64,000 nucleotides of DNA from an uncultured Treponema sp. (GTDB lineage: Bacteria > Spirochaetota > Spirochaetia > Treponematales > Treponemataceae): positions 248,001-312,000 of the forward strand of contig NZ_CAMCEC010000001.1 in NCBI RefSeq assembly GCF_945873775.1, read 5' to 3'. The notes under the pieces are model-generated. The model saw nothing but the letters and a program-made list of their open reading frames with translations, made no database searches and was not told the origin of the DNA. Made by a program: the position numbers and the translations under genes. Positions 1-64,000 of this stretch are shown piece by piece. The stretch's first letter is position 1, and every line of letters begins with the position of its first letter.

Positions 1-1057
1 ATGAAATAACCTTGGATTCTGCATCTTTATTTATATCAGTTGCAAACCTGTTTGATGTATAGCCGTTTTCATAGTACAAGTTCTGAATATTCATTCTTGT
101 TTCTTGAAATTTTGTTTCGTTGTAAACCGCGCCAGTTTTCAGGGTAACGAGATTTTCAAGTTCTTCTGTTGTAAAAACATGGTTTCCGTCAAAAGTAATT
201 CCGCCGAAGTTATACTGAATTCCTTCCTGAATTTCAAAAGTTATTTCAATTTCCTCGCGGTTCTTTTTTTCATTGTACGAAGTTTGTTGATCAATATTTA
301 CAACTTTTGCATCTGCATATCCGCGGTTCTGATAATAAGCAACAATTGCTCTGGAATCCGCAGACAAAGATGATTCTTGAAACGAGCCTTTCTTAAAAAG
401 TCCAGCTTCTTTTAATGAGATTTTTCCTTTGAGAGTTTTTGAAGAAACAACTTGATTTCCTGCAAAGCCAATGCTCTTTACAACTGTCTGCCGGCCTTCC
501 CTGATTTTGAAAGTAACATAAGCTCCGTCGTCTCGCATTTCAAAAGAAGATTCCACGGAGATTTTTGTATAGCCTTTTTCAATGTAATAATTTCTGATGG
601 CTCTTTCATCTTCAAGAACTTTGCTTTCTACAAAAATGTCTTTTGCCTTTAAGGAAATTTTTGACTTTAAATCAGCGTCATGAATGTATCTGTTCCCGTC
701 AAAATTCAGTTTCATAACGACAGGACGTTCAACAACACTCAATATAAGATTTACAGTTTTTCCATTGTCGGCATTTTTTGCAGCCTTGATTTCAACATCA
801 TCAAAATATTCAAGTGAAAAAACTCTGTCATAAAGCTCGCTGATTAAATCATCAGAAAAAGGCTTGCTTATAAAACTGCTTGTAACGCCGTCCAAGTCGC
901 CTTGCTTTACATTTTTCAGATTGTCAAAAACTATATTTTTTATAGGCTTTCCGTAAAACCAGTCTTCCGAATCTGTCTGAGAAAAAACAGGAGCAGCAGA
1001 AAAAATCGCCGCAACACAAAAAACAGCAAACACAAAAAAAGTGTTCTTAACGCGCAT
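1..1057 (-). CDS. bamA: Outer membrane protein assembly factor BamA, N-terminal part (cut by window edge)
   Basis: Translated by hand from the minus strand; the first 352 residues are visible and the C-terminal barrel lies beyond base 1. A signal peptide (about residues 1-26, ending ...APVFS) is followed by successive POTRA repeats, recognisable by the recurring pattern of a strand, 'F-D/A-G-N' and a helix: about 36-105, 107-185 (LNFDGNRYIHDADL), 187-275 (IGFAGNQVVSSKTL) and 277-345 (ITFDGNHVFTTEEL). BamA folds outer-membrane beta-barrels; POTRA domains take up unfolded substrates in the periplasm. The ATG at 1057 has a GAGGA ribosome site about 10 bases upstream and lies 21 bases after the tamB stop, so the two are probably co-transcribed. 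A two-partner secretion or TamA protein is the alternative, but four or more POTRAs favour BamA. Confidence 0.9.
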   Translation of the reverse strand, partial: MRVKNTFFVFAVFCVAAIFSAAPVFSQTDSEDWFYGKPIKNIVFDNLKNVKQGDLDGVTSSFISKPFSDDLISELYDRVFSLEYFDDVEIKAAKNADNGKTVNLILSVVERPVVMKLNFDGNRYIHDADLKSKISLKAKDIFVESKVLEDERAIRNYYIEKGYTKISVESSFEMRDDGAYVTFKIREGRQTVVKSIGFAGNQVVSSKTLKGKISLKEAGLFKKGSFQESSLSADSRAIVAYYQNRGYADAKVVNIDQQTSYNEKKNREEIEITFEIQEGIQYNFGGITFDGNHVFTTEELENLVTLKTGAVYNETKFQETRMNIQNLYYENGYTSNRFATDINKDAESKVIS

Positions 1058-1078
1058 AAAATAAAGTCCTCTATATCG

Positions 1079-4000
1079 TTAGAATGATACACGCCATGAC
1101 AGTGTAATAGAAGTTGCCTGTGTCCACGATTGCTGGAGCTCGCCCAAGTCAGGAGCAAAATTCCATCTTATGTTGGCAAAAGGCGCTTCAAATTCCAAAC
1201 CGATTTCCGGCTGAAAAACAAGACCGCTGCCAGAAACTCCGCCAGAATCAACTTTAGTCTTGTCATAAGTCCAATGCAGCAAAGCATCAGCATAAATGTC
1301 ATTGCCGAAGTATTTACCAATATAAACAGTCGAATTGTCAAATAAGTTACCAATTATAGAATTATTATCAGAAGCTCTGTTCATATTGAGTCCCTGCATA
1401 ATTGAATTCTGCAGGATAGTGGTTCTGACAGAAAATATATCAAAATTACTCAAATCACGCAATGCACTTTCAATTTTTCTAAGAAGCGTAACCTGAACTC
1501 CATAATCGCCTGCCGCAACAAGAAAGTTTCCAACAGAAGACGCATCGCCTGAAGCAATCTGCCCCAAAATTTCCATAATTTCATTTTCAGATTTTGCAGG
1601 ACTAGAAGAAAGAACCGCATTGAATCTTGAAATATTCTGAGAAATTGCGGAAAGCGTGATTGTAACAGGATCACCGTTTGTATCGTGCTCACGAGTTTCC
1701 GCGCGTACAGTTATAACAGGATCAAATTTATTCTGGGTTTCATCCAAAATCAGCTGGCCTTGCTTAAGATAAAAGTTCCGGCTTAAATATGAAACTTCTC
1801 CTCCGCGCAAAACAATGTCGCCTTTTATTCCCCAAAGTCCAGTCGCGGTATCAGCATTTACAGAAATCGGAGTTGATGGAGCAACAAGGCTTCTAACCAG
1901 CGGATTTATTGCAATCTGAACTTTTCTTCCAATCATCAAATCCAAGTTTATGGAAAAGTCAATGTCATTTGACGCGGCAGGCTTTTTCTTCTGATTAAAA
2001 TCAGATGCATTCATAGAAACTGAAAGTTCAGCATTTCGCAAGCCAACAGAACCGTTCAAACTTACAGAACGATCTTCCATAATAAGAGAAGCGTCTACAG
2101 AAGTGTAGCCTTTTATTCTAAAGTACGAAACTTTTGAGTCAATCGGAATATCCTCGTCTTCCAAAGTCGCAAGGTTCAGTTCAAGAGTTCCAAGCGACCA
2201 TCTGTCCAAAGAAACAACCGCATTCGCCGCAAGAATTCCGTCCTTGATTTTAAAGTTTGTTTCTGGAATTGAAATTTCTTCCTGAGAAAAATCCACATTC
2301 ATTTCGGCACTTGTAAAATGATCTGGAACAAACTGCGGAAGATTAAAATCAACATCAGAAACAACAAACCGTCCGTCCAGATCAGGATCTGTTATTACTC
2401 CAGACAAATTTAAATTTCCTTCAACAATTGCAGAATATATAGAAAAAAGTTTTGTATTAAAAATGCGGGCGCATCTTGAAACGTCCCAGAATATGTTTTC
2501 AAAATCAAGATCAACAATTTGTTTTTTTACGCTTCCGTTCAAATCAAAATGAAGAGGCTTGTCTTTTCCAACAGAAAAACTGATTTTTCCATCATCAAGA
2601 ATTTCTCCAAACGCGCCAAGATTTTCGTCAGTAATAATATCAAATCTTCCAGGAGAGCGGATTACAGAAAATTTAAATGGAACAAAATCTGTAATAAGCT
2701 CGCTTTCAACAGAAGCAAAAGTTGTTTCAACTGAATATGCTTCCGGAAAAAAGCCTTCTGGATTTTCAGAAAGATTTGAAAGCGCAAGTTCAATTCCTGT
2801 TTCAATCTTCTTTTCTCCAACATGAGCCCTTGCTTTTAACGAAGCTGTTCCATCAAAAGTTTCAAAGTCAACATTTGAAGAAACTGAATCTATCTGAAAA
2901 TTTTTCCATGAAATGTCCGCGCTTGAAATTGTAAAAATATTTTCTATTAAAGAAGCCTCTGCCGATGCCGTTAAATTTGAACCGCCAAGCAAGACAGAAG
3001 AATCTATTAATTTTGCAGACAAATATGGATTTTCAAAAGTTCCGCTTGCAGACAATTCCGCATTTAAAACATTATTTTCATTTTGCCTCAAAAGAAAACG
3101 GCTAAAAGGAAACGACTCGATTTTTGCTCCTGCTGAAAAATAAAAGTCACGTTTTAAATTGTCTGCTGAAAAAATTTCTCTCATAGGATTTGTAAGCTCA
3201 ACCTGAAAAGAAATTTTTTCAGAACTTTTTGAATCTTTCAGCTGAACAGACAAAGTTGAGCTGTCAAAAATTTTTTCATTTATATTCCAAAAAGCATAGC
3301 CTTCGCCTTCCAATTGCGCAAAAGAATCTTTGTAAACAACGCTAGAAGCAAGGAAACTTTTTTCATTTACCTCGCCTTTTATGGCAAGTTCCGGCTTCAA
3401 ACGGAATTTTCCAGAAAGTTCAGAAGCGGAAAAATTTTCAATAAAAAAGTTCCAGTCATCTTTTGACAAAACTGAAAAATTGGAATCCAAAGAAAATGCA
3501 ACCGTAAAATCATTTACAGAAACAGGCAAGTCTTTAAAACGCAAAGAGCCGTCTATAAAGTTTTTAAAGTCAACAGCGACATCAAGACCGTAGTCTCCAG
3601 AAATATTTAGCCAGTCTCCAAAAACAAAAAGTCCATTAAATGCATAAGGAATTGAATTGAAACTAAAATCAGAAGAAAATGTCATCTGGCTTTTTGGAAA
3701 TTCCACGTCAAGACCGCCAGATGCGCTCAATGAATTTTTTCCATAAATCAAATCAGCCTTGCTTACTTGAACAGAAGTTCCTGATTTTCCGCCTGCGCCA
3801 TCAACAGACAAAAGCAAAACTTCTCTGTCTTTTTTTGTGTTGGCAAAAATCGCAAGCGGAGAATTGTAATTGTAGTCTTTAAAATCTGTGGCAAAATAAG
3901 CTTCAATATTTGAAATATAAGGCTCTGAAATTTCAACAACTTTGTTTAAAACATTTTTTCCATTTTTTTCCGTAAAAAAAGCGCCAGTCTTAACTCCTGT

Positions 4001-5482
4001 TTCAACAAAGAAATTTTTCAATTCAGCAGAAGCCTGAAGATACATATTTTTTCCAAGCTGAAGACTTCCGCTCGCATTTACTCTGCCTGGTTCGCCGTAT
4101 TCAAGATGAGAATAATCGCTAGCTTCAAACACAAGCTCAATAGACATTCCAAGCGCTGAATATCCTTGAAAAGCTGTAAAGCAACTGTAATCTCCAAAAT
4201 ACAATTGCGGAATAAAAAAATCAAACCCCTTGTCTTTTCGCGGTTCAAAAAAAATTTCACCGGAAATTTTATTTCCATTAAAAAAAGCATAATGCTCAAG
4301 ATTCAAATATCCAGAAGGCTGAAGTTTTGGAATATAAAAAGAACCCTCAAAAGTTCCCTGAACAACTCCGCCAGACGCAGAAATTTTTTTTACATTTATA
4401 TCAGTATTATTTCCAGAAGCTTCAACATTTAAAGTCTGCGTGTTTTTTGAAAATCGCTTAGGCAAGGAAAAAAAAGTTTTTGACTGCCAATTATATTTTA
4501 ACGATTTTAAATCAAATGAAAATTCTGAATCAGTTGAAAAAATAGTTCCTCTAAAAAAATTCGCAACAGGATGAAGTTTTTGAGTTCTAACAACTTTTAG
4601 CGGATCAAAAGAATTTGACTTTAACTTTGCTAAAATTTTTTTTGAGCTGACATCAAAAGAAATCATCGTGGAAAAAGGAAAAACTTCACGAACAGAAAAT
4701 ATTTCAATCTTAGGACTTTTATAAGCCGCAAGAAATTCAAGTTTCCGAAGAGAAACATCAGCCTTAGAATAATTATCAAGTTTTACAGTGCATGAACTTC
4801 CAGAAACAGAATTTAAAATCCTCCCGTTCAAAACAAAAGTCGTTCCAAAACTTCTTTTGCCAAAATGAAACAAGAAATTTCCTTCTGACTTTAACCATGC
4901 ATCAATAGAATTTTCGTTTTTTCCAAAGTAAAAATTCTTTAATGACAAAGAAAAACTTTTATTTTCCGCAGTAAAATTTAATTTAAGATTTTTTATCTGA
5001 ACATCAAGAGGAAGAATAAAGGCAATTTTTTTTAGCAAGGATTCAACTTTCTCAAAAGAAATTTCAGTTGAATTATTTTTTTCTTCCGAAACATTTTTTG
5101 CAGGATTTTTTTTGTTTTCAATATTTACAAAAGCATCTTTTAGCAAAAGTTTTTCAAACGCATTTTCAAAATCGCCTTTTAGAATTTTTGGCAAACTGAA
5201 ATAAACATAAATTTTATTTACAAAAATAATTTGCTGCCCATTTTTTGAGTCCGAAGCCTCTATACCTTTTATGCAGATTTTTGATAGAATGGACGGTGAT
5301 AAAGATTTGTATGAAATCTTCATGCCAGTATTTTTTTCAAGCTCCAGCACAATTTTTTTCTCATAGCTTCTGATTGCTCCGTCAACTTTGCTATAAACAG
5401 GTTTCATCGCAGCAACAAAAGACGCAGCTATCAAGAGAAAAATAAGAATGCCAATGCTTGTCTTTAACACTTTGGATTTCAT
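1079..5482 (-). CDS. tamB: Translocation/assembly module protein TamB (DUF490 family)
   Basis: A 1467-residue protein with one N-terminal membrane anchor (about residues 8-26) and a very long beta-rich body, the shape of the TamB/AsmA-like proteins that bridge inner and outer membrane for lipid or outer-membrane protein transport. The C-terminal 350 residues carry the DUF490 signature, including GLWGIKGDIVLRGGEVSYLS and the NFYLKQGQLILDET stretch, and the protein ends in an aromatic residue (SWRVSF). It directly precedes bamA, the usual tamB-with-Omp85 pairing. Length is in the TamB range. The gene diverges from tmk across about 75 bases; a TAAAAT-type -10 lies a short way upstream. The start ATG has only a weak GAGA-like ribosome site. 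Confidence 0.9.
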   Translation of the reverse strand: MKSKVLKTSIGILIFLLIAASFVAAMKPVYSKVDGAIRSYEKKIVLELEKNTGMKISYKSLSPSILSKICIKGIEASDSKNGQQIIFVNKIYVYFSLPKILKGDFENAFEKLLLKDAFVNIENKKNPAKNVSEEKNNSTEISFEKVESLLKKIAFILPLDVQIKNLKLNFTAENKSFSLSLKNFYFGKNENSIDAWLKSEGNFLFHFGKRSFGTTFVLNGRILNSVSGSSCTVKLDNYSKADVSLRKLEFLAAYKSPKIEIFSVREVFPFSTMISFDVSSKKILAKLKSNSFDPLKVVRTQKLHPVANFFRGTIFSTDSEFSFDLKSLKYNWQSKTFFSLPKRFSKNTQTLNVEASGNNTDINVKKISASGGVVQGTFEGSFYIPKLQPSGYLNLEHYAFFNGNKISGEIFFEPRKDKGFDFFIPQLYFGDYSCFTAFQGYSALGMSIELVFEASDYSHLEYGEPGRVNASGSLQLGKNMYLQASAELKNFFVETGVKTGAFFTEKNGKNVLNKVVEISEPYISNIEAYFATDFKDYNYNSPLAIFANTKKDREVLLLSVDGAGGKSGTSVQVSKADLIYGKNSLSASGGLDVEFPKSQMTFSSDFSFNSIPYAFNGLFVFGDWLNISGDYGLDVAVDFKNFIDGSLRFKDLPVSVNDFTVAFSLDSNFSVLSKDDWNFFIENFSASELSGKFRLKPELAIKGEVNEKSFLASSVVYKDSFAQLEGEGYAFWNINEKIFDSSTLSVQLKDSKSSEKISFQVELTNPMREIFSADNLKRDFYFSAGAKIESFPFSRFLLRQNENNVLNAELSASGTFENPYLSAKLIDSSVLLGGSNLTASAEASLIENIFTISSADISWKNFQIDSVSSNVDFETFDGTASLKARAHVGEKKIETGIELALSNLSENPEGFFPEAYSVETTFASVESELITDFVPFKFSVIRSPGRFDIITDENLGAFGEILDDGKISFSVGKDKPLHFDLNGSVKKQIVDLDFENIFWDVSRCARIFNTKLFSIYSAIVEGNLNLSGVITDPDLDGRFVVSDVDFNLPQFVPDHFTSAEMNVDFSQEEISIPETNFKIKDGILAANAVVSLDRWSLGTLELNLATLEDEDIPIDSKVSYFRIKGYTSVDASLIMEDRSVSLNGSVGLRNAELSVSMNASDFNQKKKPAASNDIDFSINLDLMIGRKVQIAINPLVRSLVAPSTPISVNADTATGLWGIKGDIVLRGGEVSYLSRNFYLKQGQLILDETQNKFDPVITVRAETREHDTNGDPVTITLSAISQNISRFNAVLSSSPAKSENEIMEILGQIASGDASSVGNFLVAAGDYGVQVTLLRKIESALRDLSNFDIFSVRTTILQNSIMQGLNMNRASDNNSIIGNLFDNSTVYIGKYFGNDIYADALLHWTYDKTKVDSGGVSGSGLVFQPEIGLEFEAPFANIRWNFAPDLGELQQSWTQATSITLSWRVSF

Positions 5483-5557
5483 AAAAAATCTCGCTTATAT
5501 TTTAACAGAAAACATTATTTGAGGAAATGCCCGACTTTAGGCAACGGAGCTGATTAT

Positions 5558-6202
5558 ATGGTTTTAGAAAATTTTATTGTGTTCGAAGGAATTGACGGAG
5601 CAGGAACAACAACTCAGCTAGAAGTTTTAAAATCGAAAGCTCCACAATTTTTATTTACAGCAGAACCAACATCTTCAGAAACTGGAAAATTTCTTCGCAA
5701 AATGCTCAAAGGCGAAATTCAGGTTACAAACGAAACCGCCGCCTATATTTTTGCCGCAGACAGAAATGAACATATAAATGGAAACTATATAATAGAAGAA
5801 AACAAACTAATTACAGGAATAAAATCCGCCTGTGAAAAAGGAAAAATCGTTGTGAGCGACCGCTATCTATTTTCAAGCCTCGCATACCAAAGCATAGATT
5901 GCTCACCAGAAATTCCTCGGACACTGAATAAATTTTTTCCATTGCCGCGGCTTCTATTCTTTTTCGACATCGAGCCGGAAATTTCACTAAAAAGAATTTC
6001 ATCAAGAGGACAAAAAGAAATTTATGAAAAAATAGATTTCTTAAAAAGAACAAAAGAAGAATACGAAAAAGTTCTTGCGGAATACAACGGAACAGAAATC
6101 AGCAAAGAAATGAAAATAGTCCGCATAGACGCAACAGCTGACAAGGAAAAAATCAGCCGGAAAATTGAAGAAGAAATAAATTCAATTTACAAAATATTCT
6201 AA
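5558..6202 (+). CDS. tmk: Thymidylate kinase (dTMP kinase), with altered P-loop
   Basis: Phosphorylates dTMP to dTDP with ATP. From the ATG at 5558 the protein has 214 residues, normal for the family. It keeps the DRY/H motif (D101-R102-Y103, SDRYLFSSLAYQ), the EPT substrate motif (about 36-38) and an arginine in the lid region (about R150). The P-loop reads GIDGAGTTTQ at 11-20: the position normally held by the Walker-A lysine is Thr17. I chose 5558 rather than an upstream in-frame TTG (5519) because Phe-Ile-Val-Phe-Glu-Gly normally begins within ten residues of the start and a GGAG lies about 10 bases upstream. An 8-codon open frame with its own GAGGA (5527-5553) ends just before this start. 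Confidence 0.88.
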   Translation: MVLENFIVFEGIDGAGTTTQLEVLKSKAPQFLFTAEPTSSETGKFLRKMLKGEIQVTNETAAYIFAADRNEHINGNYIIEENKLITGIKSACEKGKIVVSDRYLFSSLAYQSIDCSPEIPRTLNKFFPLPRLLFFFDIEPEISLKRISSRGQKEIYEKIDFLKRTKEEYEKVLAEYNGTEISKEMKIVRIDATADKEKISRKIEEEINSIYKIF

Positions 6203-6234
6203 AAACAACAGGCATTTTCTCCGATATTCAAAAG

Positions 6235-6864
6235 GTGGAAAAGTCTTTTTTTAAAGCAACCAAAATTTTATTTTTGCTTCTCATCGCGCTTCTTTTTTCA
6301 GCAGAAAAAAGCAATGCTTATATGGTTAAATATAAAGAAGATTTTTACAAGCTTTATCACGTTCATTATCAGCAGCAACCAGATGACTGCATAGAAAATA
6401 TTTACTGGCTGGAAAAAGCAGTTAAAGCAGATTTTTGCAATCCTCTGTACGCATACACAAAAATTGAAAATGAACTTCAATGGGAAAAATACCGTTATCT
6501 TTTTCAAATGCACTTGAATTTAAAATTAATAGAACAGCACTTGCGGCTTGGACGAATTTACGATAAAAACGCCGCGTATTTTTACGACGCTCCCTGGAAA
6601 GATGAATATCTTCGCAATCTTGAAAAAGCAAAAACTTGTTATGAAGCAGGATACATTTACTGGCAGGAAGCTTCGCTTTGGGCTGAAAAAGCAAACATCG
6701 GGAAATTCAAATTCTTATTTTTGACAGGAATTCAAAACTGGGAAGATGAACGTGAACGGATAAATTCAGGCTCTTTAGATTACAAAAAAACTTTAGACCG
6801 GGAACTAAAAAGACTTAACAAAGTTATAGACGATTTAAAATCAATGGAAACGAAAAGATACTAA
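6235..6864 (+). CDS. Secreted or membrane-anchored hypothetical protein
   Basis: 209 residues starting at GTG. An N-terminal hydrophobic stretch (about 10-24) followed by KSNA suggests a signal peptide and export. The rest is helical, rich in Tyr, Trp, Lys and Glu (for example YWQEASLWAEKANIG), without a motif I recognise; it may be a small TPR-like helical repeat protein. It follows tmk by 32 bases, so it may share its transcript. No strong ribosome site is visible before the GTG. Function unknown. Confidence 0.65.
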   Translation: MEKSFFKATKILFLLLIALLFSAEKSNAYMVKYKEDFYKLYHVHYQQQPDDCIENIYWLEKAVKADFCNPLYAYTKIENELQWEKYRYLFQMHLNLKLIEQHLRLGRIYDKNAAYFYDAPWKDEYLRNLEKAKTCYEAGYIYWQEASLWAEKANIGKFKFLFLTGIQNWEDERERINSGSLDYKKTLDRELKRLNKVIDDLKSMETKRY

Positions 6865-6879
6865 CTTTTTAAATACCAA

Positions 6880-6908
6880 TTCACTATCCATTTTAAATCT
6901 GATATACT
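6880..6908 (+). promoter_or_regulatory. Promoter of rqcH-metF-metH operon, predicted leaderless
   Basis: TTCACT (6880-6885), 17-base spacer, TATACT (6903-6908) with an upstream TG making an extended -10. The ATG of rqcH follows 7 bases after the -10, so transcription should begin at or one base before the start codon. No Shine-Dalgarno fits in the gap. Confidence 0.65.
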
Positions 6909-6915
6909 TTGAAAA

Positions 6916-8364
6916 ATGTCCTTAAACTGCAATGAAATAAATTTAATATTGAGCGAACTCAACATTGAAGGTTCCTTTATACAAGAAATAATCCAACCGG
7001 GCTACGATACGGTTTCATTTAAAATTGTCGGAAAAGCAGAACCTTGCAATATTGTAATTTGCACATCGCCTCAATCATGCAGAATAAACAAAACAAATTT
7101 AAAATCTCCTAAAAATGAAAAGCCGTTAAGATTCAATGAGTTTTTAAAATCACGTGTTCAGGGAATGAGAATCAACTCATGCAAGCAGCTAGGACTTGAC
7201 AGAATTGTAAAATTCGATGTTTCAACATGGAAAGACAGACTTTTTATTTATGCCCGGCTTTGGTCAAATGCGGCAAATATTATTGTAACAGATGAAAATG
7301 GAAAAATTCTTGACTGCTTGTACCGCCGGCCTACAAAAGGCGAAGTTACAGGCGGATTTTTTATTCCGCAAGAGAAAATCCCAACAGAAGAAGAAAAAGA
7401 ACTTTCACTTCAAAAGTTTCCTATAAGAACATTTGACAATGAAGAGTTTTTCAAAGGCAAAGAAACACTTTCCTTCAATGAAAAAATCAATTTGTATTAC
7501 ACAGAATGCGCCGGAAAACTTTCAAGAGAAAGCCTCCTTGTTCAAGCCGAAAAATGGTACAATGTAAAACGAAGCAAAATGGAAAATGCGCTTCAGCATC
7601 TTATAGAAAAAAAATCAGAATTTGAAAACGCAGGAAAGCTAAAACACACTGGAGACTTGATTCTTTCATTCGCAACCCAAATCAAAGGCTCTTACTTAGA
7701 TTGCACGGACTACAACACAGGCGAGCAACTTCACATCAGGTTGAATGAAAAACTGACTCCGCAGGAAAACGCCGCATCTTACTATGAGCAATACAAAAAA
7801 GCCGTATCTGGAATAGAGTCTCTTGAACACGACATTGAACTTGCAAAAAAAGCAATCGCTTCTCTTGATGAAGAATACAATCGGATAATTTCAGAAAAAA
7901 ACACTCTAAAGATCGAACAGCTTCTTCGGCATGACACAAAACCAAAACAGCAAATTCAAAAAAAACATCCTGGACTTCATTATGAAATTAACGGCTGGAC
8001 AATAATCGTTGGAAGAAACTCTTCTGAAAATGACGAGCTTCTAAGACATACTGTAAAAGGCCATGATATGTGGCTTCACACAAGAGATTACGCCGGCGGA
8101 TATGTTTTTATAAAGGCACAAAAAAACAAAACCATTCCTCTTGAGATTCTTCTTTACGCAGGAAACCTTGCAGTCTATCATTCAAAAGCAAGAAAAAATA
8201 AACAGGCAGATTTATACTATACGCAGGTAAAATTTTTGCGCCGAGCAAAAAACGGTCCAAAAGGCCTTGTGCTTCCAACTCAGGAAAAAAACTTATTTAT
8301 AAAAATCGATGATGAAAAATTAAAACGCCTTGATGAAATTGAAAAGGCAAGCGCAATTCTATAG
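6916..8364 (+). CDS. rqcH: NFACT-family ribosome quality control protein RqcH
   Basis: RqcH/Rqc2 homologues bind split 50S subunits with a stalled peptidyl-tRNA and recruit tRNA-Ala to add C-terminal alanine tails. The 482-residue protein has an N-terminal NFACT-N (FbpA) domain with the functional Asp-Arg pair (D95-R96 in LGLDRIVKF), a predicted coiled-coil middle (about 205-335), and a C-terminal NFACT-R domain (about 350-465) with HTVKGHDMWLHTRDYAGGYV. It is shorter than Bacillus RqcH (about 570), mostly in the linker/helix region. First gene of a run with metF, metH and a PAP2-like gene. Older annotation would call it a fibronectin-binding protein. Confidence 0.88.
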   Translation: MSLNCNEINLILSELNIEGSFIQEIIQPGYDTVSFKIVGKAEPCNIVICTSPQSCRINKTNLKSPKNEKPLRFNEFLKSRVQGMRINSCKQLGLDRIVKFDVSTWKDRLFIYARLWSNAANIIVTDENGKILDCLYRRPTKGEVTGGFFIPQEKIPTEEEKELSLQKFPIRTFDNEEFFKGKETLSFNEKINLYYTECAGKLSRESLLVQAEKWYNVKRSKMENALQHLIEKKSEFENAGKLKHTGDLILSFATQIKGSYLDCTDYNTGEQLHIRLNEKLTPQENAASYYEQYKKAVSGIESLEHDIELAKKAIASLDEEYNRIISEKNTLKIEQLLRHDTKPKQQIQKKHPGLHYEINGWTIIVGRNSSENDELLRHTVKGHDMWLHTRDYAGGYVFIKAQKNKTIPLEILLYAGNLAVYHSKARKNKQADLYYTQVKFLRRAKNGPKGLVLPTQEKNLFIKIDDEKLKRLDEIEKASAIL

Positions 8365-8385
8365 AATAGAAAACCGAGGAATCAA

Positions 8386-9258
8386 ATGACAATATCTAAA
8401 ATTCTTGAACAAAAAAAGACGCTTCTATCATTTGAAGTTTTTCCGCCAAAGCAGCAGGCAAATTTTGAAAATACAGTTAGTGCGGCAAAGGAGCTTTGCA
8501 ATCTGAATCCTGACTTTATAAGCGTAACTTATGGAGCCGGAGGAACAACCAGGGAAAACACAGTTGAAATAGCCTCCAAGATTTTATCATTTGGAATACC
8601 AGCCCTCGCGCATCTTACTTGCGTTGGAAACACAATTGACGAAGCTAAAAATATAATTTCTCAAATGAAGAAAAATGGAATTGAAAATGTCCTTGCATTG
8701 AGAGGAGACATTCCACAGGGAATTTCAAACCCATTAAGCAAAGAACTTGAGCACGCGAATGTCCTTGCAAAAATCTTAAAGGATGAAGGCTTTTGCGTTG
8801 GAGGAGCCTGCTATCCAGAAGGACACCCGGAAAGCCATAACAGACAAGAAGACATAGACAATCTAAAATACAAAATAGATGCTGGCGTTGACTTTCTTAC
8901 AACACAAATGTTTTTTGACAACAATATGCTCTATAGCTATCTCTACCAAATTCAGTCAAAGGGAATTCGTGTTCCGGTTTTTGCAGGAATCATGCCGATT
9001 ACAAACAGCAATCAAGTTTCAAAAATGGTGAAACTTTCATCTGCATATATTCCGGCAAAACTTCTTTCTATTTGCGACCGTTTTTCTGAAAGTCCAGAGG
9101 CAATGCGCCAGGCAGGAATTGCTTATGCAACAGACCAAATTATAGATCTTATTTCAAACGGAGTAAGAGGCATTCATATTTACACAATGAACAAGCCTTC
9201 TGTTGCTCAAGAAATTTATAGAAACGTTGACAAAATTATTTCCGCAACAAACAGCTAG
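8386..9258 (+). CDS. metF: 5,10-methylenetetrahydrofolate reductase
   Basis: Reduces methylenetetrahydrofolate to 5-methyltetrahydrofolate, the methyl donor for the adjacent MetH. 290 residues, the normal bacterial size, with SFEVFPPK (about 15-22), SVTYGAGGTTRENT, ALRGDIPQG, TTQMFFDN and FAGIMPITN motifs that build the FAD/folate barrel. The ATG has a GAGGA site and lies 21 bases after rqcH; metH follows after 15 bases. The order metF-metH makes a functional pair for methyl transfer to homocysteine. Confidence 0.95.
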   Translation: MTISKILEQKKTLLSFEVFPPKQQANFENTVSAAKELCNLNPDFISVTYGAGGTTRENTVEIASKILSFGIPALAHLTCVGNTIDEAKNIISQMKKNGIENVLALRGDIPQGISNPLSKELEHANVLAKILKDEGFCVGGACYPEGHPESHNRQEDIDNLKYKIDAGVDFLTTQMFFDNNMLYSYLYQIQSKGIRVPVFAGIMPITNSNQVSKMVKLSSAYIPAKLLSICDRFSESPEAMRQAGIAYATDQIIDLISNGVRGIHIYTMNKPSVAQEIYRNVDKIISATNS

Positions 9259-9273
9259 CAAAAGGAGATTCTC

Positions 9274-11847
9274 TTGAGCGAATTTAAGAATTTTCTATTT
9301 AATAAAATACAAAAACGAGAGCCTGTTTTTTTTGACGGCGGAATGGGAACAATGATTCAAAAAATTCCAGGTCTTTCCTACTCTATTCCAGAAGACCTGA
9401 ATTTTTACAATCCAGAAGCAATAAAAGAAATCCATAAAAAATATATACTCGCAGGAAGCAACATTTGCACCACAAACACATTCGGAGCAAATCCTATAAA
9501 ACTTGAAAACGCATCTCATTCAGCACAAGAATTTATTGAAAAAGGAATTACTCTAGTAAAAGAAGCAATTGCTGAATGCAAAAAACAAAACAAAAATATA
9601 ATCTGCTTTACCGCATGGGATTCAGGGCAAATTGGAAAACTGCTTGAGCCAAACGGACCTCTTACATTTGACGAAGCATATAACTCATACAAAGCAGCCG
9701 CCATTGCCGCAGAAAAATCAGGCGCAGATCTTGCAATAATTGAAACAATGAGCGACCTTTATGAAGTAAAAGCCGCAGTCCTTGCAATCAAAGAAAATAC
9801 AAATCTTCCTGTCATAACAACAATGACATTCCAGCCAAACTTTAGAACTTTAACAGGAGCAGACGTTCTTACTTGCATAACTTACCTTGAATCTCTGCAC
9901 GTTGATGTTCTTGGTTTTAATTGCGGCGGAAGCCTTGAAGAAGACATAGAACTTGCCAACCAATTCTGCAAATATTCACACATTCCAATTCTTTCCCAGC
10001 CAAACGCAGGGCTTCCAGAAGTTATAAACGGAAAAGATGTGTTCAAGGTAACTCCAGAAGAATTCACAAATGCACAGAAAAAAATCCTTGAATCTGGAGT
10101 TTCAATTTTTGGAGGATGCTGCGGAACAACTCCAGATCATATAAAAACAATGACAGAAAAACTTTCTGAAAAAAAATTGAAGGAAAACAAGGGAAAGTTC
10201 AAGTCATTTGTCTGTTCCTATAACAAAACTGTTCAGGCTGGAGGAGTTGCAGGACCTGTAATCATCGGCGAGCGCATAAATCCAACTGGAAAAAAGAAAT
10301 GCAAGGAAGCGCTCCAGAACAACGATATGCAGTTCGTTATTGACGAAGCAGACAGCCAGATAAATTCAGGTGCGCATATTCTTGATGTAAACGTCGGACT
10401 TCCTGGAATAAATGAAAAAGAAATGATGCTTCAAGCGGTGAAGTCAGTACAGAAAATTTTCAATACACCGCTGCAAATTGACTCAAGCGAAAGCGATGTT
10501 TTGGAATATGCGTTAAGATATTACAATGGAAAAGCTCTTGTAAACAGCGTCAATGGAAAGCAAGAAGTCATGGACAAAGTTTTTCCGCTAATAAAGCATT
10601 ATGGCGGTGCTGTTGTTGCGCTATGCATAGACGAAGACGGAATTTCCCCGACTGCGGAAGGAAGAGTAAAAGTCGCTGAAAAAATAATTCAGGAAGCCGC
10701 TAAATATGGAATACCTGTAAGAGACATTTTTATTGACACACTCACGTTGACTGTAAGCTCAGAACAAAAAGCATCGCTTGAAACTGTAAAAGCAATCAGA
10801 ATCTTAAAAGAAAAATTCGGAAAAGAAGGAATCCAGTTCGTTCTGGGAGTTTCAAACATTTCATTTGGTCTTCCAAGAAGAGATATTATAAACTCAAGAT
10901 TTTTTATGCTTGCACTTGAAGCAGGGCTTAGCGCGGCAATTATAAACCCGGCAAGCGTTCCGATGATGGACACCTATAGAGCTTACAGAGCTCTTGGATG
11001 CTTTGATGAAAACTGCCTTGACTACATTCAAACTTACACAGGAACTCTTGATCCTACAACTGAAAAATCTCGCCAGAAGATTCTTTCGGATGCAGTCAAT
11101 GATGGAACTATTTCAATTCAAATAAACGGAACGCCTATCGCATCTCCTAAAAAAGAAGCAGAAAAAAAAAACACCTTAACTGAAAGTAATTATTCAGAAA
11201 AAAATGCGGAAGAAAAGGAACTTATACAGATAATAGAAAAAGGCTTCAAGGACAAGGCATCAGATGTAACAGCCAGGCTTCTTGAAAAAAATGATCCTGT
11301 AAAAATAATTGACAACTGCATAGTTCCAGCTCTTGACAATGTAGGAAAAGATTTTGAAACCGGGAAAAAATTCCTTCCGCAGCTTTTGCTTAGCGCAGAA
11401 ACAGTGGGCAATTCATTTCTTAAAATAAAAGAAACACTTGCAGCATCAGGAAAAGAGCAGGAAGAAAAAGGAACTATAGCAATTGCAACTGTCTTTGGTG
11501 ATATTCATGATATTGGAAAAAACATCGTCAAGGCAATGCTTGAAAACTATGGCTACAAAGTAATCGACCTTGGAAAAAATGTTCCGGCAGAAACAGTTGT
11601 AAAAACAGTTATAGAAAATAAAATCCAACTTGTAGGCTTAAGCGCGCTAATGACTACAACGGTCGCTAATATGGAAGAAACTATAAATCAGCTTCATAAA
11701 GCGTTAAAAGAAAATAATTTGGAATGTAAAATTGTAGTAGGCGGCGCAGTTTTAACACCAGACTATGCAAAAAAAATCGGAGCTGACTTCTATGCAAAGG
11801 ACGCAATGGAAACAGTATCAGTAGCAAAGGAAGTTTTTGGAAAATGA
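9274..11847 (+). CDS. metH: Cobalamin-dependent methionine synthase, short form without the reactivation domain
   Basis: Transfers methyl from methyltetrahydrofolate via cobalamin to homocysteine. Domains in order: homocysteine-binding barrel (about 1-295; zinc cysteines in FNCGG near 215 and GGCCGTTP near 281-285), pterin-binding barrel (about 325-580, IGERINPTGKKKC), B12 cap (about 640-720) and B12-binding Rossmann domain (about 730-857, GDIHDIGKN with the cobalt-ligand His, then GLSALMTTT and VVGGAV). At 857 residues it lacks the C-terminal AdoMet-binding activation domain of E. coli MetH, so reactivation must come from elsewhere. The start is TTG, supported by AAAGGAG 7 bases upstream. 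Overlaps the next gene by four bases (ATGA). Confidence 0.93.
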   Translation: MSEFKNFLFNKIQKREPVFFDGGMGTMIQKIPGLSYSIPEDLNFYNPEAIKEIHKKYILAGSNICTTNTFGANPIKLENASHSAQEFIEKGITLVKEAIAECKKQNKNIICFTAWDSGQIGKLLEPNGPLTFDEAYNSYKAAAIAAEKSGADLAIIETMSDLYEVKAAVLAIKENTNLPVITTMTFQPNFRTLTGADVLTCITYLESLHVDVLGFNCGGSLEEDIELANQFCKYSHIPILSQPNAGLPEVINGKDVFKVTPEEFTNAQKKILESGVSIFGGCCGTTPDHIKTMTEKLSEKKLKENKGKFKSFVCSYNKTVQAGGVAGPVIIGERINPTGKKKCKEALQNNDMQFVIDEADSQINSGAHILDVNVGLPGINEKEMMLQAVKSVQKIFNTPLQIDSSESDVLEYALRYYNGKALVNSVNGKQEVMDKVFPLIKHYGGAVVALCIDEDGISPTAEGRVKVAEKIIQEAAKYGIPVRDIFIDTLTLTVSSEQKASLETVKAIRILKEKFGKEGIQFVLGVSNISFGLPRRDIINSRFFMLALEAGLSAAIINPASVPMMDTYRAYRALGCFDENCLDYIQTYTGTLDPTTEKSRQKILSDAVNDGTISIQINGTPIASPKKEAEKKNTLTESNYSEKNAEEKELIQIIEKGFKDKASDVTARLLEKNDPVKIIDNCIVPALDNVGKDFETGKKFLPQLLLSAETVGNSFLKIKETLAASGKEQEEKGTIAIATVFGDIHDIGKNIVKAMLENYGYKVIDLGKNVPAETVVKTVIENKIQLVGLSALMTTTVANMEETINQLHKALKENNLECKIVVGGAVLTPDYAKKIGADFYAKDAMETVSVAKEVFGK

Positions 11848-12788
11848 AAGAAGAGAACCTAAAATACAAGTTCAAAATTAAAAATGCAAAGAAGCCAACT
11901 CAAAAGAAAATCAAAAAGACTATAGGAAGAACATTAAAAAGCTTTAATGTTCTATATGCCTATGCAATGTTCATTTTTCACTGGACAGGTTTAAAATATT
12001 TTGCAATTTTTATTTTAAATGTAATACAAAAATTCTTTATAGTTCAGTATCTTGAAAAATTCCACATAATACACATTCCAGTAAAAAGAGTAGACCACAA
12101 GCTGGATTCAAAAATTCCATTCAAGCCGGAATTCGCGCAATGCTATCTTGACTTTGTAAACTACTGGATTCGTCCTATGTGCATGACGATGAAACGCTAC
12201 GGAAGTTTTGAAGGAATCAAGCTCAGCGCGGAATACGTTCGCTACATGATTATGCTTTACAAGGAGGCTTATAAAATTTACTCGCATTGTCTTACAACAA
12301 CAGCACGCCCAAAGCCAACAACAAAAGCATCAAAAGGCATTCAGTTTTGGGATCCGCATTATCTTTGCGTGCCAAGCCTGCACATTGCGATTGTTGTTCT
12401 TACAATCGGATTTTATAAAATGCTTTTTGAACGTGAAGAATTTACAGAACCAGAAAAAGAACAATGGAACAGCGAGCTTTACACTCACGGAATCGAAATT
12501 GCAGAATCAGTTTTATACATGAAGCAGCATAGCGTAAACTGCATTTCTGCGGCAATATACATGGTAACAAAAACCGCGCCTGAACTTTTAACAGAAGAAA
12601 TGTCCATTGAATTTATTGACTCAATGTTTAAAGATTCCATTTATGTTGAAAAATCTGACTCAAAAGAAATTACAAGCTACATAAAGGAAATGTACAAAAA
12701 TTTAATGGAGCAAAGCAAAAACTTCGATGACTGGACAGTTCCGCTTAAAGAGTGGCTAAAAAATTATCAAAGCCAAACGCAAAATTAA
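11844..12788 (+). CDS. Divergent PAP2-superfamily-like protein (tentative)
   Basis: 314 residues, very basic N-terminus (about 1-30), then a hydrophobic segment (about 50-66). No confident family match. The spacing of a degenerate PAP2 phosphatase signature can be seen: an Arg-Pro at 155-156, PSLH at 177-180 (PAP2 has PSGH) and Ser222-x6-His229 (PAP2 has SR-x5-H-x3-D), but the motif-3 Arg is Val223 and the Asp is Cys233. If real, it is a remote and possibly altered lipid-phosphate phosphatase or phosphotransferase. Start overlaps the metH stop (ATGA), so it is translationally coupled to methionine synthase, without an obvious reason. Confidence 0.5.
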   Translation: MKEENLKYKFKIKNAKKPTQKKIKKTIGRTLKSFNVLYAYAMFIFHWTGLKYFAIFILNVIQKFFIVQYLEKFHIIHIPVKRVDHKLDSKIPFKPEFAQCYLDFVNYWIRPMCMTMKRYGSFEGIKLSAEYVRYMIMLYKEAYKIYSHCLTTTARPKPTTKASKGIQFWDPHYLCVPSLHIAIVVLTIGFYKMLFEREEFTEPEKEQWNSELYTHGIEIAESVLYMKQHSVNCISAAIYMVTKTAPELLTEEMSIEFIDSMFKDSIYVEKSDSKEITSYIKEMYKNLMEQSKNFDDWTVPLKEWLKNYQSQTQN

Positions 12789-12793
12789 AAAAG

Positions 12794-13585
12794 CTATTTT
12801 GCTGAAATTTTCATAAGCTTCAAGCTGCCTTTTATTTCAACAGACTCTCCAGGCTCAAATGCAAAAATATCTTCCGCATTTGCAGTAAGTCCGTTTACAG
12901 TTCCGCTTCCCTCAATCACAAAGCCAAGAACTACATCACGGGGATTTTTATTGCCGAGAGCATTTTCTATTTTTGAAGAATAAAAATCTTCAACATTGAT
13001 TTCTTCAAGTGAAAAGTACGGACAAGAAAACGCCCCAGGGAAAGGCATGATTTTTCTTACGCTGCTGTCTTTTATACAGGCAATTCCTTTTTCTACATGG
13101 CACTCTCTTCCGCGACCCCAGTCGTACAATCTGTAAGTAATATCACTTGACTGCTGAACTTCCAAAAGACGCAAGCCGCCGCAGATTGCATGGACAGTTC
13201 CAGCCGGAATATAAATAAAATCTCCAGCCTTGACTTTTTCATAGCGCAGGCAATCCTGCAAAGAATTCGCTTCAATAGCTTTTCTAAGCTCGCTCGCGCT
13301 ATAAACTCCGTTCAATCCGTAGACAAGTTCCGTGCCTTCTTTTGCAGAAAGAACATACCAGCATTCAGTTTTTCCGCGGCAGCGCTCATAAAGAGCAGCT
13401 TTTTCATCATCAGGATGAACCTGAACGCTCAAAGTTTTGTCGGCTTGAATAACTTTTACCAAAAGAGGATAATCACCGCCGCACAACTCAAAGAAATCCT
13501 TTTGAAATCCATTTTTATGCGTGGAAGCGATCCAGTTTTCATAGCCCCAAATTTTTTCAGACTTTATAGCGTTCAGTTTTTTCAT
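12794..13585 (-). CDS. manA: Mannose-6-phosphate isomerase, class I
   Basis: Interconverts mannose-6-phosphate and fructose-6-phosphate. 263 residues, shorter than Bacillus ManA (about 315). Cupin metal-site motifs are present: VQVHPDDEKAALYE, GKTECWYVL and the AGTVHAICGG / LEVQQSSDITYRLYDWGR stretch. Its ATG directly abuts the stop of the nucleotidyltransferase upstream (13586), so the two form a tightly coupled pair, consistent with making a nucleotide-activated sugar. The 3' end converges on the PAP2-like gene with only five bases between stops. Confidence 0.9.
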   Translation of the reverse strand: MKKLNAIKSEKIWGYENWIASTHKNGFQKDFFELCGGDYPLLVKVIQADKTLSVQVHPDDEKAALYERCRGKTECWYVLSAKEGTELVYGLNGVYSASELRKAIEANSLQDCLRYEKVKAGDFIYIPAGTVHAICGGLRLLEVQQSSDITYRLYDWGRGRECHVEKGIACIKDSSVRKIMPFPGAFSCPYFSLEEINVEDFYSSKIENALGNKNPRDVVLGFVIEGSGTVNGLTANAEDIFAFEPGESVEIKGSLKLMKISAK

Positions 13586-14494
13586 TTAATGCTCCCAAAG
13601 CTTTGCAGGATAATATCCGTCTTCAATCTTCTTTGCAATTTCTTGCTTTACAATCTCGCGGTCCTCTGGATAAGTCATTCCAAACCACTTTTCAGAAGAA
13701 GTAAAGAATTTTATGCTGCCTTCGCCGTTCTTTACAATGTCGCTAGCTGCAACTGGCAGTAATGCTTCCGCTTTTAGCTCGCCAATTGAAGAAGCTTTAA
13801 AATTGTCCCAATATTTATGGAAACGCTCAAATGCCTTCAAGCTGAATCCAAAGAAATTCATGCTTACCCATTCTTTTCCTGTAAACGGAATTTCCTTGCC
13901 GTCAAGCTCGCTTATAATTCCATCGCCTTTGTAGCTGATTTTTGTATTTTCAACAATCGACTCAAGATAGCCGTCTTTTACAGAACAAACTCCGCGGCTA
14001 ACAGAACCGCTTTTGCTCATGGTGTTTCCAAGAACGTAACCGACCATTGCATGCTCAGGAGAATCAGGGCTTATAGACGAAAGGTATTTTCCCAAAGTTG
14101 CAAATGCTTCTCTGCCATAATAGTCATCGCTATTTATTACAGCAAACGGAGCGTTTATCTTTTCTTCAGCGCAAAGAACAGCGTGAATTGTTCCCCAAGG
14201 CTTTGTGCGCGCAGAAGATTTTTCTGCCTCGCCAGCAGTCAAAAGAGAATCATGTGTCTGAAAAACATATTCCGCATCAAAGTTTCGGGCAACTCTGTCA
14301 AAAAGCCGCTCCCTAAAGTCTTTTTCAATGTCAGGACGAATTACAAATACAACTTTTCCAAATCCGCTTTTTTTAGCATCGAAAGTCGCAAAGTCCAAAA
14401 GACACTCGCCATGCTGACCTACAGAATCAATCTGCTTAACTCCACCGTAACGGCTTCCCATTCCAGCTGCAAGAACCAACAATACAGGTTTCAT
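13586..14494 (-). CDS. Sugar-phosphate nucleotidyltransferase family protein
   Basis: 302 residues with the GT-A nucleotidyltransferase signature at the N-terminus (VLAAGMGSRYGGVKQ, about residues 7-21) and the metal/nucleotide motif INSDDYYG (about 118-125). These enzymes transfer NMP to a sugar phosphate. Exact substrate is not clear; the pairing with manA suggests a mannose- or fructose-derived sugar for surface polysaccharide, but this is inference. The ATG is preceded by GGGAG about 9 bases away. A possible promoter, TTTACA-17-TATCTT, lies upstream between this gene and deoD. Confidence 0.8.
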   Translation of the reverse strand: MKPVLLVLAAGMGSRYGGVKQIDSVGQHGECLLDFATFDAKKSGFGKVVFVIRPDIEKDFRERLFDRVARNFDAEYVFQTHDSLLTAGEAEKSSARTKPWGTIHAVLCAEEKINAPFAVINSDDYYGREAFATLGKYLSSISPDSPEHAMVGYVLGNTMSKSGSVSRGVCSVKDGYLESIVENTKISYKGDGIISELDGKEIPFTGKEWVSMNFFGFSLKAFERFHKYWDNFKASSIGELKAEALLPVAASDIVKNGEGSIKFFTSSEKWFGMTYPEDREIVKQEIAKKIEDGYYPAKLWEH

Positions 14495-14562
14495 TTCTCA
14501 TTCTCCCGTTAATTTAAATTTTTATACTTAAAGATACTTTATAAATTTTTAGCTGTAAAAAA

Positions 14563-15264
14563 CTATGCAGTAACAGCCTCAAGCGCAATTTTCATCATGT
14601 TTGTAAAAGTAACCTGACGCTCTTCTGCGGAAGTTTCGCCGCCCAAAAGAATATGGTCGCTAACAGTAAGAACTGCCAAAGCCTTTCTCTTGAATTTTGC
14701 AGCAAGCGTATAAAGCTCTGCGGCTTCCATTTCCACGCCCATAACTCCATACTCTGCCCAAAGCTTCCAGTTTTCCTTTGGATCGTAAAACATATCGCTT
14801 GAAACACAAAGCCCTACATTCGGCTTTATGCCGATTTTTTCAGCAGCAGAATAAGCCTTTGTAAGAAGCTCAAAGTCCGCAACCGGAGCAAAATGGAGTC
14901 CGTTGAACCTCATAGTATTCAGCCCGGAATCCGAACACGCGCCTTCCGCAAGAATAACATCTCTAAGCGCAATATTTTTTTGCACAGCCCCGCAAGTTCC
15001 AACACGCACAGCTTTCTGCACATTGTAAAACTGAAAAAGCTCATTTACATAAATAGAAAGCGAAGGCTGCCCCATTCCAGTTCCCTGAACAGAAACTCTT
15101 TTTCCATTATAAAGCCCTGTAAATCCATACATTCCGCGGACTTCATTATAGCACTTGGCATCCTGCAAGAAATTTTCAGCAATAAACTTAGCTCTAAGAG
15201 GATCACCAGGAAGCAAAACTGCCTCTGCAATGTCTCCTTCTTTTGCATTAATATGTGTACTCAT
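14563..15264 (-). CDS. deoD: Purine nucleoside phosphorylase, DeoD type
   Basis: Phosphorolysis of purine (deoxy)nucleosides to base plus (deoxy)ribose-1-phosphate. 233 residues from the ATG at 15264, the family norm, matching [14 protein letters not shown] and [14 protein letters not shown] at the N-terminus, [28 protein letters not shown] and a C-terminal TVSDHI motif with the catalytic Asp. A longer frame back to 15303 is rejected because the promoter -10 lies inside it. Functionally close to apt upstream and to deoC elsewhere in the window (purine and deoxyribose salvage). Confidence 0.93.
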
Positions 15265-15271
15265 ACTTAGA

Positions 15272-15280
15272 ATTATAACA
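15272..15280 (-). promoter_or_regulatory. Extended -10 promoter of deoD, predicted leaderless
   Basis: TGT followed by TATAAT (minus strand 15277-15272) is a perfect extended -10. The deoD ATG begins 7 bases later, placing the expected start of transcription at or one base before the start codon. No good -35 and no Shine-Dalgarno are visible. Confidence 0.6.
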
Positions 15281-15330
15281 TAAATTTTTATAAAACGATA
15301 CAAAAATTACATAATCGGAATAATAAAGGC

Positions 15331-15867
15331 TTACTCAGACTGATAATTTACAAGAGTTGTAACGTTAAGATCTTCAAGCTTTTTCTGATAATTCAAGAAA
15401 GGAAGTCCTATAACGCCAAAGACATCCGTTGCCTTAGCTCCGCCCTGCTCTATCAAATTTGCAGCCGCCTTTAAAGTTCCGCCGGTTGCAATAAGGTCAT
15501 CAACCAAAAGAATATTCTGGCCTTTTGAAATGTCGGCAGTGTGGACTTCAATTTCAGCAGTGCCGTACTCAAGCTCATATTTACAAGTATATGTTTTTCC
15601 GGGAAGTTTTCCTTTTTTACGAATCAAAATAAGAGGAATTCCCATTGCCTGGGCAAAAGGAGCAGCAAATACAAATCCGCGCGACTCAATTCCAGCTACA
15701 GCATCAATCTTTTTATCCTTGTAGAGTTCAACCATGCGCTCAATTGTATAGCGGAATGCTTCCGGGTGGCGAAGAACTCCTGTTATATCATAAAACAAAA
15801 CGCCTTTTTTAGGAAAATCAGGCACGCGGCCAATTACTTTATCAAGAACCTCAAAATCTTTATTCAT
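15331..15867 (-). CDS. apt: Adenine phosphoribosyltransferase
   Basis: Makes AMP from adenine and PRPP. 178 residues from the ATG at 15867, which has GGAG 7 bases upstream; this gives the canonical start VIGRVPDFPKKGVLFYDIT. The PRPP loop ILLVDDLIATGGTL (about 122-135) and the IESRGFVFAAPFA segment are intact. An open frame extends 35 codons further upstream but that part lacks homology and contains the promoter. Neighbour deoD supplies free purine bases. Confidence 0.94.
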   Translation of the reverse strand: MNKDFEVLDKVIGRVPDFPKKGVLFYDITGVLRHPEAFRYTIERMVELYKDKKIDAVAGIESRGFVFAAPFAQAMGIPLILIRKKGKLPGKTYTCKYELEYGTAEIEVHTADISKGQNILLVDDLIATGGTLKAAANLIEQGGAKATDVFGVIGLPFLNYQKKLEDLNVTTLVNYQSE

Positions 15868-15886
15868 ATTTACTCCAGAGTTTTTT

Positions 15887-15915
15887 ATTATAAACTGAAT
15901 ACAGGCAAAATGCAA
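15887..15915 (-). promoter_or_regulatory. Promoter of apt
   Basis: TTGCAT (15915-15910), 17-base spacer, TATAAT (15892-15887) on the minus strand. Transcription would start around 15880, leaving a short leader carrying the CTGGAG ribosome site. Confidence 0.55.
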
Positions 15916-15974
15916 ATATGAGTTTACTGACAGACTATGCAAAAATATTAAATACAGACAATCAACAGACATAA

Positions 15975-16050
15975 GTACTGACAGTCGGGTAGTAGTGCCG
16001 ACTGCCTATACGTAACACAGTGGACTGTCAGTACCACTATGCCGGTACTG
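15975..16050. repeat. Nested inverted-repeat element between apt and the SH3 gene
   Basis: A perfect 12-bp inverted repeat, GTACTGACAGTC (15975-15986) with GACTGTCAGTAC (16023-16034), encloses a second hairpin, CAGTCGG (15982-15988) with CCGACTG (15998-16004), and overlaps a third, CAGTACC (16029-16035) with GGTACTG (16044-16050). No T-run follows, so it is not a simple terminator. The G+C-rich block sits in an otherwise A+T-rich 289-base gene-free gap that also holds the apt promoter and the SH3-gene promoter. Confidence 0.75.
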
Positions 16051-16121
16051 TAAATATATGTTTCTTTCCATATTATATATAATTCTAAAATTTGCATACA
16101 ATGAAATCTCATTTTTACTAT

Positions 16122-16149
16122 TTAACACAAACTGTTACAATGCTATACT
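16122..16149 (+). promoter_or_regulatory. Promoter of SH3/M48/cyclase operon, predicted leaderless
   Basis: TTAACA (16122-16127), 16-base spacer, TATACT (16144-16149) with TG upstream (extended -10). The ATG at 16157 follows 7 bases after the -10. A GAGG in that gap is one base from the ATG, too close to act as a ribosome site. Confidence 0.6.
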
Positions 16150-16156
16150 TTGAGGC

Positions 16157-16633
16157 ATGAGTAAAATCAAAATTATTTTTTTATCAGTTATGGCGCTGAA
16201 TATTTCTTCTGCATTCGCCGCAGAACCAAAGCCACAATATGTTCAAGTGGATTCAGCAATTGTCAGAGCAAAGGCGTCCCAGTTTGCATCTAGCACAGGA
16301 ACTTTAAAGCTTGGCGACAAAGTCAAAGTTACTTCAAAAGGAAAATCCTGGTCTTGCATTTTATCTGAAGATGGAAAAATTGAAGGCTGGCTTCCAAATT
16401 CGTCTTTAACAGCAAAAAAGCTGATTGTAAATGTAAGCGGAAAAACTTCCGCAAACGCAAAAGAACTTGGACTTGCAGGAAAAGGAATGGACAAGGCATT
16501 TGAAAAAGTTTACAGCCAGGCAAGTGAAATTTCGTTTGCACAAGTTGATAAAATTGAAGCAAATGCTTGTTCAGAAAAAGACGCAATTGCCTTTATAAAA
16601 GAAGGTCAGCTCAAGGCAGGAGGTGAAGAATAA
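16157..16633 (+). CDS. Exported SH3-like domain protein
   Basis: 158 residues with a signal peptide (about 1-21, ...SSAFA) and a bacterial SH3 fold at about 26-88: VDSAIVRAKASQFASSTGTL, LKLGDKVKV and the GWLPNSSL strand. Such domains usually bind cell-wall peptides or partner proteins in the periplasm. The C-terminal 70 residues have no recognised motif. It opens a three-gene operon in which each stop overlaps the next start (TAATG), so it is probably made together with the M48 protease and the cyclase. Confidence 0.75.
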   Translation: MSKIKIIFLSVMALNISSAFAAEPKPQYVQVDSAIVRAKASQFASSTGTLKLGDKVKVTSKGKSWSCILSEDGKIEGWLPNSSLTAKKLIVNVSGKTSANAKELGLAGKGMDKAFEKVYSQASEISFAQVDKIEANACSEKDAIAFIKEGQLKAGGEE

Positions 16634-17574
16634 TGAAAAAGTTATTTAAGAAAATTCTTTGCGTTTGTATTCTTTCATCAATTTCTTTAGCAGCATTTTC
16701 CGCTGATATTTTTGGCGCATTAAATAAAGTCAACTCCGCTGTTCAAAAAAGCCAAGATGTAAAGAAAACTCTTGAGCAAGCCACCACTACAGTTGAATCA
16801 ATTGACAGAGCTGCAGAACCTATTACAACGCAGGACTCATATTTTATCGGAAGAGCTGTCGCATCGAATGTGCTGACTGAATACAAACTTTACACGGCAT
16901 CTCCAAAAGCAACAGCTTATGTTAATAAAATTTGCAAAGCAATCACAATGAATTCCGACACTCCAAAAATCTACAAGGATTATTGCGTTGCGATTATTGA
17001 TTCAGATGAAATCAATGCGCTGTCTACAAGCGGCGGGCACATTTTTATTACAACAGGAATTTTGAAATGCTGCAATTCAGAAGATGAGCTAGCTGCAATC
17101 ATCGCGCATGAAATTGCCCACATTCAGCTTAAGCATGCAACCACAGCAATCAAGACTGTAAGAACAACAGAAGCAATTTCAAATTCCGCAACAATGGCAA
17201 AAAACTACACAAAGCAGTTTTCAAATCTTAATCAAGAGGAAAAACAGTCTGCAGATTTTCTTACCAGTTCCAGCATTTCCATGATGAATATCATTACAGA
17301 AACTGGATATACAAAAGGCCAGGAATTCAAAGCTGATGAGAAAGCTGTTTCGCTTATGGCAGATGCAGGCTATGATCCAAATGCCTTGACTGATGTCTTG
17401 AAAATGCTCAAGACAAAAACCAGCGGCGAAGATTCAGGCTGGGGAAAAACTCATCCAAAGCCAGAGTCCAGAATCAGCAGTGTGCAAAAAGCTCTTAAAA
17501 ACTTTACTTTTACAGGCATCTCAAGAGATGTCCGCCAGTCAAGATTTGAAAACGCTTTAGCAGGAATAAAATAA
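16633..17574 (+). CDS. Exported M48-family zinc metalloprotease
   Basis: 313 residues with a signal peptide (about 1-23, ...AAFSA). The zinc motif HEIAH is at about 159-163 (AAIIAHEIAHIQLKHA) and the third ligand lies in the GQEFKADEKAV segment near residue 235. These are features of the periplasmic M48 (BepA/LoiP-like) proteases that act in envelope quality control. The ATG overlaps the stop of the SH3 gene by one base (TAATG), and its own stop overlaps the cyclase start in the same way. Confidence 0.88.
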   Translation: MKKLFKKILCVCILSSISLAAFSADIFGALNKVNSAVQKSQDVKKTLEQATTTVESIDRAAEPITTQDSYFIGRAVASNVLTEYKLYTASPKATAYVNKICKAITMNSDTPKIYKDYCVAIIDSDEINALSTSGGHIFITTGILKCCNSEDELAAIIAHEIAHIQLKHATTAIKTVRTTEAISNSATMAKNYTKQFSNLNQEEKQSADFLTSSSISMMNIITETGYTKGQEFKADEKAVSLMADAGYDPNALTDVLKMLKTKTSGEDSGWGKTHPKPESRISSVQKALKNFTFTGISRDVRQSRFENALAGIK

Positions 17575-19715
17575 TGAAACAAAAACATAAGCTTTGGACA
17601 AGAGCCATAATCATTGCATCTTCAAGCATTCTGATAACTTTAGTTTTTCACTTTTTAGGATTATTCAATGCTTTTGAAAACAAATCCTATGATCTTCGCA
17701 TGATAAACGCGGCAAAATACAAGCAACCTTGTGAAGAAATATGTTTAATTATTGTTGATCAGGAAAGCATTGACTGGGCAAAAGAAAAATACAACTGGTC
17801 ATGGCCTTGGCCTAGAGAAGCTTATGGAAAAATGATTGATTTTATTTCAGTTGGAAATCCTAAGGCAATTGCATTTGATATTCTTTACACAGAGCCTTCT
17901 GTATATGGAGAAGAAGATGATATTGCTTTAGGTATGGCGGAAGCAAGAAGCAAAAAAGTTATCCAGACATTTTTTTATTCCGCAGACGACTACGGAAAAA
18001 CTTTAATGCCTGTAAAGCCAATCAATGACAATGCCGCTCTTTTAGGAAACATTACAAGCGCAAAAGACAACGATGACATTATCCGCCGCACTCGCCTTTT
18101 TGACACATTCAATGAAACTGAATATCCCACTCTTGGACTTGCTCCTCTTTTTCTAAGTGAAGAAGTTCCAGACTTTTCTTCTATTCCTGTACTGGACAAC
18201 AACACTGCGCTTTTACGATTTACAAAATCCATCGACGACTATTTTCCATACAGTGCAAAAGATATTCTTGAAAGCCATGAGCTTTGGCTGCAAGGAAAAG
18301 AAAGTGTTTTATCTCCAGAGGATTTCAATGACCTTTATATTTTCTGCGCATATTATGCTCCGGGACTTTTTGACATCTGTTCAACGCCAGTCTCTCAAGT
18401 TTATCCGGGAGTTGGAATTCATATTACAACTTTGGACAATTACCTTACAGGCAGTTTTATAAAAAAAGTTCCATTCTGCATTTCTCTTTTGTGGCTGATT
18501 GCGCTTGCATTCTTTGCATCTTTGTTTGCTGTCATAAGTGAAAAAATTTCTCCACGGTTTTCTGCGGTTTTTATTTCAGCGGGAATCTTTGCAGGAATCG
18601 CAGTTTCAATTTTTGTGCCTGTAATTTTGTTCAACAACGGAATTTGGATTTTAATGATCTCACCTTTGTTTGCTTTTCTTATCTCGGAAATGGCAAGCGT
18701 TGTTGTAAGTTTGTCTGTAGAAGGAAAGCAAAAACGATTTATCCGTTCTGCATTTAGCCAGTGTCTTTCAAAAGATGTTGTTAATCAAATTATAAATGAC
18801 GCTTCTTCATTTACCTTGGGAGGAAAGGAATTTGAAATGTCGGCGATTTTTACAGACATTCAAAAGTTTTCTTCCTTTAGTGAACTGCTCACAGCAAAAG
18901 AACTTGGATGCCTTCTAAACTTTTATCTTACAAAAATGTCCGACATCATAATTGATGAAAAAGGAACTGTTGACAAATACGAGGGAGATGCGATTGTTGC
19001 TCTTGTAGGCGCGCCAGTTGCAATGCCAGATCATGCAGTTCACGCTTGTGCCGCCGCAATAAAAATGAAAAAAGCAGAGCAAGTAATGAATCAAGATATT
19101 GTTCGCTATTCCAAAAATCCTAAGCCTTCATGGATGGAAGAAGCTTTGTATTCTGCATTTAAAACTCTTGTTACAAACAATAAGACAATTTTTACTAGAA
19201 TCGGAATTAATTCAGGTGAAATGATTGCAGGCTATTTTGGTTCGGAAAAGAAAAAGAATTACACAATGATGGGCAACAATGTAAACCTTGCGTCCCGTCT
19301 TGAAGGTGTAAACAAGCAGTATCACACAAATGGAATTCTTATTAGCCAAAGCACAAAAGAATTGATTGGAGACAGATTCGTTGTGCGTTCTCTTGACCGT
19401 GTTCGGGTTGTAAACATCAACACACCGATTGGACTTTATGAACTTATTGAAGAAAAATCTCTTGCATCTCCAGAACTTCTTGATTATATGCAGAACTGGG
19501 AAAGCGCAATGGCTGAATTCAGCAACAAAAATTACACAAAAGCTAAAGAACTATTGTCTTCCCTTGCGAAAAAAAACAGCAATGACAACGTTGCAAAATA
19601 TTACATTCATCTTCTTGACGACTATTTTCTTAAAGGAACTTTTCCAAAAGAAGCTGACGGTGAAGGAGTTGAATTCAATCCAGACGACGGAGTTTTCAAA
19701 CTGCTTCAAAAGTAA
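17574..19715 (+). CDS. CHASE2-domain adenylate/guanylate cyclase (class III)
   Basis: 713 residues: membrane segment (about 12-30), extracytoplasmic CHASE2 sensor (about 35-295, with WPWPREAYGKMIDFI and AIAFDILYTEPS), three membrane segments (about 300-380), then a class III cyclase domain (about 415-610). Both metal-binding aspartates are present (IFTDIQKFSS near 427, YEGDAIVALVG near 472), as are the transition-state Asn and Arg (NNVNLASRLEG). A C-terminal TPR-like tail follows. It should make a cyclic nucleotide, most likely cAMP, in response to a periplasmic cue. Translational coupling to an SH3 protein and a protease suggests sensing of envelope state (inference). Confidence 0.9.
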   Translation: MKQKHKLWTRAIIIASSSILITLVFHFLGLFNAFENKSYDLRMINAAKYKQPCEEICLIIVDQESIDWAKEKYNWSWPWPREAYGKMIDFISVGNPKAIAFDILYTEPSVYGEEDDIALGMAEARSKKVIQTFFYSADDYGKTLMPVKPINDNAALLGNITSAKDNDDIIRRTRLFDTFNETEYPTLGLAPLFLSEEVPDFSSIPVLDNNTALLRFTKSIDDYFPYSAKDILESHELWLQGKESVLSPEDFNDLYIFCAYYAPGLFDICSTPVSQVYPGVGIHITTLDNYLTGSFIKKVPFCISLLWLIALAFFASLFAVISEKISPRFSAVFISAGIFAGIAVSIFVPVILFNNGIWILMISPLFAFLISEMASVVVSLSVEGKQKRFIRSAFSQCLSKDVVNQIINDASSFTLGGKEFEMSAIFTDIQKFSSFSELLTAKELGCLLNFYLTKMSDIIIDEKGTVDKYEGDAIVALVGAPVAMPDHAVHACAAAIKMKKAEQVMNQDIVRYSKNPKPSWMEEALYSAFKTLVTNNKTIFTRIGINSGEMIAGYFGSEKKKNYTMMGNNVNLASRLEGVNKQYHTNGILISQSTKELIGDRFVVRSLDRVRVVNINTPIGLYELIEEKSLASPELLDYMQNWESAMAEFSNKNYTKAKELLSSLAKKNSNDNVAKYYIHLLDDYFLKGTFPKEADGEGVEFNPDDGVFKLLQK

Positions 19716-19744
19716 AGAAACTGAATCAACCTTGCTTTTGAACC

Positions 19745-20638
19745 CTACACTTTTACTTCTATGCGACTCATGGAAATGCGTTTTTCTCGGACATTTTCAA
19801 GATAAGACTTCAGGGAAGAAGCGTTGTTTTTTTCTATAAATCCTTTTAGCTCATTAAGAGATTTTTCAAAATTTTCAATGTGAAGCAGAAGCTCTTTTTT
19901 ATTTGCAAGGAAAAGTTCTGTCCACAAAGGAGCATTAATCATGGCGATTCTAGTCAAGTCCTCAAAGCTTCCGCCGCCAAAAGCCGTTATCTTGGAATCT
20001 TCCGCACTATCAACAAGCGCGCTCGCAATGACATGGCAAAGCTGGGAAGTAAAAGCAATTTTATGGTCGTGAACAAAAGCATCAGTTTCTACAATCCTGG
20101 TAAATCCCATAAGCGAAACAAGCTGCTTAAAGAGTTCCAGATTTTCGATTTTATTCTGTTTTAGCGGCATTAAAATGTAGTTATGATTCTTAAAAATTGA
20201 ACCACATGAATTTGCATAGCCTTCCTTTTCGCTACCAGCCATCGGATGCCCCGGAATAAAATCAAACCCACCGGAAAGAATTTCATTCAGGCGAGAAAAT
20301 ATTTCAGACTTGACTCCGCTTATGTCCGTTACGATTGAACCGGGCTTAAAATTATTTTTGTGCTGAATTAAAAATTCCAAAGTCGCATGAGGATAAAGGC
20401 ACACAAAAACAAAGTCGCACTGGCAAAGCATAGAGTCAACTTTGCTGATAAGAAAAGTTTCATCCGCAATGTGCTGTTCTCTCGCCAAGGAAAGGGATGC
20501 TTCATTTATGTCCGCAGCAAGAATCTTTCCGCTGGCAGAAGAAACTGAAAGCACATTTTCCCTGATTGCCTTTCCAAGAGAGCCGCCCATAAGACCGAAT
20601 CCAACAATTCCATAAGTCAAGTCTGATAAATTTTTCAA
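19745..20638 (-). CDS. tyrA: Prephenate dehydrogenase
   Basis: Oxidative decarboxylation of prephenate to 4-hydroxyphenylpyruvate in tyrosine synthesis. 297 residues with the NAD-binding GFGLMGGSLGKA (about 13-24), TDISGVKSEI and the substrate-site motif PGHPMAGSEKEGYANS. AAGGA lies 7 bases before the ATG. The gene follows aroF by 63 bases in the same direction, so it should be under the aroF attenuator, matching a leader rich in Tyr codons. No fused chorismate mutase domain is present. Confidence 0.93.
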   Translation of the reverse strand: MKNLSDLTYGIVGFGLMGGSLGKAIRENVLSVSSASGKILAADINEASLSLAREQHIADETFLISKVDSMLCQCDFVFVCLYPHATLEFLIQHKNNFKPGSIVTDISGVKSEIFSRLNEILSGGFDFIPGHPMAGSEKEGYANSCGSIFKNHNYILMPLKQNKIENLELFKQLVSLMGFTRIVETDAFVHDHKIAFTSQLCHVIASALVDSAEDSKITAFGGGSFEDLTRIAMINAPLWTELFLANKKELLLHIENFEKSLNELKGFIEKNNASSLKSYLENVREKRISMSRIEVKV

Positions 20639-20701
20639 TTTGAAATCCTTCTATTGTTGAGCTGCCGGAACTTTTTTTCTTATTAAAAATCCGGCATTTT
20701 T

Positions 20702-21736
20702 TTACATAGTTTTTCCTTCAACAGCCGCATATTTTCCAAGCTTAATCATGAGTTCTTCAAACTGACTAGGTGGAAGCTGCTGGCTTGCATCGCTCCAAGC
20801 CTTTTCAGGGCAGCAGTGAACTTCAATTTCAAGTCCGTCAGCACCGGCGGCAACAGCAGACTGGGCAAGAGTTCCTACCATCCATCTGATTCCGCAGGCA
20901 TGGCTTGGGTCAATCACAACCGGTAAGTGTGAAACTTTATGAAGATAAGGAACTGCGCTTACATCAAGGCAGTTGCGTGTATATCCGTCATAAGTTCTAA
21001 TTCCGCGCTCGCAAAGAATGACATTTTCGTTTCCGTTGGCCATTATATATTCCGCGCTCATCAAAAGCTCGTTGATTGTTCCAGAAAGACCGCGCTTAAG
21101 CAGAACCGGCTTATTAAATTTTCCAAGTTCCTTCAGAAGGTCAAAGTTCTGAAAATTTCTTGCTCCAACTTGAATCAAGTCAACATTTTCAAAATTCTTA
21201 AGTTCGCTGATTGCCATAAGCTCCGTGCAGATTGGAAGCCCTGTTTCTTTCTTTGCTTTTTCAAGAAGCTTTATACCTTCCTTTCCAAGCCCTTGAAAAC
21301 TATAAGGTGAAGTTCTTGGCTTGTATGCGCCGCCACGTAAAATTCTTGCTCCGGCTTTTTTTACAGCAAATGCCGCATTCATAATCTGGTCTTCAGTTTC
21401 AACAGCGCAAGGACCTGCGATTACAGGAACAGTTTTTCCGTCTCCAATTTTACATTCAATAACGCCGCTCTGCCCTGTTCCGATGCAGACAACTGTATTT
21501 TCCGGATGGAATGAACGGCTTGCCATTTTATACGGTGCGCTGACACGCTCCGCAGTTTCAACTATATCATTTGCAAGGAAATCCTCTGGAACAAGTTTTG
21601 AAGTATCGCCTAGAAGACCAATAATAGTCTTGTCTACTCCAGTCGAAATATGAACGCCAAGACCTTTCTGCTTAACCTCTTCAACAAATTCATTGATTGC
21701 CGGCTCTGTCGCGCCTTTCTTTAAAATCACTATCAT
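20702..21736 (-). CDS. aroF: 3-deoxy-7-phosphoheptulonate synthase with N-terminal ferredoxin-like domain
   Basis: First committed step of the shikimate pathway (phosphoenolpyruvate plus erythrose-4-phosphate). 344 residues from the ATG at 21736, which has GGAGG 7 bases upstream. N-terminal regulatory ferredoxin/ACT-like domain (about 1-75, MIVILKKGATEPAINEFVEE) as in Thermotoga-type enzymes, then the barrel with VIAGPCAVETEDQI, RGGAYKPRTSPYSFQGLG, VLLKRGLSGTI and VVIDPSHACG. Upstream is an attenuator with an aromatic leader peptide, and tyrA lies downstream. Feedback by Tyr or Phe through the N-terminal domain is known in this subfamily. Confidence 0.95.
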   Translation of the reverse strand: MIVILKKGATEPAINEFVEEVKQKGLGVHISTGVDKTIIGLLGDTSKLVPEDFLANDIVETAERVSAPYKMASRSFHPENTVVCIGTGQSGVIECKIGDGKTVPVIAGPCAVETEDQIMNAAFAVKKAGARILRGGAYKPRTSPYSFQGLGKEGIKLLEKAKKETGLPICTELMAISELKNFENVDLIQVGARNFQNFDLLKELGKFNKPVLLKRGLSGTINELLMSAEYIMANGNENVILCERGIRTYDGYTRNCLDVSAVPYLHKVSHLPVVIDPSHACGIRWMVGTLAQSAVAAGADGLEIEVHCCPEKAWSDASQQLPPSQFEELMIKLGKYAAVEGKTM

Positions 21737-21767
21737 ACAAAAACCTCCGAAATTTAAACCGTCTGGC

Positions 21768-21798
21768 AAAAAAAAGAGCCTTCCACTGCGGAAGGCTC
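21768..21798 (-). terminator. Attenuator terminator in the aroF leader
   Basis: On the minus strand a perfect 9-bp stem, GAGCCTTCC (21798-21790) and GGAAGGCTC (21784-21776) with loop GCAGT, is followed directly by eight T (21775-21768). It lies between the leader-peptide stop and the aroF ribosome site. Its left arm and loop (CTTCCGCA, 21794-21787) are exactly complementary to TGCGGAAG inside the leader-peptide frame (21859-21852), so the terminator and an antiterminator are mutually exclusive. A separate hairpin, TCGCTA-GATAA-TAGCGA, overlaps the leader stop. Confidence 0.85.
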
Positions 21799-21842
21799 CA
21801 TTATTTTACCAGTTATACGGCAAACACAATGCTCGCTATTAT

Positions 21843-21947
21843 CTAGCGAAACTTCCGCAAGGCACGAGAAAACCAATAAAAGCTAAAGTAAAGGTAAGCC
21901 AACGATGAGATATTGATAATTACTGCCCAATGGGTTGTGTTTTTCAT
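21843..21947 (-). CDS. Aromatic-rich attenuator leader peptide of the aroF operon
   Basis: A 34-codon open frame read from the minus strand, too short for ordinary gene calling. Residues 18-26 are YLYFSFYWF: eight of nine are Phe/Tyr/Trp or the branched Leu, with three Tyr, three Phe and one Trp, and another Trp at 7. Stalling of ribosomes here when aromatic tRNAs are uncharged would leave TGCGGAAG (codons 30-32) free to pair with the terminator arm, letting transcription reach aroF. A ribosome finishing at the TAG (21845-21843) would cover that segment and allow termination. No Shine-Dalgarno precedes it; the -10 box ends 7 bases before the ATG, so it is probably translated from a leaderless transcript. 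Confidence 0.8.
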   Translation of the reverse strand: MKNTTHWAVIINISSLAYLYFSFYWFSRALRKFR

Positions 21948-21954
21948 AGTAAAA

Positions 21955-21983
21955 AATATATCATGCAAAACTGATACTGTCAA
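21955..21983 (-). promoter_or_regulatory. Promoter of the aroF-tyrA operon, leaderless leader peptide
   Basis: Perfect -35 TTGACA (21983-21978), 17-base spacer, TATATT (21960-21955) on the minus strand. The leader-peptide ATG (21947) starts 7 bases after the -10. An A+T-rich inverted repeat (ACAAAAA-TG-TTTTTGT) abuts the -35 on its upstream side and could be a weak terminator for the preceding operon or an operator. Confidence 0.8.
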
Positions 21984-22003
21984 CAAAAACATTTTTGTAT
22001 TTG

Positions 22004-22231
22004 CTACATTGTATAGCCAGGCTTTACAAAAATATTTTTATTATCCGGGTCTACAATCTTGTTAAAAACACGCTCTTTCCATTCGTCCTGCGGAATATCT
22101 TCTACAGAAACAGAAAAATGCTCGATTCCCCTGCCAAGCTCCTCGCTCGCTACTTTTGCAAGTTTTTCTGCAAGATTTTTCTTGATTTCGTCATTTCTTC
22201 CGGGAAACATTTGAACTGTAATATGCGGCAT
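22004..22231 (-). CDS. 4-oxalocrotonate tautomerase-family protein
   Basis: 75 residues, the size of a 4-OT monomer, starting Met-Pro so that the mature protein would have the catalytic N-terminal proline (MPHITVQMFPGR). Tautomerases of this family move double bonds in small oxo acids; the true substrate here is unknown. The gene begins two bases after the metY stop with its ribosome site (GGAGG) inside the end of metY, so it is coupled to it. The role next to a sulfhydrylase is not obvious. Confidence 0.82.
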   Translation of the reverse strand: MPHITVQMFPGRNDEIKKNLAEKLAKVASEELGRGIEHFSVSVEDIPQDEWKERVFNKIVDPDNKNIFVKPGYTM

Positions 22232-22232
22232 C

Positions 22233-23519
22233 TTAAACCTCCAGTGCCTGAGTTAAATCAGCAATTATATCATTTACATTTTCAACACCAACAGAAAGTC
22301 TTACCATGTCCGGCAAAACACCTGCAGCCTTTAGCTCTTCATCGGACATCTGCCTGTGTGTAGAACTTGCAGGGTGAAGAACACAAGTTCTGCTGTCCGC
22401 AACGTGTGTTGCAATCATCGCAAGCTTAAGGTTAGACATGAATTTTTCAGCAGCTTGCCTTCCGCCTTTTACTCCAAAAGAAATAACTCCGCAAGTTCCG
22501 TTCGGCATATATTTTTTTGCAAGCTCGTAATATTTGTTTCCTTTTAGTCCGGGATAATTCACCCAGGAAACACTTTTATGCGACTGAAGGAATTCTGCAA
22601 TCTTCAAGGCGTTTTCACAGTGGCGGGCAACACGAAGCGACAAAGATTCAAGGCCAAGATTTAAAAAGTAAGCATTCATTGGGGACTGTACAGAGCCAAA
22701 GTCTCTCATAAGCTGAACAGTTGCCTTTGTGATAAAAGCTCCTTCCTTTCCAAATTTCTTTGCATAAACCACGCCATGATAGCTTTCATCTGGAGTGCAG
22801 AGTCCCGGGAACTTCTGGGCATTTGCAAGCCAGTCAAATTTTCCAGAATCAACAATCGCGCCGCCAATAGTCGCATCGTGTCCGTCCATATATTTTGTTG
22901 TGGAATGGGTTACAATGTCTGCACCCCATTCAAACGGACGGCAATTCACTGGAGTTGCAAAAGTATTGTCTACGATAAGCGGAACTCCATGGCTGTGCGC
23001 CGCTTTTGCAAAACGCTCAATGTCAAAAACAATCAAAGCTGGATTCGCAATAGTTTCGCCAAAAACTGCTTTTGTGTTTGGTTTAAAAGCCGCATTAAGT
23101 TCCTCATCTGAACATTCGGGATCTACAAATGTAAAATCAATTCCCATCTTGCGCATTGTAACATTGAACAAGTTGAAAGTTCCGCCGTAAATTGTAGAAG
23201 AAACAACGACATGGTCGCCTGCGCTCGCAATATTGAAAACCGCAAAAAAGTTTGCAGCCTGGCCGGAAGAAGTAAGCATAGCGGCAGTTCCACCTTCAAG
23301 AGCGGCAATTTTCGCAGCCACATAATCGTTTGTAGGATTCTGAAGCCTGCTGTAAAAATAACCTGAAGCCTCAAGGTCAAAAAGTTTTCCCATTGCTTCA
23401 CTTGTGTCATACTTAAAGGTTGTGCTTTGAACAATAGGAATCATCCTAGGCTCGCCGTTTTTTGGCTCATAGCCTGAGTGAATGCATTTAGTTTCAATTC
23501 CATTCTGAAAATCTTTCAT
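22233..23519 (-). CDS. metY: O-acetylhomoserine sulfhydrylase
   Basis: PLP enzyme joining O-acetylhomoserine with sulfide (or methanethiol) to give homocysteine (or methionine). 428 residues, typical for MetY. PLP-family landmarks: SGQAANFFAVFNIASAGDHV, NTFATPVNCRP and the Schiff-base lysine in HSTTKYMDGHDAT (near residue 207). Homocysteine made here is the substrate of the MetH encoded at 9274-11847. It lies downstream of rnr and upstream of the tautomerase on the minus strand, with GAGG about 11 bases before the ATG. Confidence 0.93.
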   Translation of the reverse strand: MKDFQNGIETKCIHSGYEPKNGEPRMIPIVQSTTFKYDTSEAMGKLFDLEASGYFYSRLQNPTNDYVAAKIAALEGGTAAMLTSSGQAANFFAVFNIASAGDHVVVSSTIYGGTFNLFNVTMRKMGIDFTFVDPECSDEELNAAFKPNTKAVFGETIANPALIVFDIERFAKAAHSHGVPLIVDNTFATPVNCRPFEWGADIVTHSTTKYMDGHDATIGGAIVDSGKFDWLANAQKFPGLCTPDESYHGVVYAKKFGKEGAFITKATVQLMRDFGSVQSPMNAYFLNLGLESLSLRVARHCENALKIAEFLQSHKSVSWVNYPGLKGNKYYELAKKYMPNGTCGVISFGVKGGRQAAEKFMSNLKLAMIATHVADSRTCVLHPASSTHRQMSDEELKAAGVLPDMVRLSVGVENVNDIIADLTQALEV

Positions 23520-23553
23520 TTAATATATACCTCAATATTTTTGTGCAAAAAAA

Positions 23554-25497
23554 TTAGTTTATAATTTCAAATTCAACCTGCTGCTCTGTAAGCTCAATTT
23601 TCCTTACTTTTATTTTCACCACGTCATTAAGCTCTGTTTTTTCAGGGCACGGCATAAAGGTTTCAATTGCAAGAGAAGGAATTGAAAAAAGAGGAAGCTT
23701 CATTCCTTTGTCAACGCATACAGCCTCACCTGTCCATCCGGGATTCTGCAAAAGATAAACAAGCGTCCAGTGCATATTGCTTTTTCGTTCAGCTTTGTGC
23801 GCCGCCTGAGCACCGGCATCACCTTCTGAAATTCGCATAAGCATAGTGTCCTTGTCCAAGAGTTTCCTCTTATCCAGAAAAGCTCTCAACTGAATATGCG
23901 CAATCAAGTCTCCGTAGCGACGCAAAGGACTTGTAACCTGGCTGTACATATTAAGTCCCAAAGCGCAGTGCATTCCAGGAGTTACACCAACTGACCTTTT
24001 TCTCATGCATCTTCTAAGCCTGAACTGACCTGCAAGACCTTCAGGAATATCATCTGGAATTACAGGAGCTTCTTGGCTTATAAACGGAAACGGAATCTGA
24101 TTTTTGAAAGCGAATTTTGCGGCTCCTTCTCCAGCCAAAAGCATCATCTCACGGATCATTTCTGAGCTTTTAGGATGAACAAGCGGCTCTATTGAAACTT
24201 TTTTTGTTTCAGGCTCAACTGAAATGTGGACTTCCGGCATTGAAATCTGAACAGCCCCGGACTTTTTGCGGCGTTCCACATTTTTCCATGCTATAGAAAA
24301 AAGAGGCTTTAATTCTTCACTTTCCATAAGCTCATCAGCCTGCTCATAAGAAAGACGTTTTACTTTTATAAGCGTTTTAAAAACAGAACAGTCTTCAATC
24401 GCGCCGTTTTCATCAAGAAGAATTCTAAAAGACAACGCGCGGCTTTTTTCCTTTAGTCCAAGCGCATAATCTTCAAGGCAGCTTTCACACAGCATTCTGG
24501 CAGCTCCTTCTGGAATATAAAGAGTCGCCCCTCTTGCGCGCGCATTTTTATCAATAGGAGAATCAGGCTGAACTGTAGACGCAGGATCTGCAATATGAAC
24601 CCAAAGATATTTTCCGTCAAAGGCAACAGCATCATCCGGGTCAGTTGACCAGGCATTATCGATTGCATAAGAAACACAGTCAAGTTCAAGCCTTTCTTCT
24701 TCTGGCGGAGAATCAAGTGAATCTGACGCTGATTTTGTGGAAAGTCCCCAGCGCAAAGGATACGGATTGCGTGTAATGTCCCAAAGTCCTGTATCAAGCA
24801 AAAGTTTGTGCGCACGTTCTGGAGTTTCCTTTAAGCCGGCATCATGCATTGTACGGCTTTTGTCTGTTTTTCCAAGCGCAAGAGCTTCCACATCGCCCAT
24901 AAAAACAGAATCCTCCGGCAAAAGTTTTCCAGTTTTTAAACGCTGAATAAATTCAGACCGCAACTCAGCTTCTTTTTCCTTTTCACCGGCTTTTTTTACA
25001 AGGGAATCAATTTCTTGCTGAGGGCGGACAGTAAATGCAATTTTTCCGTCTAGCTGCTCCTTTAAAATCTGGCTAAAATAAACAGTATTCTTTAAAGCGC
25101 AGTAAAGTCCCCAAGCTTCGTCAGCTTTTACTTCGCCTCTAAAAAGCGAAACCAGCTCATTAAAAGGATAAACCTCCCCAGAAGATTCGCCTGACAAAAG
25201 CTCATAGCAGTCTTTTATCTGAAGAAAAATTTCATTTGTCTGTTCAAGATTGTAAATATCAGCCGCTGAAGGACATTTTTCCGCAGCAAATTTCAATACA
25301 CATTCAAGAGAAGAAACCGGACCTTCATTCAGCAAGAGAATATCCTTTGCGCGGACATTCTGAGTGTCATAAACAGCGGGTTTTGTGGCAGTGGCGGGCA
25401 CAGACTGGAATTTTATAGAAAACTTATTATTTTCAGCAACAGAAAGGACAACAGCAGCAGTATTTTTATATATAACAAGTGAATTAGCTTTTATCAT
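23554..25497 (-). CDS. RNB-domain 3'-5' exoribonuclease (RNase II/R family)
   Basis: Hydrolytic 3'-5' RNA degradation. 647 residues with the RNB catalytic cluster STDPDDAVAF (aspartates near 280), ADPASTVQPDSPID, GATLYIPEG and the C-terminal RNB motif YSQVTSPLRRYGDLIAHIQL. The N-terminal 190 residues look like small OB-type and helical parts rather than a full pair of cold-shock domains, and the C-terminal S1-like part is short, so it is more compact than E. coli RNase R. First gene of the rnr-metY-tautomerase run; its promoter directly abuts the ATG. Confidence 0.88.
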   Translation of the reverse strand: MIKANSLVIYKNTAAVVLSVAENNKFSIKFQSVPATATKPAVYDTQNVRAKDILLLNEGPVSSLECVLKFAAEKCPSAADIYNLEQTNEIFLQIKDCYELLSGESSGEVYPFNELVSLFRGEVKADEAWGLYCALKNTVYFSQILKEQLDGKIAFTVRPQQEIDSLVKKAGEKEKEAELRSEFIQRLKTGKLLPEDSVFMGDVEALALGKTDKSRTMHDAGLKETPERAHKLLLDTGLWDITRNPYPLRWGLSTKSASDSLDSPPEEERLELDCVSYAIDNAWSTDPDDAVAFDGKYLWVHIADPASTVQPDSPIDKNARARGATLYIPEGAARMLCESCLEDYALGLKEKSRALSFRILLDENGAIEDCSVFKTLIKVKRLSYEQADELMESEELKPLFSIAWKNVERRKKSGAVQISMPEVHISVEPETKKVSIEPLVHPKSSEMIREMMLLAGEGAAKFAFKNQIPFPFISQEAPVIPDDIPEGLAGQFRLRRCMRKRSVGVTPGMHCALGLNMYSQVTSPLRRYGDLIAHIQLRAFLDKRKLLDKDTMLMRISEGDAGAQAAHKAERKSNMHWTLVYLLQNPGWTGEAVCVDKGMKLPLFSIPSLAIETFMPCPEKTELNDVVKIKVRKIELTEQQVEFEIIN

Positions 25498-25503
25498 GCT
25501 GAA

Positions 25504-25532
25504 AGTTTACAATAAAAAAAAAGCAATTACAA
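25504..25532 (-). promoter_or_regulatory. Promoter of the RNB exoribonuclease gene, predicted leaderless, with 9-T spacer tract
   Basis: TTGTAA (25532-25527), 17-base spacer, TAAACT (25509-25504), then six bases to the ATG, so the start codon A is the expected +1. The spacer contains a run of nine T on the minus strand; slippage there would change the spacer length. Confidence 0.6.
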
Positions 25533-25565
25533 TAAAGATTGTTGTGGCTGATTCTATAATGGCAT

Positions 25566-25598
25566 AAAAAAACACCGCCAGAATTACTCTAGCGGTGT
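25566..25598 (-). terminator. Terminator after the MalK/UgpC-type ATPase gene
   Basis: Minus strand: ACACCGC ... GCGGTGT, a 7-bp G+C-rich stem (25598-25592 with 25578-25572) with a partly paired loop, followed by a run of seven T. It lies 50 bases after the ATPase stop. Confidence 0.8.
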
Positions 25599-25648
25599 CC
25601 AAGGATACAAGTTTTCAAGCCAGATTATGCAAGCTTGAAGAACGTGGC

Positions 25649-26854
25649 TTATTTTCTGATTTCAGAACCGATTGCTACTTTATAGCCAACTTCGCCTGTG
25701 ATAGCGTTCTTGAGCCATGGAGCAGAAATTTTGTCTGCTTCACAGATGTTGATTTCCTTGCTCTGATCTTCTGGATTCTTAGCAAAGAATTTACATCTTT
25801 CCATAGCTGGCTTAAAGTTTACAGTTTCACCAATCTTGAAGTCTCCCTTAGAAGATGCCTGTACACGTGCAACAATGCTCTGTGTCTTTGTAGAAAGGAA
25901 GAGATGTGTTTCTGCACCAAGAGGCTCTTTGTTAGAAACTTTCATCTGCATATTGTTTTCTGCAGCTGGAGCTTCTGAATAAACAAGGTCTTCTGGACGT
26001 ACACCGAAGTAAACTTCTTTTCCTACATAGTCTTTAAGAGAAGCCTGCTGTTCTGCTGTTGGAACAACTGTGAATGTGCCTTCGTCAGCAACAATCTTGT
26101 CGCCTTCTTTCTTAATTGTAACAGAAAGGAAGTTCATTGGAGGAGTTCCAATAAATCCTGCAACAAATTTATTGATTGGGTGGTTGTACAAATAGAGAGG
26201 CTCACCAATCTGCTGTACGTGGCCGTCTTTCATAACAACGATTTTTGTACCCATTGTCATAGCTTCAATCTGGTCATGAGTAACATAAATCATTGTAGCA
26301 TTAAGTCTCTGGTGCAAACCTGCGATTTCTCCACGCATTGTAACACGGAGCTTTGCATCAAGGTTAGAAAGAGGCTCGTCAAACAAGAATACTTTAGGGT
26401 TACGAACAATTGCGCGTCCTACTGCAACACGCTGTCTCTGTCCACCAGAAAGAGCCTTTGGCTTGCGGTCCAAGTACTGTGTAAGACCAAGAATATTTGC
26501 AGCTTCATCAACACGGCGTTTAATTTCACCTTTGTCCATCTTGCGGATCTTAAGTCCGAAAGCCATGTTGTCATATACTGTCATGTGAGGATAAAGAGCA
26601 TAGTTCTGGAAAACCATCGCAATGTTTCTGTCTTTTGGCGGAACATCGTTCATAAGTTCGCCATCAATAAGAAGCTCGCCTTCAGAAATTTCTTCCAAAC
26701 CTGCAACCATGCGGAGAGTTGTTGATTTTCCACATCCAGATGGACCTACGAATACACAGAAGTCGCGGTCTTCAATAACAATGTTGGCGTTTTCTACAGC
26801 CTGAACATTTCCGTCGTAAATCTTACCGATTCCTTTTAATTCTACCTTTGCCAC
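25649..26854 (-). CDS. ugpC: Sugar/glycerol-phosphate ABC transporter ATPase (MalK/UgpC/MsmK type)
   Basis: 401 residues. ATPase domain: Walker A VGPSGCGKST (about 36-45), Q-loop MVFQNYALYPHMTV, signature LSGGQRQRVA and Walker B VFLFDEPLSNLDAKLR; then a C-terminal TOBE/MalK-type regulatory domain (about 235-390, including FGVRPEDL). No permease or binding-protein genes are nearby, so it is probably a shared ATPase serving several sugar importers, as for MsmK/MsmX; the exact substrate cannot be read from this gene. Start is GTG with a strong AGGAGG upstream, and it is flanked by a good promoter and terminator, suggesting high monocistronic expression. Confidence 0.88.
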   Translation of the reverse strand: MAKVELKGIGKIYDGNVQAVENANIVIEDRDFCVFVGPSGCGKSTTLRMVAGLEEISEGELLIDGELMNDVPPKDRNIAMVFQNYALYPHMTVYDNMAFGLKIRKMDKGEIKRRVDEAANILGLTQYLDRKPKALSGGQRQRVAVGRAIVRNPKVFLFDEPLSNLDAKLRVTMRGEIAGLHQRLNATMIYVTHDQIEAMTMGTKIVVMKDGHVQQIGEPLYLYNHPINKFVAGFIGTPPMNFLSVTIKKEGDKIVADEGTFTVVPTAEQQASLKDYVGKEVYFGVRPEDLVYSEAPAAENNMQMKVSNKEPLGAETHLFLSTKTQSIVARVQASSKGDFKIGETVNFKPAMERCKFFAKNPEDQSKEINICEADKISAPWLKNAITGEVGYKVAIGSEIRK

Positions 26855-26887
26855 TTTTGGCCTCCTAAGGGTTTATGTTATGCAACA

Positions 26888-26916
26888 ATTATAAATTCAA
26901 AAAGTATAGAAGTCAA
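26888..26916 (-). promoter_or_regulatory. Promoter of the MalK/UgpC-type ATPase gene
   Basis: TTGACT (26916-26911), 17-base spacer, TATAAT (26893-26888). Leader of about 25-30 bases carries AGGAGG. A perfect 12-bp palindrome TTCTTTAAAGAA (26922-26933) lies just upstream of the -35 and may be a regulator site. Confidence 0.75.
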
Positions 26917-26945
26917 ATAAATTCTTTAAAGAAATTCAGTTTTTT

Positions 26946-27476
26946 TCAGCCTACAGAGCCGTTTTTGTAAACTTTGGCTTCAACAAACTTTCCATCCGCG
27001 CCGATTTTCTTTCCGTCGATTTCAACAAATCCGTCTTTTGTATAAAGCTTGAACGAAAAGAATTTATCCGGCTTTACATAGCAATATTTTTCAGCAGGAG
27101 CTTCAAATCCTTCCGGCTCAAGAATAGTTCCTGGCTCAAACTGAGGCGCAAAAAGAACTTCGCAAGTTTCATGGTCCGTAACATTCGGATCTGATGCCGC
27201 AAGCAACATTCCGTTGCTTCTGACTCCGCGGAAATTTGCAGGCTTTAAATTGTAAACAATAACAATTGTTTTTCCCAAAAGCTCTTCCGGCTTATAAAAA
27301 GGCACAATAGAACTTACAATTTGTCTAGGCTCTTCGTCTCCGTCGTTCAATGTAAGTATATATAGAAGACTTCCACCTGGATGCTGCTCAACTTTTTCTA
27401 TGCGCGCCACCTTTAGAATAACGCGGTTTCTGAACTGCTCTGCTTCTGAAAGCACAGTTTCTTCATTTTCTTCCAT
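26946..27476 (-). CDS. Stand-alone tRNA-binding domain protein (MetRS beta-type / Arc1p-like)
   Basis: 176 residues containing one EMAP/Trbp111 tRNA-binding OB domain (about 15-130; VILKVARIEKVEQHPGGSLL, IVSSIVPFYKPEELLGKTIV, LKPANFRGVRSNGMLLAAS). In many bacteria this domain is fused to the C-terminus of methionyl-tRNA synthetase; here it is separate and MetRS is not in the window. It may bind tRNA in trans to MetRS, or act like CsaA. The C-terminal 45 residues are less conserved. GAGG lies about 10 bases before the ATG. Confidence 0.82.
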   Translation of the reverse strand: MEENEETVLSEAEQFRNRVILKVARIEKVEQHPGGSLLYILTLNDGDEEPRQIVSSIVPFYKPEELLGKTIVIVYNLKPANFRGVRSNGMLLAASDPNVTDHETCEVLFAPQFEPGTILEPEGFEAPAEKYCYVKPDKFFSFKLYTKDGFVEIDGKKIGADGKFVEAKVYKNGSVG

Positions 27477-27528
27477 AATATGATACCTCGCTTAATGTTT
27501 TTATATAGAATACAGATTAAATTCAAAA

Positions 27529-27555
27529 GATTATCAGGTCAAGCCCGTTAATGGC
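27529..27555 (-). repeat. Copy of dispersed 27-bp hairpin element
   Basis: Minus strand reads GCCATTAACGGG-CTTGA-CCTGATAATC, matching the GTCATT-stem-CTTGA-stem-AATC plan of the copies at 57263-57289 and 57308-57334. The stem CGGG/CCTG pairs with one G-T. It sits in the 185-base gap between the tRNA-binding gene and the chemotaxis receptor gene. Confidence 0.65.
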
Positions 27556-27611
27556 AGCAAAATATAAAACTAGAATTTTCAGGCTAAATAAACAAAAAAA
27601 AGATTTTTAAG

Positions 27612-27639
27612 TTGAAATAAAAAAATTCTAATGTATAAT
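27612..27639 (+). promoter_or_regulatory. Promoter of the chemotaxis receptor gene
   Basis: TTGAAA (27612-27617), 16-base spacer, TATAAT (27634-27639). About 16 bases of leader follow with GGAGG 6 bases before the ATG. Confidence 0.6.
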
Positions 27640-27661
27640 TTATAATAAATTGGAGGCCACC

Positions 27662-29755
27662 ATGTCTTTAATGAAAAAAACTCTTCTATTCTCTTCTATC
27701 TTCTTTCTTTTTATTTGTTTTATTTCGCTTTTTACTTACGGCATTGCAAAGAACAAAATCGGGCGGAAGAATATTTCGCAGAGCATCAGGACGGAGCTTA
27801 GCACTGACCAGCTTATGCTTGAGTCTTCGGTGAACAAGGACATTACTCTTGCCCTTCAGATGGCGCGCTCGCCTGTAATTTCAAACTATTTCCGAAACGT
27901 TTCGGACGAAAGGCTCAAAAAACCTGCCTTTGACGAGATGGCGGCATACGGAAAGGCTTTTTCTTCCGGCATAAATTTCTGGGTAAACGACACTGACCAC
28001 TTTTTCTACTTCGGAGACGAATATTCCTACACTCTTGACCCGGACAAGCCTGAAAGCTACTGGTACAACATGACTCTTTACGAGACTGAAACTTACAACT
28101 TCAACATAAACTACAATCCGGACGTAAACGAAACCTGCCTTTGGGTGAACGCACCTGTTTTTTCCGCGGACAAAAAGCCTGTGGGAGTTGTGGGAACAGG
28201 AATCATTTTGGACTCGTTCCTTGACTCTGTTTACAAGACTGTGAGCGGCGGAGGAAACGGACAGCTTTTCTTCTTCAACAGCCTAGGAGAAATTACCGGC
28301 GCGGAAGACAAGTCGCTTGTAAGCCAAAAGGCACTTGTAAAAGACCAGCTCGGCGGACTTTACGAGAAAATCGAAGGCTCGCTTGAGGACTACAAGAACG
28401 GACAAATTTACACTTTCAGCTCAGGAGGCTCGGAGTACGGACTTTGCTACGTAAGCGTTCTTGACTGGTATCTTGTTCGCCGCATGGACGTTTCTTCGGG
28501 AATCGCAACGGAAAGCTCGCTTGTTGTAATGCTTTCAATGTTCATAATCGGAATGCTAGTCGTTTCCTGCCTGTACACGCTCTTCATCTCGCTGATTCTA
28601 AAGCCGCTTTCAATGCTCCGCGAATCCATGAACAAAATTGCGGACGGAGACTTCACAGAAAAATTCAGCTACAAAAAGAAAGATGAAATCGGAAGCCTTG
28701 CAGGAAGCCTCTCGCGCATAACGGCAACCGTGAATTCTCTCATAAACGGAATAACGGAAAAGGCAGACTACGTTCACGACACGAACAACCTTCAGCAGAA
28801 AAATTTCGACTCAGGAAAGGAAAAGGCCGCGGCAATTGTCTCGGAGCTTGACGGAATGAAGACTTCGGTTTCGGAGCAGCAGGAAATGATTCAGAGCGCG
28901 TCCGACACGATTGAAAAGACGGCTGAAAGGCTCAAGGGATTTGGAAGCATAATCAGGACGCAGATTTCTGACATCGAGGAATCCGGCGAGCAGATAAGGC
29001 AGCTTTTGGATTCGGTTGAGTCGGTTGACAAAATCAGGAAGTTCACGATTGAGAACATGGGGCTTCTTTCTTCCGCTTCAGAAAAGGGAAACTTGCACAT
29101 CAAGCAGGTTTCGGAAACTGTCCAGCAGATTTCGAACGACACGGAAAAGCTTCTTGAGACGAACAAGATTATCTCTTCAATTTCAGACCAGACGAACCTT
29201 CTTGCCATGAACGCGGCGATTGAGGCGGCTCATGCGGGAAAAGCGGGCGATGGTTTTGCTGTCGTTGCCCAGGAAATCAGGAAGCTTTCTGAAAAAACAC
29301 ACGCGCAGTCGGAGAACGTTGCGAAGGTTATCGGCGGAATCATCGACTCGGTTCAGCGTGTCGTGGAAGTTTCAGCTGTAACAAGCCAAATTTTCTCGGA
29401 CATCGTGAAGCAGGTTTCCGCAGTTGACTCAGACTTCAAGGAAATGTCGGGCATAATTGAAAATGAAAATGCGCTGAACATTTCGGTTGCGGAAAAACTC
29501 AAGGCTCTGTCTTCTGGCTCGGCTTCTGTTTCCGGCGGATTTTCGGACATGGAAAAAGACACTTCGAACATCGCCTCCGCAATGGAAAAAGTTACGCAGC
29601 GCACGACGGAACTTGTAATGAGCGTAGAAGCAATTTCAGAAAGCGCGCTTGCCATAAACACGCAGCTCAAGGAAGTTTCAAGCCTCGCGAACAAATCCGT
29701 GGAGCAGATTCAGACTCTTGCCGATTCGCTTGAAATATATAAAATAGAGAAATGA
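27662..29755 (+). CDS. Methyl-accepting chemotaxis protein with dCache-type sensor
   Basis: 697 residues from the ATG at 27662, which has GGAGG 6 bases upstream; the frame extends to a TTG at 27650 but that is part of the ribosome site. Membrane segment (about 8-27), periplasmic Cache-type sensor (about 40-275), second membrane segment (about 280-305), HAMP (about 305-360) and a signalling coiled coil with the conserved tip [20 protein letters not shown] and [16 protein letters not shown] (about 505-550). No C-terminal CheR pentapeptide is evident. Ligand unknown. Base composition is visibly richer in G+C than the neighbours (for example 31 of 60 bases in 28861-28920). Confidence 0.92.
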
Positions 29756-29823
29756 ATATAAGACAAAACACACAAAATAATGCCTGTTTTATCTACATTA
29801 ACTTTTTATGGAGTAAAATAAAA

Positions 29824-30612
29824 ATGAAAAAACTTAAACTTTTTACGGCAGTTCTGTCATTTGCAACACTGGCTTTTTTTGGCTGCAAATCAAAGGATGC
29901 AAAGCAAATTGAAGGCGACTGGAATCTTGTTCAGTACAAAATCGGAGAAAAGCAAGCGGACTTTTCATGCGCTACAATTTCCCTTTTGCAAGATGAAAAC
30001 TTGAACATTAAAGTGTCAGGATTTTCCGGCGTAAATTCTTTCTCTGGCCTTTACAAATCAAGTGGAAAAAAGCTCCGTGCAGAACCTGGATTTATTTCTA
30101 CAAAAATGATGGGCAGCAAAGAGGACATGGAATTTGAAAGACTCTTTTTAAATTCCGCAGTAGGAGCTGACAGTTGGAAAACAAAAACGCAGGACGGAAA
30201 AATTCTTTTGTGCATTTATAATTCAATGGAAAATTCCGAACTTGTTTTTGCGAAGGCTTCTATAAAAGATGCAAACTGGACGTTGGCAGCAATTCTAAAA
30301 AACGGCGGAGTTCAAAGCATAGACGCAGACAAATCAGAACTGCCTACGCTCTCTTTCAATGAAGAAAACAAAGCTTCTGGTTTTTCAGGCGTAAATTATT
30401 ACACAATGGATTACGCTCTTGACGAGACTGCAAAAAAACTTTCGTTCACGCTTGGAGCTTCAACATTAATGGCTTCGGGAAGCAAAGAAGCGCAGGAACT
30501 TGAGCAGCAGTTTTATATCAACATAGATCAGACTGCAACTTATTCTCTCTTTGGAAACACACTTACGCTCCGCTCAAAAGACGGAAAAACTCTTTTGGAA
30601 TTCGTAAAGTAA
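29824..30612 (+). CDS. Lipoprotein with two META (HslJ-like) domains
   Basis: 262 residues from the ATG at 29824 (GGAG about 10 bases upstream; the frame runs further upstream without a signal). A lipobox ends at Cys21 (LAFFGC). Two repeats follow, each with the META-type strand pattern: SGFSGVNSFSGLY then FISTKMMGSKEDMEFE (about 55-110), and SGFSGVNYYTMDY then TLMASGSKEAQELE (about 180-235). META proteins are envelope or secreted proteins linked to stress or adhesion; no enzyme is implied. It lies 68 bases after the receptor gene on the same strand. Confidence 0.75.
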   Translation: MKKLKLFTAVLSFATLAFFGCKSKDAKQIEGDWNLVQYKIGEKQADFSCATISLLQDENLNIKVSGFSGVNSFSGLYKSSGKKLRAEPGFISTKMMGSKEDMEFERLFLNSAVGADSWKTKTQDGKILLCIYNSMENSELVFAKASIKDANWTLAAILKNGGVQSIDADKSELPTLSFNEENKASGFSGVNYYTMDYALDETAKKLSFTLGASTLMASGSKEAQELEQQFYINIDQTATYSLFGNTLTLRSKDGKTLLEFVK

Positions 30613-30632
30613 TTTTTTCAACTATTTAATTA

Positions 30633-30670
30633 TCATTCCTGTGCAATTCAACTGAATAACATGGGAATGA
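30633..30670 (+). repeat. Intergenic hairpin related to the 27-bp dispersed element
   Basis: TCATTCCTGTG (30633-30643) pairs with CATGGGAATGA (30660-30670) through 11 positions with two G-T pairs around a 16-base loop. The right arm is identical to the end of the element copy at 57308-57334. It follows the META lipoprotein stop and precedes the aroB promoter. Confidence 0.5.
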
Positions 30671-30708
30671 CTTTTCAACAAAAATCGTTTTCAAAATTCC
30701 AATGGGGT

Positions 30709-30737
30709 TTGCTTCCATTTACAAAATGCAGTAAACT
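30709..30737 (+). promoter_or_regulatory. Promoter of aroB, predicted leaderless
   Basis: TTGCTT (30709-30714), 17-base spacer, TAAACT (30732-30737), then six bases to the ATG at 30744, which would be +1 itself. No ribosome site fits between. Confidence 0.55.
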
Positions 30738-30743
30738 ATAGCA

Positions 30744-31892
30744 ATGGATATTTCACCAATAGATAGTTTTGAACTTTTGTTTCCTGAAAATTCAGGCTTT
30801 GATAAAACTGACATTCTTTTTTACAGCGGAAAAAGCGACCTATGCAGACTTTACCTTTCCGCAGAAAACAAGCGCAACAGACTTTTTGTCACTGACACAA
30901 ACATCGCGCCTTTATGCGCAGATTTTATTTCACATTTTACCGATGAAAATGCAAACAACATAAAAGCTCCTTCTGTTTTCAAAAAAGAAAATGATATACT
31001 TTGCATTATTGGCGCAGGAGAAAAATTCAAGACAATAGAAAATGTCCTCGAAATTGTAAGAGCAGCTTTAAACTCCAACTTCAACAGGAACTGCCTTTTT
31101 GTTGCAATCGGAGGTGGAGTTTTAAGCGACATGACAGGCTTTGCTGCTTCGATGTTCAAACGCGGAGTTGACGTTGAGTTTGTTCCGACAACTTTGCTTT
31201 CTGATGTTGATGCTTCTATCGGCGGAAAAACTGGATGCGACTTTGACAGTTACAAAAACATGATTGGAGCTTTTTATCCTGCAAAAAAAATTCATATATG
31301 GAGTTCATTTATACAAAGCCTTCCGCAGAATGAATTTCTTTCAGGGCTTGGCGAAGTTGTAAAAACAGCTTTTCTTTTTTCTCCAGAATTGACAGAAATT
31401 TTAAAGACACAAAAAGCGCAAGTTATGAGCCGAAATGAAGAAGTTCTACAAAAAATAATTTCAATCTGCGCAAAGGCAAAAGCAAAAACAGTGCATGAAG
31501 ATTTTAAAGAAAAAGGAATCCGAGCATATTTAAATTACGGACATACTTTTGGACACGCGCTTGAAACTGTGGCAGGACTTGGAAAAATAAGCCACGGCGA
31601 AGCTGTTGCCTGGGGAATTGGAAGAGCGCTGGATCTTTCTTTAAGCAAAAAACTTTGCACTGCTGAATTTGCAAAAGATTGCAAGAAAATTCTTTTTGAC
31701 TACGGATTCTGCACAGAGCCGATTCCGCAGATTATAAAAGATATTCCAGATGCAACGCTTGCTTTAGTTTCTGCAATGCACAAAGACAAAAAAAATTCTG
31801 GAAGCTGCGTAAAAGTCATTCTTCAAAAAGCTGGGCAATCCACATTGATAACAGAAGTTCAAGACAAAGAAATTCTTGAGGTTTTAAAATGA
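30744..31892 (+). CDS. aroB: 3-dehydroquinate synthase
   Basis: Second step of the shikimate pathway, cyclising DAHP (the product of AroF, 20702-21736). 382 residues with the NAD-binding AIGGGVLSDMTGF (about 117-129), VPTTLLSDVDASIGGKTG and the zinc ligands GLGEVVKTA (Glu near 203) and LNYGHTFGHALE (His near 268 and 272). The stop overlaps the start of the cysteine desulfurase gene (ATGA). The start sits directly on its promoter. Confidence 0.95.
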   Translation: MDISPIDSFELLFPENSGFDKTDILFYSGKSDLCRLYLSAENKRNRLFVTDTNIAPLCADFISHFTDENANNIKAPSVFKKENDILCIIGAGEKFKTIENVLEIVRAALNSNFNRNCLFVAIGGGVLSDMTGFAASMFKRGVDVEFVPTTLLSDVDASIGGKTGCDFDSYKNMIGAFYPAKKIHIWSSFIQSLPQNEFLSGLGEVVKTAFLFSPELTEILKTQKAQVMSRNEEVLQKIISICAKAKAKTVHEDFKEKGIRAYLNYGHTFGHALETVAGLGKISHGEAVAWGIGRALDLSLSKKLCTAEFAKDCKKILFDYGFCTEPIPQIIKDIPDATLALVSAMHKDKKNSGSCVKVILQKAGQSTLITEVQDKEILEVLK

Positions 31893-33067
31893 TTTCATCA
31901 AAACATTATTTTGACTGGGCAGCAACCGCTCCAAACGATGAAGAAATTTTAACTAAAGCGCTAAAATATTCTATGGATCATTGGGGAAATCCTTCAAGCA
32001 TTCATAAAGCCGGAACAGATGCAAAAGCCGCATTGGAAAACGCAAGAAAAAGAGCCGCCCAAGCTTTAGGTGTAAATGCGGAAAATATTTTTTTTACTTC
32101 AGGCGGAACAGAAGGAGATCATCTTGCGCTTCTTTCTGTTTTAAGCCGGCCTCAAAAAGGAAGCGTTGTATTAAGTTCCATTGAGCATCCGGCTCTGCGT
32201 GAAATGGCAAAGTCAATGCAAAACTGCGGCTGGAAAGTTATAAATGTAAATCCAGATAAAAATGGAATTGTTTCTGCTCAAAGCATTTCTGATGCGCTTC
32301 AAGAAGACACGGCATTTGTTTCAGTAATGGCGGTAAATAATGAAACTGGAGCAATTCAGCCTATTTATGAAATTGCAAAAATTATTGAAGAAAAAACAAA
32401 AGGAAAGCGAAAGCCATTTTTTCACGTTGACTGTGTTCAGGCAGCAGGAAAAATTCCGCTGAACTTAAAGGCAAGCGGAATTGATTCAGCTTCATTCAGC
32501 GCGCATAAAATCGGCGGATCAAGAGGAATTGGAATCCTTTATCTTGCAAAAGAATTTAATTCATTTTTAAAAGGCGGCGGACAGGAAAAAACTGTAAGAA
32601 GCGGAACTGAAAACCTTTTTGGCGCAGAGGCATTTTCTCTTTGCCTTGAAAAATATTTTATTTCAGAAAGAAACGCTTCGGCTGAAAAAAGATTCGAACA
32701 GCAAAAAATTCTTACAGCAAATTTCATAAAAAAACTAAAGAAAATAAAAGGCTGCGTGATAATTCCGCATTGCCGTGAAGATGAAAAATTTGAAGCAAAC
32801 TTTTCTCCTTGGGTTGTTCAAGCTGCATTCCCAGGAATTCCAGGACAAGTCATGGAGCGCGCATTAAGTGAAAAAGGATTTTTCATTTCAACAGGAAGCG
32901 CATGTTCATCTTCGCATAAAGGCCGGCCGGTTCTTGACACAATGCAGTTAAGCCCAAAGGAAAAAGAAAGCGCGGTAAGATTCAGTTTTGGATTTTCAAC
33001 TGAAGAAGAAAGCATGAACGAGCTAATCGAAGAACTGAAAAATATTTGCAGACAGTTTTTGCAATGA
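31889..33067 (+). CDS. Cysteine desulfurase (NifS/IscS family)
   Basis: PLP enzyme moving sulfur from cysteine to Fe-S or thio-modification acceptors. 392 residues with DWAATAPNDEEIL at the N-terminus, HWGNPSSIH, TSGGTEGDHLAL, the PLP lysine in SAHKIGGSRGIG (near 206) and the catalytic cysteine in STGSACSSSHKG (near 339). It overlaps aroB by four bases and is therefore co-translated with it, without a clear pathway link. No IscU or thiI gene is adjacent, so the sulfur acceptor cannot be told. Confidence 0.92.
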   Translation: MISSKHYFDWAATAPNDEEILTKALKYSMDHWGNPSSIHKAGTDAKAALENARKRAAQALGVNAENIFFTSGGTEGDHLALLSVLSRPQKGSVVLSSIEHPALREMAKSMQNCGWKVINVNPDKNGIVSAQSISDALQEDTAFVSVMAVNNETGAIQPIYEIAKIIEEKTKGKRKPFFHVDCVQAAGKIPLNLKASGIDSASFSAHKIGGSRGIGILYLAKEFNSFLKGGGQEKTVRSGTENLFGAEAFSLCLEKYFISERNASAEKRFEQQKILTANFIKKLKKIKGCVIIPHCREDEKFEANFSPWVVQAAFPGIPGQVMERALSEKGFFISTGSACSSSHKGRPVLDTMQLSPKEKESAVRFSFGFSTEEESMNELIEELKNICRQFLQ

Positions 33068-33073
33068 AGATGC

Positions 33074-33102
33074 TTGCAATAAATTTTAAAATGCTGTAAA
33101 GT
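33074..33102 (+). promoter_or_regulatory. Promoter upstream of the PUR-domain gene
   Basis: TTGCAA (33074-33079), 17-base spacer, TAAAGT (33097-33102). The leader (about 60 bases) contains an AAGGAG with no start codon at the right distance and a weak hairpin before a T-run, then the true ribosome site. Confidence 0.5.
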
Positions 33103-33170
33103 GCAAGGAGTCATATCCTGCATCTTTTTTGGTGCAAAAAAATCAAACTAAATTTTCAGGGAAGGACATT

Positions 33171-33611
33171 ATGGGAATTCGTGGAGAACTTTTTACAAAT
33201 CAGGTAAACTTGGACAAACGTTCGTATTATTTCAACGTAAAAGAAAATCGCAATGGAGATGTTTTTCTTCAGATTGTTGAAAGCAAAATAAAAGACGGAC
33301 AAGATGAAAGACGCGACATTGTTGTTTTTGCAGATGATATGAAAAGCTTTTTGGGCGGAATGGACGAATCTTTAAGAGCTGTTGAAAAAATCCAGAAAGA
33401 ACGCGCAAAGCTCCGTGCAGAAAAAAAAGCCGCAAAAGAAGCAAAATATGCAGCAGGCGGAATGTCAGAAGAAAAGCCAGCAAAAAAAGTTTACCGCAGA
33501 AAAGGAGAAAGCCGCTTAGTTTCAGAAAGAAAAGCAGAGCGCAAGGAAATTTCAGGCAGACTTCATGTTGTTTCAAAAAGACAGCCTGACGCTGAAAAAA
33601 CAGAATACTAA
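33171..33611 (+). CDS. PUR-domain nucleic-acid-binding protein (DUF3276, BpuR-like)
   Basis: 146 residues from the ATG at 33171 (AAGGA about 6 bases upstream; a TTG 14 codons earlier is ignored). The first 75 residues match the bacterial PUR-alpha domain: MGIRGELFTNQVNLDKRSYY, FNVKENRNGDVFLQIVESK and IVVFADDMKSFLGGMDESL. The Borrelia homologue BpuR binds DNA and RNA and regulates genes. The C-terminal half is a Lys/Ala/Glu-rich basic tail, likely to add non-specific nucleic-acid binding. Its stop overlaps the stop of the convergent rnhB gene. Confidence 0.88.
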   Translation: MGIRGELFTNQVNLDKRSYYFNVKENRNGDVFLQIVESKIKDGQDERRDIVVFADDMKSFLGGMDESLRAVEKIQKERAKLRAEKKAAKEAKYAAGGMSEEKPAKKVYRRKGESRLVSERKAERKEISGRLHVVSKRQPDAEKTEY

Positions 33612-34207
33612 TATTTGAACGAAAGCCGCTGAATGGGAGACGGTCCTAAACGGCGGCAAATTTCTTTGTGAGCAGGAGTTGGGTAGCCTTTATGCTTTGC
33701 ATACCCATACTCAGGATAGAGTTTATCGTAATCAAGCATAATTTTATCACGCTGAACTTTTGCCAGAATGCTTGCAGCCATAACACAAGGAAATTTTGAA
33801 TCAGCTTTTACAACTGCTTTTATATCAAGATTTTCATCAGAAAAAGGCAGAGCATTTCCATCTACAATCACTTGCATGGAATTTTTACATTGCTCAAAAT
33901 CAAGTCCATTTTTTTTGCACCAAGCAGGAAGTTTCATTCTCATCATATCAAAAGCAATTTTCATTGCCCTAAAATCAGCTTGAAGGATATTTATTTCATC
34001 GATTATTTTTTCACTGACAATTCCAATTCCCCAGCAAGATTTTTCTCTTATAACATCAAATGCAGCTTCACGTTTTTTTTCAGAAAGCTTTTTGCTATCG
34101 TTTAAAATTTCCACAGGAAAATCAGAAGGCAAGAGAACACATCCAGCTGTAACAGGACCAGCCAAAGGACCTCTTCCCGCTTCATCGATTCCAACAAGAA
34201 AATCCAT
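33608..34207 (-). CDS. rnhB: Ribonuclease HII
   Basis: Removes RNA from RNA-DNA hybrids, including single misincorporated ribonucleotides. 199 residues from the ATG at 34207; catalytic Asp8-Glu9 in GIDEAGRGPLAGP, the third Asp in VIVDGNALP and SKFPCVMAASILAKVQRD. A longer frame to 34267 has no matching homology. It follows the beta-helix gene by five bases, within an operon with the phosphoribosyltransferase upstream. Confidence 0.95.
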   Translation of the reverse strand: MDFLVGIDEAGRGPLAGPVTAGCVLLPSDFPVEILNDSKKLSEKKREAAFDVIREKSCWGIGIVSEKIIDEINILQADFRAMKIAFDMMRMKLPAWCKKNGLDFEQCKNSMQVIVDGNALPFSDENLDIKAVVKADSKFPCVMAASILAKVQRDKIMLDYDKLYPEYGYAKHKGYPTPAHKEICRRLGPSPIQRLSFKY

Positions 34208-34212
34208 AAAGC

Positions 34213-36288
34213 TTAAAATCCTTTTTGAATATTTTTTTCTGACACAACAGAATTTACATTGCTCCAAATTGGAGAACTTTTTTTAGTTGAATCGGAAAGC
34301 CTTGCGTTAAATTCATTTTGAATAACTGAAGCATTTGCATTAAGAATTTGAATTCCGCGTCCCAATGTTCCAATCAAAGAAAAAGATGAATCAGAGAAAG
34401 AACAAGTTCCGCCTGAAACTTTCACATTAAAACAAGATTCTGCAACTGATGTGAATCTTGAATTTTTACAGTTAACATTTGAGTTTTCAGAAGAAATTCC
34501 GCAAGCATAAGAATCAGCTTGAACCGTAAATCCAGAATTTTCAATCTGTGCTTTTGAATTTTCTAAATCAAGCAAACTGCCTTTTTTCAAGAACAGTGCG
34601 GAAAACTCGCAGTTAGAAATTCCGACATAAGAATTCTTTGCAAAAACAAGCGGAGAATTCTCAGCTTGTGATTTTTTTTCAATAATCAGATTTTCAAATT
34701 CGACATTTGCATTTGAAATTTTTATAACAGAATTTTCCTTAAAACTTAAACTGGAATCATGTCCTATAAAAGTGCAATCTTTGGAAATTAAAAATTCATT
34801 GTCAGGAATTTCAATATTTCCATAAATATGAAATCTAAGTTTTTTATTTGAAGACTTCAAAACAGAAATGAGCTGTTCAAAAGATTTAAACGGATTATCA
34901 TAAGAACCGTCTTGGATTTCATTTTGTGAATTTGCAAAAAGATAATAATTTGTTTCATCAATAATTATTTTTTGCTCAGAAATTTCACTTTTATTTCCAG
35001 ACGCATCAACAGAATATGCGCAGACTTTATAAAACACTGCATTTTTATCTGAAGACTTTAGAAAAATTTCATTGCCATTATACAAAGAAAAATTTTCAGG
35101 TTTTATATTTTCAAATTCAGCCTGCACACTTTCTACAAATCCGTCCGGTATTTCAAAAGGCTTGCTCAAAGCATAAAAAATTTTAGCACCTGGCTCACTT
35201 GAAATTCTGAAAAAAGATTTTTTTCTTGTAAGTTTTCCTACAGATGATGAAAAGATTTCTGGAGGTTCTGGCGGAAGCCTGTCTATAGAAAAATCAGCCT
35301 CTATTGTTCCCTGATAATTTCCATTGTAAAAAATTTTAAAGCAAGCAGAACTTTTTACATCTTCATTTTCAAACGCATCGGCATAAGCAAAAGATGAATT
35401 TTTTTCAAATGTAAAATTTTCATTTCCATCTATAAAAAACTCAACAACGCCATTTTTATTTTTTCTGGAAAGGACAGAAGGCTTTGCAGGAAGCTCATAT
35501 TCAAAAATTTTATTTTCTGGATAAAATTCAACTGGCTGCCATGAAATTTTATGAGCATAATTTCTGTCAATAAAACTTGACTCCGATGGCGATTTCCAGT
35601 TTTCATCATCAATTCTGTAAATAAAATTTTTATCTTTAAAAGAAAAATTGTTCCACTCTGAAATTTCAAACGGAACATTGTCAACTTTTGAATCGGTAGT
35701 TTTTTTAGCAGGAAGAACTTGAATTACAAAATGAAAAAAATTATTTCCTGTAAAATCAACAGCAAAGCAAGAAACAAAACGCTCCACAGAATTTTTACCT
35801 GAAAGAAAAAGCTTTGACTTTAAATATGGAGCTTTGGAATTTTCAAGAGAATACAAAAATTCAGACGGAATAAAAAAATCAGTTCCAGAAATATAAAGGA
35901 CAGTAGGATTTTGATTTATTGAATTTATAAATTCTTTTGACTGAATGCTATATTCAACTTCTGAATTCTCTTCGACATTGTACTCAATTGTAAAATCTTT
36001 TCTTTCGCCGCTTTGTGCAATCGATGTAATCTTCACAGTTATATCTCCAGTCTGATCAATGAGAACAGGAGAATCATAAGAAAATCCAGAAACATAAGGA
36101 TCGCTGCCTGTAAAAGAATAATAAACGTCCGTGCCTTTTTCCAAATTTAAAACAAGAGCCTGTTTATTTTTCCAAACTCCAGAAATAGGACTCAAAATAT
36201 TTTTTTCTTCAAAAGCAAAAAGCTTGCTAAAAGTAAAAAGCAAAAGAATACTTATAATTTTTTTTATAGACAATCGCATTTCATTCAT
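34213..36288 (-). CDS. Exported protein with predicted parallel beta-helix C-terminus
   Basis: 691 residues, unrecognised. A signal peptide (about 1-25) is followed by repeated immunoglobulin-like or chitobiase C-terminal-like modules (LEKGTDVYYSFTGSDPYVSG; SSEPGAKIFYALSKPFEIPDG; a YSVDASGNKSE motif near 430), then from about 450 an Asn/Ser-rich region with regularly spaced strands of the kind seen in right-handed beta-helices (VGISNCEFS, LDLENSKAQIENSGF, VNCKNSRFTS, GTCSFSDSSFS). It is probably an envelope or surface protein. It lies between the phosphoribosyltransferase and rnhB, five bases from each. Confidence 0.7.
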   Translation of the reverse strand: MNEMRLSIKKIISILLLFTFSKLFAFEEKNILSPISGVWKNKQALVLNLEKGTDVYYSFTGSDPYVSGFSYDSPVLIDQTGDITVKITSIAQSGERKDFTIEYNVEENSEVEYSIQSKEFINSINQNPTVLYISGTDFFIPSEFLYSLENSKAPYLKSKLFLSGKNSVERFVSCFAVDFTGNNFFHFVIQVLPAKKTTDSKVDNVPFEISEWNNFSFKDKNFIYRIDDENWKSPSESSFIDRNYAHKISWQPVEFYPENKIFEYELPAKPSVLSRKNKNGVVEFFIDGNENFTFEKNSSFAYADAFENEDVKSSACFKIFYNGNYQGTIEADFSIDRLPPEPPEIFSSSVGKLTRKKSFFRISSEPGAKIFYALSKPFEIPDGFVESVQAEFENIKPENFSLYNGNEIFLKSSDKNAVFYKVCAYSVDASGNKSEISEQKIIIDETNYYLFANSQNEIQDGSYDNPFKSFEQLISVLKSSNKKLRFHIYGNIEIPDNEFLISKDCTFIGHDSSLSFKENSVIKISNANVEFENLIIEKKSQAENSPLVFAKNSYVGISNCEFSALFLKKGSLLDLENSKAQIENSGFTVQADSYACGISSENSNVNCKNSRFTSVAESCFNVKVSGGTCSFSDSSFSLIGTLGRGIQILNANASVIQNEFNARLSDSTKKSSPIWSNVNSVVSEKNIQKGF

Positions 36289-36293
36289 GGAAT

Positions 36294-36902
36294 TTATTCA
36301 TCCTTAAAAATCGGTTCTAAAACCTCACGCAAATCAGGGTAAGGCTTATAAAAATTTTCCTCAAGCTCTTCATGTGTAAGCCCGACAAGTTCGTGGCTGT
36401 TATAGTTAATCCAATTGTTTTCTTCTGGATTTGAAATTTCAAATTTTCTGCACCAATAGTCAGGCTGAATAGGAAGCTGCTCCTTCCATTTGTACACTTT
36501 ATAATCATGCACAACAATTTTTATATTTTCACGCGGAACTCCTCTTTCCAAAAGAATTCCAACCAGATAATTCAAAGTTCTTCCTGAATCAAAAATATCA
36601 TCCACGAGCATAATTTTATCGCCGGCACGAAGATAATCCGGGGAATAAGTCCAGCCGTCAATTCTAACCGCAGAATGCTGGGAAACATCGGTATAGCTTC
36701 TTGCAACAACAGCGGCATACAAAACAGGCTTGTGATTTTTTAAAGCGACTTTGTAATACTCACTGATTACGTTCGCCATGTATGCGCCGCCACGCAGAGA
36801 AGTATAAATAACATCAGGAACAAATTTGTCCTGCTGATAAATCTTATGAGCGAGCTTCAATGCATCGATTCTAACACTGTCATAGGGTAAAAATTCTTTC
36901 AT
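36294..36902 (-). CDS. Type I phosphoribosyltransferase (hypoxanthine/xanthine type)
   Basis: 202 residues with the PRPP-binding loop KIMLVDDIFDSGRTLNYLV (about 94-112) and an N-terminal YTSLRGGAYMANVISEYY segment. Overall layout resembles hypoxanthine or xanthine phosphoribosyltransferases rather than apt (found separately at 15331-15867). Purine salvage is likely but base specificity is not readable. AAGGA lies 7 bases before the ATG. First gene of a run into the beta-helix gene and rnhB. Confidence 0.8.
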   Translation of the reverse strand: MKEFLPYDSVRIDALKLAHKIYQQDKFVPDVIYTSLRGGAYMANVISEYYKVALKNHKPVLYAAVVARSYTDVSQHSAVRIDGWTYSPDYLRAGDKIMLVDDIFDSGRTLNYLVGILLERGVPRENIKIVVHDYKVYKWKEQLPIQPDYWCRKFEISNPEENNWINYNSHELVGLTHEELEENFYKPYPDLREVLEPIFKDE

Positions 36903-36982
36903 ATAAATTCCTTAACAAAAATTATCCGCAGCAACGGATGAATAAAAGTCTGCAACGCAAACTAATTTTTTTCAGCTGAAAT

Positions 36983-38107
36983 TTAAGACTCTCCTAGAGT
37001 TCTGCCTTTTAACTGCTGAAAAATTCCGCAGCCCAAAAGATAAAGTTCTCCATTTTCAATTTTTATTTTAGCAAGAAACCGGACAGGCTTTTCCATATCA
37101 ACTGGAGGCGTTGGAGTTTTTTCAAAAACAACTTTCACAGTTCCACTTGACGAGCGTTTTTCTTCCGTCGGAATATAATCCACCAAAAGCATACAGCCCC
37201 AGGAACCGTCGCTTTTTTGATATTCATTTATAGCAGTGCCATCCCAAATCACATAGCAGTTCTGATAAAGCAGCGGATTTTCTTTTACTTCAAGATAAGA
37301 ATATTTGTCTTTTAAAGAACTGAATGTAGGCTCTTTAAAAAGCTCCGCCATCTCCAAGGATTTTTGCTTTATTGAAGAAGCCGCATTGCTATTTAAAATT
37401 TTATTAAGCTCAACTTGCGCTGCATTGTCCCGGCCTTCACCAAAATATTTTTTTGCAGAATTAAAAACAGAAGCAACCTGATTTTTTTCAAGCCTCACAG
37501 TAAAATCTTTTTCAGAAATATTTATCTGAAGAGGATTTTTTATTTCTTCTGTAGAAAGAGAAAACTTTGAATCAAACTCGGTGAGCGGCTTGTTAAATTT
37601 TTTCCAAGGCTCATAAACCACAAGCATTGAACAAACAATTCCTGTCAAAAGCCCCGCAAGAATGCAGTTTCTTATAATGTCCGGATTCATTCCAAGCGGC
37701 GGATAGAATTTTTTTATGTCGCCGGAATCAACCCATTTGCAGATTGTTGTGTAATCTCCGTAAAGCCTGATAAATTCCATTGCCGAACGCGCAATCGAAT
37801 TTCTTGGATCAATATCAAGAACTTCAAGATAATATTCAAGAGCTCTGTCAGTTTCTCCGTGCCTAAGAAAAATAACCGCCTGCCCCAAAAGAAGCTGTGT
37901 GTTTTTTATTTTTATTTCACGCGCGCTTCTAAAATTCTGGGAAGCTTTTCCTGGAACATCAGCATACAAATAAGCAATTCCCAACGCTAGGTAATATTCA
38001 AAATCACCTTCATAAATATCCTCGTAAGATTCAAGAATATTTATTGCAAGATCAAATTTGCGGCGCTTTATGAGATGTTTTGCTATGTCCAGGTTGGAAC
38101 GTCCCAT
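36983..38107 (-). CDS. TPR protein with a membrane segment
   Basis: 374 residues. N-terminal TPR array (about 5-125: AKHLIKRRKFDLAINILES, YYLALGIAYLYADVPGKASQ, ALEYYLEVLDIDPRN), one membrane segment (about 162-182, CILAGLLTGIVCSMLVVYEP), and a beta-rich C-terminal region (about 245-370) likely on the outside. Cytoplasmic TPRs linked to an extracytoplasmic domain suggest a scaffold. Starts at the base after the stop codon of the preceding gene and ends the rpe-TPR cluster. Confidence 0.75.
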   Translation of the reverse strand: MGRSNLDIAKHLIKRRKFDLAINILESYEDIYEGDFEYYLALGIAYLYADVPGKASQNFRSAREIKIKNTQLLLGQAVIFLRHGETDRALEYYLEVLDIDPRNSIARSAMEFIRLYGDYTTICKWVDSGDIKKFYPPLGMNPDIIRNCILAGLLTGIVCSMLVVYEPWKKFNKPLTEFDSKFSLSTEEIKNPLQINISEKDFTVRLEKNQVASVFNSAKKYFGEGRDNAAQVELNKILNSNAASSIKQKSLEMAELFKEPTFSSLKDKYSYLEVKENPLLYQNCYVIWDGTAINEYQKSDGSWGCMLLVDYIPTEEKRSSSGTVKVVFEKTPTPPVDMEKPVRFLAKIKIENGELYLLGCGIFQQLKGRTLGES

Positions 38108-39325
38108 TTATCTTTCAACTCCAAGTTTTGCAAGAATTGAATCAAGTTCTGAATTAAGCCGGGCAAGTTCTTCCTTGTCAACGTCACTTGAAAGAGAAGC
38201 TATGTGGTCAAGCAAATTTTGAATGTATTCAGGATCAAGCTGCTCTTCTGTAACTTCAACAAAAGGCGTTCCATTTTTTGTATAGTCGTGAATTTCTTTT
38301 TCTGAAAGTCCGGCTTCCTGAGGAGTAAGAGGAGTCGGAGCTGGCGCAACGTCTGTTGTAGGAACTGCAACTTTTGAATAAATTCCAAGCATTGTTTTTC
38401 CGTTCGCCAAGTCTGAAAGAAATTTTTTTCCAGCAGGAAGCTCTCCGTCTGTAGCGACTGAAATAAAAAATCCCACAGCAGAAGTTTTCAGCGGATCAAG
38501 ATATGCAGTGTCCCAGTTTATGCAAAGCGCGGAATTATTGTACGACAAAACAGAAGTAAAACTTTTTCCATGCTGAACTGAAGGAATCCAGCCAGAAGAA
38601 TTTACAAGATTTTCTTTATTCGCAAGCATAACATTGCAAGGCCTGCTTATTCCGGCTCCTTCAAGAAGAAACTGAACTGCCGCTTTTGCATTGCTAGAAC
38701 GAATCCATAAATCATCAGACATATCTGTAAACTGAGTTTCAGAATTGACTTTGCTTCTAGCCGCCGTAGAAAAATGCGCTGAAGTATTTTCACCAAGAAC
38801 AGTGTCAAACACGCCTTTTAACGCAAAGGACTGAATATTTTTTCCAAGGTTGATTGTATAAACTGTAACACGCAGCATATCGGTTCTTGTGGAATTAGGA
38901 ATCGACGGAAGAAAACTAAAGTCAACAACAACCTGAGCAACATTCGGAATCAAATAAGCCATCTGCGCCCCCAAAGGCGTTCTGCGGCATTCAGTTTTTA
39001 TTCCAGTTCCGCGGGCAAGCTTGTATTCTTTTCTTCCGGCTTTAAGAGCAAAAAAAGATGCCGAGCCTGAATCGTAGCTTGAAAGAAGCGCAATTTCACG
39101 GCCTTTTTCAGGAAGCGCGTAAAGAGAAAAAGCTCCAGTCGTGCTGTCAAGCGCAAGCCGGATTTCGTCCTTGTCAATTACAATATTTTTTTCCACAGAA
39201 TATGAAGGTATTTCTTTTTTCTCCGAAGAATCTTTTTGCATTACAAAAGAAAGATCTTCATTCTGAGCGTTCAAAGTAAAAACAGAAGCGGCAAAAAAAG
39301 CAAAAGCAAATAAATTTTTTTTCAT
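38108..39325 (-). CDS. Exported hypothetical protein
   Basis: 405 residues with a signal peptide (about 1-20, ...FTLNAQ). The body (about 40-320) is beta-rich with no motif I recognise; the end (about 340-405) is acidic and helical with a predicted coiled coil (VDKEELARLNSELDSILAKL). Its ATG overlaps the stop of the TPR/YbgF-like gene by one base and it abuts the downstream TPR gene. The three together look like parts of one envelope complex. Function unknown. Confidence 0.65.
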   Translation of the reverse strand: MKKNLFAFAFFAASVFTLNAQNEDLSFVMQKDSSEKKEIPSYSVEKNIVIDKDEIRLALDSTTGAFSLYALPEKGREIALLSSYDSGSASFFALKAGRKEYKLARGTGIKTECRRTPLGAQMAYLIPNVAQVVVDFSFLPSIPNSTRTDMLRVTVYTINLGKNIQSFALKGVFDTVLGENTSAHFSTAARSKVNSETQFTDMSDDLWIRSSNAKAAVQFLLEGAGISRPCNVMLANKENLVNSSGWIPSVQHGKSFTSVLSYNNSALCINWDTAYLDPLKTSAVGFFISVATDGELPAGKKFLSDLANGKTMLGIYSKVAVPTTDVAPAPTPLTPQEAGLSEKEIHDYTKNGTPFVEVTEEQLDPEYIQNLLDHIASLSSDVDKEELARLNSELDSILAKLGVER

Positions 39326-40224
39326 TACTTTCCCCCATATTTTTCATCAAGAAGTTTCTGAATCAAAGCGGCTTTTTCTTTAAGAGAATACATTTCCTCA
39401 TCTTCAACTCCGCCAGAAGAAACTGGAATTTCTTCATTCGAATTTTCCGCGCGGACATTTGAAGCAGAAGGCAATCCTGCTGAAGCATTTTCTTCAAGTT
39501 CCCTGATTCTGCTGTTTGCAATTCTAAGCTGTTTTTTTAGCTCGGCAATATCTTCCGACTGCATAGTTCTAAGCTCGCGCTCATAGTTTTCCTTGCTGCT
39601 AAGATATTCTTCGCCAGTCATTTTTAAAAGATAAAGAAGTTTCTGCTCACGGTCACGCTGAGTTATAAGGTAAAGCTTGAATTCAGCATCGCTATATTTC
39701 GCGCTGTCTGGATATTCTGAAACAATTCTTTCATAAAAAGAGCGGGATGTCTCGTAATCGTAATCCTCATAAAAACATTCGGCAATCCAGTACAATGCGG
39801 AAGAATACATTTTGCTTTCTGGATATTCATTGCAGAAGCTTCCAAGAGCCATTACCGCGCTGTCATTTTGACCGATGCTATGCAACGCTCTTCCACGCTG
39901 ATATTCAACCGCAGGAAGCAAAGAGCTTTCTGGAAAAGCGGAAATAAAATAATCGCAGGCATTCACAGCAGAAGAAAAATCTTCAGAATAAACAAGGCTC
40001 ATAATAACCATAAACCAAGTTGAATCCGTTGAATACTCCTCTGAATCCGCAGCCTGCCTCAAAAATACAGAAGCGTCAGTCCAAGCTTTGTCTTTATAGC
40101 AAATAAGCCCTTGCACAAAAGAATCCGCCGCGCTTTCACCTAATGGACTTTTCTGGCTAAATGCAAACGGAAGCGCAAAAGTCAAAACAAGAAAAGCCAG
40201 TACAAAGCGTTTTTTTATTTCCAT
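39325..40224 (-). CDS. Exported TPR protein resembling YbgF/BamD
   Basis: 299 residues: signal peptide (about 1-23), then repeated TPR units (about 30-205) with the YbgF/BamD-style phrases YFISAFPESSLLPAVEYQRG, FCNEYPESKMYSSALYWIAE and RIVSEYPDSAKYSDAEFK, then a predicted coiled coil (about 210-255). Such proteins act in envelope assembly. The start overlaps the end of rpe by ten bases, an unusual junction of a sugar enzyme with an envelope protein. Confidence 0.78.
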   Translation of the reverse strand: MEIKKRFVLAFLVLTFALPFAFSQKSPLGESAADSFVQGLICYKDKAWTDASVFLRQAADSEEYSTDSTWFMVIMSLVYSEDFSSAVNACDYFISAFPESSLLPAVEYQRGRALHSIGQNDSAVMALGSFCNEYPESKMYSSALYWIAECFYEDYDYETSRSFYERIVSEYPDSAKYSDAEFKLYLITQRDREQKLLYLLKMTGEEYLSSKENYERELRTMQSEDIAELKKQLRIANSRIRELEENASAGLPSASNVRAENSNEEIPVSSGGVEDEEMYSLKEKAALIQKLLDEKYGGK

Positions 40225-40850
40225 TCTAAATTCCCCCTGAAAAATGACGAGCCGGAAACAACAATATCTGTTCCCGCTTCAAGGACATCCTCCAAGGTTT
40301 CTTGATTTATGCCGCCATCTACAGAAATAAGATATTTAAAGTTTTTCTCTCTCTGTATATCGGCAAGTTTTCTGATTTTTTCAATAGTATATGGAATAAG
40401 TTTTTGTCCGCCCCACCCCGGATTTACAGACATAACAAGAACAAGGTCAACAAAAGGCAAAAGCTCTTCAACCGCGCTCAAAGGAGTTGCCGGGCACAAT
40501 GCGATTCCGGCTTTTTTTCCGGCGTTATGAACAAGCTGAACACATCGGTCTGCGTGGCAAGTTGCTTCTATATGAAAAGTAACAATGTCCGCGCCAGATT
40601 CTATATAGGAAACAATTGAATTTTCAGGACGCTCAATCATAAGATGAACGTCAAACGGAAGCTTTGTGCATTTTCGGATTGAACTGATTACAGGCTGACC
40701 ATAAGAAACCTGCGGAACAAAATGCCCGTCCATAACATCAACATGAACAAAGGAACTGCCCTTTTCTTCTATAAATTTAAATGCGGAATTCAAATCTGAA
40801 AAATCCGCGGAAAGGAGCGACGGCGAAAGAAATCGGCTGTTTTTTTTCAT
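40215..40850 (-). CDS. rpe: Ribulose-phosphate 3-epimerase
   Basis: Pentose-phosphate enzyme interconverting ribulose- and xylulose-5-phosphate. 211 residues from the ATG at 40850. TIM-barrel landmarks: FLSPSLLSADFSDL, HVDVMDGHFVPQ (metal His and Asp), DVHLMIERPE, TFHIEA, VMSVNPGWGGQK and VDGGINQETL. A TTG eight codons upstream (40874) is rejected because the promoter -10 sits between it and the ATG. First gene of a run into three envelope genes. Confidence 0.93.
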   Translation of the reverse strand: MKKNSRFLSPSLLSADFSDLNSAFKFIEEKGSSFVHVDVMDGHFVPQVSYGQPVISSIRKCTKLPFDVHLMIERPENSIVSYIESGADIVTFHIEATCHADRCVQLVHNAGKKAGIALCPATPLSAVEELLPFVDLVLVMSVNPGWGGQKLIPYTIEKIRKLADIQREKNFKYLISVDGGINQETLEDVLEAGTDIVVSGSSFFRGNLEWK

Positions 40851-40856
40851 AGAGCC

Positions 40857-40885
40857 ATGATAAATAAATTCCAATTATTTATCAA
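40857..40885 (-). promoter_or_regulatory. Promoter of rpe, predicted leaderless
   Basis: TTGATA (40885-40880), 17-base spacer, TATCAT (40862-40857), then six bases to the ATG at 40850. No ribosome site is present. This promoter decides the rpe start. Confidence 0.6.
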
Positions 40886-41017
40886 TTGAAATTTTCAAGA
40901 ACAAAAATCCAGGCAAAACAAAAAAAATTCAAAACTTTCAGGCTATAAGGCACGGAACTATTGACAAACACATTGAAAAACCATTATAAATATTACCCCC
41001 TTTTGCAGAAAATCACA

Positions 41018-41045
41018 TTGACTAAATCTTTCAAATATATATAAT
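41018..41045 (+). promoter_or_regulatory. Promoter of the TPR/greA cluster, predicted leaderless
   Basis: TTGACT (41018-41023), 16-base spacer, perfect TATAAT (41040-41045); the ATG at 41054 is 8 bases further. A second promoter, TTGACA (40961-40966), 18 bases, TATAAA (40985-40990), lies upstream and would give an ordinary leader. Confidence 0.6.
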
Positions 41046-41053
41046 TGAATCTT

Positions 41054-41992
41054 ATGGGTATTCAGTCGGAAAACGCGCTCTGCAATGCGTTCAAACTTAT
41101 TGAAATTTGCAATATTTCAGAAGCTTCGGAACTGCTCAAGGACGCGCTCACAATCGATCTGGACGACGAAGGCATTGTTTTTGCAATAAAATGCTGCGGA
41201 TTCTGGATTGACACGCTGAACTCAATTCCCAGCCTTTCCAGTTTTGAACAGGGCGAAACTCTTCTGAACCAATGGAAGCAGTTTGTCTTTATAACCGGAA
41301 AAAAAAGCGAAAAGTACGAAAGAACAATTTATTCCTTTAAAAAAGGAATTTTTTCGCTCGCACTGGAATGCTACAGCAAGGCGGCGGACGAAAAAGACAA
41401 CAGGCTCAAGTCTGAAATTTTAAGAAAAACCGGGCTTTGCTATAAAAAACTGGGTTCCTATGAAGTTGCACTTAACTTTTTAAAGGAAGCGAATGGAACT
41501 CTTTCCGGGCAGGCGGCCATTGTTGCTGAAGTTGCAGACTGCTACGCGCTTTGCGGGGAAACAAAAAATGCAAAAATGCTTTTTAGGGAAGCTTTTTACA
41601 TAGATGCAAAAAAAATAGACTTCTTTTTTCTGGATTCGCCAATGATAAAGGCTCTTATAAACAAAGTTGAAGAGATTGGCTATACAGGCGAAGCGTTGCA
41701 GGAATGGGTTGCAGTTTACGGAGTTATACTTGAAGTTTTTACCGTAAAAAGGCTTTTAAGAGCGCAGGAAGTAATTCATCTTCGGCAGGAGATTTTTGCA
41801 AGAGAAAGCGAGATGAAAGATCCCGGAAGCAACAAGGAAGTTATAAAACCAAGGCTCTTGAACCTTTATTTTTGGCTTATAGATTACTATATTTCGTCAA
41901 AAGAAAAGTCAAGCAGTATTTCGGAAGTCATGCTCAAGATGAAAATTCTTGATCCTGAGATTCACAATTTATACAGATTCGGAAACCTCTGA
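41054..41992 (+). CDS. TPR-repeat protein of unknown function
   Basis: 312 residues, no signal peptide. Helical-repeat features are clear at about 100-185 (SEILRKTGLCYKKLGSYEVA, AEVADCYALCGETKNAKMLF). The rest is helical without motif. It stands 39 bases before the greA fusion, whose N-terminal half is also TPR-like, so the two products may work together on RNA polymerase (inference). The ATG is preferred over a TTG three codons upstream because the latter overlaps the -10 box. Confidence 0.7.
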   Translation: MGIQSENALCNAFKLIEICNISEASELLKDALTIDLDDEGIVFAIKCCGFWIDTLNSIPSLSSFEQGETLLNQWKQFVFITGKKSEKYERTIYSFKKGIFSLALECYSKAADEKDNRLKSEILRKTGLCYKKLGSYEVALNFLKEANGTLSGQAAIVAEVADCYALCGETKNAKMLFREAFYIDAKKIDFFFLDSPMIKALINKVEEIGYTGEALQEWVAVYGVILEVFTVKRLLRAQEVIHLRQEIFARESEMKDPGSNKEVIKPRLLNLYFWLIDYYISSKEKSSSISEVMLKMKILDPEIHNLYRFGNL

Positions 41993-42031
41993 AAAAGCAG
42001 AGAAGTTTATAAAAAACTAGGAGCAAACATT

Positions 42032-44776
42032 ATGTCTGAAGAACTTGAAAATTCTGTCCGCGAAATGCTGAAGGCAGAAACATGGACACGAGCGGGAATT
42101 ACAAACTTCACCAAGAACAACATCGAAGAACTTGAAAAAATTCTTGACGAATGTAGAAACCAGAACTGTGAGTATGCCATCAAGGATATCTGCGATGAAC
42201 AGCTTGCGCACACAAAAGACAGCATTGTAGCCCTTTATCTTTCCGGCATGATTGCAATGCGCACAGGTTCCGTAGACACAAGCTCCCTTTACGCGCTCTT
42301 TGATATTTTTGAAAAGAACCACAAGGAATCTCTTGTTGAATATCTTTGCAATTCAATTCTTGAAGACGATCCGCAGAACAAGCTTGCTCTAAGAAAACTC
42401 GCGGATTATTACAAGGCTTCAAATGACGACAGGCTCTGGGAACTTTATGAGAAAATTGTAAAGCTTGACTTTGAAGAAGCTGAAATGGCGCGCATTCTTG
42501 CTGAACGCTATGATTCTCAGGGAAACAAGGAAGCCGCAATAAACTACTATAAAAAAGCATTGCTCCGCTTTGTTGCCGCAAAAAACATCGGCTCAGCAAA
42601 AGCTATATGGTCAATTCTTGTTTCTTACATTCCAGAAGAACTTGATTTCTTTATGCTGGTTCAGCGCAAAATTGCGAAGACAATCAGCGAAGACAAGTCA
42701 GCAATTCTTATGCAGGAACTTTACGCATATTACAAGGACACAGCAAAATGGGACACTGCAATCAGCATTCTAAAGCTTATTCTTGAAATTGACAGCAAAG
42801 ATTCCTGGGCGCGCAAAGAAATCACAGAATGTTTCCGCGGAAAATACGCAGACCACTCGCATCTTGAAGACTACATAAAATCTTCAAATTTGAACCAGTC
42901 GTTCCGCAATGTTTTTGAAGCAATCAACGACTTTGAAAAACACATTGCATTCGACGCAAAAAATTACGTTTACCACAGAACTTGGGGCGTTGGAATTATT
43001 TCAAAAGTTGAAGGAGACATTCTTACAATCAACTTTGGAAAGAAAACCGGCGTTCACACAATGTCTTTGAAAATGGCAGTCAGCGCGCTTCAGCCTCTTG
43101 CAAAAGACCACATCAAAGTCTACAAGAAAACTGTAAAGCATGAAGAGCTTGTAAAAAAAGTAAAGTCTGATATTCCGTGGACTTTAAAGACAATAATCAA
43201 AAGCTACAATAATAACTGCGATGAAAAGCATATCAAGGCGGAACTTGTTCCTTCAATTTTGAAAGACGCAGCTAAAGATAAAGACGGAAAAACAAAAGGC
43301 TCAAGCGAATGGACAAGCTGGCACGCAAAGGCTCAGAAAATTCTTGCGGAAGCTCCGTTCTGTGTAAATCCAAATGACGCAAATTTCTATACAGTCCGCG
43401 ACAGAGAACTTAGCAAGTCAGAACGTCTTGCAAACGAATTCAAGGCGAACAAGGAATTCTTCCCAAGAATCGACATAATGGCACGTTATCTTGAAACAAT
43501 TGAAGATCCTTCTGACGACCAATTCTCTGAAATGTTCAGCTACTTTGCAAACTACCTCAAGGCATTCACTTCAGTAGACGAGCATATTGTGGCTTCTTAT
43601 CTTGTTGTTCAGGAAATTGTAAAAAGAATTTCCGCGCTTGAAAATCCTGCAAAGTTCACATTCGCCGAGCTTTATTCAGAAATTGAAAATCCGCGCGAAA
43701 TGTACACAAAGCTCAAGGACACAAAAAATACTCATCTCAAGAAAATGTTCCTTGCAAATATCAAGATGCTTCCGGACTGGGATGCTCAGTACACTTTCTT
43801 GTTCCCGACTGTGCTTGACAAAAATCTTATTGCGGAAATTATTTCAGCTGGAAAAGAAGAAAAAGCAGTACGCCTTGTTCAGGATATTTTCAACGACTAC
43901 AGAAGCAACAGAAATGCTGTAAACTACTTTATTTCTAAATGCAAAACTGAAGAATGGTTTGTTGAAGCAAAAATTTCAGAAGAAAAGCAGCTTGTAACTT
44001 TGGTCAACATAATTTCAGTCTGCAACCGTGAAAAAAACAATCACGTAAACACAGTTGAAAACACAAAGACAATAAAGGAAGCCACAGCCCTTCTCTTTGG
44101 AAACAAGCTGAACGAAGACAAGAATCCAATGCTTGAGTATATGCTTGCAAATTCAACTGACGTAATTACAAGAATGTACACAATGGTCAGCGACCTTTCT
44201 GACCTTGAATTGCAATACAAAGCCGCTTTAAGAAACGGAATCTTGAAAAAATATCCAGACTTTAAATTCCAGGAAGCAGAAATCAAGCAGGAAGCTCCAA
44301 AAGGACTTCTGGTTACTGCAAAAATGCTCGAAGTCAAACGCTCTCTTGCAGAAGACATCGAAAAAGTTCAGCTTCCAAAAGTTGCTGCTGAAATCGGCGA
44401 GGCAAAAGAAAAAGGCGACCTTAAGGAAAATGCTGAATACATAGCAGCAAAAGAAGCTCAGCATCGCCTGAACGTTCAGCTTTCAAAACTCAAGGAAGAA
44501 CTTTCGCGCGCAGTTGTATTCGATCCTACAACAGCGACGACATCGCTTGTTTCATTCGGAACAAAAGTTACATTGCATAACAATCTTGAAAACAATGAAG
44601 TTGTTTATACAATTCTTGGTCCGTGGGAATCAAATGTTGATGAAGGAATAATTTCTTATCTTTCACCGCTCGGAAACAATCTTCTTGATATGAAAAACGG
44701 AGAACAAAGAGCGTTTACAATCAACGACCACAAATACGATTACACTGTAAAATCTATTGAGGCCGCTGAAGTTTAA
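42032..44776 (+). CDS. greA: GreA-type transcription elongation factor fused to a long helical-repeat N-terminus
   Basis: 914 residues against about 158 for ordinary GreA. The last 155 residues are GreA: a coiled-coil hairpin with the acidic tip AKEKGDLKENAEY (about 790-802, as in E. coli GDLKENAEY), then the FKBP-like C-terminal domain (TKVTLHNNLENNEVVYTILG, ISYLSPLGNNLL). GreA stimulates cleavage of backtracked RNA by RNA polymerase. The first 240 residues are TPR-like (YKASNDDRLWELYEKI, AINYYKKALLRF); the middle 500 are helical, unassigned. Long GreA fusions occur in other spirochaetes. AGGAG lies 9 bases before the ATG. Confidence 0.9.
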   Translation: MSEELENSVREMLKAETWTRAGITNFTKNNIEELEKILDECRNQNCEYAIKDICDEQLAHTKDSIVALYLSGMIAMRTGSVDTSSLYALFDIFEKNHKESLVEYLCNSILEDDPQNKLALRKLADYYKASNDDRLWELYEKIVKLDFEEAEMARILAERYDSQGNKEAAINYYKKALLRFVAAKNIGSAKAIWSILVSYIPEELDFFMLVQRKIAKTISEDKSAILMQELYAYYKDTAKWDTAISILKLILEIDSKDSWARKEITECFRGKYADHSHLEDYIKSSNLNQSFRNVFEAINDFEKHIAFDAKNYVYHRTWGVGIISKVEGDILTINFGKKTGVHTMSLKMAVSALQPLAKDHIKVYKKTVKHEELVKKVKSDIPWTLKTIIKSYNNNCDEKHIKAELVPSILKDAAKDKDGKTKGSSEWTSWHAKAQKILAEAPFCVNPNDANFYTVRDRELSKSERLANEFKANKEFFPRIDIMARYLETIEDPSDDQFSEMFSYFANYLKAFTSVDEHIVASYLVVQEIVKRISALENPAKFTFAELYSEIENPREMYTKLKDTKNTHLKKMFLANIKMLPDWDAQYTFLFPTVLDKNLIAEIISAGKEEKAVRLVQDIFNDYRSNRNAVNYFISKCKTEEWFVEAKISEEKQLVTLVNIISVCNREKNNHVNTVENTKTIKEATALLFGNKLNEDKNPMLEYMLANSTDVITRMYTMVSDLSDLELQYKAALRNGILKKYPDFKFQEAEIKQEAPKGLLVTAKMLEVKRSLAEDIEKVQLPKVAAEIGEAKEKGDLKENAEYIAAKEAQHRLNVQLSKLKEELSRAVVFDPTTATTSLVSFGTKVTLHNNLENNEVVYTILGPWESNVDEGIISYLSPLGNNLLDMKNGEQRAFTINDHKYDYTVKSIEAAEV

Positions 44777-44799
44777 CAAAAAGTGGAGCTGGCAAAACA

Positions 44800-45735
44800 A
44801 TGGCTATAAATGAAAAATCATTTGTAAAACTTTCAGCTAACGTTGGAATGTTCTGCCACTCCACAAACATTGGAGTTGTTTTCAGCAATGACGAAATTTT
44901 TCTTATTGACTCAGGGCAGTCAGAAGAAGACGGAAAACTCATTGCTGAAACACTTTCATCTCTCTTTCCTGAAAAAAAAATCAAAGCTATAATCCAGACA
45001 CATTCACACGCTGACCACTGCGGCGGCTCTTTGTATCTGAAAAAAAATTTTGAAACCCAAATTTGGGCTTCAGCTGAATCCGCAAGAATAATGGAAGTTC
45101 CAGCGATAATCGGAGCGATTTACTGCGGCGGAGTTTCTATAAAAGAATTTGATATTCCGCAGTTCACGCCGCCAGAACCAATTTTTACTGACAGAATTTT
45201 AACTGAAGAAAAAATCGAGCTTGACGATGTTTTTATTTCATTTTATTTTCTTCCAGGACACTTTTTTGATCAGATTGGAATTTTAGTTCAAGACAAATCA
45301 GACGGAATAAAAAGTTTTTTTCTTGGCGACAGTTTTTTTGGAATCGAGCTTTTAAAAAAAACATGGATTCCGTTTTTATGCAACCAAAAAGATTTCAGAA
45401 AATCAGTAAGAAAAATCGCATCAATAAATTCTGATTTTTATATTCCCGGCCACGGCTCAAAATGCACGTTCGCGACAATAAATGCGTTTGCAGAAATAAA
45501 CATAATGGTTACTTACGAATTTGAATCTCTCATTTTAAAAAAAATCAATGAAGGATTCAAAACAACGGAAGAGCTTTTAAAAGCAATCGCCGACTATTCG
45601 TCAATAAAAATGAAAGTTGTTCCGTTTTACTTAATCGGCACAACGTTGCGTTCATATCTTTCCTGCCTTGAGCATGAAGGGCAAATCGCCTGCGAAATTA
45701 TAGACAACAAACTTATTTGGAGGACTTTAAAATGA
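44800..45735 (+). CDS. Metallo-beta-lactamase-fold hydrolase
   Basis: 311 residues with the metal motif THSHADHCGG (about 67-76), a downstream GHFFDQIG and LGDSFFG, and a late GHGS (near 225), all as in MBL-fold hydrolases. The C-terminal 60 residues resemble a small winged-helix extension (FKTTEELLKAIADYSS). Substrate unknown; glyoxalase II-like or a phosphodiesterase are possible. Follows greA by 23 bases and overlaps deoC by four bases (ATGA). Confidence 0.82.
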   Translation: MAINEKSFVKLSANVGMFCHSTNIGVVFSNDEIFLIDSGQSEEDGKLIAETLSSLFPEKKIKAIIQTHSHADHCGGSLYLKKNFETQIWASAESARIMEVPAIIGAIYCGGVSIKEFDIPQFTPPEPIFTDRILTEEKIELDDVFISFYFLPGHFFDQIGILVQDKSDGIKSFFLGDSFFGIELLKKTWIPFLCNQKDFRKSVRKIASINSDFYIPGHGSKCTFATINAFAEINIMVTYEFESLILKKINEGFKTTEELLKAIADYSSIKMKVVPFYLIGTTLRSYLSCLEHEGQIACEIIDNKLIWRTLK

Positions 45736-46442
45736 CAAAACAAGAACTTGCAAAATTTATAGATCAGACTCTTCTTTCTCCAGAAGCAACAGAAGAACAA
45801 GTTGAAAAATTTTGCCAGCAAGCAAAAGAATACGGATTTGCAAGCGTTTGCATAAATCCAGTTTTTGTTTCAACTGCGGCAAAAATTCTTTCAGGCTCGC
45901 AAACAAAAGTCTGCACTGTAATAGATTTTCCGCTTGGAGCCGGAGGAACAGAATCAAAAATGTCGCAGGCAGACATTGCAATTACAAACGGAGCGGACGA
46001 GCTTGACTTTGTAATCGACTTGAATCTTGTAAAAAGCAAAAAATGGAACGAGCTTACACAGCAGCTTTCGTTTTTAACAAAGAGCGTTCAGGAAGCTTCG
46101 ATGTTTGCAGAAAAAGACGGAATTCCACGCAAAGGAAAAGTTTTAACAAAGCTGATTTTGGAAACAACGCTTTTAGATGATGATGAAATAATTCAGTCTT
46201 GCATCTGCGCAAAAAACGCAGGATTTGATTTTGTCAAAACTTCCACTGGATTTTCAATGAAAAAACCGAACGGAGCAACAATCCATGCTGTTGAATTAAT
46301 GAGGAAAACTGTGGGAAATGAAATGGGCGTAAAATCCAGCGGCGGAATTCATTCTACACAAGAAGCGCTTGATTTTATTTCAGCTGGAGCAAACCGAATT
46401 GGCGCAAGCTCAGGAATTCAAATTGTGGACGGACTAAACTGA
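45732..46442 (+). CDS. deoC: Deoxyribose-phosphate aldolase
   Basis: Splits 2-deoxyribose-5-phosphate to acetaldehyde and glyceraldehyde-3-phosphate, the route for deoxyribose released by DeoD. 236 residues from the ATG at 45732 (GGAGG 8 bases upstream). Motifs: FIDQTLLSPEATEEQV, VCTVIDFPLGAG, GADELDFVIDLNLV, the Schiff-base lysine in FVKTSTGF (near 168) and VKSSGGIHS. It overlaps the hydrolase stop by four bases. Confidence 0.94.
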   Translation: MTKQELAKFIDQTLLSPEATEEQVEKFCQQAKEYGFASVCINPVFVSTAAKILSGSQTKVCTVIDFPLGAGGTESKMSQADIAITNGADELDFVIDLNLVKSKKWNELTQQLSFLTKSVQEASMFAEKDGIPRKGKVLTKLILETTLLDDDEIIQSCICAKNAGFDFVKTSTGFSMKKPNGATIHAVELMRKTVGNEMGVKSSGGIHSTQEALDFISAGANRIGASSGIQIVDGLN

Positions 46443-46444
46443 AA

Positions 46445-46795
46445 TTATTCAGACTGTTCTTTTCTTACTTTTTCTATTATCCTGAGACTTTCATTTACAA
46501 GCTTGTCAATTTCTGCAAAATTTTCTGAAATGGAAATTTTGTAGAAAACCCAAGTTCCGCGTTTTATTGTTTTTACAAATCCAGAATCCTTTAAAATTTT
46601 CAGATGATGCGAAATTGCAGGACGCGAAAGATTTGACTTGGAAGTTAAATCCATAACGCTTATTCCTTCTTCACCGGCATCTGCTATGTCAAGAATAAGT
46701 TTTTGCCGGACTTCATCACCAAGGGCTATAAAAAGAGGTCCGCATTTATTGAGCATTTCATGTATTTTTTTTAACTCGGATTTGCTTATTCCCAT
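46445..46795 (-). CDS. ArsR-family winged-helix regulator
   Basis: 116 residues from the ATG at 46795, chosen over a GTG five codons earlier because GTGAGG then serves as its ribosome site. The DNA-binding helix-turn-helix reads SKSNLSRPAISHHLKIL (about 52-68), with a beta wing (FVKTIKRGTWVFYKIS). The cysteine metal box (ELCVCDL) of ArsR/SmtB is absent (GISVMDLTS), so metal sensing by that site is unlikely. Divergent from the RND operon with matching palindromes near both promoters, so it probably represses itself and that operon. Confidence 0.88.
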   Translation of the reverse strand: MGISKSELKKIHEMLNKCGPLFIALGDEVRQKLILDIADAGEEGISVMDLTSKSNLSRPAISHHLKILKDSGFVKTIKRGTWVFYKISISENFAEIDKLVNESLRIIEKVRKEQSE

Positions 46796-46828
46796 TTTGC
46801 AGAACCTCACGTTTTAAAGGATTATTAA

Positions 46829-46858
46829 ATAATATAGTTTAAATTCCAAAAATGTCAA
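46829..46858 (-). promoter_or_regulatory. Promoter of the ArsR-family regulator gene
   Basis: TTGACA (46858-46853), 18-base spacer, TATTAT (46834-46829). A GTTTAA half-site lies within the spacer and the palindrome 46860-46879 abuts the -35. Confidence 0.55.
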
Positions 46859-46859
46859 T

Positions 46860-46879
46860 AAGTTTAAGTAATTAAACTT
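46860..46879. promoter_or_regulatory. Likely ArsR-type operator 1
   Basis: Perfect inverted repeat AAGTTTAA-GTAA-TTAAACTT, 8-bp arms with a 4-base centre, adjoining the regulator gene's -35 box. Confidence 0.6.
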
Positions 46880-46904
46880 TTTAACATTTTTTTCACAAAA
46901 CCTA

Positions 46905-46932
46905 TTGAATTTTATAAAAAAAACATTATATT
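46905..46932 (+). promoter_or_regulatory. Promoter of the RND operon
   Basis: TTGAAT (46905-46910), 16-base spacer, TATATT (46927-46932). An 8-bp inverted repeat CCTATTGA/TCAATAGG (46901-46908 and 46939-46946) brackets it. Confidence 0.5.
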
Positions 46933-46945
46933 TATATATCAATAG

Positions 46946-46961
46946 GTTTAATCTTTTGAAC
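46946..46961. promoter_or_regulatory. Likely ArsR-type operator 2
   Basis: GTTTAA-TCTT-TTGAAC: same half-site and 4-base centre as operator 1 with one change, located just downstream of the expected RND start of transcription, a good place for repression. Confidence 0.5.
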
Positions 46962-46984
46962 ATTATTCAGGAAAGGATTATTTT

Positions 46985-49936
46985 ATGAAAAGGAAATTTC
47001 TAAAAACTTTTTTTAAGCATCCTTGGGCAATAATAGTAGCCACGCTGCTGCTCACAGGATTCTTCGGATTCTTTTTAAAGAATTTGGCTCTTGAAAATTC
47101 GCTTCGTTCATTCTTCCCGCAAAAAGACGCATCTTATGACCTGCTTACAAAAACTGAAGATGAATTTGGAAGCATGCTTTCTATTGGAATCACATTAGAA
47201 ACAAAAAGCGGAACAACCATACTTACTCCAGAATACATCGATGTTGTAAGAAAAATTACTGACAGAACTCTTGAACTGCCAGAAGTTGAAGACATAGATT
47301 CTGTCACTCACATCGATTATGTTTGCGATGAAAACGGCTCAATATCAGCAACACAGCTTATCCCAGACACGTACACAGGAACTGATGAAGATATTTTCCA
47401 GCTGAAATCACGGCTTGCTGAATGGCACGATATGTACAACCGCGTAATTGTGAACGATGACAACACTGGATTTCAAATGCAAATTTCGCTCCGTCCAAAA
47501 AGCGATGAAACTCTTTCACTGGAAGAAAATCAGGCTCGCCTTGCAGAACTTACAGAGCAGGCAAAAACTGCGGATGACAAAACAGAAATCAATGCAGAAA
47601 TTGCCCAGACAAAATCGAACATAAAAGAAATAAAAGCGCAAGTAAGAAAGCTCGGCACTGACATTATGAGGCAGCAGAAAGTTCTTGCAAAAGTAAAACA
47701 GATTGTAAACGAAGAAACAGACGGACATCATCTCAATGTAAAATTTGTAGGTGAACCTGTTCTTTCAGAAGAATCAAAGCAGTTTATGATTTCGGACTTG
47801 CTGGTTTTGATTCCGCTTGTAATTGTTGTTGTTCTTCTTTCTCTTTACATGAGCTTTAAAACTGTAACTGGAATGCTTCTTCCTTTGTGCACGGTTTTGC
47901 TTTCAACAATAATTTCCGTTGGAATGATGGGATTCTTTGGAATAACATTCACTTTGATTTCAAGCGTAATTCCAGTTTCGTTAATTGCAGTCGGCTCTGC
48001 ATACGGAATCCATGTTCTTTCGCATTACTACATTGCAATCAACAGTGTTGAAGGTGAAATGACAAGAGAAAAATATGAAGAATGTGTTTTCTCTGGCTTG
48101 AATGAAGTTATTGTTGCTGTCTTGCTTGCTGGAGTTACAACAATTGTCGGATTCATTTCGCTTATAACAAGCCCGCTCGGACCCTTGCATAGCTTTGCAG
48201 TATTCACAGCGGTTGGAGTTTCACTTTCGCTTCTTCTTTCTATAACATTTATTCCTGCAGTTCTTCTTTTGAAGGATTACAGAAAAGCTGTAAAAAGAGA
48301 ACGCAACATTGACAAGCTCACTGCAAAAGTAAAAGCAAAAATGGAAAAAGCAAAACGGCGTTTGGAGCTTGCAAGAATTCAGCGCGGCGGAAAAACAGAA
48401 GCAGAAGCTAGCGGCGACACACTTTATTCAATCTACAAATTTTTCTGCGGCTCTGTTCCACGTCTTGTGCTTACTTCAATTGTTATAATCGTTCTCTCGT
48501 TTACTGGACTCAGAGTTCTAAAAATTGATACAGCGTTAATCAACTACTTCCCAAAGAACTGCGACTTCAGAAAAGATGTTGACCACATTGACCAGCAATA
48601 TGCCGGCTCAAACTGCCTCTTCTTTGTAATTCAAGGACAGGAAAAAGGCGACATTTCAAATCCGGAACTTTTGCAGGCTGTAGACAACATGGAGCATTAT
48701 CTTGCTGCAAACCATGAGAATATCGGAAAAATCGTTTCCTTTACAACATTCATAAAACGCATAAACCAAGTCTGGCACGTTCCAGGAGCACAGCCAGTTT
48801 CATCCAGTGAATCATCAGACTCTTCTGCTTCAAGCGGATTTTCTGACGGATGGGACGACTGGGGCTCTGACTTTGGAACAGACACTTCATCTTCAACTTC
48901 TGATGACTGGTCAGACTGGGGAACAGATGACTCAAGCACACAAGCTTCTCCTGCGCAGGATTTTGTAGATCCAAACATTGCTTACAGCGAACAGCTTGAA
49001 ACTTCAATGACAACAAAACAAGTTCTTGAACTTTTGAACAAAGCTTATGTTGAAGCAGGCGGACAGTACGCTTCTGTAGAAGATATTGTTAACCAGCTTA
49101 TGAAGCAGGTTAACTACAATGGAACTGCATACTATGAAATTCCTTACGACACTTCAAAGTATCCTGTTGCGACACGTGAAGAACTGAAAAATGTTGTTGA
49201 AAACTATCTCACACTTTTAAGCGGCTCACTTGACAGATTTATTGATGACGACATGAATCCAAAGGAAATGCGCATAACTTGCCAGCTTAGAAGCCACTCA
49301 TCAGAGGAAAGCGGAATCATAATTGCAGATGCCAAAAGTTACGCTGCAGAACATTTCCCTGAAGGATACACTCTTGAAGCAACTGGTTCAGCGCAGATGG
49401 AACACAGAATGACAAGCATGATTGTTTCAAGCCAGATAACAAGCCTTGCGCTTTCACTGTTCTCTGTTTTCCTGATTATCGCGATTTCATTTAAATCTTG
49501 CTGGGCAGGACTTTTGGGAGCAATTCCGCTTGCATTCAGTATTCTTCTTAACTACATGACAATGGGATTCTGCGAAATCAATCTTGACTTCATTACAAGC
49601 ATTATCGCTTCGGTTGCAGTCGGAGTTGGTATTGACTACACAATCCACTTTATGACAACCTATAAAGAAGAAAGGGCGAAAACAGAAAATGTTGTTGAAG
49701 TTCTAAAGGAAACTTTCAGAAAGAGCGGACGCGGAATTCTTACAAATGCACTTGCTGTAGGACTTGGATTCCTTGTTCTTACACTTTCGAAGTTTATAGT
49801 TTTGCGCTACATCGGAATTCTTGTTGCAATCGTAATGTTTACATCAAGCTTCCTTGCAATGACAATTATTCCAGGAGTTTTGAATCTAACAGATCCAAAA
49901 TTTATGCGTCCAAAAGAAAAAACTGAAAACAAATAA
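46985..49936 (+). CDS. RND-superfamily exporter (MMPL/HAE3-like) with acidic Trp-rich insert
   Basis: 983 residues in two related halves, each with one leading membrane helix, a large periplasmic loop and a cluster of further helices (about 265-430 and 815-970; SLIAVGSAYGIHVLSHYY and VAVGVGIDYTIHFMTTYKE are equivalent segments). This matches single-chain RND exporters of lipids or hydrophobic molecules. The second periplasmic loop holds a low-complexity Ser/Asp/Trp insert (about 602-658; GWDDWGSDFG, DDWSDWGTDD). AAGGA precedes the ATG. First of three genes with a LolA-like protein and a porin-like barrel; cargo unknown. Confidence 0.88.
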   Translation: MKRKFLKTFFKHPWAIIVATLLLTGFFGFFLKNLALENSLRSFFPQKDASYDLLTKTEDEFGSMLSIGITLETKSGTTILTPEYIDVVRKITDRTLELPEVEDIDSVTHIDYVCDENGSISATQLIPDTYTGTDEDIFQLKSRLAEWHDMYNRVIVNDDNTGFQMQISLRPKSDETLSLEENQARLAELTEQAKTADDKTEINAEIAQTKSNIKEIKAQVRKLGTDIMRQQKVLAKVKQIVNEETDGHHLNVKFVGEPVLSEESKQFMISDLLVLIPLVIVVVLLSLYMSFKTVTGMLLPLCTVLLSTIISVGMMGFFGITFTLISSVIPVSLIAVGSAYGIHVLSHYYIAINSVEGEMTREKYEECVFSGLNEVIVAVLLAGVTTIVGFISLITSPLGPLHSFAVFTAVGVSLSLLLSITFIPAVLLLKDYRKAVKRERNIDKLTAKVKAKMEKAKRRLELARIQRGGKTEAEASGDTLYSIYKFFCGSVPRLVLTSIVIIVLSFTGLRVLKIDTALINYFPKNCDFRKDVDHIDQQYAGSNCLFFVIQGQEKGDISNPELLQAVDNMEHYLAANHENIGKIVSFTTFIKRINQVWHVPGAQPVSSSESSDSSASSGFSDGWDDWGSDFGTDTSSSTSDDWSDWGTDDSSTQASPAQDFVDPNIAYSEQLETSMTTKQVLELLNKAYVEAGGQYASVEDIVNQLMKQVNYNGTAYYEIPYDTSKYPVATREELKNVVENYLTLLSGSLDRFIDDDMNPKEMRITCQLRSHSSEESGIIIADAKSYAAEHFPEGYTLEATGSAQMEHRMTSMIVSSQITSLALSLFSVFLIIAISFKSCWAGLLGAIPLAFSILLNYMTMGFCEINLDFITSIIASVAVGVGIDYTIHFMTTYKEERAKTENVVEVLKETFRKSGRGILTNALAVGLGFLVLTLSKFIVLRYIGILVAIVMFTSSFLAMTIIPGVLNLTDPKFMRPKEKTENK

Positions 49937-50014
49937 AAAACTTCTTGGTCAAAAGCCGAGAAACAACAATAAAAAATCCCGGATTTTTTTCCGGGAAAAA
50001 CATGGAGGATAAAA

Positions 50015-50794
50015 ATGAAACTTACATTTAAAACACTGACATTAGCAGCGGCGCTTGCAGCAGGAACTTTCGCAGCATTTGCAGATGCTCGCGGAGATGA
50101 AATCATGCAGAGAACACACGATGTTGCAAAGCCTGACTACAGCCGCTCTCAAGTTGTAATGCTTTTAACAGACAAAAACGGAACAACAGAACAGCGCAAT
50201 GTTCTTCAGTACGGACGCAACAAAAATGACATAACAAGCGCAGTTATGGATTTCAAATCGCCAGCAAATATAAAGGACACAAGATTTCTTCAGATTGAAA
50301 ACAAAGGCGCGCCAGATGACAAATGGATTTACCTTCCAGCATTGAAAAACACAAGACGTGTAAACTCAAGCGAAGGCTCAAAATCTTTCATGGGAACTGA
50401 CGCAACTTACGACGATCTTTCTACACGCGAAATGGAAGAAGACACTCACGAGTTTGTAAAGGAAGACACCAAGAACGGTTTCAATTGCGAAGTTGTAAAA
50501 AACACACCGATTGATCCAAAGTCAAGCCAGTACAGCTACAGAATGGTTTGGGTAGATAAAGCAACAGACTATCCTGTTTACACAGAGCTTTTTGACAAAA
50601 ACGGAAAACTCATAAAAACTCTTACTGTTTTCAAAATTGAAAATATTGACGGCTTCAATATTCCAATGGAAAACAAAATGGAAAATGTTCAGACAAAACA
50701 TTCGACTTCTATAAAAGTTATTAAAGTTGATGTAAAGACAGTTCTTCCAGATAAAATCTTTACACAAGATTTCTTGAACACAGGAAAGTTCTAA
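50015..50794 (+). CDS. LolA-like outer-membrane lipoprotein-sorting family protein
   Basis: 259 residues with a signal peptide (about 1-23, ...AAFA). The beta-rich body matches the LolA-like family often encoded beside RND exporters (GDEIMQRTHDVAKPDYSRS, DKWIYLPALKNTRRVNSSEG, SFMGTDATYDDLSTREMEED, YRMVWVDKATDYPVY). A periplasmic carrier for a lipid or lipophilic cargo between the RND pump and the outer membrane is the natural reading (inference). A short hairpin (CCCGG-ATTTTTTT-CCGGG) and a GGAGG precede the ATG. Confidence 0.85.
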   Translation: MKLTFKTLTLAAALAAGTFAAFADARGDEIMQRTHDVAKPDYSRSQVVMLLTDKNGTTEQRNVLQYGRNKNDITSAVMDFKSPANIKDTRFLQIENKGAPDDKWIYLPALKNTRRVNSSEGSKSFMGTDATYDDLSTREMEEDTHEFVKEDTKNGFNCEVVKNTPIDPKSSQYSYRMVWVDKATDYPVYTELFDKNGKLIKTLTVFKIENIDGFNIPMENKMENVQTKHSTSIKVIKVDVKTVLPDKIFTQDFLNTGKF

Positions 50795-50819
50795 AATTAA
50801 AAGCAAGGAGTTTCTTTAT

Positions 50820-52277
50820 ATGAAAAACAAAATTTTTGCGCTTGCAATGATTTTCTGTTCATTTGCATTTGCACAGGATTTTGATGACTGGGGAAGTTTC
50901 TCTGACGACACTGATGGTTTTGGAGGAGGCTCAAGTCCTTCAATTACATTCAGCGGCGAAGGAGAACTTCAGGGCAGAATGTATCTTGACAAGCCAGAAT
51001 ATGAAGGCCAGAAAGATTCAGATTACGACTCGGTTTCAGATTTTCCTGTTACCGCAACTCCATCTGCAAAACTCGGAATTAATTTTTCAGGCTCAAATGT
51101 TGATGCGGATGTTCAGTTGAAATTTGATGAAAGCGCAATTAAAGATTATCCACAGGATGTAATAGACGAGCTTACAATCCGCGGTTATTTTGGAAAGCTG
51201 AAACTTGAAGCGGGAAAAATGAAAGTTATCTGGGGAAAAGGCGACAAGCTTCATGTTCTGGATAATTTCAACGCAGATGATTACACTGACTTCATTGTTC
51301 CAGAATACATCGACCGCAGGCTCAGCACGCCAATGTTCCGCGCATTATATTCTTTTGAAAAAAATGATTTGCGCTTGGAAGGAATCTGGACTCCGTACAT
51401 GGAAAAAGACAGATTCGCAACAGACGGAATTTGGACACCGGCTTCGTATACTGAATTGAAAAATTCAATAACTGAAATAGCCTCAAGCTGGGCAGCCAGT
51501 GGAACAGCAGGTCTTATGGCAGCCGCGCAATTTGACCAAGACGACTTGTACCCAGACACGCAAAAATTAAAATACACGCAAGCAGGTCTTAGGCTTACAG
51601 GCACATTCGGCTCGTTTGACTGGGGCGCAAGCTATTACTACGGACACTACAAGCAGCCATCCGCAGATTTGAGCGCGACAATTTTAAGCGGAAAAACAGC
51701 AATGCCTTCGCTTGACTACGACTGGAAACAAACCTTCGGACTTGAAGCGGCAACTGTGCTTGGAAGATTCAACTTGCGTGGCGAGTTTGCCTACAATTTG
51801 ACTGACGACGTTGCAGGCGACAATCCTTGGGTTCATAACAACAGCATTGCTTGGCTTGCAGGTTTTGATGTGGATATTCCGGTCAACAATATAAACATAA
51901 ACATTCAAGAAACCGGAACTTACATTTTCAAAGGCGACAAAATTGATGACGCAGAAGGATTTTCTAGTTACGGTGTAATGAAATCAGCATTGAAATCCTA
52001 CGATGTTGACTACGACAAAACTGGATACACAAACAACAAGCTGGTTGTAAACATTACAGATTCTTGGATGAATGATAAAATCGCACCAGAAGTTACAGCT
52101 CTTTGGGGAATCGAACGCGGCGACCTTGTAGTTCAGCCAAAAATCGCATACAAGCCAAACGGAAATTTAACACTGACTTTAAGCGGAATGTACATCCATT
52201 GCAAAGATGAAGACAGTGAATTCTACGAATGGAAAGACAACAGCTTTATAAATGTTGGTGTCAACTGCAAATTCTAA
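50820..52277 (+). CDS. Outer-membrane beta-barrel protein of DUF1302-like type
   Basis: 485 residues: signal peptide (about 1-16, ...FAFAQ), an acidic start with DDWGSFSDDTDGFGGG, then alternating amphipathic strands and a final Phe (FINVGVNCKF), the signature of BamA-inserted barrels. RGYFGKLKLEAGKMKVIWGK and RRLSTPMFRALYSF recall DUF1302 proteins that accompany RND/LolA-like pairs. Probably the outer-membrane partner of the exporter. The DDWG motif is shared with the insert of the RND protein. AAGGAG lies about 10 bases before the ATG. Confidence 0.78.
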   Translation: MKNKIFALAMIFCSFAFAQDFDDWGSFSDDTDGFGGGSSPSITFSGEGELQGRMYLDKPEYEGQKDSDYDSVSDFPVTATPSAKLGINFSGSNVDADVQLKFDESAIKDYPQDVIDELTIRGYFGKLKLEAGKMKVIWGKGDKLHVLDNFNADDYTDFIVPEYIDRRLSTPMFRALYSFEKNDLRLEGIWTPYMEKDRFATDGIWTPASYTELKNSITEIASSWAASGTAGLMAAAQFDQDDLYPDTQKLKYTQAGLRLTGTFGSFDWGASYYYGHYKQPSADLSATILSGKTAMPSLDYDWKQTFGLEAATVLGRFNLRGEFAYNLTDDVAGDNPWVHNNSIAWLAGFDVDIPVNNININIQETGTYIFKGDKIDDAEGFSSYGVMKSALKSYDVDYDKTGYTNNKLVVNITDSWMNDKIAPEVTALWGIERGDLVVQPKIAYKPNGNLTLTLSGMYIHCKDEDSEFYEWKDNSFINVGVNCKF

Positions 52278-52291
52278 AATTTAAAAACAAC

Positions 52292-52326
52292 GGACGCTTT
52301 GGTAAAATCCATTGCGTCCATTTTTA
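52292..52326 (+). terminator. Terminator of the RND operon
   Basis: GGACGC (52292-52297) and GCGTCC (52314-52319) with an inner TGG/CCA pairing, followed by A then TTTTTATTTT. The A-rich other side may let it also serve the converging mtaB gene. Confidence 0.75.
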
Positions 52327-53775
52327 TTTTAAAAGTTCCGCGGAACACTCTTCTTCTTTTCCGCATTTTATGCTGTCTTCAAGAACGGAAATTATTTTCA
52401 GCATGACAACGCTTCCGGCTTCTAATTTTTTTTCGGATTCAAATTCTGCATGAAGAAAATTTTCTGTAACGGCATGAAAAATATTTTTTCCATCTGATTT
52501 CTGCAAAACTTTTTTTTCAACAGTCGCTTCAACAGCTTTTTCTTTAAAAGAATTTATATAAGAAATTTTTCCAGAAACCGCAATTTCAGTAAGCCACTTT
52601 ACGCGCACATTTTTTATTCGCTCAGGAATTTTTGGAGTCATAGAAAACGCCAGTGTTCCAGGTCTTGCAGAAAAAGGAAAAGCATGAATCCAAGCGAAAT
52701 TCATTTTCTTGCACAAAGATTTAGTCTGCTCAAAATCATCTTCCGTTTCTCCGGGAAATCCTGCGATTATATCACAAGAAATAAACGGATTCATTTTGCA
52801 TTCTCTAAGAAGCTGAACCGCATTTTCAACTTGCTCCCGCTTATAAGGCCGGCGCATAGAATTCAAAATGGAATCGCTTCCAGACTGAATGCTCAAATGG
52901 AAAAACGGCTGAACTCTTTTATCAGACAAAACTGCACAAAGTTCTTTTGTTATATGCTGCGGATAAAAAGAAGAAATTCTAAACTTGACTTTTTTTGTGT
53001 TAGAAAGCAAAAACGAAAGCAAGTCTTTAAAGTCAAAAATTGCATCGTCTTTTAATTTTCCTGCATACTGGCTCAAGTTAACGCCTGTAAGCACAATTTC
53101 AGAAGAACCAAGACTTTCAATTTCTTTTGCACGCTCAAGAATTTTTTCAGGCTCAAGAGAAACAGAAGTTCCGCGGGCAAAATGAATTCTGCAGAATGAG
53201 CACGAATTATTGCATCCATCTTGAATCTTTAAAGTCGCCCGGCTATGCTTTTCAAAAACCGGCGTATACAAAGCAAACGGATTCACCGCCATTGGAATTT
53301 TTTTTGCAGAATCAATTTTTTCAAATGAAAATATTTTTTTGCTAACAAAGGACTTCAGATTTTCAAAATTGAATTTTCCGTTTTTAAAATCAAGTTCACC
53401 GCCATTCATCGCAGCGGCAATTTCCTTTAAAACAAATTTTTTTGTGCCGGGAACAATTACAATTCTATTTTTGGAAATCGAAGTTATTTCAGAATCAGCA
53501 AGCTCCGCATAGCAGCCGGTAACAATCAAAGGCGCATCAAAAAATTTTTCAAGAAGCAGTCTGATTATGCGCCGGGCTTTTTGTTCAGCTTTGCCTGTAA
53601 CCGTGCATGTATTTATTACGCTTAAAATTACATCTTGAGAAGGATTTGTTGCAGACGAAACAGAATTCAATTCACAGGCAAAACCAGCATCAGAAAAAGA
53701 ACGGGCAGCACCTTCTGTTTCATCCTGATTAAGCCTGCAGCCTAGAGTTTCAAAATGAATAATATTTTTCATCAA
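52324..53775 (-). CDS. mtaB: tRNA (t6A37) methylthiotransferase MtaB
   Basis: Radical SAM enzyme adding methylthio to t6A at tRNA position 37. 483 residues: N-terminal UPF0004 domain with its cluster cysteines (TLGCRLNQDE near 12, VINTCTVT near 56, VTGCYAEL near 92), the radical SAM triad in DGCNNSCSFCRIHFARG (near 190-197) and a C-terminal TRAM-like domain (about 405-475). GCRLNQ is the MtaB form of the motif, rather than GCQMN of MiaB. The 3' end overlaps the terminator of the convergent RND operon. Confidence 0.9.
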   Translation of the reverse strand: MMKNIIHFETLGCRLNQDETEGAARSFSDAGFACELNSVSSATNPSQDVILSVINTCTVTGKAEQKARRIIRLLLEKFFDAPLIVTGCYAELADSEITSISKNRIVIVPGTKKFVLKEIAAAMNGGELDFKNGKFNFENLKSFVSKKIFSFEKIDSAKKIPMAVNPFALYTPVFEKHSRATLKIQDGCNNSCSFCRIHFARGTSVSLEPEKILERAKEIESLGSSEIVLTGVNLSQYAGKLKDDAIFDFKDLLSFLLSNTKKVKFRISSFYPQHITKELCAVLSDKRVQPFFHLSIQSGSDSILNSMRRPYKREQVENAVQLLRECKMNPFISCDIIAGFPGETEDDFEQTKSLCKKMNFAWIHAFPFSARPGTLAFSMTPKIPERIKNVRVKWLTEIAVSGKISYINSFKEKAVEATVEKKVLQKSDGKNIFHAVTENFLHAEFESEKKLEAGSVVMLKIISVLEDSIKCGKEEECSAELLK

Positions 53776-53782
53776 CTAAAAA

Positions 53783-54412
53783 CTAAAGACGCTCCTGGCA
53801 TCTTTTTTTTCCGCGGACAGCATCGTAATTTTGGGAATTCAAGCCAAGTGCTCTGTCATAAGCTGTAATGGCATTTTTAAAGTCGCTGCACATTTCACGT
53901 GCATAGCCTAGCCTTGTCCACCAATGCGCGCTATAAGTCGGCTCATATTTTACAGCCGCGCTAAAAGAAATGTCCGCATGTTCATATTTTGTCTGGCGTA
54001 CATAAATTTCGCCCATATAATAATATGCAGTTCCAAGCCGCGCCGCAGTTTCCGAAGAATTTGCAACATAACGCTGAAACATATCGAGGGCTTCATTGTT
54101 TTTTCCAAGATAAAATTTAGCCTCGCCAAGAACTTCCATTAAACGAATATCATAGGAATTTATTTTGCGCGCTTCTGTAGCTCTAAGCTCAGCTTCCTTG
54201 TACTGCTTGTTTCCGACCAAAGACCAGCACAAAACCGCATAAGAATCCATATTATTCGGATTGTTGGAAATTTCAACTTCGCAAACTGCAACCGCATCCT
54301 TGTACTTTCCTTCACGGTAAAGTTTAAGAGCATCAGGACGAGAGGCTTGCGAAAAAACTGCGGAAACAAAAACAAAAAATATAATAAATGCAAAACAATT
54401 TTTCTTATTCAT
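53783..54412 (-). CDS. Exported TPR protein
   Basis: 209 residues, signal peptide (about 1-21, ...VFSQA), then TPR units to the end (LKLYREGKYKDAVAVCEVEI, MDSYAVLCWSLVGNKQYKEA, ALDMFQRYVANSSETAARLG, ITAYDRALGLNSQNYDA). A periplasmic scaffold is likely. It lies between bactofilin (30 bases upstream) and mtaB (7 bases downstream) on the same strand, with AAGGTG before the ATG. Confidence 0.78.
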   Translation of the reverse strand: MNKKNCFAFIIFFVFVSAVFSQASRPDALKLYREGKYKDAVAVCEVEISNNPNNMDSYAVLCWSLVGNKQYKEAELRATEARKINSYDIRLMEVLGEAKFYLGKNNEALDMFQRYVANSSETAARLGTAYYYMGEIYVRQTKYEHADISFSAAVKYEPTYSAHWWTRLGYAREMCSDFKNAITAYDRALGLNSQNYDAVRGKKRCQERL

Positions 54413-54442
54413 ATCAGCACCTTGAGAATTCAGCTTGAAAAA

Positions 54443-54805
54443 TTACATTCCAGACATTGAGCATTTTCCAGAAAAAACAGAACCCGGCTCAAGCACAACC
54501 TGAGCAGAAGAAATGTCGCCAATTACAGAACCAGTCGAAGCAACATAAACAAGTTTTTTTCCATTTATATTTCCTACAACTTTTCCGCGGACAAGAACAC
54601 GCTCTGTTGAAATGTCAGCGTTGACTTCCGCATTTGTATCAATAAGCAAATCGCTTGAAGCTTCGATTGTTCCGTTCATTTTTCCTTTTATCATAAACGG
54701 CTTTGAAAAACGTATATTTCCTGTAAATGAAATGTCGCTAGCCATTACCGTGTCAAAATCTTCTTCATCAGTATCAAACGGCTTTGAATCTTTTATTTCG
54801 TACAT
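54443..54805 (-). CDS. Bactofilin (polymer-forming cytoskeletal protein)
   Basis: 120 residues with the right-handed beta-helix repeats of bactofilins: FTGNIRFSKPFMIKGKMNGT, IDTNAEVNADISTERVLVRG, VVGNINGKKLVYVASTGSVI and GDISSAQVVLEPGSVFSGKC. Bactofilins polymerise without nucleotide and help shape the cell or place wall enzymes; in spirochaetes they are linked to helical shape and filaments. The ATG has its promoter six bases away and no ribosome site. Confidence 0.9.
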   Translation of the reverse strand: MYEIKDSKPFDTDEEDFDTVMASDISFTGNIRFSKPFMIKGKMNGTIEASSDLLIDTNAEVNADISTERVLVRGKVVGNINGKKLVYVASTGSVIGDISSAQVVLEPGSVFSGKCSMSGM

Positions 54806-54811
54806 TTCTTT

Positions 54812-54840
54812 ATTTTATTGATGAATAGCATTGAAGTCAA
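54812..54840 (-). promoter_or_regulatory. Promoter of the bactofilin gene, predicted leaderless
   Basis: TTGACT (54840-54835), 17-base spacer, TAAAAT (54817-54812), then AAAGAA and the ATG. The start codon is the expected +1. Confidence 0.65.
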
Positions 54841-54852
54841 TGCAAGTAGAAT

Positions 54853-54879
54853 AAAAAAACGCCGCCATTTCTAGCAGCG
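54853..54879 (-). terminator. Terminator of the DEAD-box helicase gene
   Basis: Minus strand CGCTGC (54879-54874) pairs with GCGGCG (54865-54860) with one G-T, followed by seven T. It lies about 20 bases after the helicase stop and overlaps nothing else. Confidence 0.75.
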
Positions 54880-54900
54880 CTTTTTATCTAAACTTAAAAA

Positions 54901-57006
54901 TTAATATTCCTGAGCGTCAGATCTCTTGAAGAATGAAGATGAACCGCTTCTCTGTGTAGCAGTGTGAACTCCGGCTCTTGCATGAGAACCTCCGCGGAAT
55001 CCTCTGTCTCTATCGCGTTCGCGGCGTCCGCCAAAGTCTCTGTCGCGTCCAAATCCATGGTCGCGTTCACGTCCTCTGTCGCGTCCGCCTCTTCTTGAAC
55101 CACGGTCGCGTCCAAATGAATCGCGCTCGCCAAGTCCGCCGCCAGTAACTTTTGTGTCAAGGTGCATGTGCGGCAAAGAACGGTCGCGCTCAGAAAGCTC
55201 AATGGCTCTTCTTCCGTCGTCAGCTGGCAAAGTAAGAAGACAGAATTTGTCCGCCATATCAATAGCATCAACTTTGCGCCCCGGAACACCAAGCAAGTCA
55301 TGGAAGAAATCCGCAATCTTTCTTGGATTGTATCCGTCGTCCCAGCCCATCTGAACATAAAGTCTAAGCTGATCGTCGCCAACAAAAACGTCTCCGCCTC
55401 TTCTTGAGCCACGGTCGCGTTCACGGCGTCCACCACGGTCTCTGTCGCGTCCCTTTGATTCAACAGAATAAGTATTGATTTTTCCGTAGCGGTTTTTGTT
55501 CAGCATTCCGCCGTAAGAAACCGCAAGCAACGAAGCTACAACTTCCTCTGGATTCTGACCGTTGCAAAGTTCTTCTGCAAGCTTGTCAAAAATAGGATCG
55601 CCTTTTCTTAAGTGAGGAACTTTTGGCTCTGAAGAAACATTGATTTCAGCATTTTCATCCGCGGAATCAGAATCAGTTTCGCTTTCAGCCTGAGATTCAG
55701 TTTTTTCCTGATTAAGACCAAGCTTGTTTTTAATATCAGAAAACAGGCGGCTCTTTTTTGCTTCAAGAACTTCTTCTATTGAAGGAACTTTGTCTTCAAC
55801 AATTTCGCCCTTGGAACTTTTCTTTACAGTGTTGATAAGATAATTAAGACGTCTGCGTGTTTCTTCCGGCTTTACAAAAGTAACCGCCATTCCAGCAGCT
55901 CCGGCGCGTCCAGTACGGCCAATGCGGTGAACATAAGTCGGACCGTCAAATGGAAGCTCGTAGTTTACAACGTGAGTTACGCCTTCAATATCAATTCCAC
56001 GCGCAGCAACATCGGTCGCAACAAGAATTCTTGTTTTCTTTGAACGGAATCTTGCAAGGATTTTTTCACGCTGTCCCTGAGGAATATCTCCGTGCAATGC
56101 GGCAGCTTCGTATCCGCGCTCATCAAGCGACTTTGAAACATAGTCAGCATCAGATTTTCTCTGAACAAAAACAAGTCCGAAGAAATCTGGCGAAATATCA
56201 ATAAGACGAACCAAAGCCTCGACTTTTTCACTTTCGCGCACAACCCAATATTTCTGCTCAATCAAAAGAGGCTCTTCTTCAAAGCCTTCTTCTTCAACGA
56301 TTTCGTACTCGCCCATAAAACGCTGGGCAATTTTCAAAATTTCTTTTGGAACTGTCGCGCTGAACAAAAGAACACGGCAATCCTGATTTGCGCATTCAAA
56401 AATATTTTCAATATCCTCGATGAATCCCATGTCAAGCATTTCATCGCCTTCATCAAGAATAAAATAATCGATTTTGCTGATGTCAAGAACACCGCGGTCA
56501 ATCAAGTCCTGAACACGGCCTGGAGTTCCAACAACAATTTCAACTCCGCGGCGCAAAGCTCTCATCTGCTCGCCCATCGAAGCTCCGCCGTAAACAACAG
56601 CAGTGCGCGGATATTTTCCAGTTGCAAATGAAGCCATTTCAGTGGCAGTCTGCATGGCAAGCTCGCGTGTAGGCTCAAGAATTATTGCGCGGACATGGTC
56701 GCTTTCTTCACGCAAATCCTGAACAAGAGGAAGTCCAAAAGCGGCAGTTTTTCCAGTTCCAGTGCGGGCCTTTGCAATAACGTTTGCATCTCCATTCAAA
56801 AGGCGCGGAATTGCAAGAACCTGAATTGGAGACGGAACTTTAAATCCTTTTTTCTCAATAGCGGCAAGAGTGATTTCATCAAGTCCCAAGTCTGCAAATG
56901 AAATTGTCTCAGGCTCATTTGATGATTCATTTGAATTTTCCACAGAAACCTGTGAATCCTCTGCGGGCATAGTAATCCCGTCAACTTTGTTTTCTAAATC
57001 TTCCAT
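54901..57006 (-). CDS. DEAD-box RNA helicase with DbpA-type RNA-binding domain and Arg/Gly/Asp-rich tail
   Basis: 701 residues. Helicase core (about 30-400): Q motif KVPSPIQ, ARTGTGKTA, PTRELA, motif II written DEGD (FILDEGDEMLDMGF), SAT (LLFSATVPKE), RGIDIEGV and HRIGRTGRAG. A DbpA/CsdA-type C-terminal domain follows (about 550-620; DVFVGDDQLRLYVQMGW) and then a repetitive tail of RDRG/RRGG units (about 625-690). Probably aids ribosome assembly or RNA decay in the cold, like CsdA (DeaD). The 130-base leader is consistent with post-transcriptional control. AAGGGA lies about 8 bases before the ATG. Confidence 0.9.
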   Translation of the reverse strand: MEDLENKVDGITMPAEDSQVSVENSNESSNEPETISFADLGLDEITLAAIEKKGFKVPSPIQVLAIPRLLNGDANVIAKARTGTGKTAAFGLPLVQDLREESDHVRAIILEPTRELAMQTATEMASFATGKYPRTAVVYGGASMGEQMRALRRGVEIVVGTPGRVQDLIDRGVLDISKIDYFILDEGDEMLDMGFIEDIENIFECANQDCRVLLFSATVPKEILKIAQRFMGEYEIVEEEGFEEEPLLIEQKYWVVRESEKVEALVRLIDISPDFFGLVFVQRKSDADYVSKSLDERGYEAAALHGDIPQGQREKILARFRSKKTRILVATDVAARGIDIEGVTHVVNYELPFDGPTYVHRIGRTGRAGAAGMAVTFVKPEETRRRLNYLINTVKKSSKGEIVEDKVPSIEEVLEAKKSRLFSDIKNKLGLNQEKTESQAESETDSDSADENAEINVSSEPKVPHLRKGDPIFDKLAEELCNGQNPEEVVASLLAVSYGGMLNKNRYGKINTYSVESKGRDRDRGGRRERDRGSRRGGDVFVGDDQLRLYVQMGWDDGYNPRKIADFFHDLLGVPGRKVDAIDMADKFCLLTLPADDGRRAIELSERDRSLPHMHLDTKVTGGGLGERDSFGRDRGSRRGGRDRGRERDHGFGRDRDFGGRRERDRDRGFRGGSHARAGVHTATQRSGSSSFFKRSDAQEY

Positions 57007-57142
57007 AAACGATTCCCTTTTCCTTACATGAAAGACCGGAACCGCTTGAAAATATCTTTTTTTACTTGATTTTCCTTTTTACCTGGCAAAGCCTAAGAAG
57101 CGGCTGCAATCTGACATGCTGATGATATAAAATATAGCGTAA

Positions 57143-57171
57143 AGTATACAAGATTTTTCAAAGTTATTCAA
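57143..57171 (-). promoter_or_regulatory. Promoter of the DEAD-box helicase gene, long leader
   Basis: TTGAAT (57171-57166), 17-base spacer, TATACT (57148-57143). Expected +1 near 57136, giving a leader of about 130 bases, the longest of the promoters read here. CCGCTT and AAGCGG within the leader can pair. Confidence 0.6.
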
Positions 57172-57228
57172 GCCAAAAAGTACAAAAACGCAAAAAATGT
57201 CATAATTTTCTATAAAAATTCCATGTTT

Positions 57229-57334
57229 ATCGTCATGGGGATGCCCCGTAATTATCTTTTATGTCATTATCGGGCTTGACCCGGTAATCTATTGAAATTT
57301 TATAGCTGATTCCCATGTCAAGCATGGGAATGAC
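57229..57334. repeat. Cluster of dispersed hairpin elements
   Basis: Three units lie in the 384-base gap between the helicase and barrel genes. Unit B (57263-57289) is GTCATTATCGGG-CTTGA-CCCGGTAATC; unit C (57308-57334) is the same plan inverted, GATTCCCATG-TCAAG-CATGGGAATGAC; unit A (about 57231-57252) is a shorter GTCATGGGG-ATG-CCCC form. Stems differ in sequence but stay paired (ATCGGG/CCCGGT and CCCATG/CATGGG). A related copy lies at 27529-27555. The rest of the gap holds the helicase promoter and leader and otherwise nothing recognised. Confidence 0.7.
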
Positions 57335-57390
57335 AGTTAATTTTCATAAAAATCATGCAGAAAATTATTTTTTTCAGAAATAAATATGTG

Positions 57391-58767
57391 ATGAAAAACA
57401 AAATTACTTTTATAACAATTATTTTGTCGGCGAGCATCTGCCATGCGCAAATTGAATTTTATTCCGGGAACAATTTTAAATTTCCTGTAAAAGAAGGAAA
57501 AGAAAATTTCTCGCTCAAATACGATTCCGGCGCAAAATTAAAATTCCGCGGACTAACCTCCATTTGGATTGCAGGAATCGGAACAGAAACTTTTCACGAT
57601 ATTGCAAGCTCTTCATTTTCTGAATTTGAGGCAATGCAAAAATACCGCTACGGAATAAAATATTCAGCGGCAACAAAATTTGCGGCCACAGAATTTCTTG
57701 CAGGAACCTTGCGTTTTTCACAAGGAATTTCAAGGCTAAAGCATCCAAGTTTTTATGTTCCGGGCGCGCTAAAAAAGCCATCGCTTTTAACACCGGGAAT
57801 TTCCCCTGCCCTGCCTTCTTGGACTTCTGCAAAAACTCCGTTGGCTACGGCAATTTCAATTTCTCCTGGAAACAAAAATTCTATTTTGCCGACATTTCAG
57901 TTTTCCATTCTTGAAACAAAAGAATTTTACGCGTCTGCCTTCAAAAGATTTTCAGCGCCGTTCATTCCAAACGCAAGCATTTCATTTTCAGGCGGACTTT
58001 TTGAATACGGAAGAGAAAACACTTCGGCTTGGTTTCAAAAGCAAAAATATTTTTCCAAGGAAAAACGAGGCGCGGCGGAAACTGAACTGAATTTTGTTTT
58101 TCCGCATTTTAGAATTTCAGGAGCGGCAGGAATATACGAAAGTCCGTTCGGCGGAAATTTTCTTTGGGCAAGGCTTCAAAATTTCATTCTTTTAGGCGAC
58201 TTTTTGCTGCATTCTTTCTATTATATTGCAGACGAATCCTTAATAACCGCTGACAAATCTGAAAACAGAATAAAAACGCAAGCAGGCATAAATCCGCAGT
58301 ACACATTTTGGATTGGAAAAACTTCAGCAAGCGCAGGAATTCTTTTTTACTCCGCGGAAAGGCAGACAATCGAAAGGCTTCCTTCTGACTTCAACGAATA
58401 CTGCGCAAAAACAGCACTAAACATTTCAAGCGGAAAAAGCAAAATTTCATCAAACGCATCTTTTATTTATTCCACGGAAAAAAATGAAAAAGAATATTCC
58501 GCGCAAATAAAAGCCTCAAGAAATTTCAAAAGCTCCTCGGCAAACGCAAGTTTTTCCTACAAAAAAGAAGACTCGGGGAAAAACACATTTTCATTCACAA
58601 GCACAATTTATCCTAAAAAAATAATGCTGCATCAAGCCGGAATCGGATTTTCAATTTCTGAAAATGAAGGAGAGTTCAAATGCAGTCCTTCAGCAACTAC
58701 GGTTTTTAAAAGCGGAAACAGAAAAATCAAATGGAACATAAAAACTGCATTCCTATTAAATTTTTAA
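57391..58767 (+). CDS. Predicted outer-membrane beta-barrel protein, unknown
   Basis: 458 residues from the ATG at 57391, chosen because it gives a clean signal peptide (about 1-19, ...ASICHAQ); an ATG 12 codons earlier is possible. The remainder is alternating amphipathic strands (AAGIYESPFGGNFLWARL, QAGINPQYTFWIGKTSASAG) and ends in Phe (AFLLNF), as expected of a BamA substrate. No family recognised. Stands alone between a repeat cluster and fusA. Confidence 0.7.
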   Translation: MKNKITFITIILSASICHAQIEFYSGNNFKFPVKEGKENFSLKYDSGAKLKFRGLTSIWIAGIGTETFHDIASSSFSEFEAMQKYRYGIKYSAATKFAATEFLAGTLRFSQGISRLKHPSFYVPGALKKPSLLTPGISPALPSWTSAKTPLATAISISPGNKNSILPTFQFSILETKEFYASAFKRFSAPFIPNASISFSGGLFEYGRENTSAWFQKQKYFSKEKRGAAETELNFVFPHFRISGAAGIYESPFGGNFLWARLQNFILLGDFLLHSFYYIADESLITADKSENRIKTQAGINPQYTFWIGKTSASAGILFYSAERQTIERLPSDFNEYCAKTALNISSGKSKISSNASFIYSTEKNEKEYSAQIKASRNFKSSSANASFSYKKEDSGKNTFSFTSTIYPKKIMLHQAGIGFSISENEGEFKCSPSATTVFKSGNRKIKWNIKTAFLLNF

Positions 58768-58794
58768 ACTTTCTTCAAAACAGCCCAAGACCTA

Positions 58795-58823
58795 TTGAAT
58801 TTACCGCTATTTTTTAATAAAAT
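58795..58823 (+). promoter_or_regulatory. Promoter of fusA
   Basis: TTGAAT (58795-58800), 17-base spacer, TAAAAT (58818-58823), leaving a leader of roughly 75 bases with GAGAGG about 10 bases before the ATG. Confidence 0.55.
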
Positions 58824-58906
58824 TGCTTGAATTAATTGCATTATGCGGAAATCTTTGCTTTTCGTATTCTGCCGACTCACGAATTTTTTTTTGAGAGGTA
58901 TACACT

Positions 58907-61003
58907 ATGGGTTTTGATATTACAAAAGTACGTAATATCGGTATCAGTGCGCACATTGACTCTGGTAAAACAACAACATCAGAACGTATCTTGTTCTACT
59001 GCAACAAGATTCACCAGATCCATGAAGTTCATGGCAAAGACGGTGTAGGCGCTGTAATGGATTCTATGGATTTGGAGCGCGAGCGTGGAATCACAATCCA
59101 GTCAGCAGCGACTCAGGTAAACTGGAAAGGAACAACAATCAACCTTATCGACACTCCAGGCCACGTTGACTTCACAGTTGAAGTTGAACGCTCACTCCGT
59201 GTTCTTGACGGAGCAATCCTTGTTCTTTGCGCTGTTGCAGGTGTTCAGTCTCAGTCAATCACAGTTGACCGCCAGCTCAAACGCTACCATGTTCCACGCA
59301 TAGCTTTCGTAAACAAATGCGACCGTCAGGGTGCAAATCCGCTTCGTGTATGCGCACAGCTCCGCGACAAGCTCGGACTCAATGCATATATGGTAGAGCT
59401 TCCAATCGGTCTTGAAGACAAACTTCAGGGTGTTGTAGACCTTATCGCAATGAAGGCTTACTATTTTGAAGGACACGACGGTGAAGAAATCCGCGTTGCA
59501 GAAATTCCTGCTGAACTTGTAGAACAGGCAAAAGAAAAGAGAGCAGAACTTCTTGAAGCAGCCGCAATGTTTGACGACTCGCTCATGGAAGATCTTATGG
59601 AAGAAAAAGAAGACATTCCAGAAGAAAAGATTATCGCTGCAATCCGCAAGGGAACTCTTGAAGAAAACTTCGTAGCAGTATTCTGCGGTTCTGCGCACAT
59701 GAACAAAGGAATTCAGCCAGTTCTTGACGGCGTTGTACGCTATCTTCCTAACCCGACTGAAGTTCACAACTACGGACTTGACCTTGACAAGAATGAAGAG
59801 CAGATTGAGCTTTTCAATGTTGAAAACAAGCCTTGTGTTGCACTCGCATTCAAGCTTGATGACGGTCAGTACGGTCAGCTTACTTATGTCCGCATTTATC
59901 AGGGAAAAATCACAAAAGGCGATGAGCTTTACAATACACGCGCAAAGAAAAAGTTCAAGGTTGGACGCATTGTCCGCATGAACGCAGCTGCAATGGAAGA
60001 CATCAACGAAGGTCAGCCAGGCGACATCATCGCATTGTTCGGTGTTGACTGCGCATCTGGAGACACATTCTGCGGCGGCGGACTCAACATTGCGATGACT
60101 TCTATGTTCGTTCCAGAGCCTGTTATTTCAGAAGCAATCACTCCTGTAAACAAGCAGGACGCAGCAAATATGTCAAAGGCTCTCAACCGCTTTACAAAAG
60201 AAGACCCGACATTCCAGACTTACGTTGACCCTGAATCAAATCAGACAATCATCAAGGGAATGGGCGAGCTTCACCTTGCAGTTTACGTTGAGCGCATGAA
60301 ACGTGAATACAAATGCGAAGTTACAGTTTCTCAGCCGGAAGTTGCATACCGCGAGTCTATTACACAGCGCGCTGACTTCAACTACACTCACAAAAAGCAG
60401 ACTGGTGGTTCAGGACAGTACGGACGTGTTGCAGGATTCATGGAGCCAATTACAGAAAAAGACTACGAGTTTGTTGACTCAATCAAAGGTGGAGCAATTC
60501 CAAACGAATACATTCCTTCTTGCGACAAAGGTTTCAAGAAAGCAATGGAAAAAGGCTCTCTTATTGGAGCACCAGTTGTTGGCGTAAGATGCACAATCAA
60601 CGATGGTCAGTACCACCCAGTTGACTCTTCAGACATCGCATTCCAGACTGCTGCTATCGGCGCATTCCGCGAAGGCTATGCAAAGGCAAAACCAGCAATC
60701 CTTGAGCCAATCATGAAAGTTCAGATTGCAGGACCTACAGAATTCCAGGGAAATATGTTCGGACTTATCAACCAGAGACGCGGTGTTATCATCGATTCTT
60801 CTGATGAAAACGGAAACTCAACTGTAAACGCAGAAGTTCCTCTTTCTGAAATGTTCGGATTCTCAACAATTCTCCGCTCTTCTACACAGGGAAAAGCAGA
60901 ATTCACAATGGAATTTGAAAAATACAGCAAAGTTCCAAATGCAGTTGCCGACGAGCTTATCAAGGCTTATGCAGAAAAGAAAAAGGCTGGACAGGCAAAA
61001 TAA
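58907..61003 (+). CDS. fusA: Translation elongation factor G (spirochaetal/mitochondrial EFG1-like)
   Basis: GTPase that translocates tRNA and mRNA on the ribosome. 698 residues with G1 [15 protein letters not shown] (about 15-29), G2 RERGITI, G3 DTPGHVD, G4 NKCD and the domain IV tip [17 protein letters not shown]. The G1 form [17 protein letters not shown] and the overall sequence resemble mitochondrial EF-G1 and the spirochaetal spdEFG1 class, which specialise in translocation while a second EF-G handles recycling. That class assignment is by eye. Codon use is less A+T-rich than most neighbours, as expected of a highly expressed gene. Confidence 0.93.
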
Positions 61004-61031
61004 AATTATTAAAAGCCTAGTTTGACCACAG

Positions 61032-61072
61032 AATCTCCAGTGAAAGAATTTTCTTTTGCTGGAGATTTTTTT
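61032..61072 (+). terminator. Terminator of fusA
   Basis: AATCTCCAG (61032-61040) and CTGGAGATT (61059-61067), a perfect 9-bp stem, then a T-run to 61072. Confidence 0.85.
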
Positions 61073-61073
61073 A

Positions 61074-61101
61074 TTGTAAAATAAAATTTATGTGCTATAC
61101 T
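61074..61101 (+). promoter_or_regulatory. Promoter of the RecA/KaiC-like ATPase gene
   Basis: TTGTAA (61074-61079), 16-base spacer, TATACT (61096-61101) with TG upstream (extended -10). The leader is about 95 bases with AGGAGG 8 bases before the ATG. Confidence 0.6.
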
Positions 61102-61204
61102 TATTCAAACGGACACAGAACTTTTTGCAAAGCAAAATATTTTGAAGCGCAAAACTTTCTGCAAAAGTTAAAAAAATCAAGCTAAAAATTCAGGAGGCAG
61201 CATT

Positions 61205-61888
61205 ATGGCAAAGCAGGAATTATATGAAAGAAGCCCGATCCGCATTTTTGACGAAGCGGCAAACGGAGGACTCAAGGCTGGCGAGCTAGGACTTGTTACA
61301 GCAAAAAAAGGACTTGGAAAAACTTCTGTGCTTGTTCAGTTCGGAATGGACACACTTCTTAACGGAAAGCAGCTTGTTCACGTTTCGTTCAATCAGCACA
61401 GCGAAAATGTAATTTCTTGGTATGATGGAATCTACAACGAAATTTCAAAGAAAAAGGCAATCGCAAACGCCGCTGATGTAAAGGAGCAGATTCTCCGCAA
61501 CAGAACAATTTTGAATTTCAATCAGGACAACATCAGCCTGGAAAAAGTTGTTAACACATTGAACGCTCTCAAGGCTGGCGGAACAGCAGTTGCAGGAGTT
61601 GTTATCGATGACGTTGACTTTTCAAAAGTAAAAGAAGCAGACTTGCAGACAGTCGCAAGCTACGCAAAAGCAACAAAGACAAAAATCTGGTTCAGCTCAA
61701 CTTCAGCCGGCGACAAACTTGAAGATTCAGCACCAAAGGCACTGCTTCCATACTTCTCTGCTGTAATCCACCTTTCATCAAAGAATTCTGTAACACAGCT
61801 AAGCATTCTAAAAATGGGCAAGAACACAGATATTGAAACAACACTTAAGCTGGACTCAAAGACACTGCTCATTACAAACAACAAGTAA
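61205..61888 (+). CDS. RecA/KaiC-like P-loop ATPase, unknown role
   Basis: 227 residues: Walker A TAKKGLGKTSV (about 32-42), Walker B GVVIDDVDF (about 137-145), a sensor-like WFSSTSAGD and no signal or DNA-binding domain. The start RSPIRIFDEAANGGLKAGEL resembles the KaiC/RadA/DnaB core entry. A single-domain ATPase of this kind may form hexamers, but partner and substrate are not evident. It has its own promoter, AGGAGG and terminator, and faces the conflict-system genes end to end. Confidence 0.7.
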   Translation: MAKQELYERSPIRIFDEAANGGLKAGELGLVTAKKGLGKTSVLVQFGMDTLLNGKQLVHVSFNQHSENVISWYDGIYNEISKKKAIANAADVKEQILRNRTILNFNQDNISLEKVVNTLNALKAGGTAVAGVVIDDVDFSKVKEADLQTVASYAKATKTKIWFSSTSAGDKLEDSAPKALLPYFSAVIHLSSKNSVTQLSILKMGKNTDIETTLKLDSKTLLITNNK

Positions 61889-61896
61889 TTTTGGAG

Positions 61897-61926
61897 TGCC
61901 TCTGAAAACAAAAGCTTTTAGAGGCA
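61897..61926 (+). repeat. Hairpin just after the KaiC-like gene
   Basis: TGCCTCT (61897-61903) pairs with AGAGGCA (61920-61926), extended by AAAA/TTTT after one unpaired base. No T-run follows, so it may protect the mRNA 3' end. Confidence 0.55.
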
Positions 61927-61956
61927 ACTTTGAAAAACGAGGCTAAAATAAAACGG

Positions 61957-61987
61957 CTGCCCTTTAGAAATAGAGGGCAGTTTTTTT
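61957..61987 (+). terminator. Terminator of the RecA/KaiC-like gene
   Basis: CTGCCCT (61957-61963) and AGGGCAG (61974-61980), followed immediately by seven T (61981-61987). Confidence 0.85.
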
Positions 61988-62040
61988 GTTTATGAAACAC
62001 TATTGAAAGAAATTTGGACTAAATAAAAGAATTTTCCTTG

Positions 62041-62149
62041 AGTAAATACGTTATTTTCCATTGGCAAACAGCTTATTTACCTTAGTAAAATAGTCTATTT
62101 ACCACAGGTAAATATATTATTTACCCATGGTAAATAGATTATTTTACTA
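62041..62149. repeat. 11-bp-phased array of ten alternating 8-bp half-sites
   Basis: Half-sites TATTTACC and its complement GGTAAATA alternate, each separated by exactly three bases: starts at 62041, 62052, 62063, 62074, 62085, 62096, 62107, 62118, 62129 and 62140. The four at 62096-62136 are perfect; 62041, 62074, 62085 and 62140 differ slightly, and 62052 and 62063 are the most degenerate. Equivalent to five 22-bp palindromic units. The strand can also fold into one hairpin of about 33 pairs from 62083 to 62149 centred on 62116. It lies between the 3' ends of two convergent genes, 20 bases from the DUF2326 gene stop. Confidence 0.88.
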
Positions 62150-62168
62150 TAAAAAATGTTTTTTTAAT

Positions 62169-63836
62169 TTATTTTTTTACCCACTTGCTGGTTCCGTAGA
62201 GCTCTCCGCCATTTGTAGACAACTTTAACACACGGCTGTCTTCAATGATTGCCTGAACTTCAGGACTGTAATTATAAATAGAACGGAACGCTGTAAAGAT
62301 TTGTTTTTCTTTTTCCGTTGCATACAGCTTGATGCAGTCTTCTTTTCTTTCTGCGTCCAATTCGTTGCGGACAAAAAGGTCGTGCGCTATTGCAGGAAGC
62401 TTTGTCTGTTTCAAAATGGACAAATCAAACATCACAATATTTGCGCTTTCTGTTCCGTCTCCCTTATCTGTTCCAGAAATTATTGAATACCGGCTTACAC
62501 CTTTTGCATTGCTTGTTTTTGGCTCAAAAAATTTAAGGGTTGGATTTTTCCATTTGCCATTATGTATATGTCCATTCAAAGCCGCCATATTAAGATTCAC
62601 TTGGCTTGCAATTTCATCCAAAACATTGATTTCTTTCTTGTTCAATTCCTTTTTTGCCGCGGAATCTTTCAACGCAATGAGCTTACCTTTTTTATAGTTT
62701 TCAATGCAGTCGTAAAGCCGCTGAAGCTCAAGATATTTCTTTCCATAGACATCAAACGCCGCCTTTGAAAGTGTTCCATCAGGAAGGACTTTTTCATATT
62801 CAGACTTTATTGCCTCAAAGTCCAAATTGGTCTGGTTAAGATTCATTTTTAAATACTGAATCTCATCATTTATTTGAAGCTTTAAAACTTCTGTAAGAGA
62901 CTCATGGAATTTTTCAACCGCATAAACTTTTTTTACATTCAGCTCCGGGAAAAAGGACTGGAGAACAGAAAGTTCTTCTCTTGTAGGAGAAGACAACCCT
63001 TCAATAGAATGCTCGGCAACAGCAATCTTGTTTTCAAGCCTTGTTTTCTTAACGCTTATACTTTTATATTTTTTCTCAAGAGCCTGAAGTTTTTCCGCAT
63101 TATTAGAATCTATAGCAAGGATTTCTTTATCGTTCGTCCTGCTCAACTCAGAGAGTTCTTCTTTCAGCTGGTTTATATTTTCATATACATCTGCTAAATC
63201 AGAATCCGTTTTTATAGAAGTCGGTATAAAATTTCTTTTTACTGCGTCATTAAAAGTTTCTTTTGCTTTTGCAGCATCATCGGCGTTATTTTTTTCTGCA
63301 GAAATCTCTTCGTATCGGTCAAACAATTTTTCAAAATTAACAACGCAATCGCGGGCATTTTCCATTGAATTTCCTTTTAAAAATTCCTCAAGGTTCTTTG
63401 AGCTTTTGTGGGATATTCTAAAATACGGACTTACTGCTCCTCTGAATGTAAGGGATTCATTTTCAAAACCGTAATTTTCTGCAAGCCTTTTTTGAAATTC
63501 CTTAAGGGAAATTTTATCAATAGCAGAATAGCTTTTATCACACACGCTGACATTATTCAAATCTTCCGTAGAGCGGCTGTAGTAAAATTTTTCTTCTTTA
63601 AACTCAAATGTAAAGTTGACTACATGATGCCCGACATTTTCAATGATTTTTCCGCCGCCTGTAACATAGGTGTTTCCACCGAAAGCAAAATCAATAGCAA
63701 GAAGAAAACTGGATTTTCCTGTGGAATTGTTTGTGGATTCGTTTGCGACAATTGTATTCAGGCCTTTGCGAAATGGTATTTTTCCGTTCTGAATATATTT
63801 GCCTTTAAAAACACTGCTTTGGATTTCTACAAGCAT
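62169..63836 (-). CDS. DUF2326 Rad50/SMC-like ABC ATPase of an ABC-3C-type conflict system
   Basis: 555 residues. N-terminal ABC half with Walker A STNNSTGKSSFLLAIDFAFGG (about residues 34-54) in the arrangement of SMC/Rad50-like ATPases, a predicted coiled coil (about 165-420), and a C-terminal DUF2326 domain with FDLSILKQTKLPAIAHDLF, KEKQIFTAFRSIYNY and VLKLSTNGGELYG. DUF2326 ATPases are components of ABC-three-component systems thought to defend against phages or plasmids. Its ATG overlaps the end of the upstream small gene by ten bases. The effector component would be off the right edge. Confidence 0.85.
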   Translation of the reverse strand: MLVEIQSSVFKGKYIQNGKIPFRKGLNTIVANESTNNSTGKSSFLLAIDFAFGGNTYVTGGGKIIENVGHHVVNFTFEFKEEKFYYSRSTEDLNNVSVCDKSYSAIDKISLKEFQKRLAENYGFENESLTFRGAVSPYFRISHKSSKNLEEFLKGNSMENARDCVVNFEKLFDRYEEISAEKNNADDAAKAKETFNDAVKRNFIPTSIKTDSDLADVYENINQLKEELSELSRTNDKEILAIDSNNAEKLQALEKKYKSISVKKTRLENKIAVAEHSIEGLSSPTREELSVLQSFFPELNVKKVYAVEKFHESLTEVLKLQINDEIQYLKMNLNQTNLDFEAIKSEYEKVLPDGTLSKAAFDVYGKKYLELQRLYDCIENYKKGKLIALKDSAAKKELNKKEINVLDEIASQVNLNMAALNGHIHNGKWKNPTLKFFEPKTSNAKGVSRYSIISGTDKGDGTESANIVMFDLSILKQTKLPAIAHDLFVRNELDAERKEDCIKLYATEKEKQIFTAFRSIYNYSPEVQAIIEDSRVLKLSTNGGELYGTSKWVKK

Positions 63837-64000
63837 ATTATTTCCCCTGTAACATTGTCTATATCAATTTTTCCAAGCGCATACAAAGCGTCCAAAGTCT
63901 GTATAAATTCAGAAAGAGATGAAAAATGGCTTTTTACATTTTTATAAAGCTGCTCTGGAAAAATTCTTTCATTTAAAGTCATAGCCTGCAAAACAGGAAC
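63827..64000 (-). CDS. C-terminal part of a small protein, probable ABC-3C middle component (cut by window edge)
   Basis: The last 57 residues are visible on the minus strand, read by hand; the start lies beyond base 64000. The end, FIQTLDALYALGKIDIDNVT, resembles the winged-helix C-terminus of the small 'middle component' proteins (MC6 type) encoded just before DUF2326 ATPases, where a final helix '..ALDLLYALGKI' is followed by a short strand. The stop overlaps the ATPase start by ten bases, indicating translational coupling. The family call rests on this short piece plus context. Confidence 0.6.
   Translation of the reverse strand, partial: VPVLQAMTLNERIFPEQLYKNVKSHFSSLSEFIQTLDALYALGKIDIDNVTGEIICL

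Follow-up and report, generated by a model that had tools for sequence, protein, structure and literature searches.

The Lamassu locus and the neighboring palindromic array

The window analyzed here, a 64,000-nt stretch of the genome of an uncultured Treponema sp. (G000), carries a resident KaiC/RecA-like ATPase gene downstream of fusA (61205–61888, plus strand), followed by the gene's intrinsic terminator (61955–61982, plus strand). Convergent with it lies the gene for a DUF2326 Rad50/SMC-like ATPase, the LmuB of Lamassu/ABC-3C systems (62169–63836, minus strand), next to which are a small gene in the middle, LmuC position (63827–64000, minus strand, running beyond the window end) and then the CTD11/LmuA gene (L006:7038-7955), encoding a 305-aa protein. 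The operon gave family matches to CTD11 (1.4e-9) and DUF2326 (2.6e-7), and PADLOC models recognized the CTD11 protein as LmuA (2.7e-18) and the DUF2326 ATPase as LmuB (1.2e-7); the middle position is a 76-aa ORF with no family match. A single operon therefore holds an LmuA with a C-terminal CTD domain, a middle component, and an LmuB ATPase, as is characteristic of Lamassu/ABC-3C. ABC-3C systems have been assigned to the Lamassu superfamily, of which the Vibrio Lamassu reportedly responds to hairpin-forming palindromic DNA (PMC10586767; PMC12409362; PMC12904381).

Between the two convergent genes, ~20 bp from the DUF2326 stop codon, a class-A phased palindromic array occupies positions 62041–62149. 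It consists of five 22-bp units (62041–62059, 62063–62081, 62085–62103, 62107–62125, and 62129–62147) with the consensus GGTAAATAGWCTATTTACCnnn. These comprise ten 8-nt half-sites separated by 3-nt gaps throughout, with no indels. Half-sites are exact in 5 of 10 cases (three TATTTACC and two GGTAAATA), and the remaining five differ by one or two changes. When the window was searched for the unit at ≤2 mismatches, all five matches fell inside the array, a count that none of 100 dinucleotide shuffles reached; the alternate register was concordant, and TRF likewise reported a period of 22. At the same threshold, this is the sole array in G000, and no isolated copies of the palindrome occur elsewhere in that genome. 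The array is real and far beyond chance.

Part of the array (62083–62149) is capable of forming a long, near-perfect hairpin or cruciform, with 32-nt arms (62083–62114 and 62118–62149; 91% complementary) around a 3-nt loop centered on 62116. The predicted RNA folds of the array have energies of −42.5 and −44.8 kcal/mol (z −10.2 and −8.3). An earlier, sequence-only reading of this DNA had described the alternating half-sites with their 3-base gaps, the hairpin, the convergent gene ends, and the adjoining ABC-3C-type system, all of which are borne out. Its further claim that every site lies on one face of the helix does not hold, because an 11.0-bp pitch, set against ~10.5 bp/turn, drifts by ~17 degrees per site. 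Since tandem 22-bp palindromes automatically place their dyads 11 bp apart, what stands out is the palindromic tandem with its 22-bp period, and the 11-bp phasing simply follows from it.

Comparison with relatives places the array near a junction. In the close relative G198, 97% identity extends over the ATPase gene as far as 61994, and at 61994/61995 it ends; there, as in G043, gpmI adjoins the ATPase gene instead, and G198 lacks the array segment. The Lamassu locus thus interrupts an ATPase–gpmI order retained in both relatives, and the history of the window locus is one of insertion or REARRANGEMENT. Among the roles proposed at the outset, an integration scar, in the sense of a border, comes nearest to this evidence. 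In G238 (93% identity), the left array end is kept, and a deletion next to it reaches into what is left of a decayed DUF2326 gene, so the array and the Lamassu locus are older than the G000/G238 split. Another array in G238 ends exactly at a synteny break with G000. Decay of the CTD11 Lamassu locus, through deletions, IS insertion, or reduction to C-terminal remnants, is frequent in the genus, and the array often remains (decayed loci L209 in G203, L212 in G142, L213 in G043, L220 in G165, L210 in G172, and L092 in G238).

Arrays behind DUF2326 genes and at unrelated loci

Pattern searches, which turned up further arrays in G031, G108, G165, G198, G238, and G239 (the MAG Tb.RUG.33), at first gave the impression of a generic repeat with no tie to DUF2326. 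That view was overturned by a scan of DUF2326 loci: related arrays lie directly behind DUF2326 genes or their remnants in seven genomes besides G000 (G031, G042, G054, G142, G165, G172, and G203). In G042, G054, G031 (C19), G142, G203 (where the array is degenerate), and G172 (C23), the class-A array starts ~0–60 bp from the DUF2326 stop; in G165, the array found by pattern search was later shown to adjoin a DUF2326 remnant rather than an intact gene. Lamassu proteins at the array-bearing loci form three groups that are only 28–32% identical, and G042 and G031, whose LmuB proteins share 32% identity, have almost the same right half of the array. In a profile census of 200 congeneric genomes (model R1), 7 of the roughly two dozen array loci were DUF2326-adjacent, figures to be read with the filters dropping weak matches and with the loci not being independent, since several genomes share ancestry. 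This proportion is far above that expected of random landing, so the link with Lamassu calls for inheritance, exchange, or function.

No array was found at the CTD11 systems of G136 and of G043 (the latter broken by an IS), at the CTD10/SMEK-type DUF2326 loci of the genus, or at the DUF2326 fragment on a T. saccharophilum plasmid. The 3′ ends of DUF2326 relatives on plasmids or phages of Shewanella, Halomonas, Xanthomonas, Streptococcus, and Ruminococcus also lacked it. Being missing from DUF2326/CTD11 systems outside the genus, the array is not an intrinsic part of such systems. To the question of whether it always neighbors DUF2326, the answer is therefore divided: it recurs immediately after DUF2326 genes elsewhere in the genus, yet it is also present at many unrelated loci, which the sequence-only reading had named as evidence against its own proposal. 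The same two facts, dispersal and absence outside the genus, weaken the idea that the array is a dedicated ligand sensed by the ABC ATPase; what still speaks for it is that Lamassu has been reported as responsive to palindromic DNA (PMC10586767).

Genes adjoining the non-DUF2326 loci include a permease gene, gltX, and SUMF1-like, Vsr, AddA/HsdM, and HU-type genes (the names SUMF1 and AddA were assigned from reading the sequences), and some of these loci carry altered half-sites (GGTACATA, TGTAACTA) that keep the layout GTAnnnAGWCTnnnTAC. Class-A loci number 1–5 per genome. In G108, the array lies within a sharply bounded 247-bp element that has equal length in 5/5 copies at five unrelated sites, the other copies being 82–94% identical to the query copy; the element also holds a 22-bp array of another kind (class B, GATGAAAAT). 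Class B lies beside class A at G239:C29 and stands alone at G239:C43, and copies in G239 have their unit order in common over 130–218 bp at 80–86% identity, with the second array type included. In G000 itself, a sequence profile found a second, short copy at G000:C7:95526, which shares with the window the left array end and ~12 bp of flank (62029–62088, plus strand; 60 bp, 83%, E 1e-12).

No mobilizing enzyme came to light, and a Y1 transposase of the RAYT type (PF01797) gave no match in G000, G108, or G239. Among the five G108 copies, a target-site duplication was suggestive in one and convincing in none, and terminal inverted repeats were weak. Sequenced phages, plasmids, and viral contigs yielded nothing convincing as an origin; a match in Pelagibacter (L032), which precedes an HTH regulator gene, has the appearance of an unrelated operator and was set aside. 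We found no description in the literature of such arrays in Treponema, nor of a Lamassu locus that harbors a palindromic array.

Nature of the signal and other 22-bp array types

Within class A, the half-sites are conserved position by position, while the outer 3-nt spacers vary at random in sequence but not in length. Complementarity between adjacent half-sites did not exceed that of shuffled order (p 0.22), i.e., there was no covariation beyond the consensus, and a hairpin kept by selection was rejected for this class on that ground. Covariation at p 0.01–0.04 appeared for array types F and C and the chain at L126, values that are uncorrected and come from the register picked for best score. 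The sense strand was more stable than the antisense in 6 of 15 arrays (p 0.22), and Rfam reported tRNAs and no family for the array, so we also rejected a structured RNA: neither a family match nor stem covariation nor strand-specific stability was seen. The arrays beside intact Lamassu loci, except in G000, have stems of only 8–10 bp. With no covariation, no strand bias, no Rfam match, and short stems, a maintained RNA or DNA hairpin is unsupported as the conserved feature, and half-site sequence recognition or simple duplication of units fits better.

A sequence-independent scan for equally spaced dyads revealed further 22–24-bp palindromic arrays of unrelated sequence in these genomes. Spacing was exactly 11.0 bp in 23 of 43 calls, versus 3 of 22 in three rounds of shuffles, where a few of the 43 calls repeat one array in overlapping loci and many loci had been fetched because of their arrays. 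Controls of 200 kb each from G043 and G102 and of 150 kb from E. coli gave no arrays at 11.0 bp, which argues against a general property of bacteria or of the genus. One such type, a class-E 22-bp array (TGAAATTAAGTTAAAATCAA), is dispersed in G000, G238, and G198 (L088:8640-8900 in G238; L117:11380-11560, i.e., G000:C1:151366; G000:C13:48597; and G000:C34:1998). Its orthologous copy upstream of gltX has ~8 half-units in G000 versus ~22 in G238. Elsewhere, at L126:2700-2860 (G238) and L141:3130-3320 (G108), successive hairpins with differing stems follow one another every 22 or 24 bp, in contrast to the uniform arrays. At L143:1740-2220 and L080:5917-6240 (G239), several different 22–23-bp arrays stand side by side in one intergenic region.

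Possible origins and roles of the array

We favor, with moderate confidence, the reading that the array belongs, as a single copy, to a dispersed repeat of this Treponema-type lineage, a non-coding mosaic of tandem palindromes with BIME/MITE-like behavior that recurs at the border of a variable Lamassu locus. Several unrelated intergenic sites per genome carry elements of constant length or constant unit order, in which different 22-bp array types are combined as mosaics, and unit numbers vary between relatives at one orthologous class-E site. Conserved half-sites with random, fixed-length spacers suggest that a sequence-specific dimeric protein may recognize the units. The repeats would have spread via a trans-acting activity together with recombination, slippage or recombination between units might lengthen and shorten individual arrays, and the arrays could then serve as borders for the exchange of variable cassettes. 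Recurrence behind DUF2326 would reflect inheritance plus cassette exchange between the array and a nearby conserved HU-HIG gene. This HU-HIG/DUF4469 gene lies beside the Lamassu operon at L006:8213-8980 (65213–65980 in window coordinates, past the window end) and is possibly the conserved border of a defense hot spot. The arrangement in relatives supports the border reading: the HU-HIG gene is ~80% identical across G042, G054, G031, and G203, and the Lamassu proteins enclosed between it and the class-A array are ~30% identical. The array is thus probably a neighbor or border of Lamassu and not a working part of it.

Among known repeats, REP/BIME elements, defined as regularly spaced palindromic units of alternating orientation (PMC2817692), resemble the arrays in being intergenic, dispersed, and species-variable mosaics of unit types with regular spacing. 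They differ in their copy number (>100 per genome, against at most ~5 class-A loci here), in their GTAG-type head, which the class-A consensus lacks, and in their cognate RAYT; class-A arrays, moreover, are AT-rich and strictly tandem at 22 bp. A RAYT-driven REP was rejected because G000, G108, and G239 gave no Y1 transposase match. The fixed-length, sharp-ended G108 element is reminiscent of a MITE, although its terminal inverted repeats are weak, no target-site duplication is clear beyond a possible one in one copy of five, and no parent transposase was identified. The Lamassu/ABC-3C/DdmABC comparison rests on the adjoining operon with its LmuA (CTD11), middle gene, and LmuB (DUF2326), whereas related systems outside the genus have no array.

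A functional link between array and Lamassu is possible, though less likely and not the best-supported reading. In its general form, which we regard as unlikely, the SMC-like LmuB would bind or sense the array, which would act as a decoy, a set-point, or an autoregulatory site and so adjust how hairpin DNA activates the system. This draws on the recurrence of the array immediately after DUF2326 genes or their remnants, seen in three divergent groups and in seven genomes of the genus besides G000, and on published work (PMC12409362). Persistence of the class-A consensus beside Lamassu genes of ~30% identity could also reflect selection, contrary to the dispersed-repeat reading. Against a role in Lamassu stand the many non-Lamassu loci bearing the same element, including those in genomes without detected DUF2326 (e.g., G108), and its absence behind the CTD11/DUF2326-type systems of Shewanella, Halomonas, Xanthomonas, and Streptococcus/Ruminococcus phages and behind the CTD11 system of G136, as well as the short stems at intact loci other than that of G000 and the lack of covariation between adjacent half-sites. 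The narrower version, in which LmuB docks on the chromosomal self-palindrome as a resident ligand that would hold the complex, set its activation threshold, or guard against auto-activation by the cell's own repeats, seems distinctly improbable.

It is likewise rather unlikely that the array serves a dimeric protein of XRE or HU type, either a regulator or a nucleoid protein, that binds successive 19-bp palindromes about two turns apart and thereby insulates, silences, or regulates the flanking genes. Conserved half-sites with length-fixed spacers and the lack of unit-level covariation are what sequence recognition predicts, and XRE genes adjoin arrays in G031, G054, G142, G203, and G237, as HU-type genes do in G108 and G222 and also near Lamassu loci. 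However, the adjoining HTH families differ, gene context and promoter position are not fixed, G000 offers no isolated palindromes at ≤2 mismatches, and fixed-length multi-copy elements look mobile. An RNA-level role, with the hairpin acting at 3′ ends of convergent transcripts as a terminator or mRNA stabilizer, is very improbable: the predicted fold is very stable, a terminator-like call was made on the DUF2326 strand, and several arrays lie between convergent genes, yet others are flanked by divergent genes (G108:C17, G222:C91), a separate terminator already serves the ATPase gene, and the Rfam, strand-bias, and covariation results all speak against it.

The dispersed tandem-palindrome repeats appear to form an undescribed class, with a 22-bp period, several unrelated sequence families per genome, and no RAYT, placed repeatedly at the edge of a defense system reportedly triggered by palindromic DNA. 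Such loci would offer a direct test of the way in which a cell with Lamassu copes with long palindromes of its own, and should the arrays be no more than borders, they would still show where Lamassu alleles are swapped.

Two further observations were made. One G108 copy of the array (G108:C9:52321-52519) sits a short way upstream of the fusA–KaiC-like ATPase gene pair that also precedes the window array, which may be coincidence. Separately, a dispersed element of ~82 bp with the ends GCAAACGCATTAT and ATAATGCGTTTGC (L088:8505-8587 in G238) is present in some ten or more copies per genome in both G000 and G198, at 86–95% identity, and looks like a separate MITE family.
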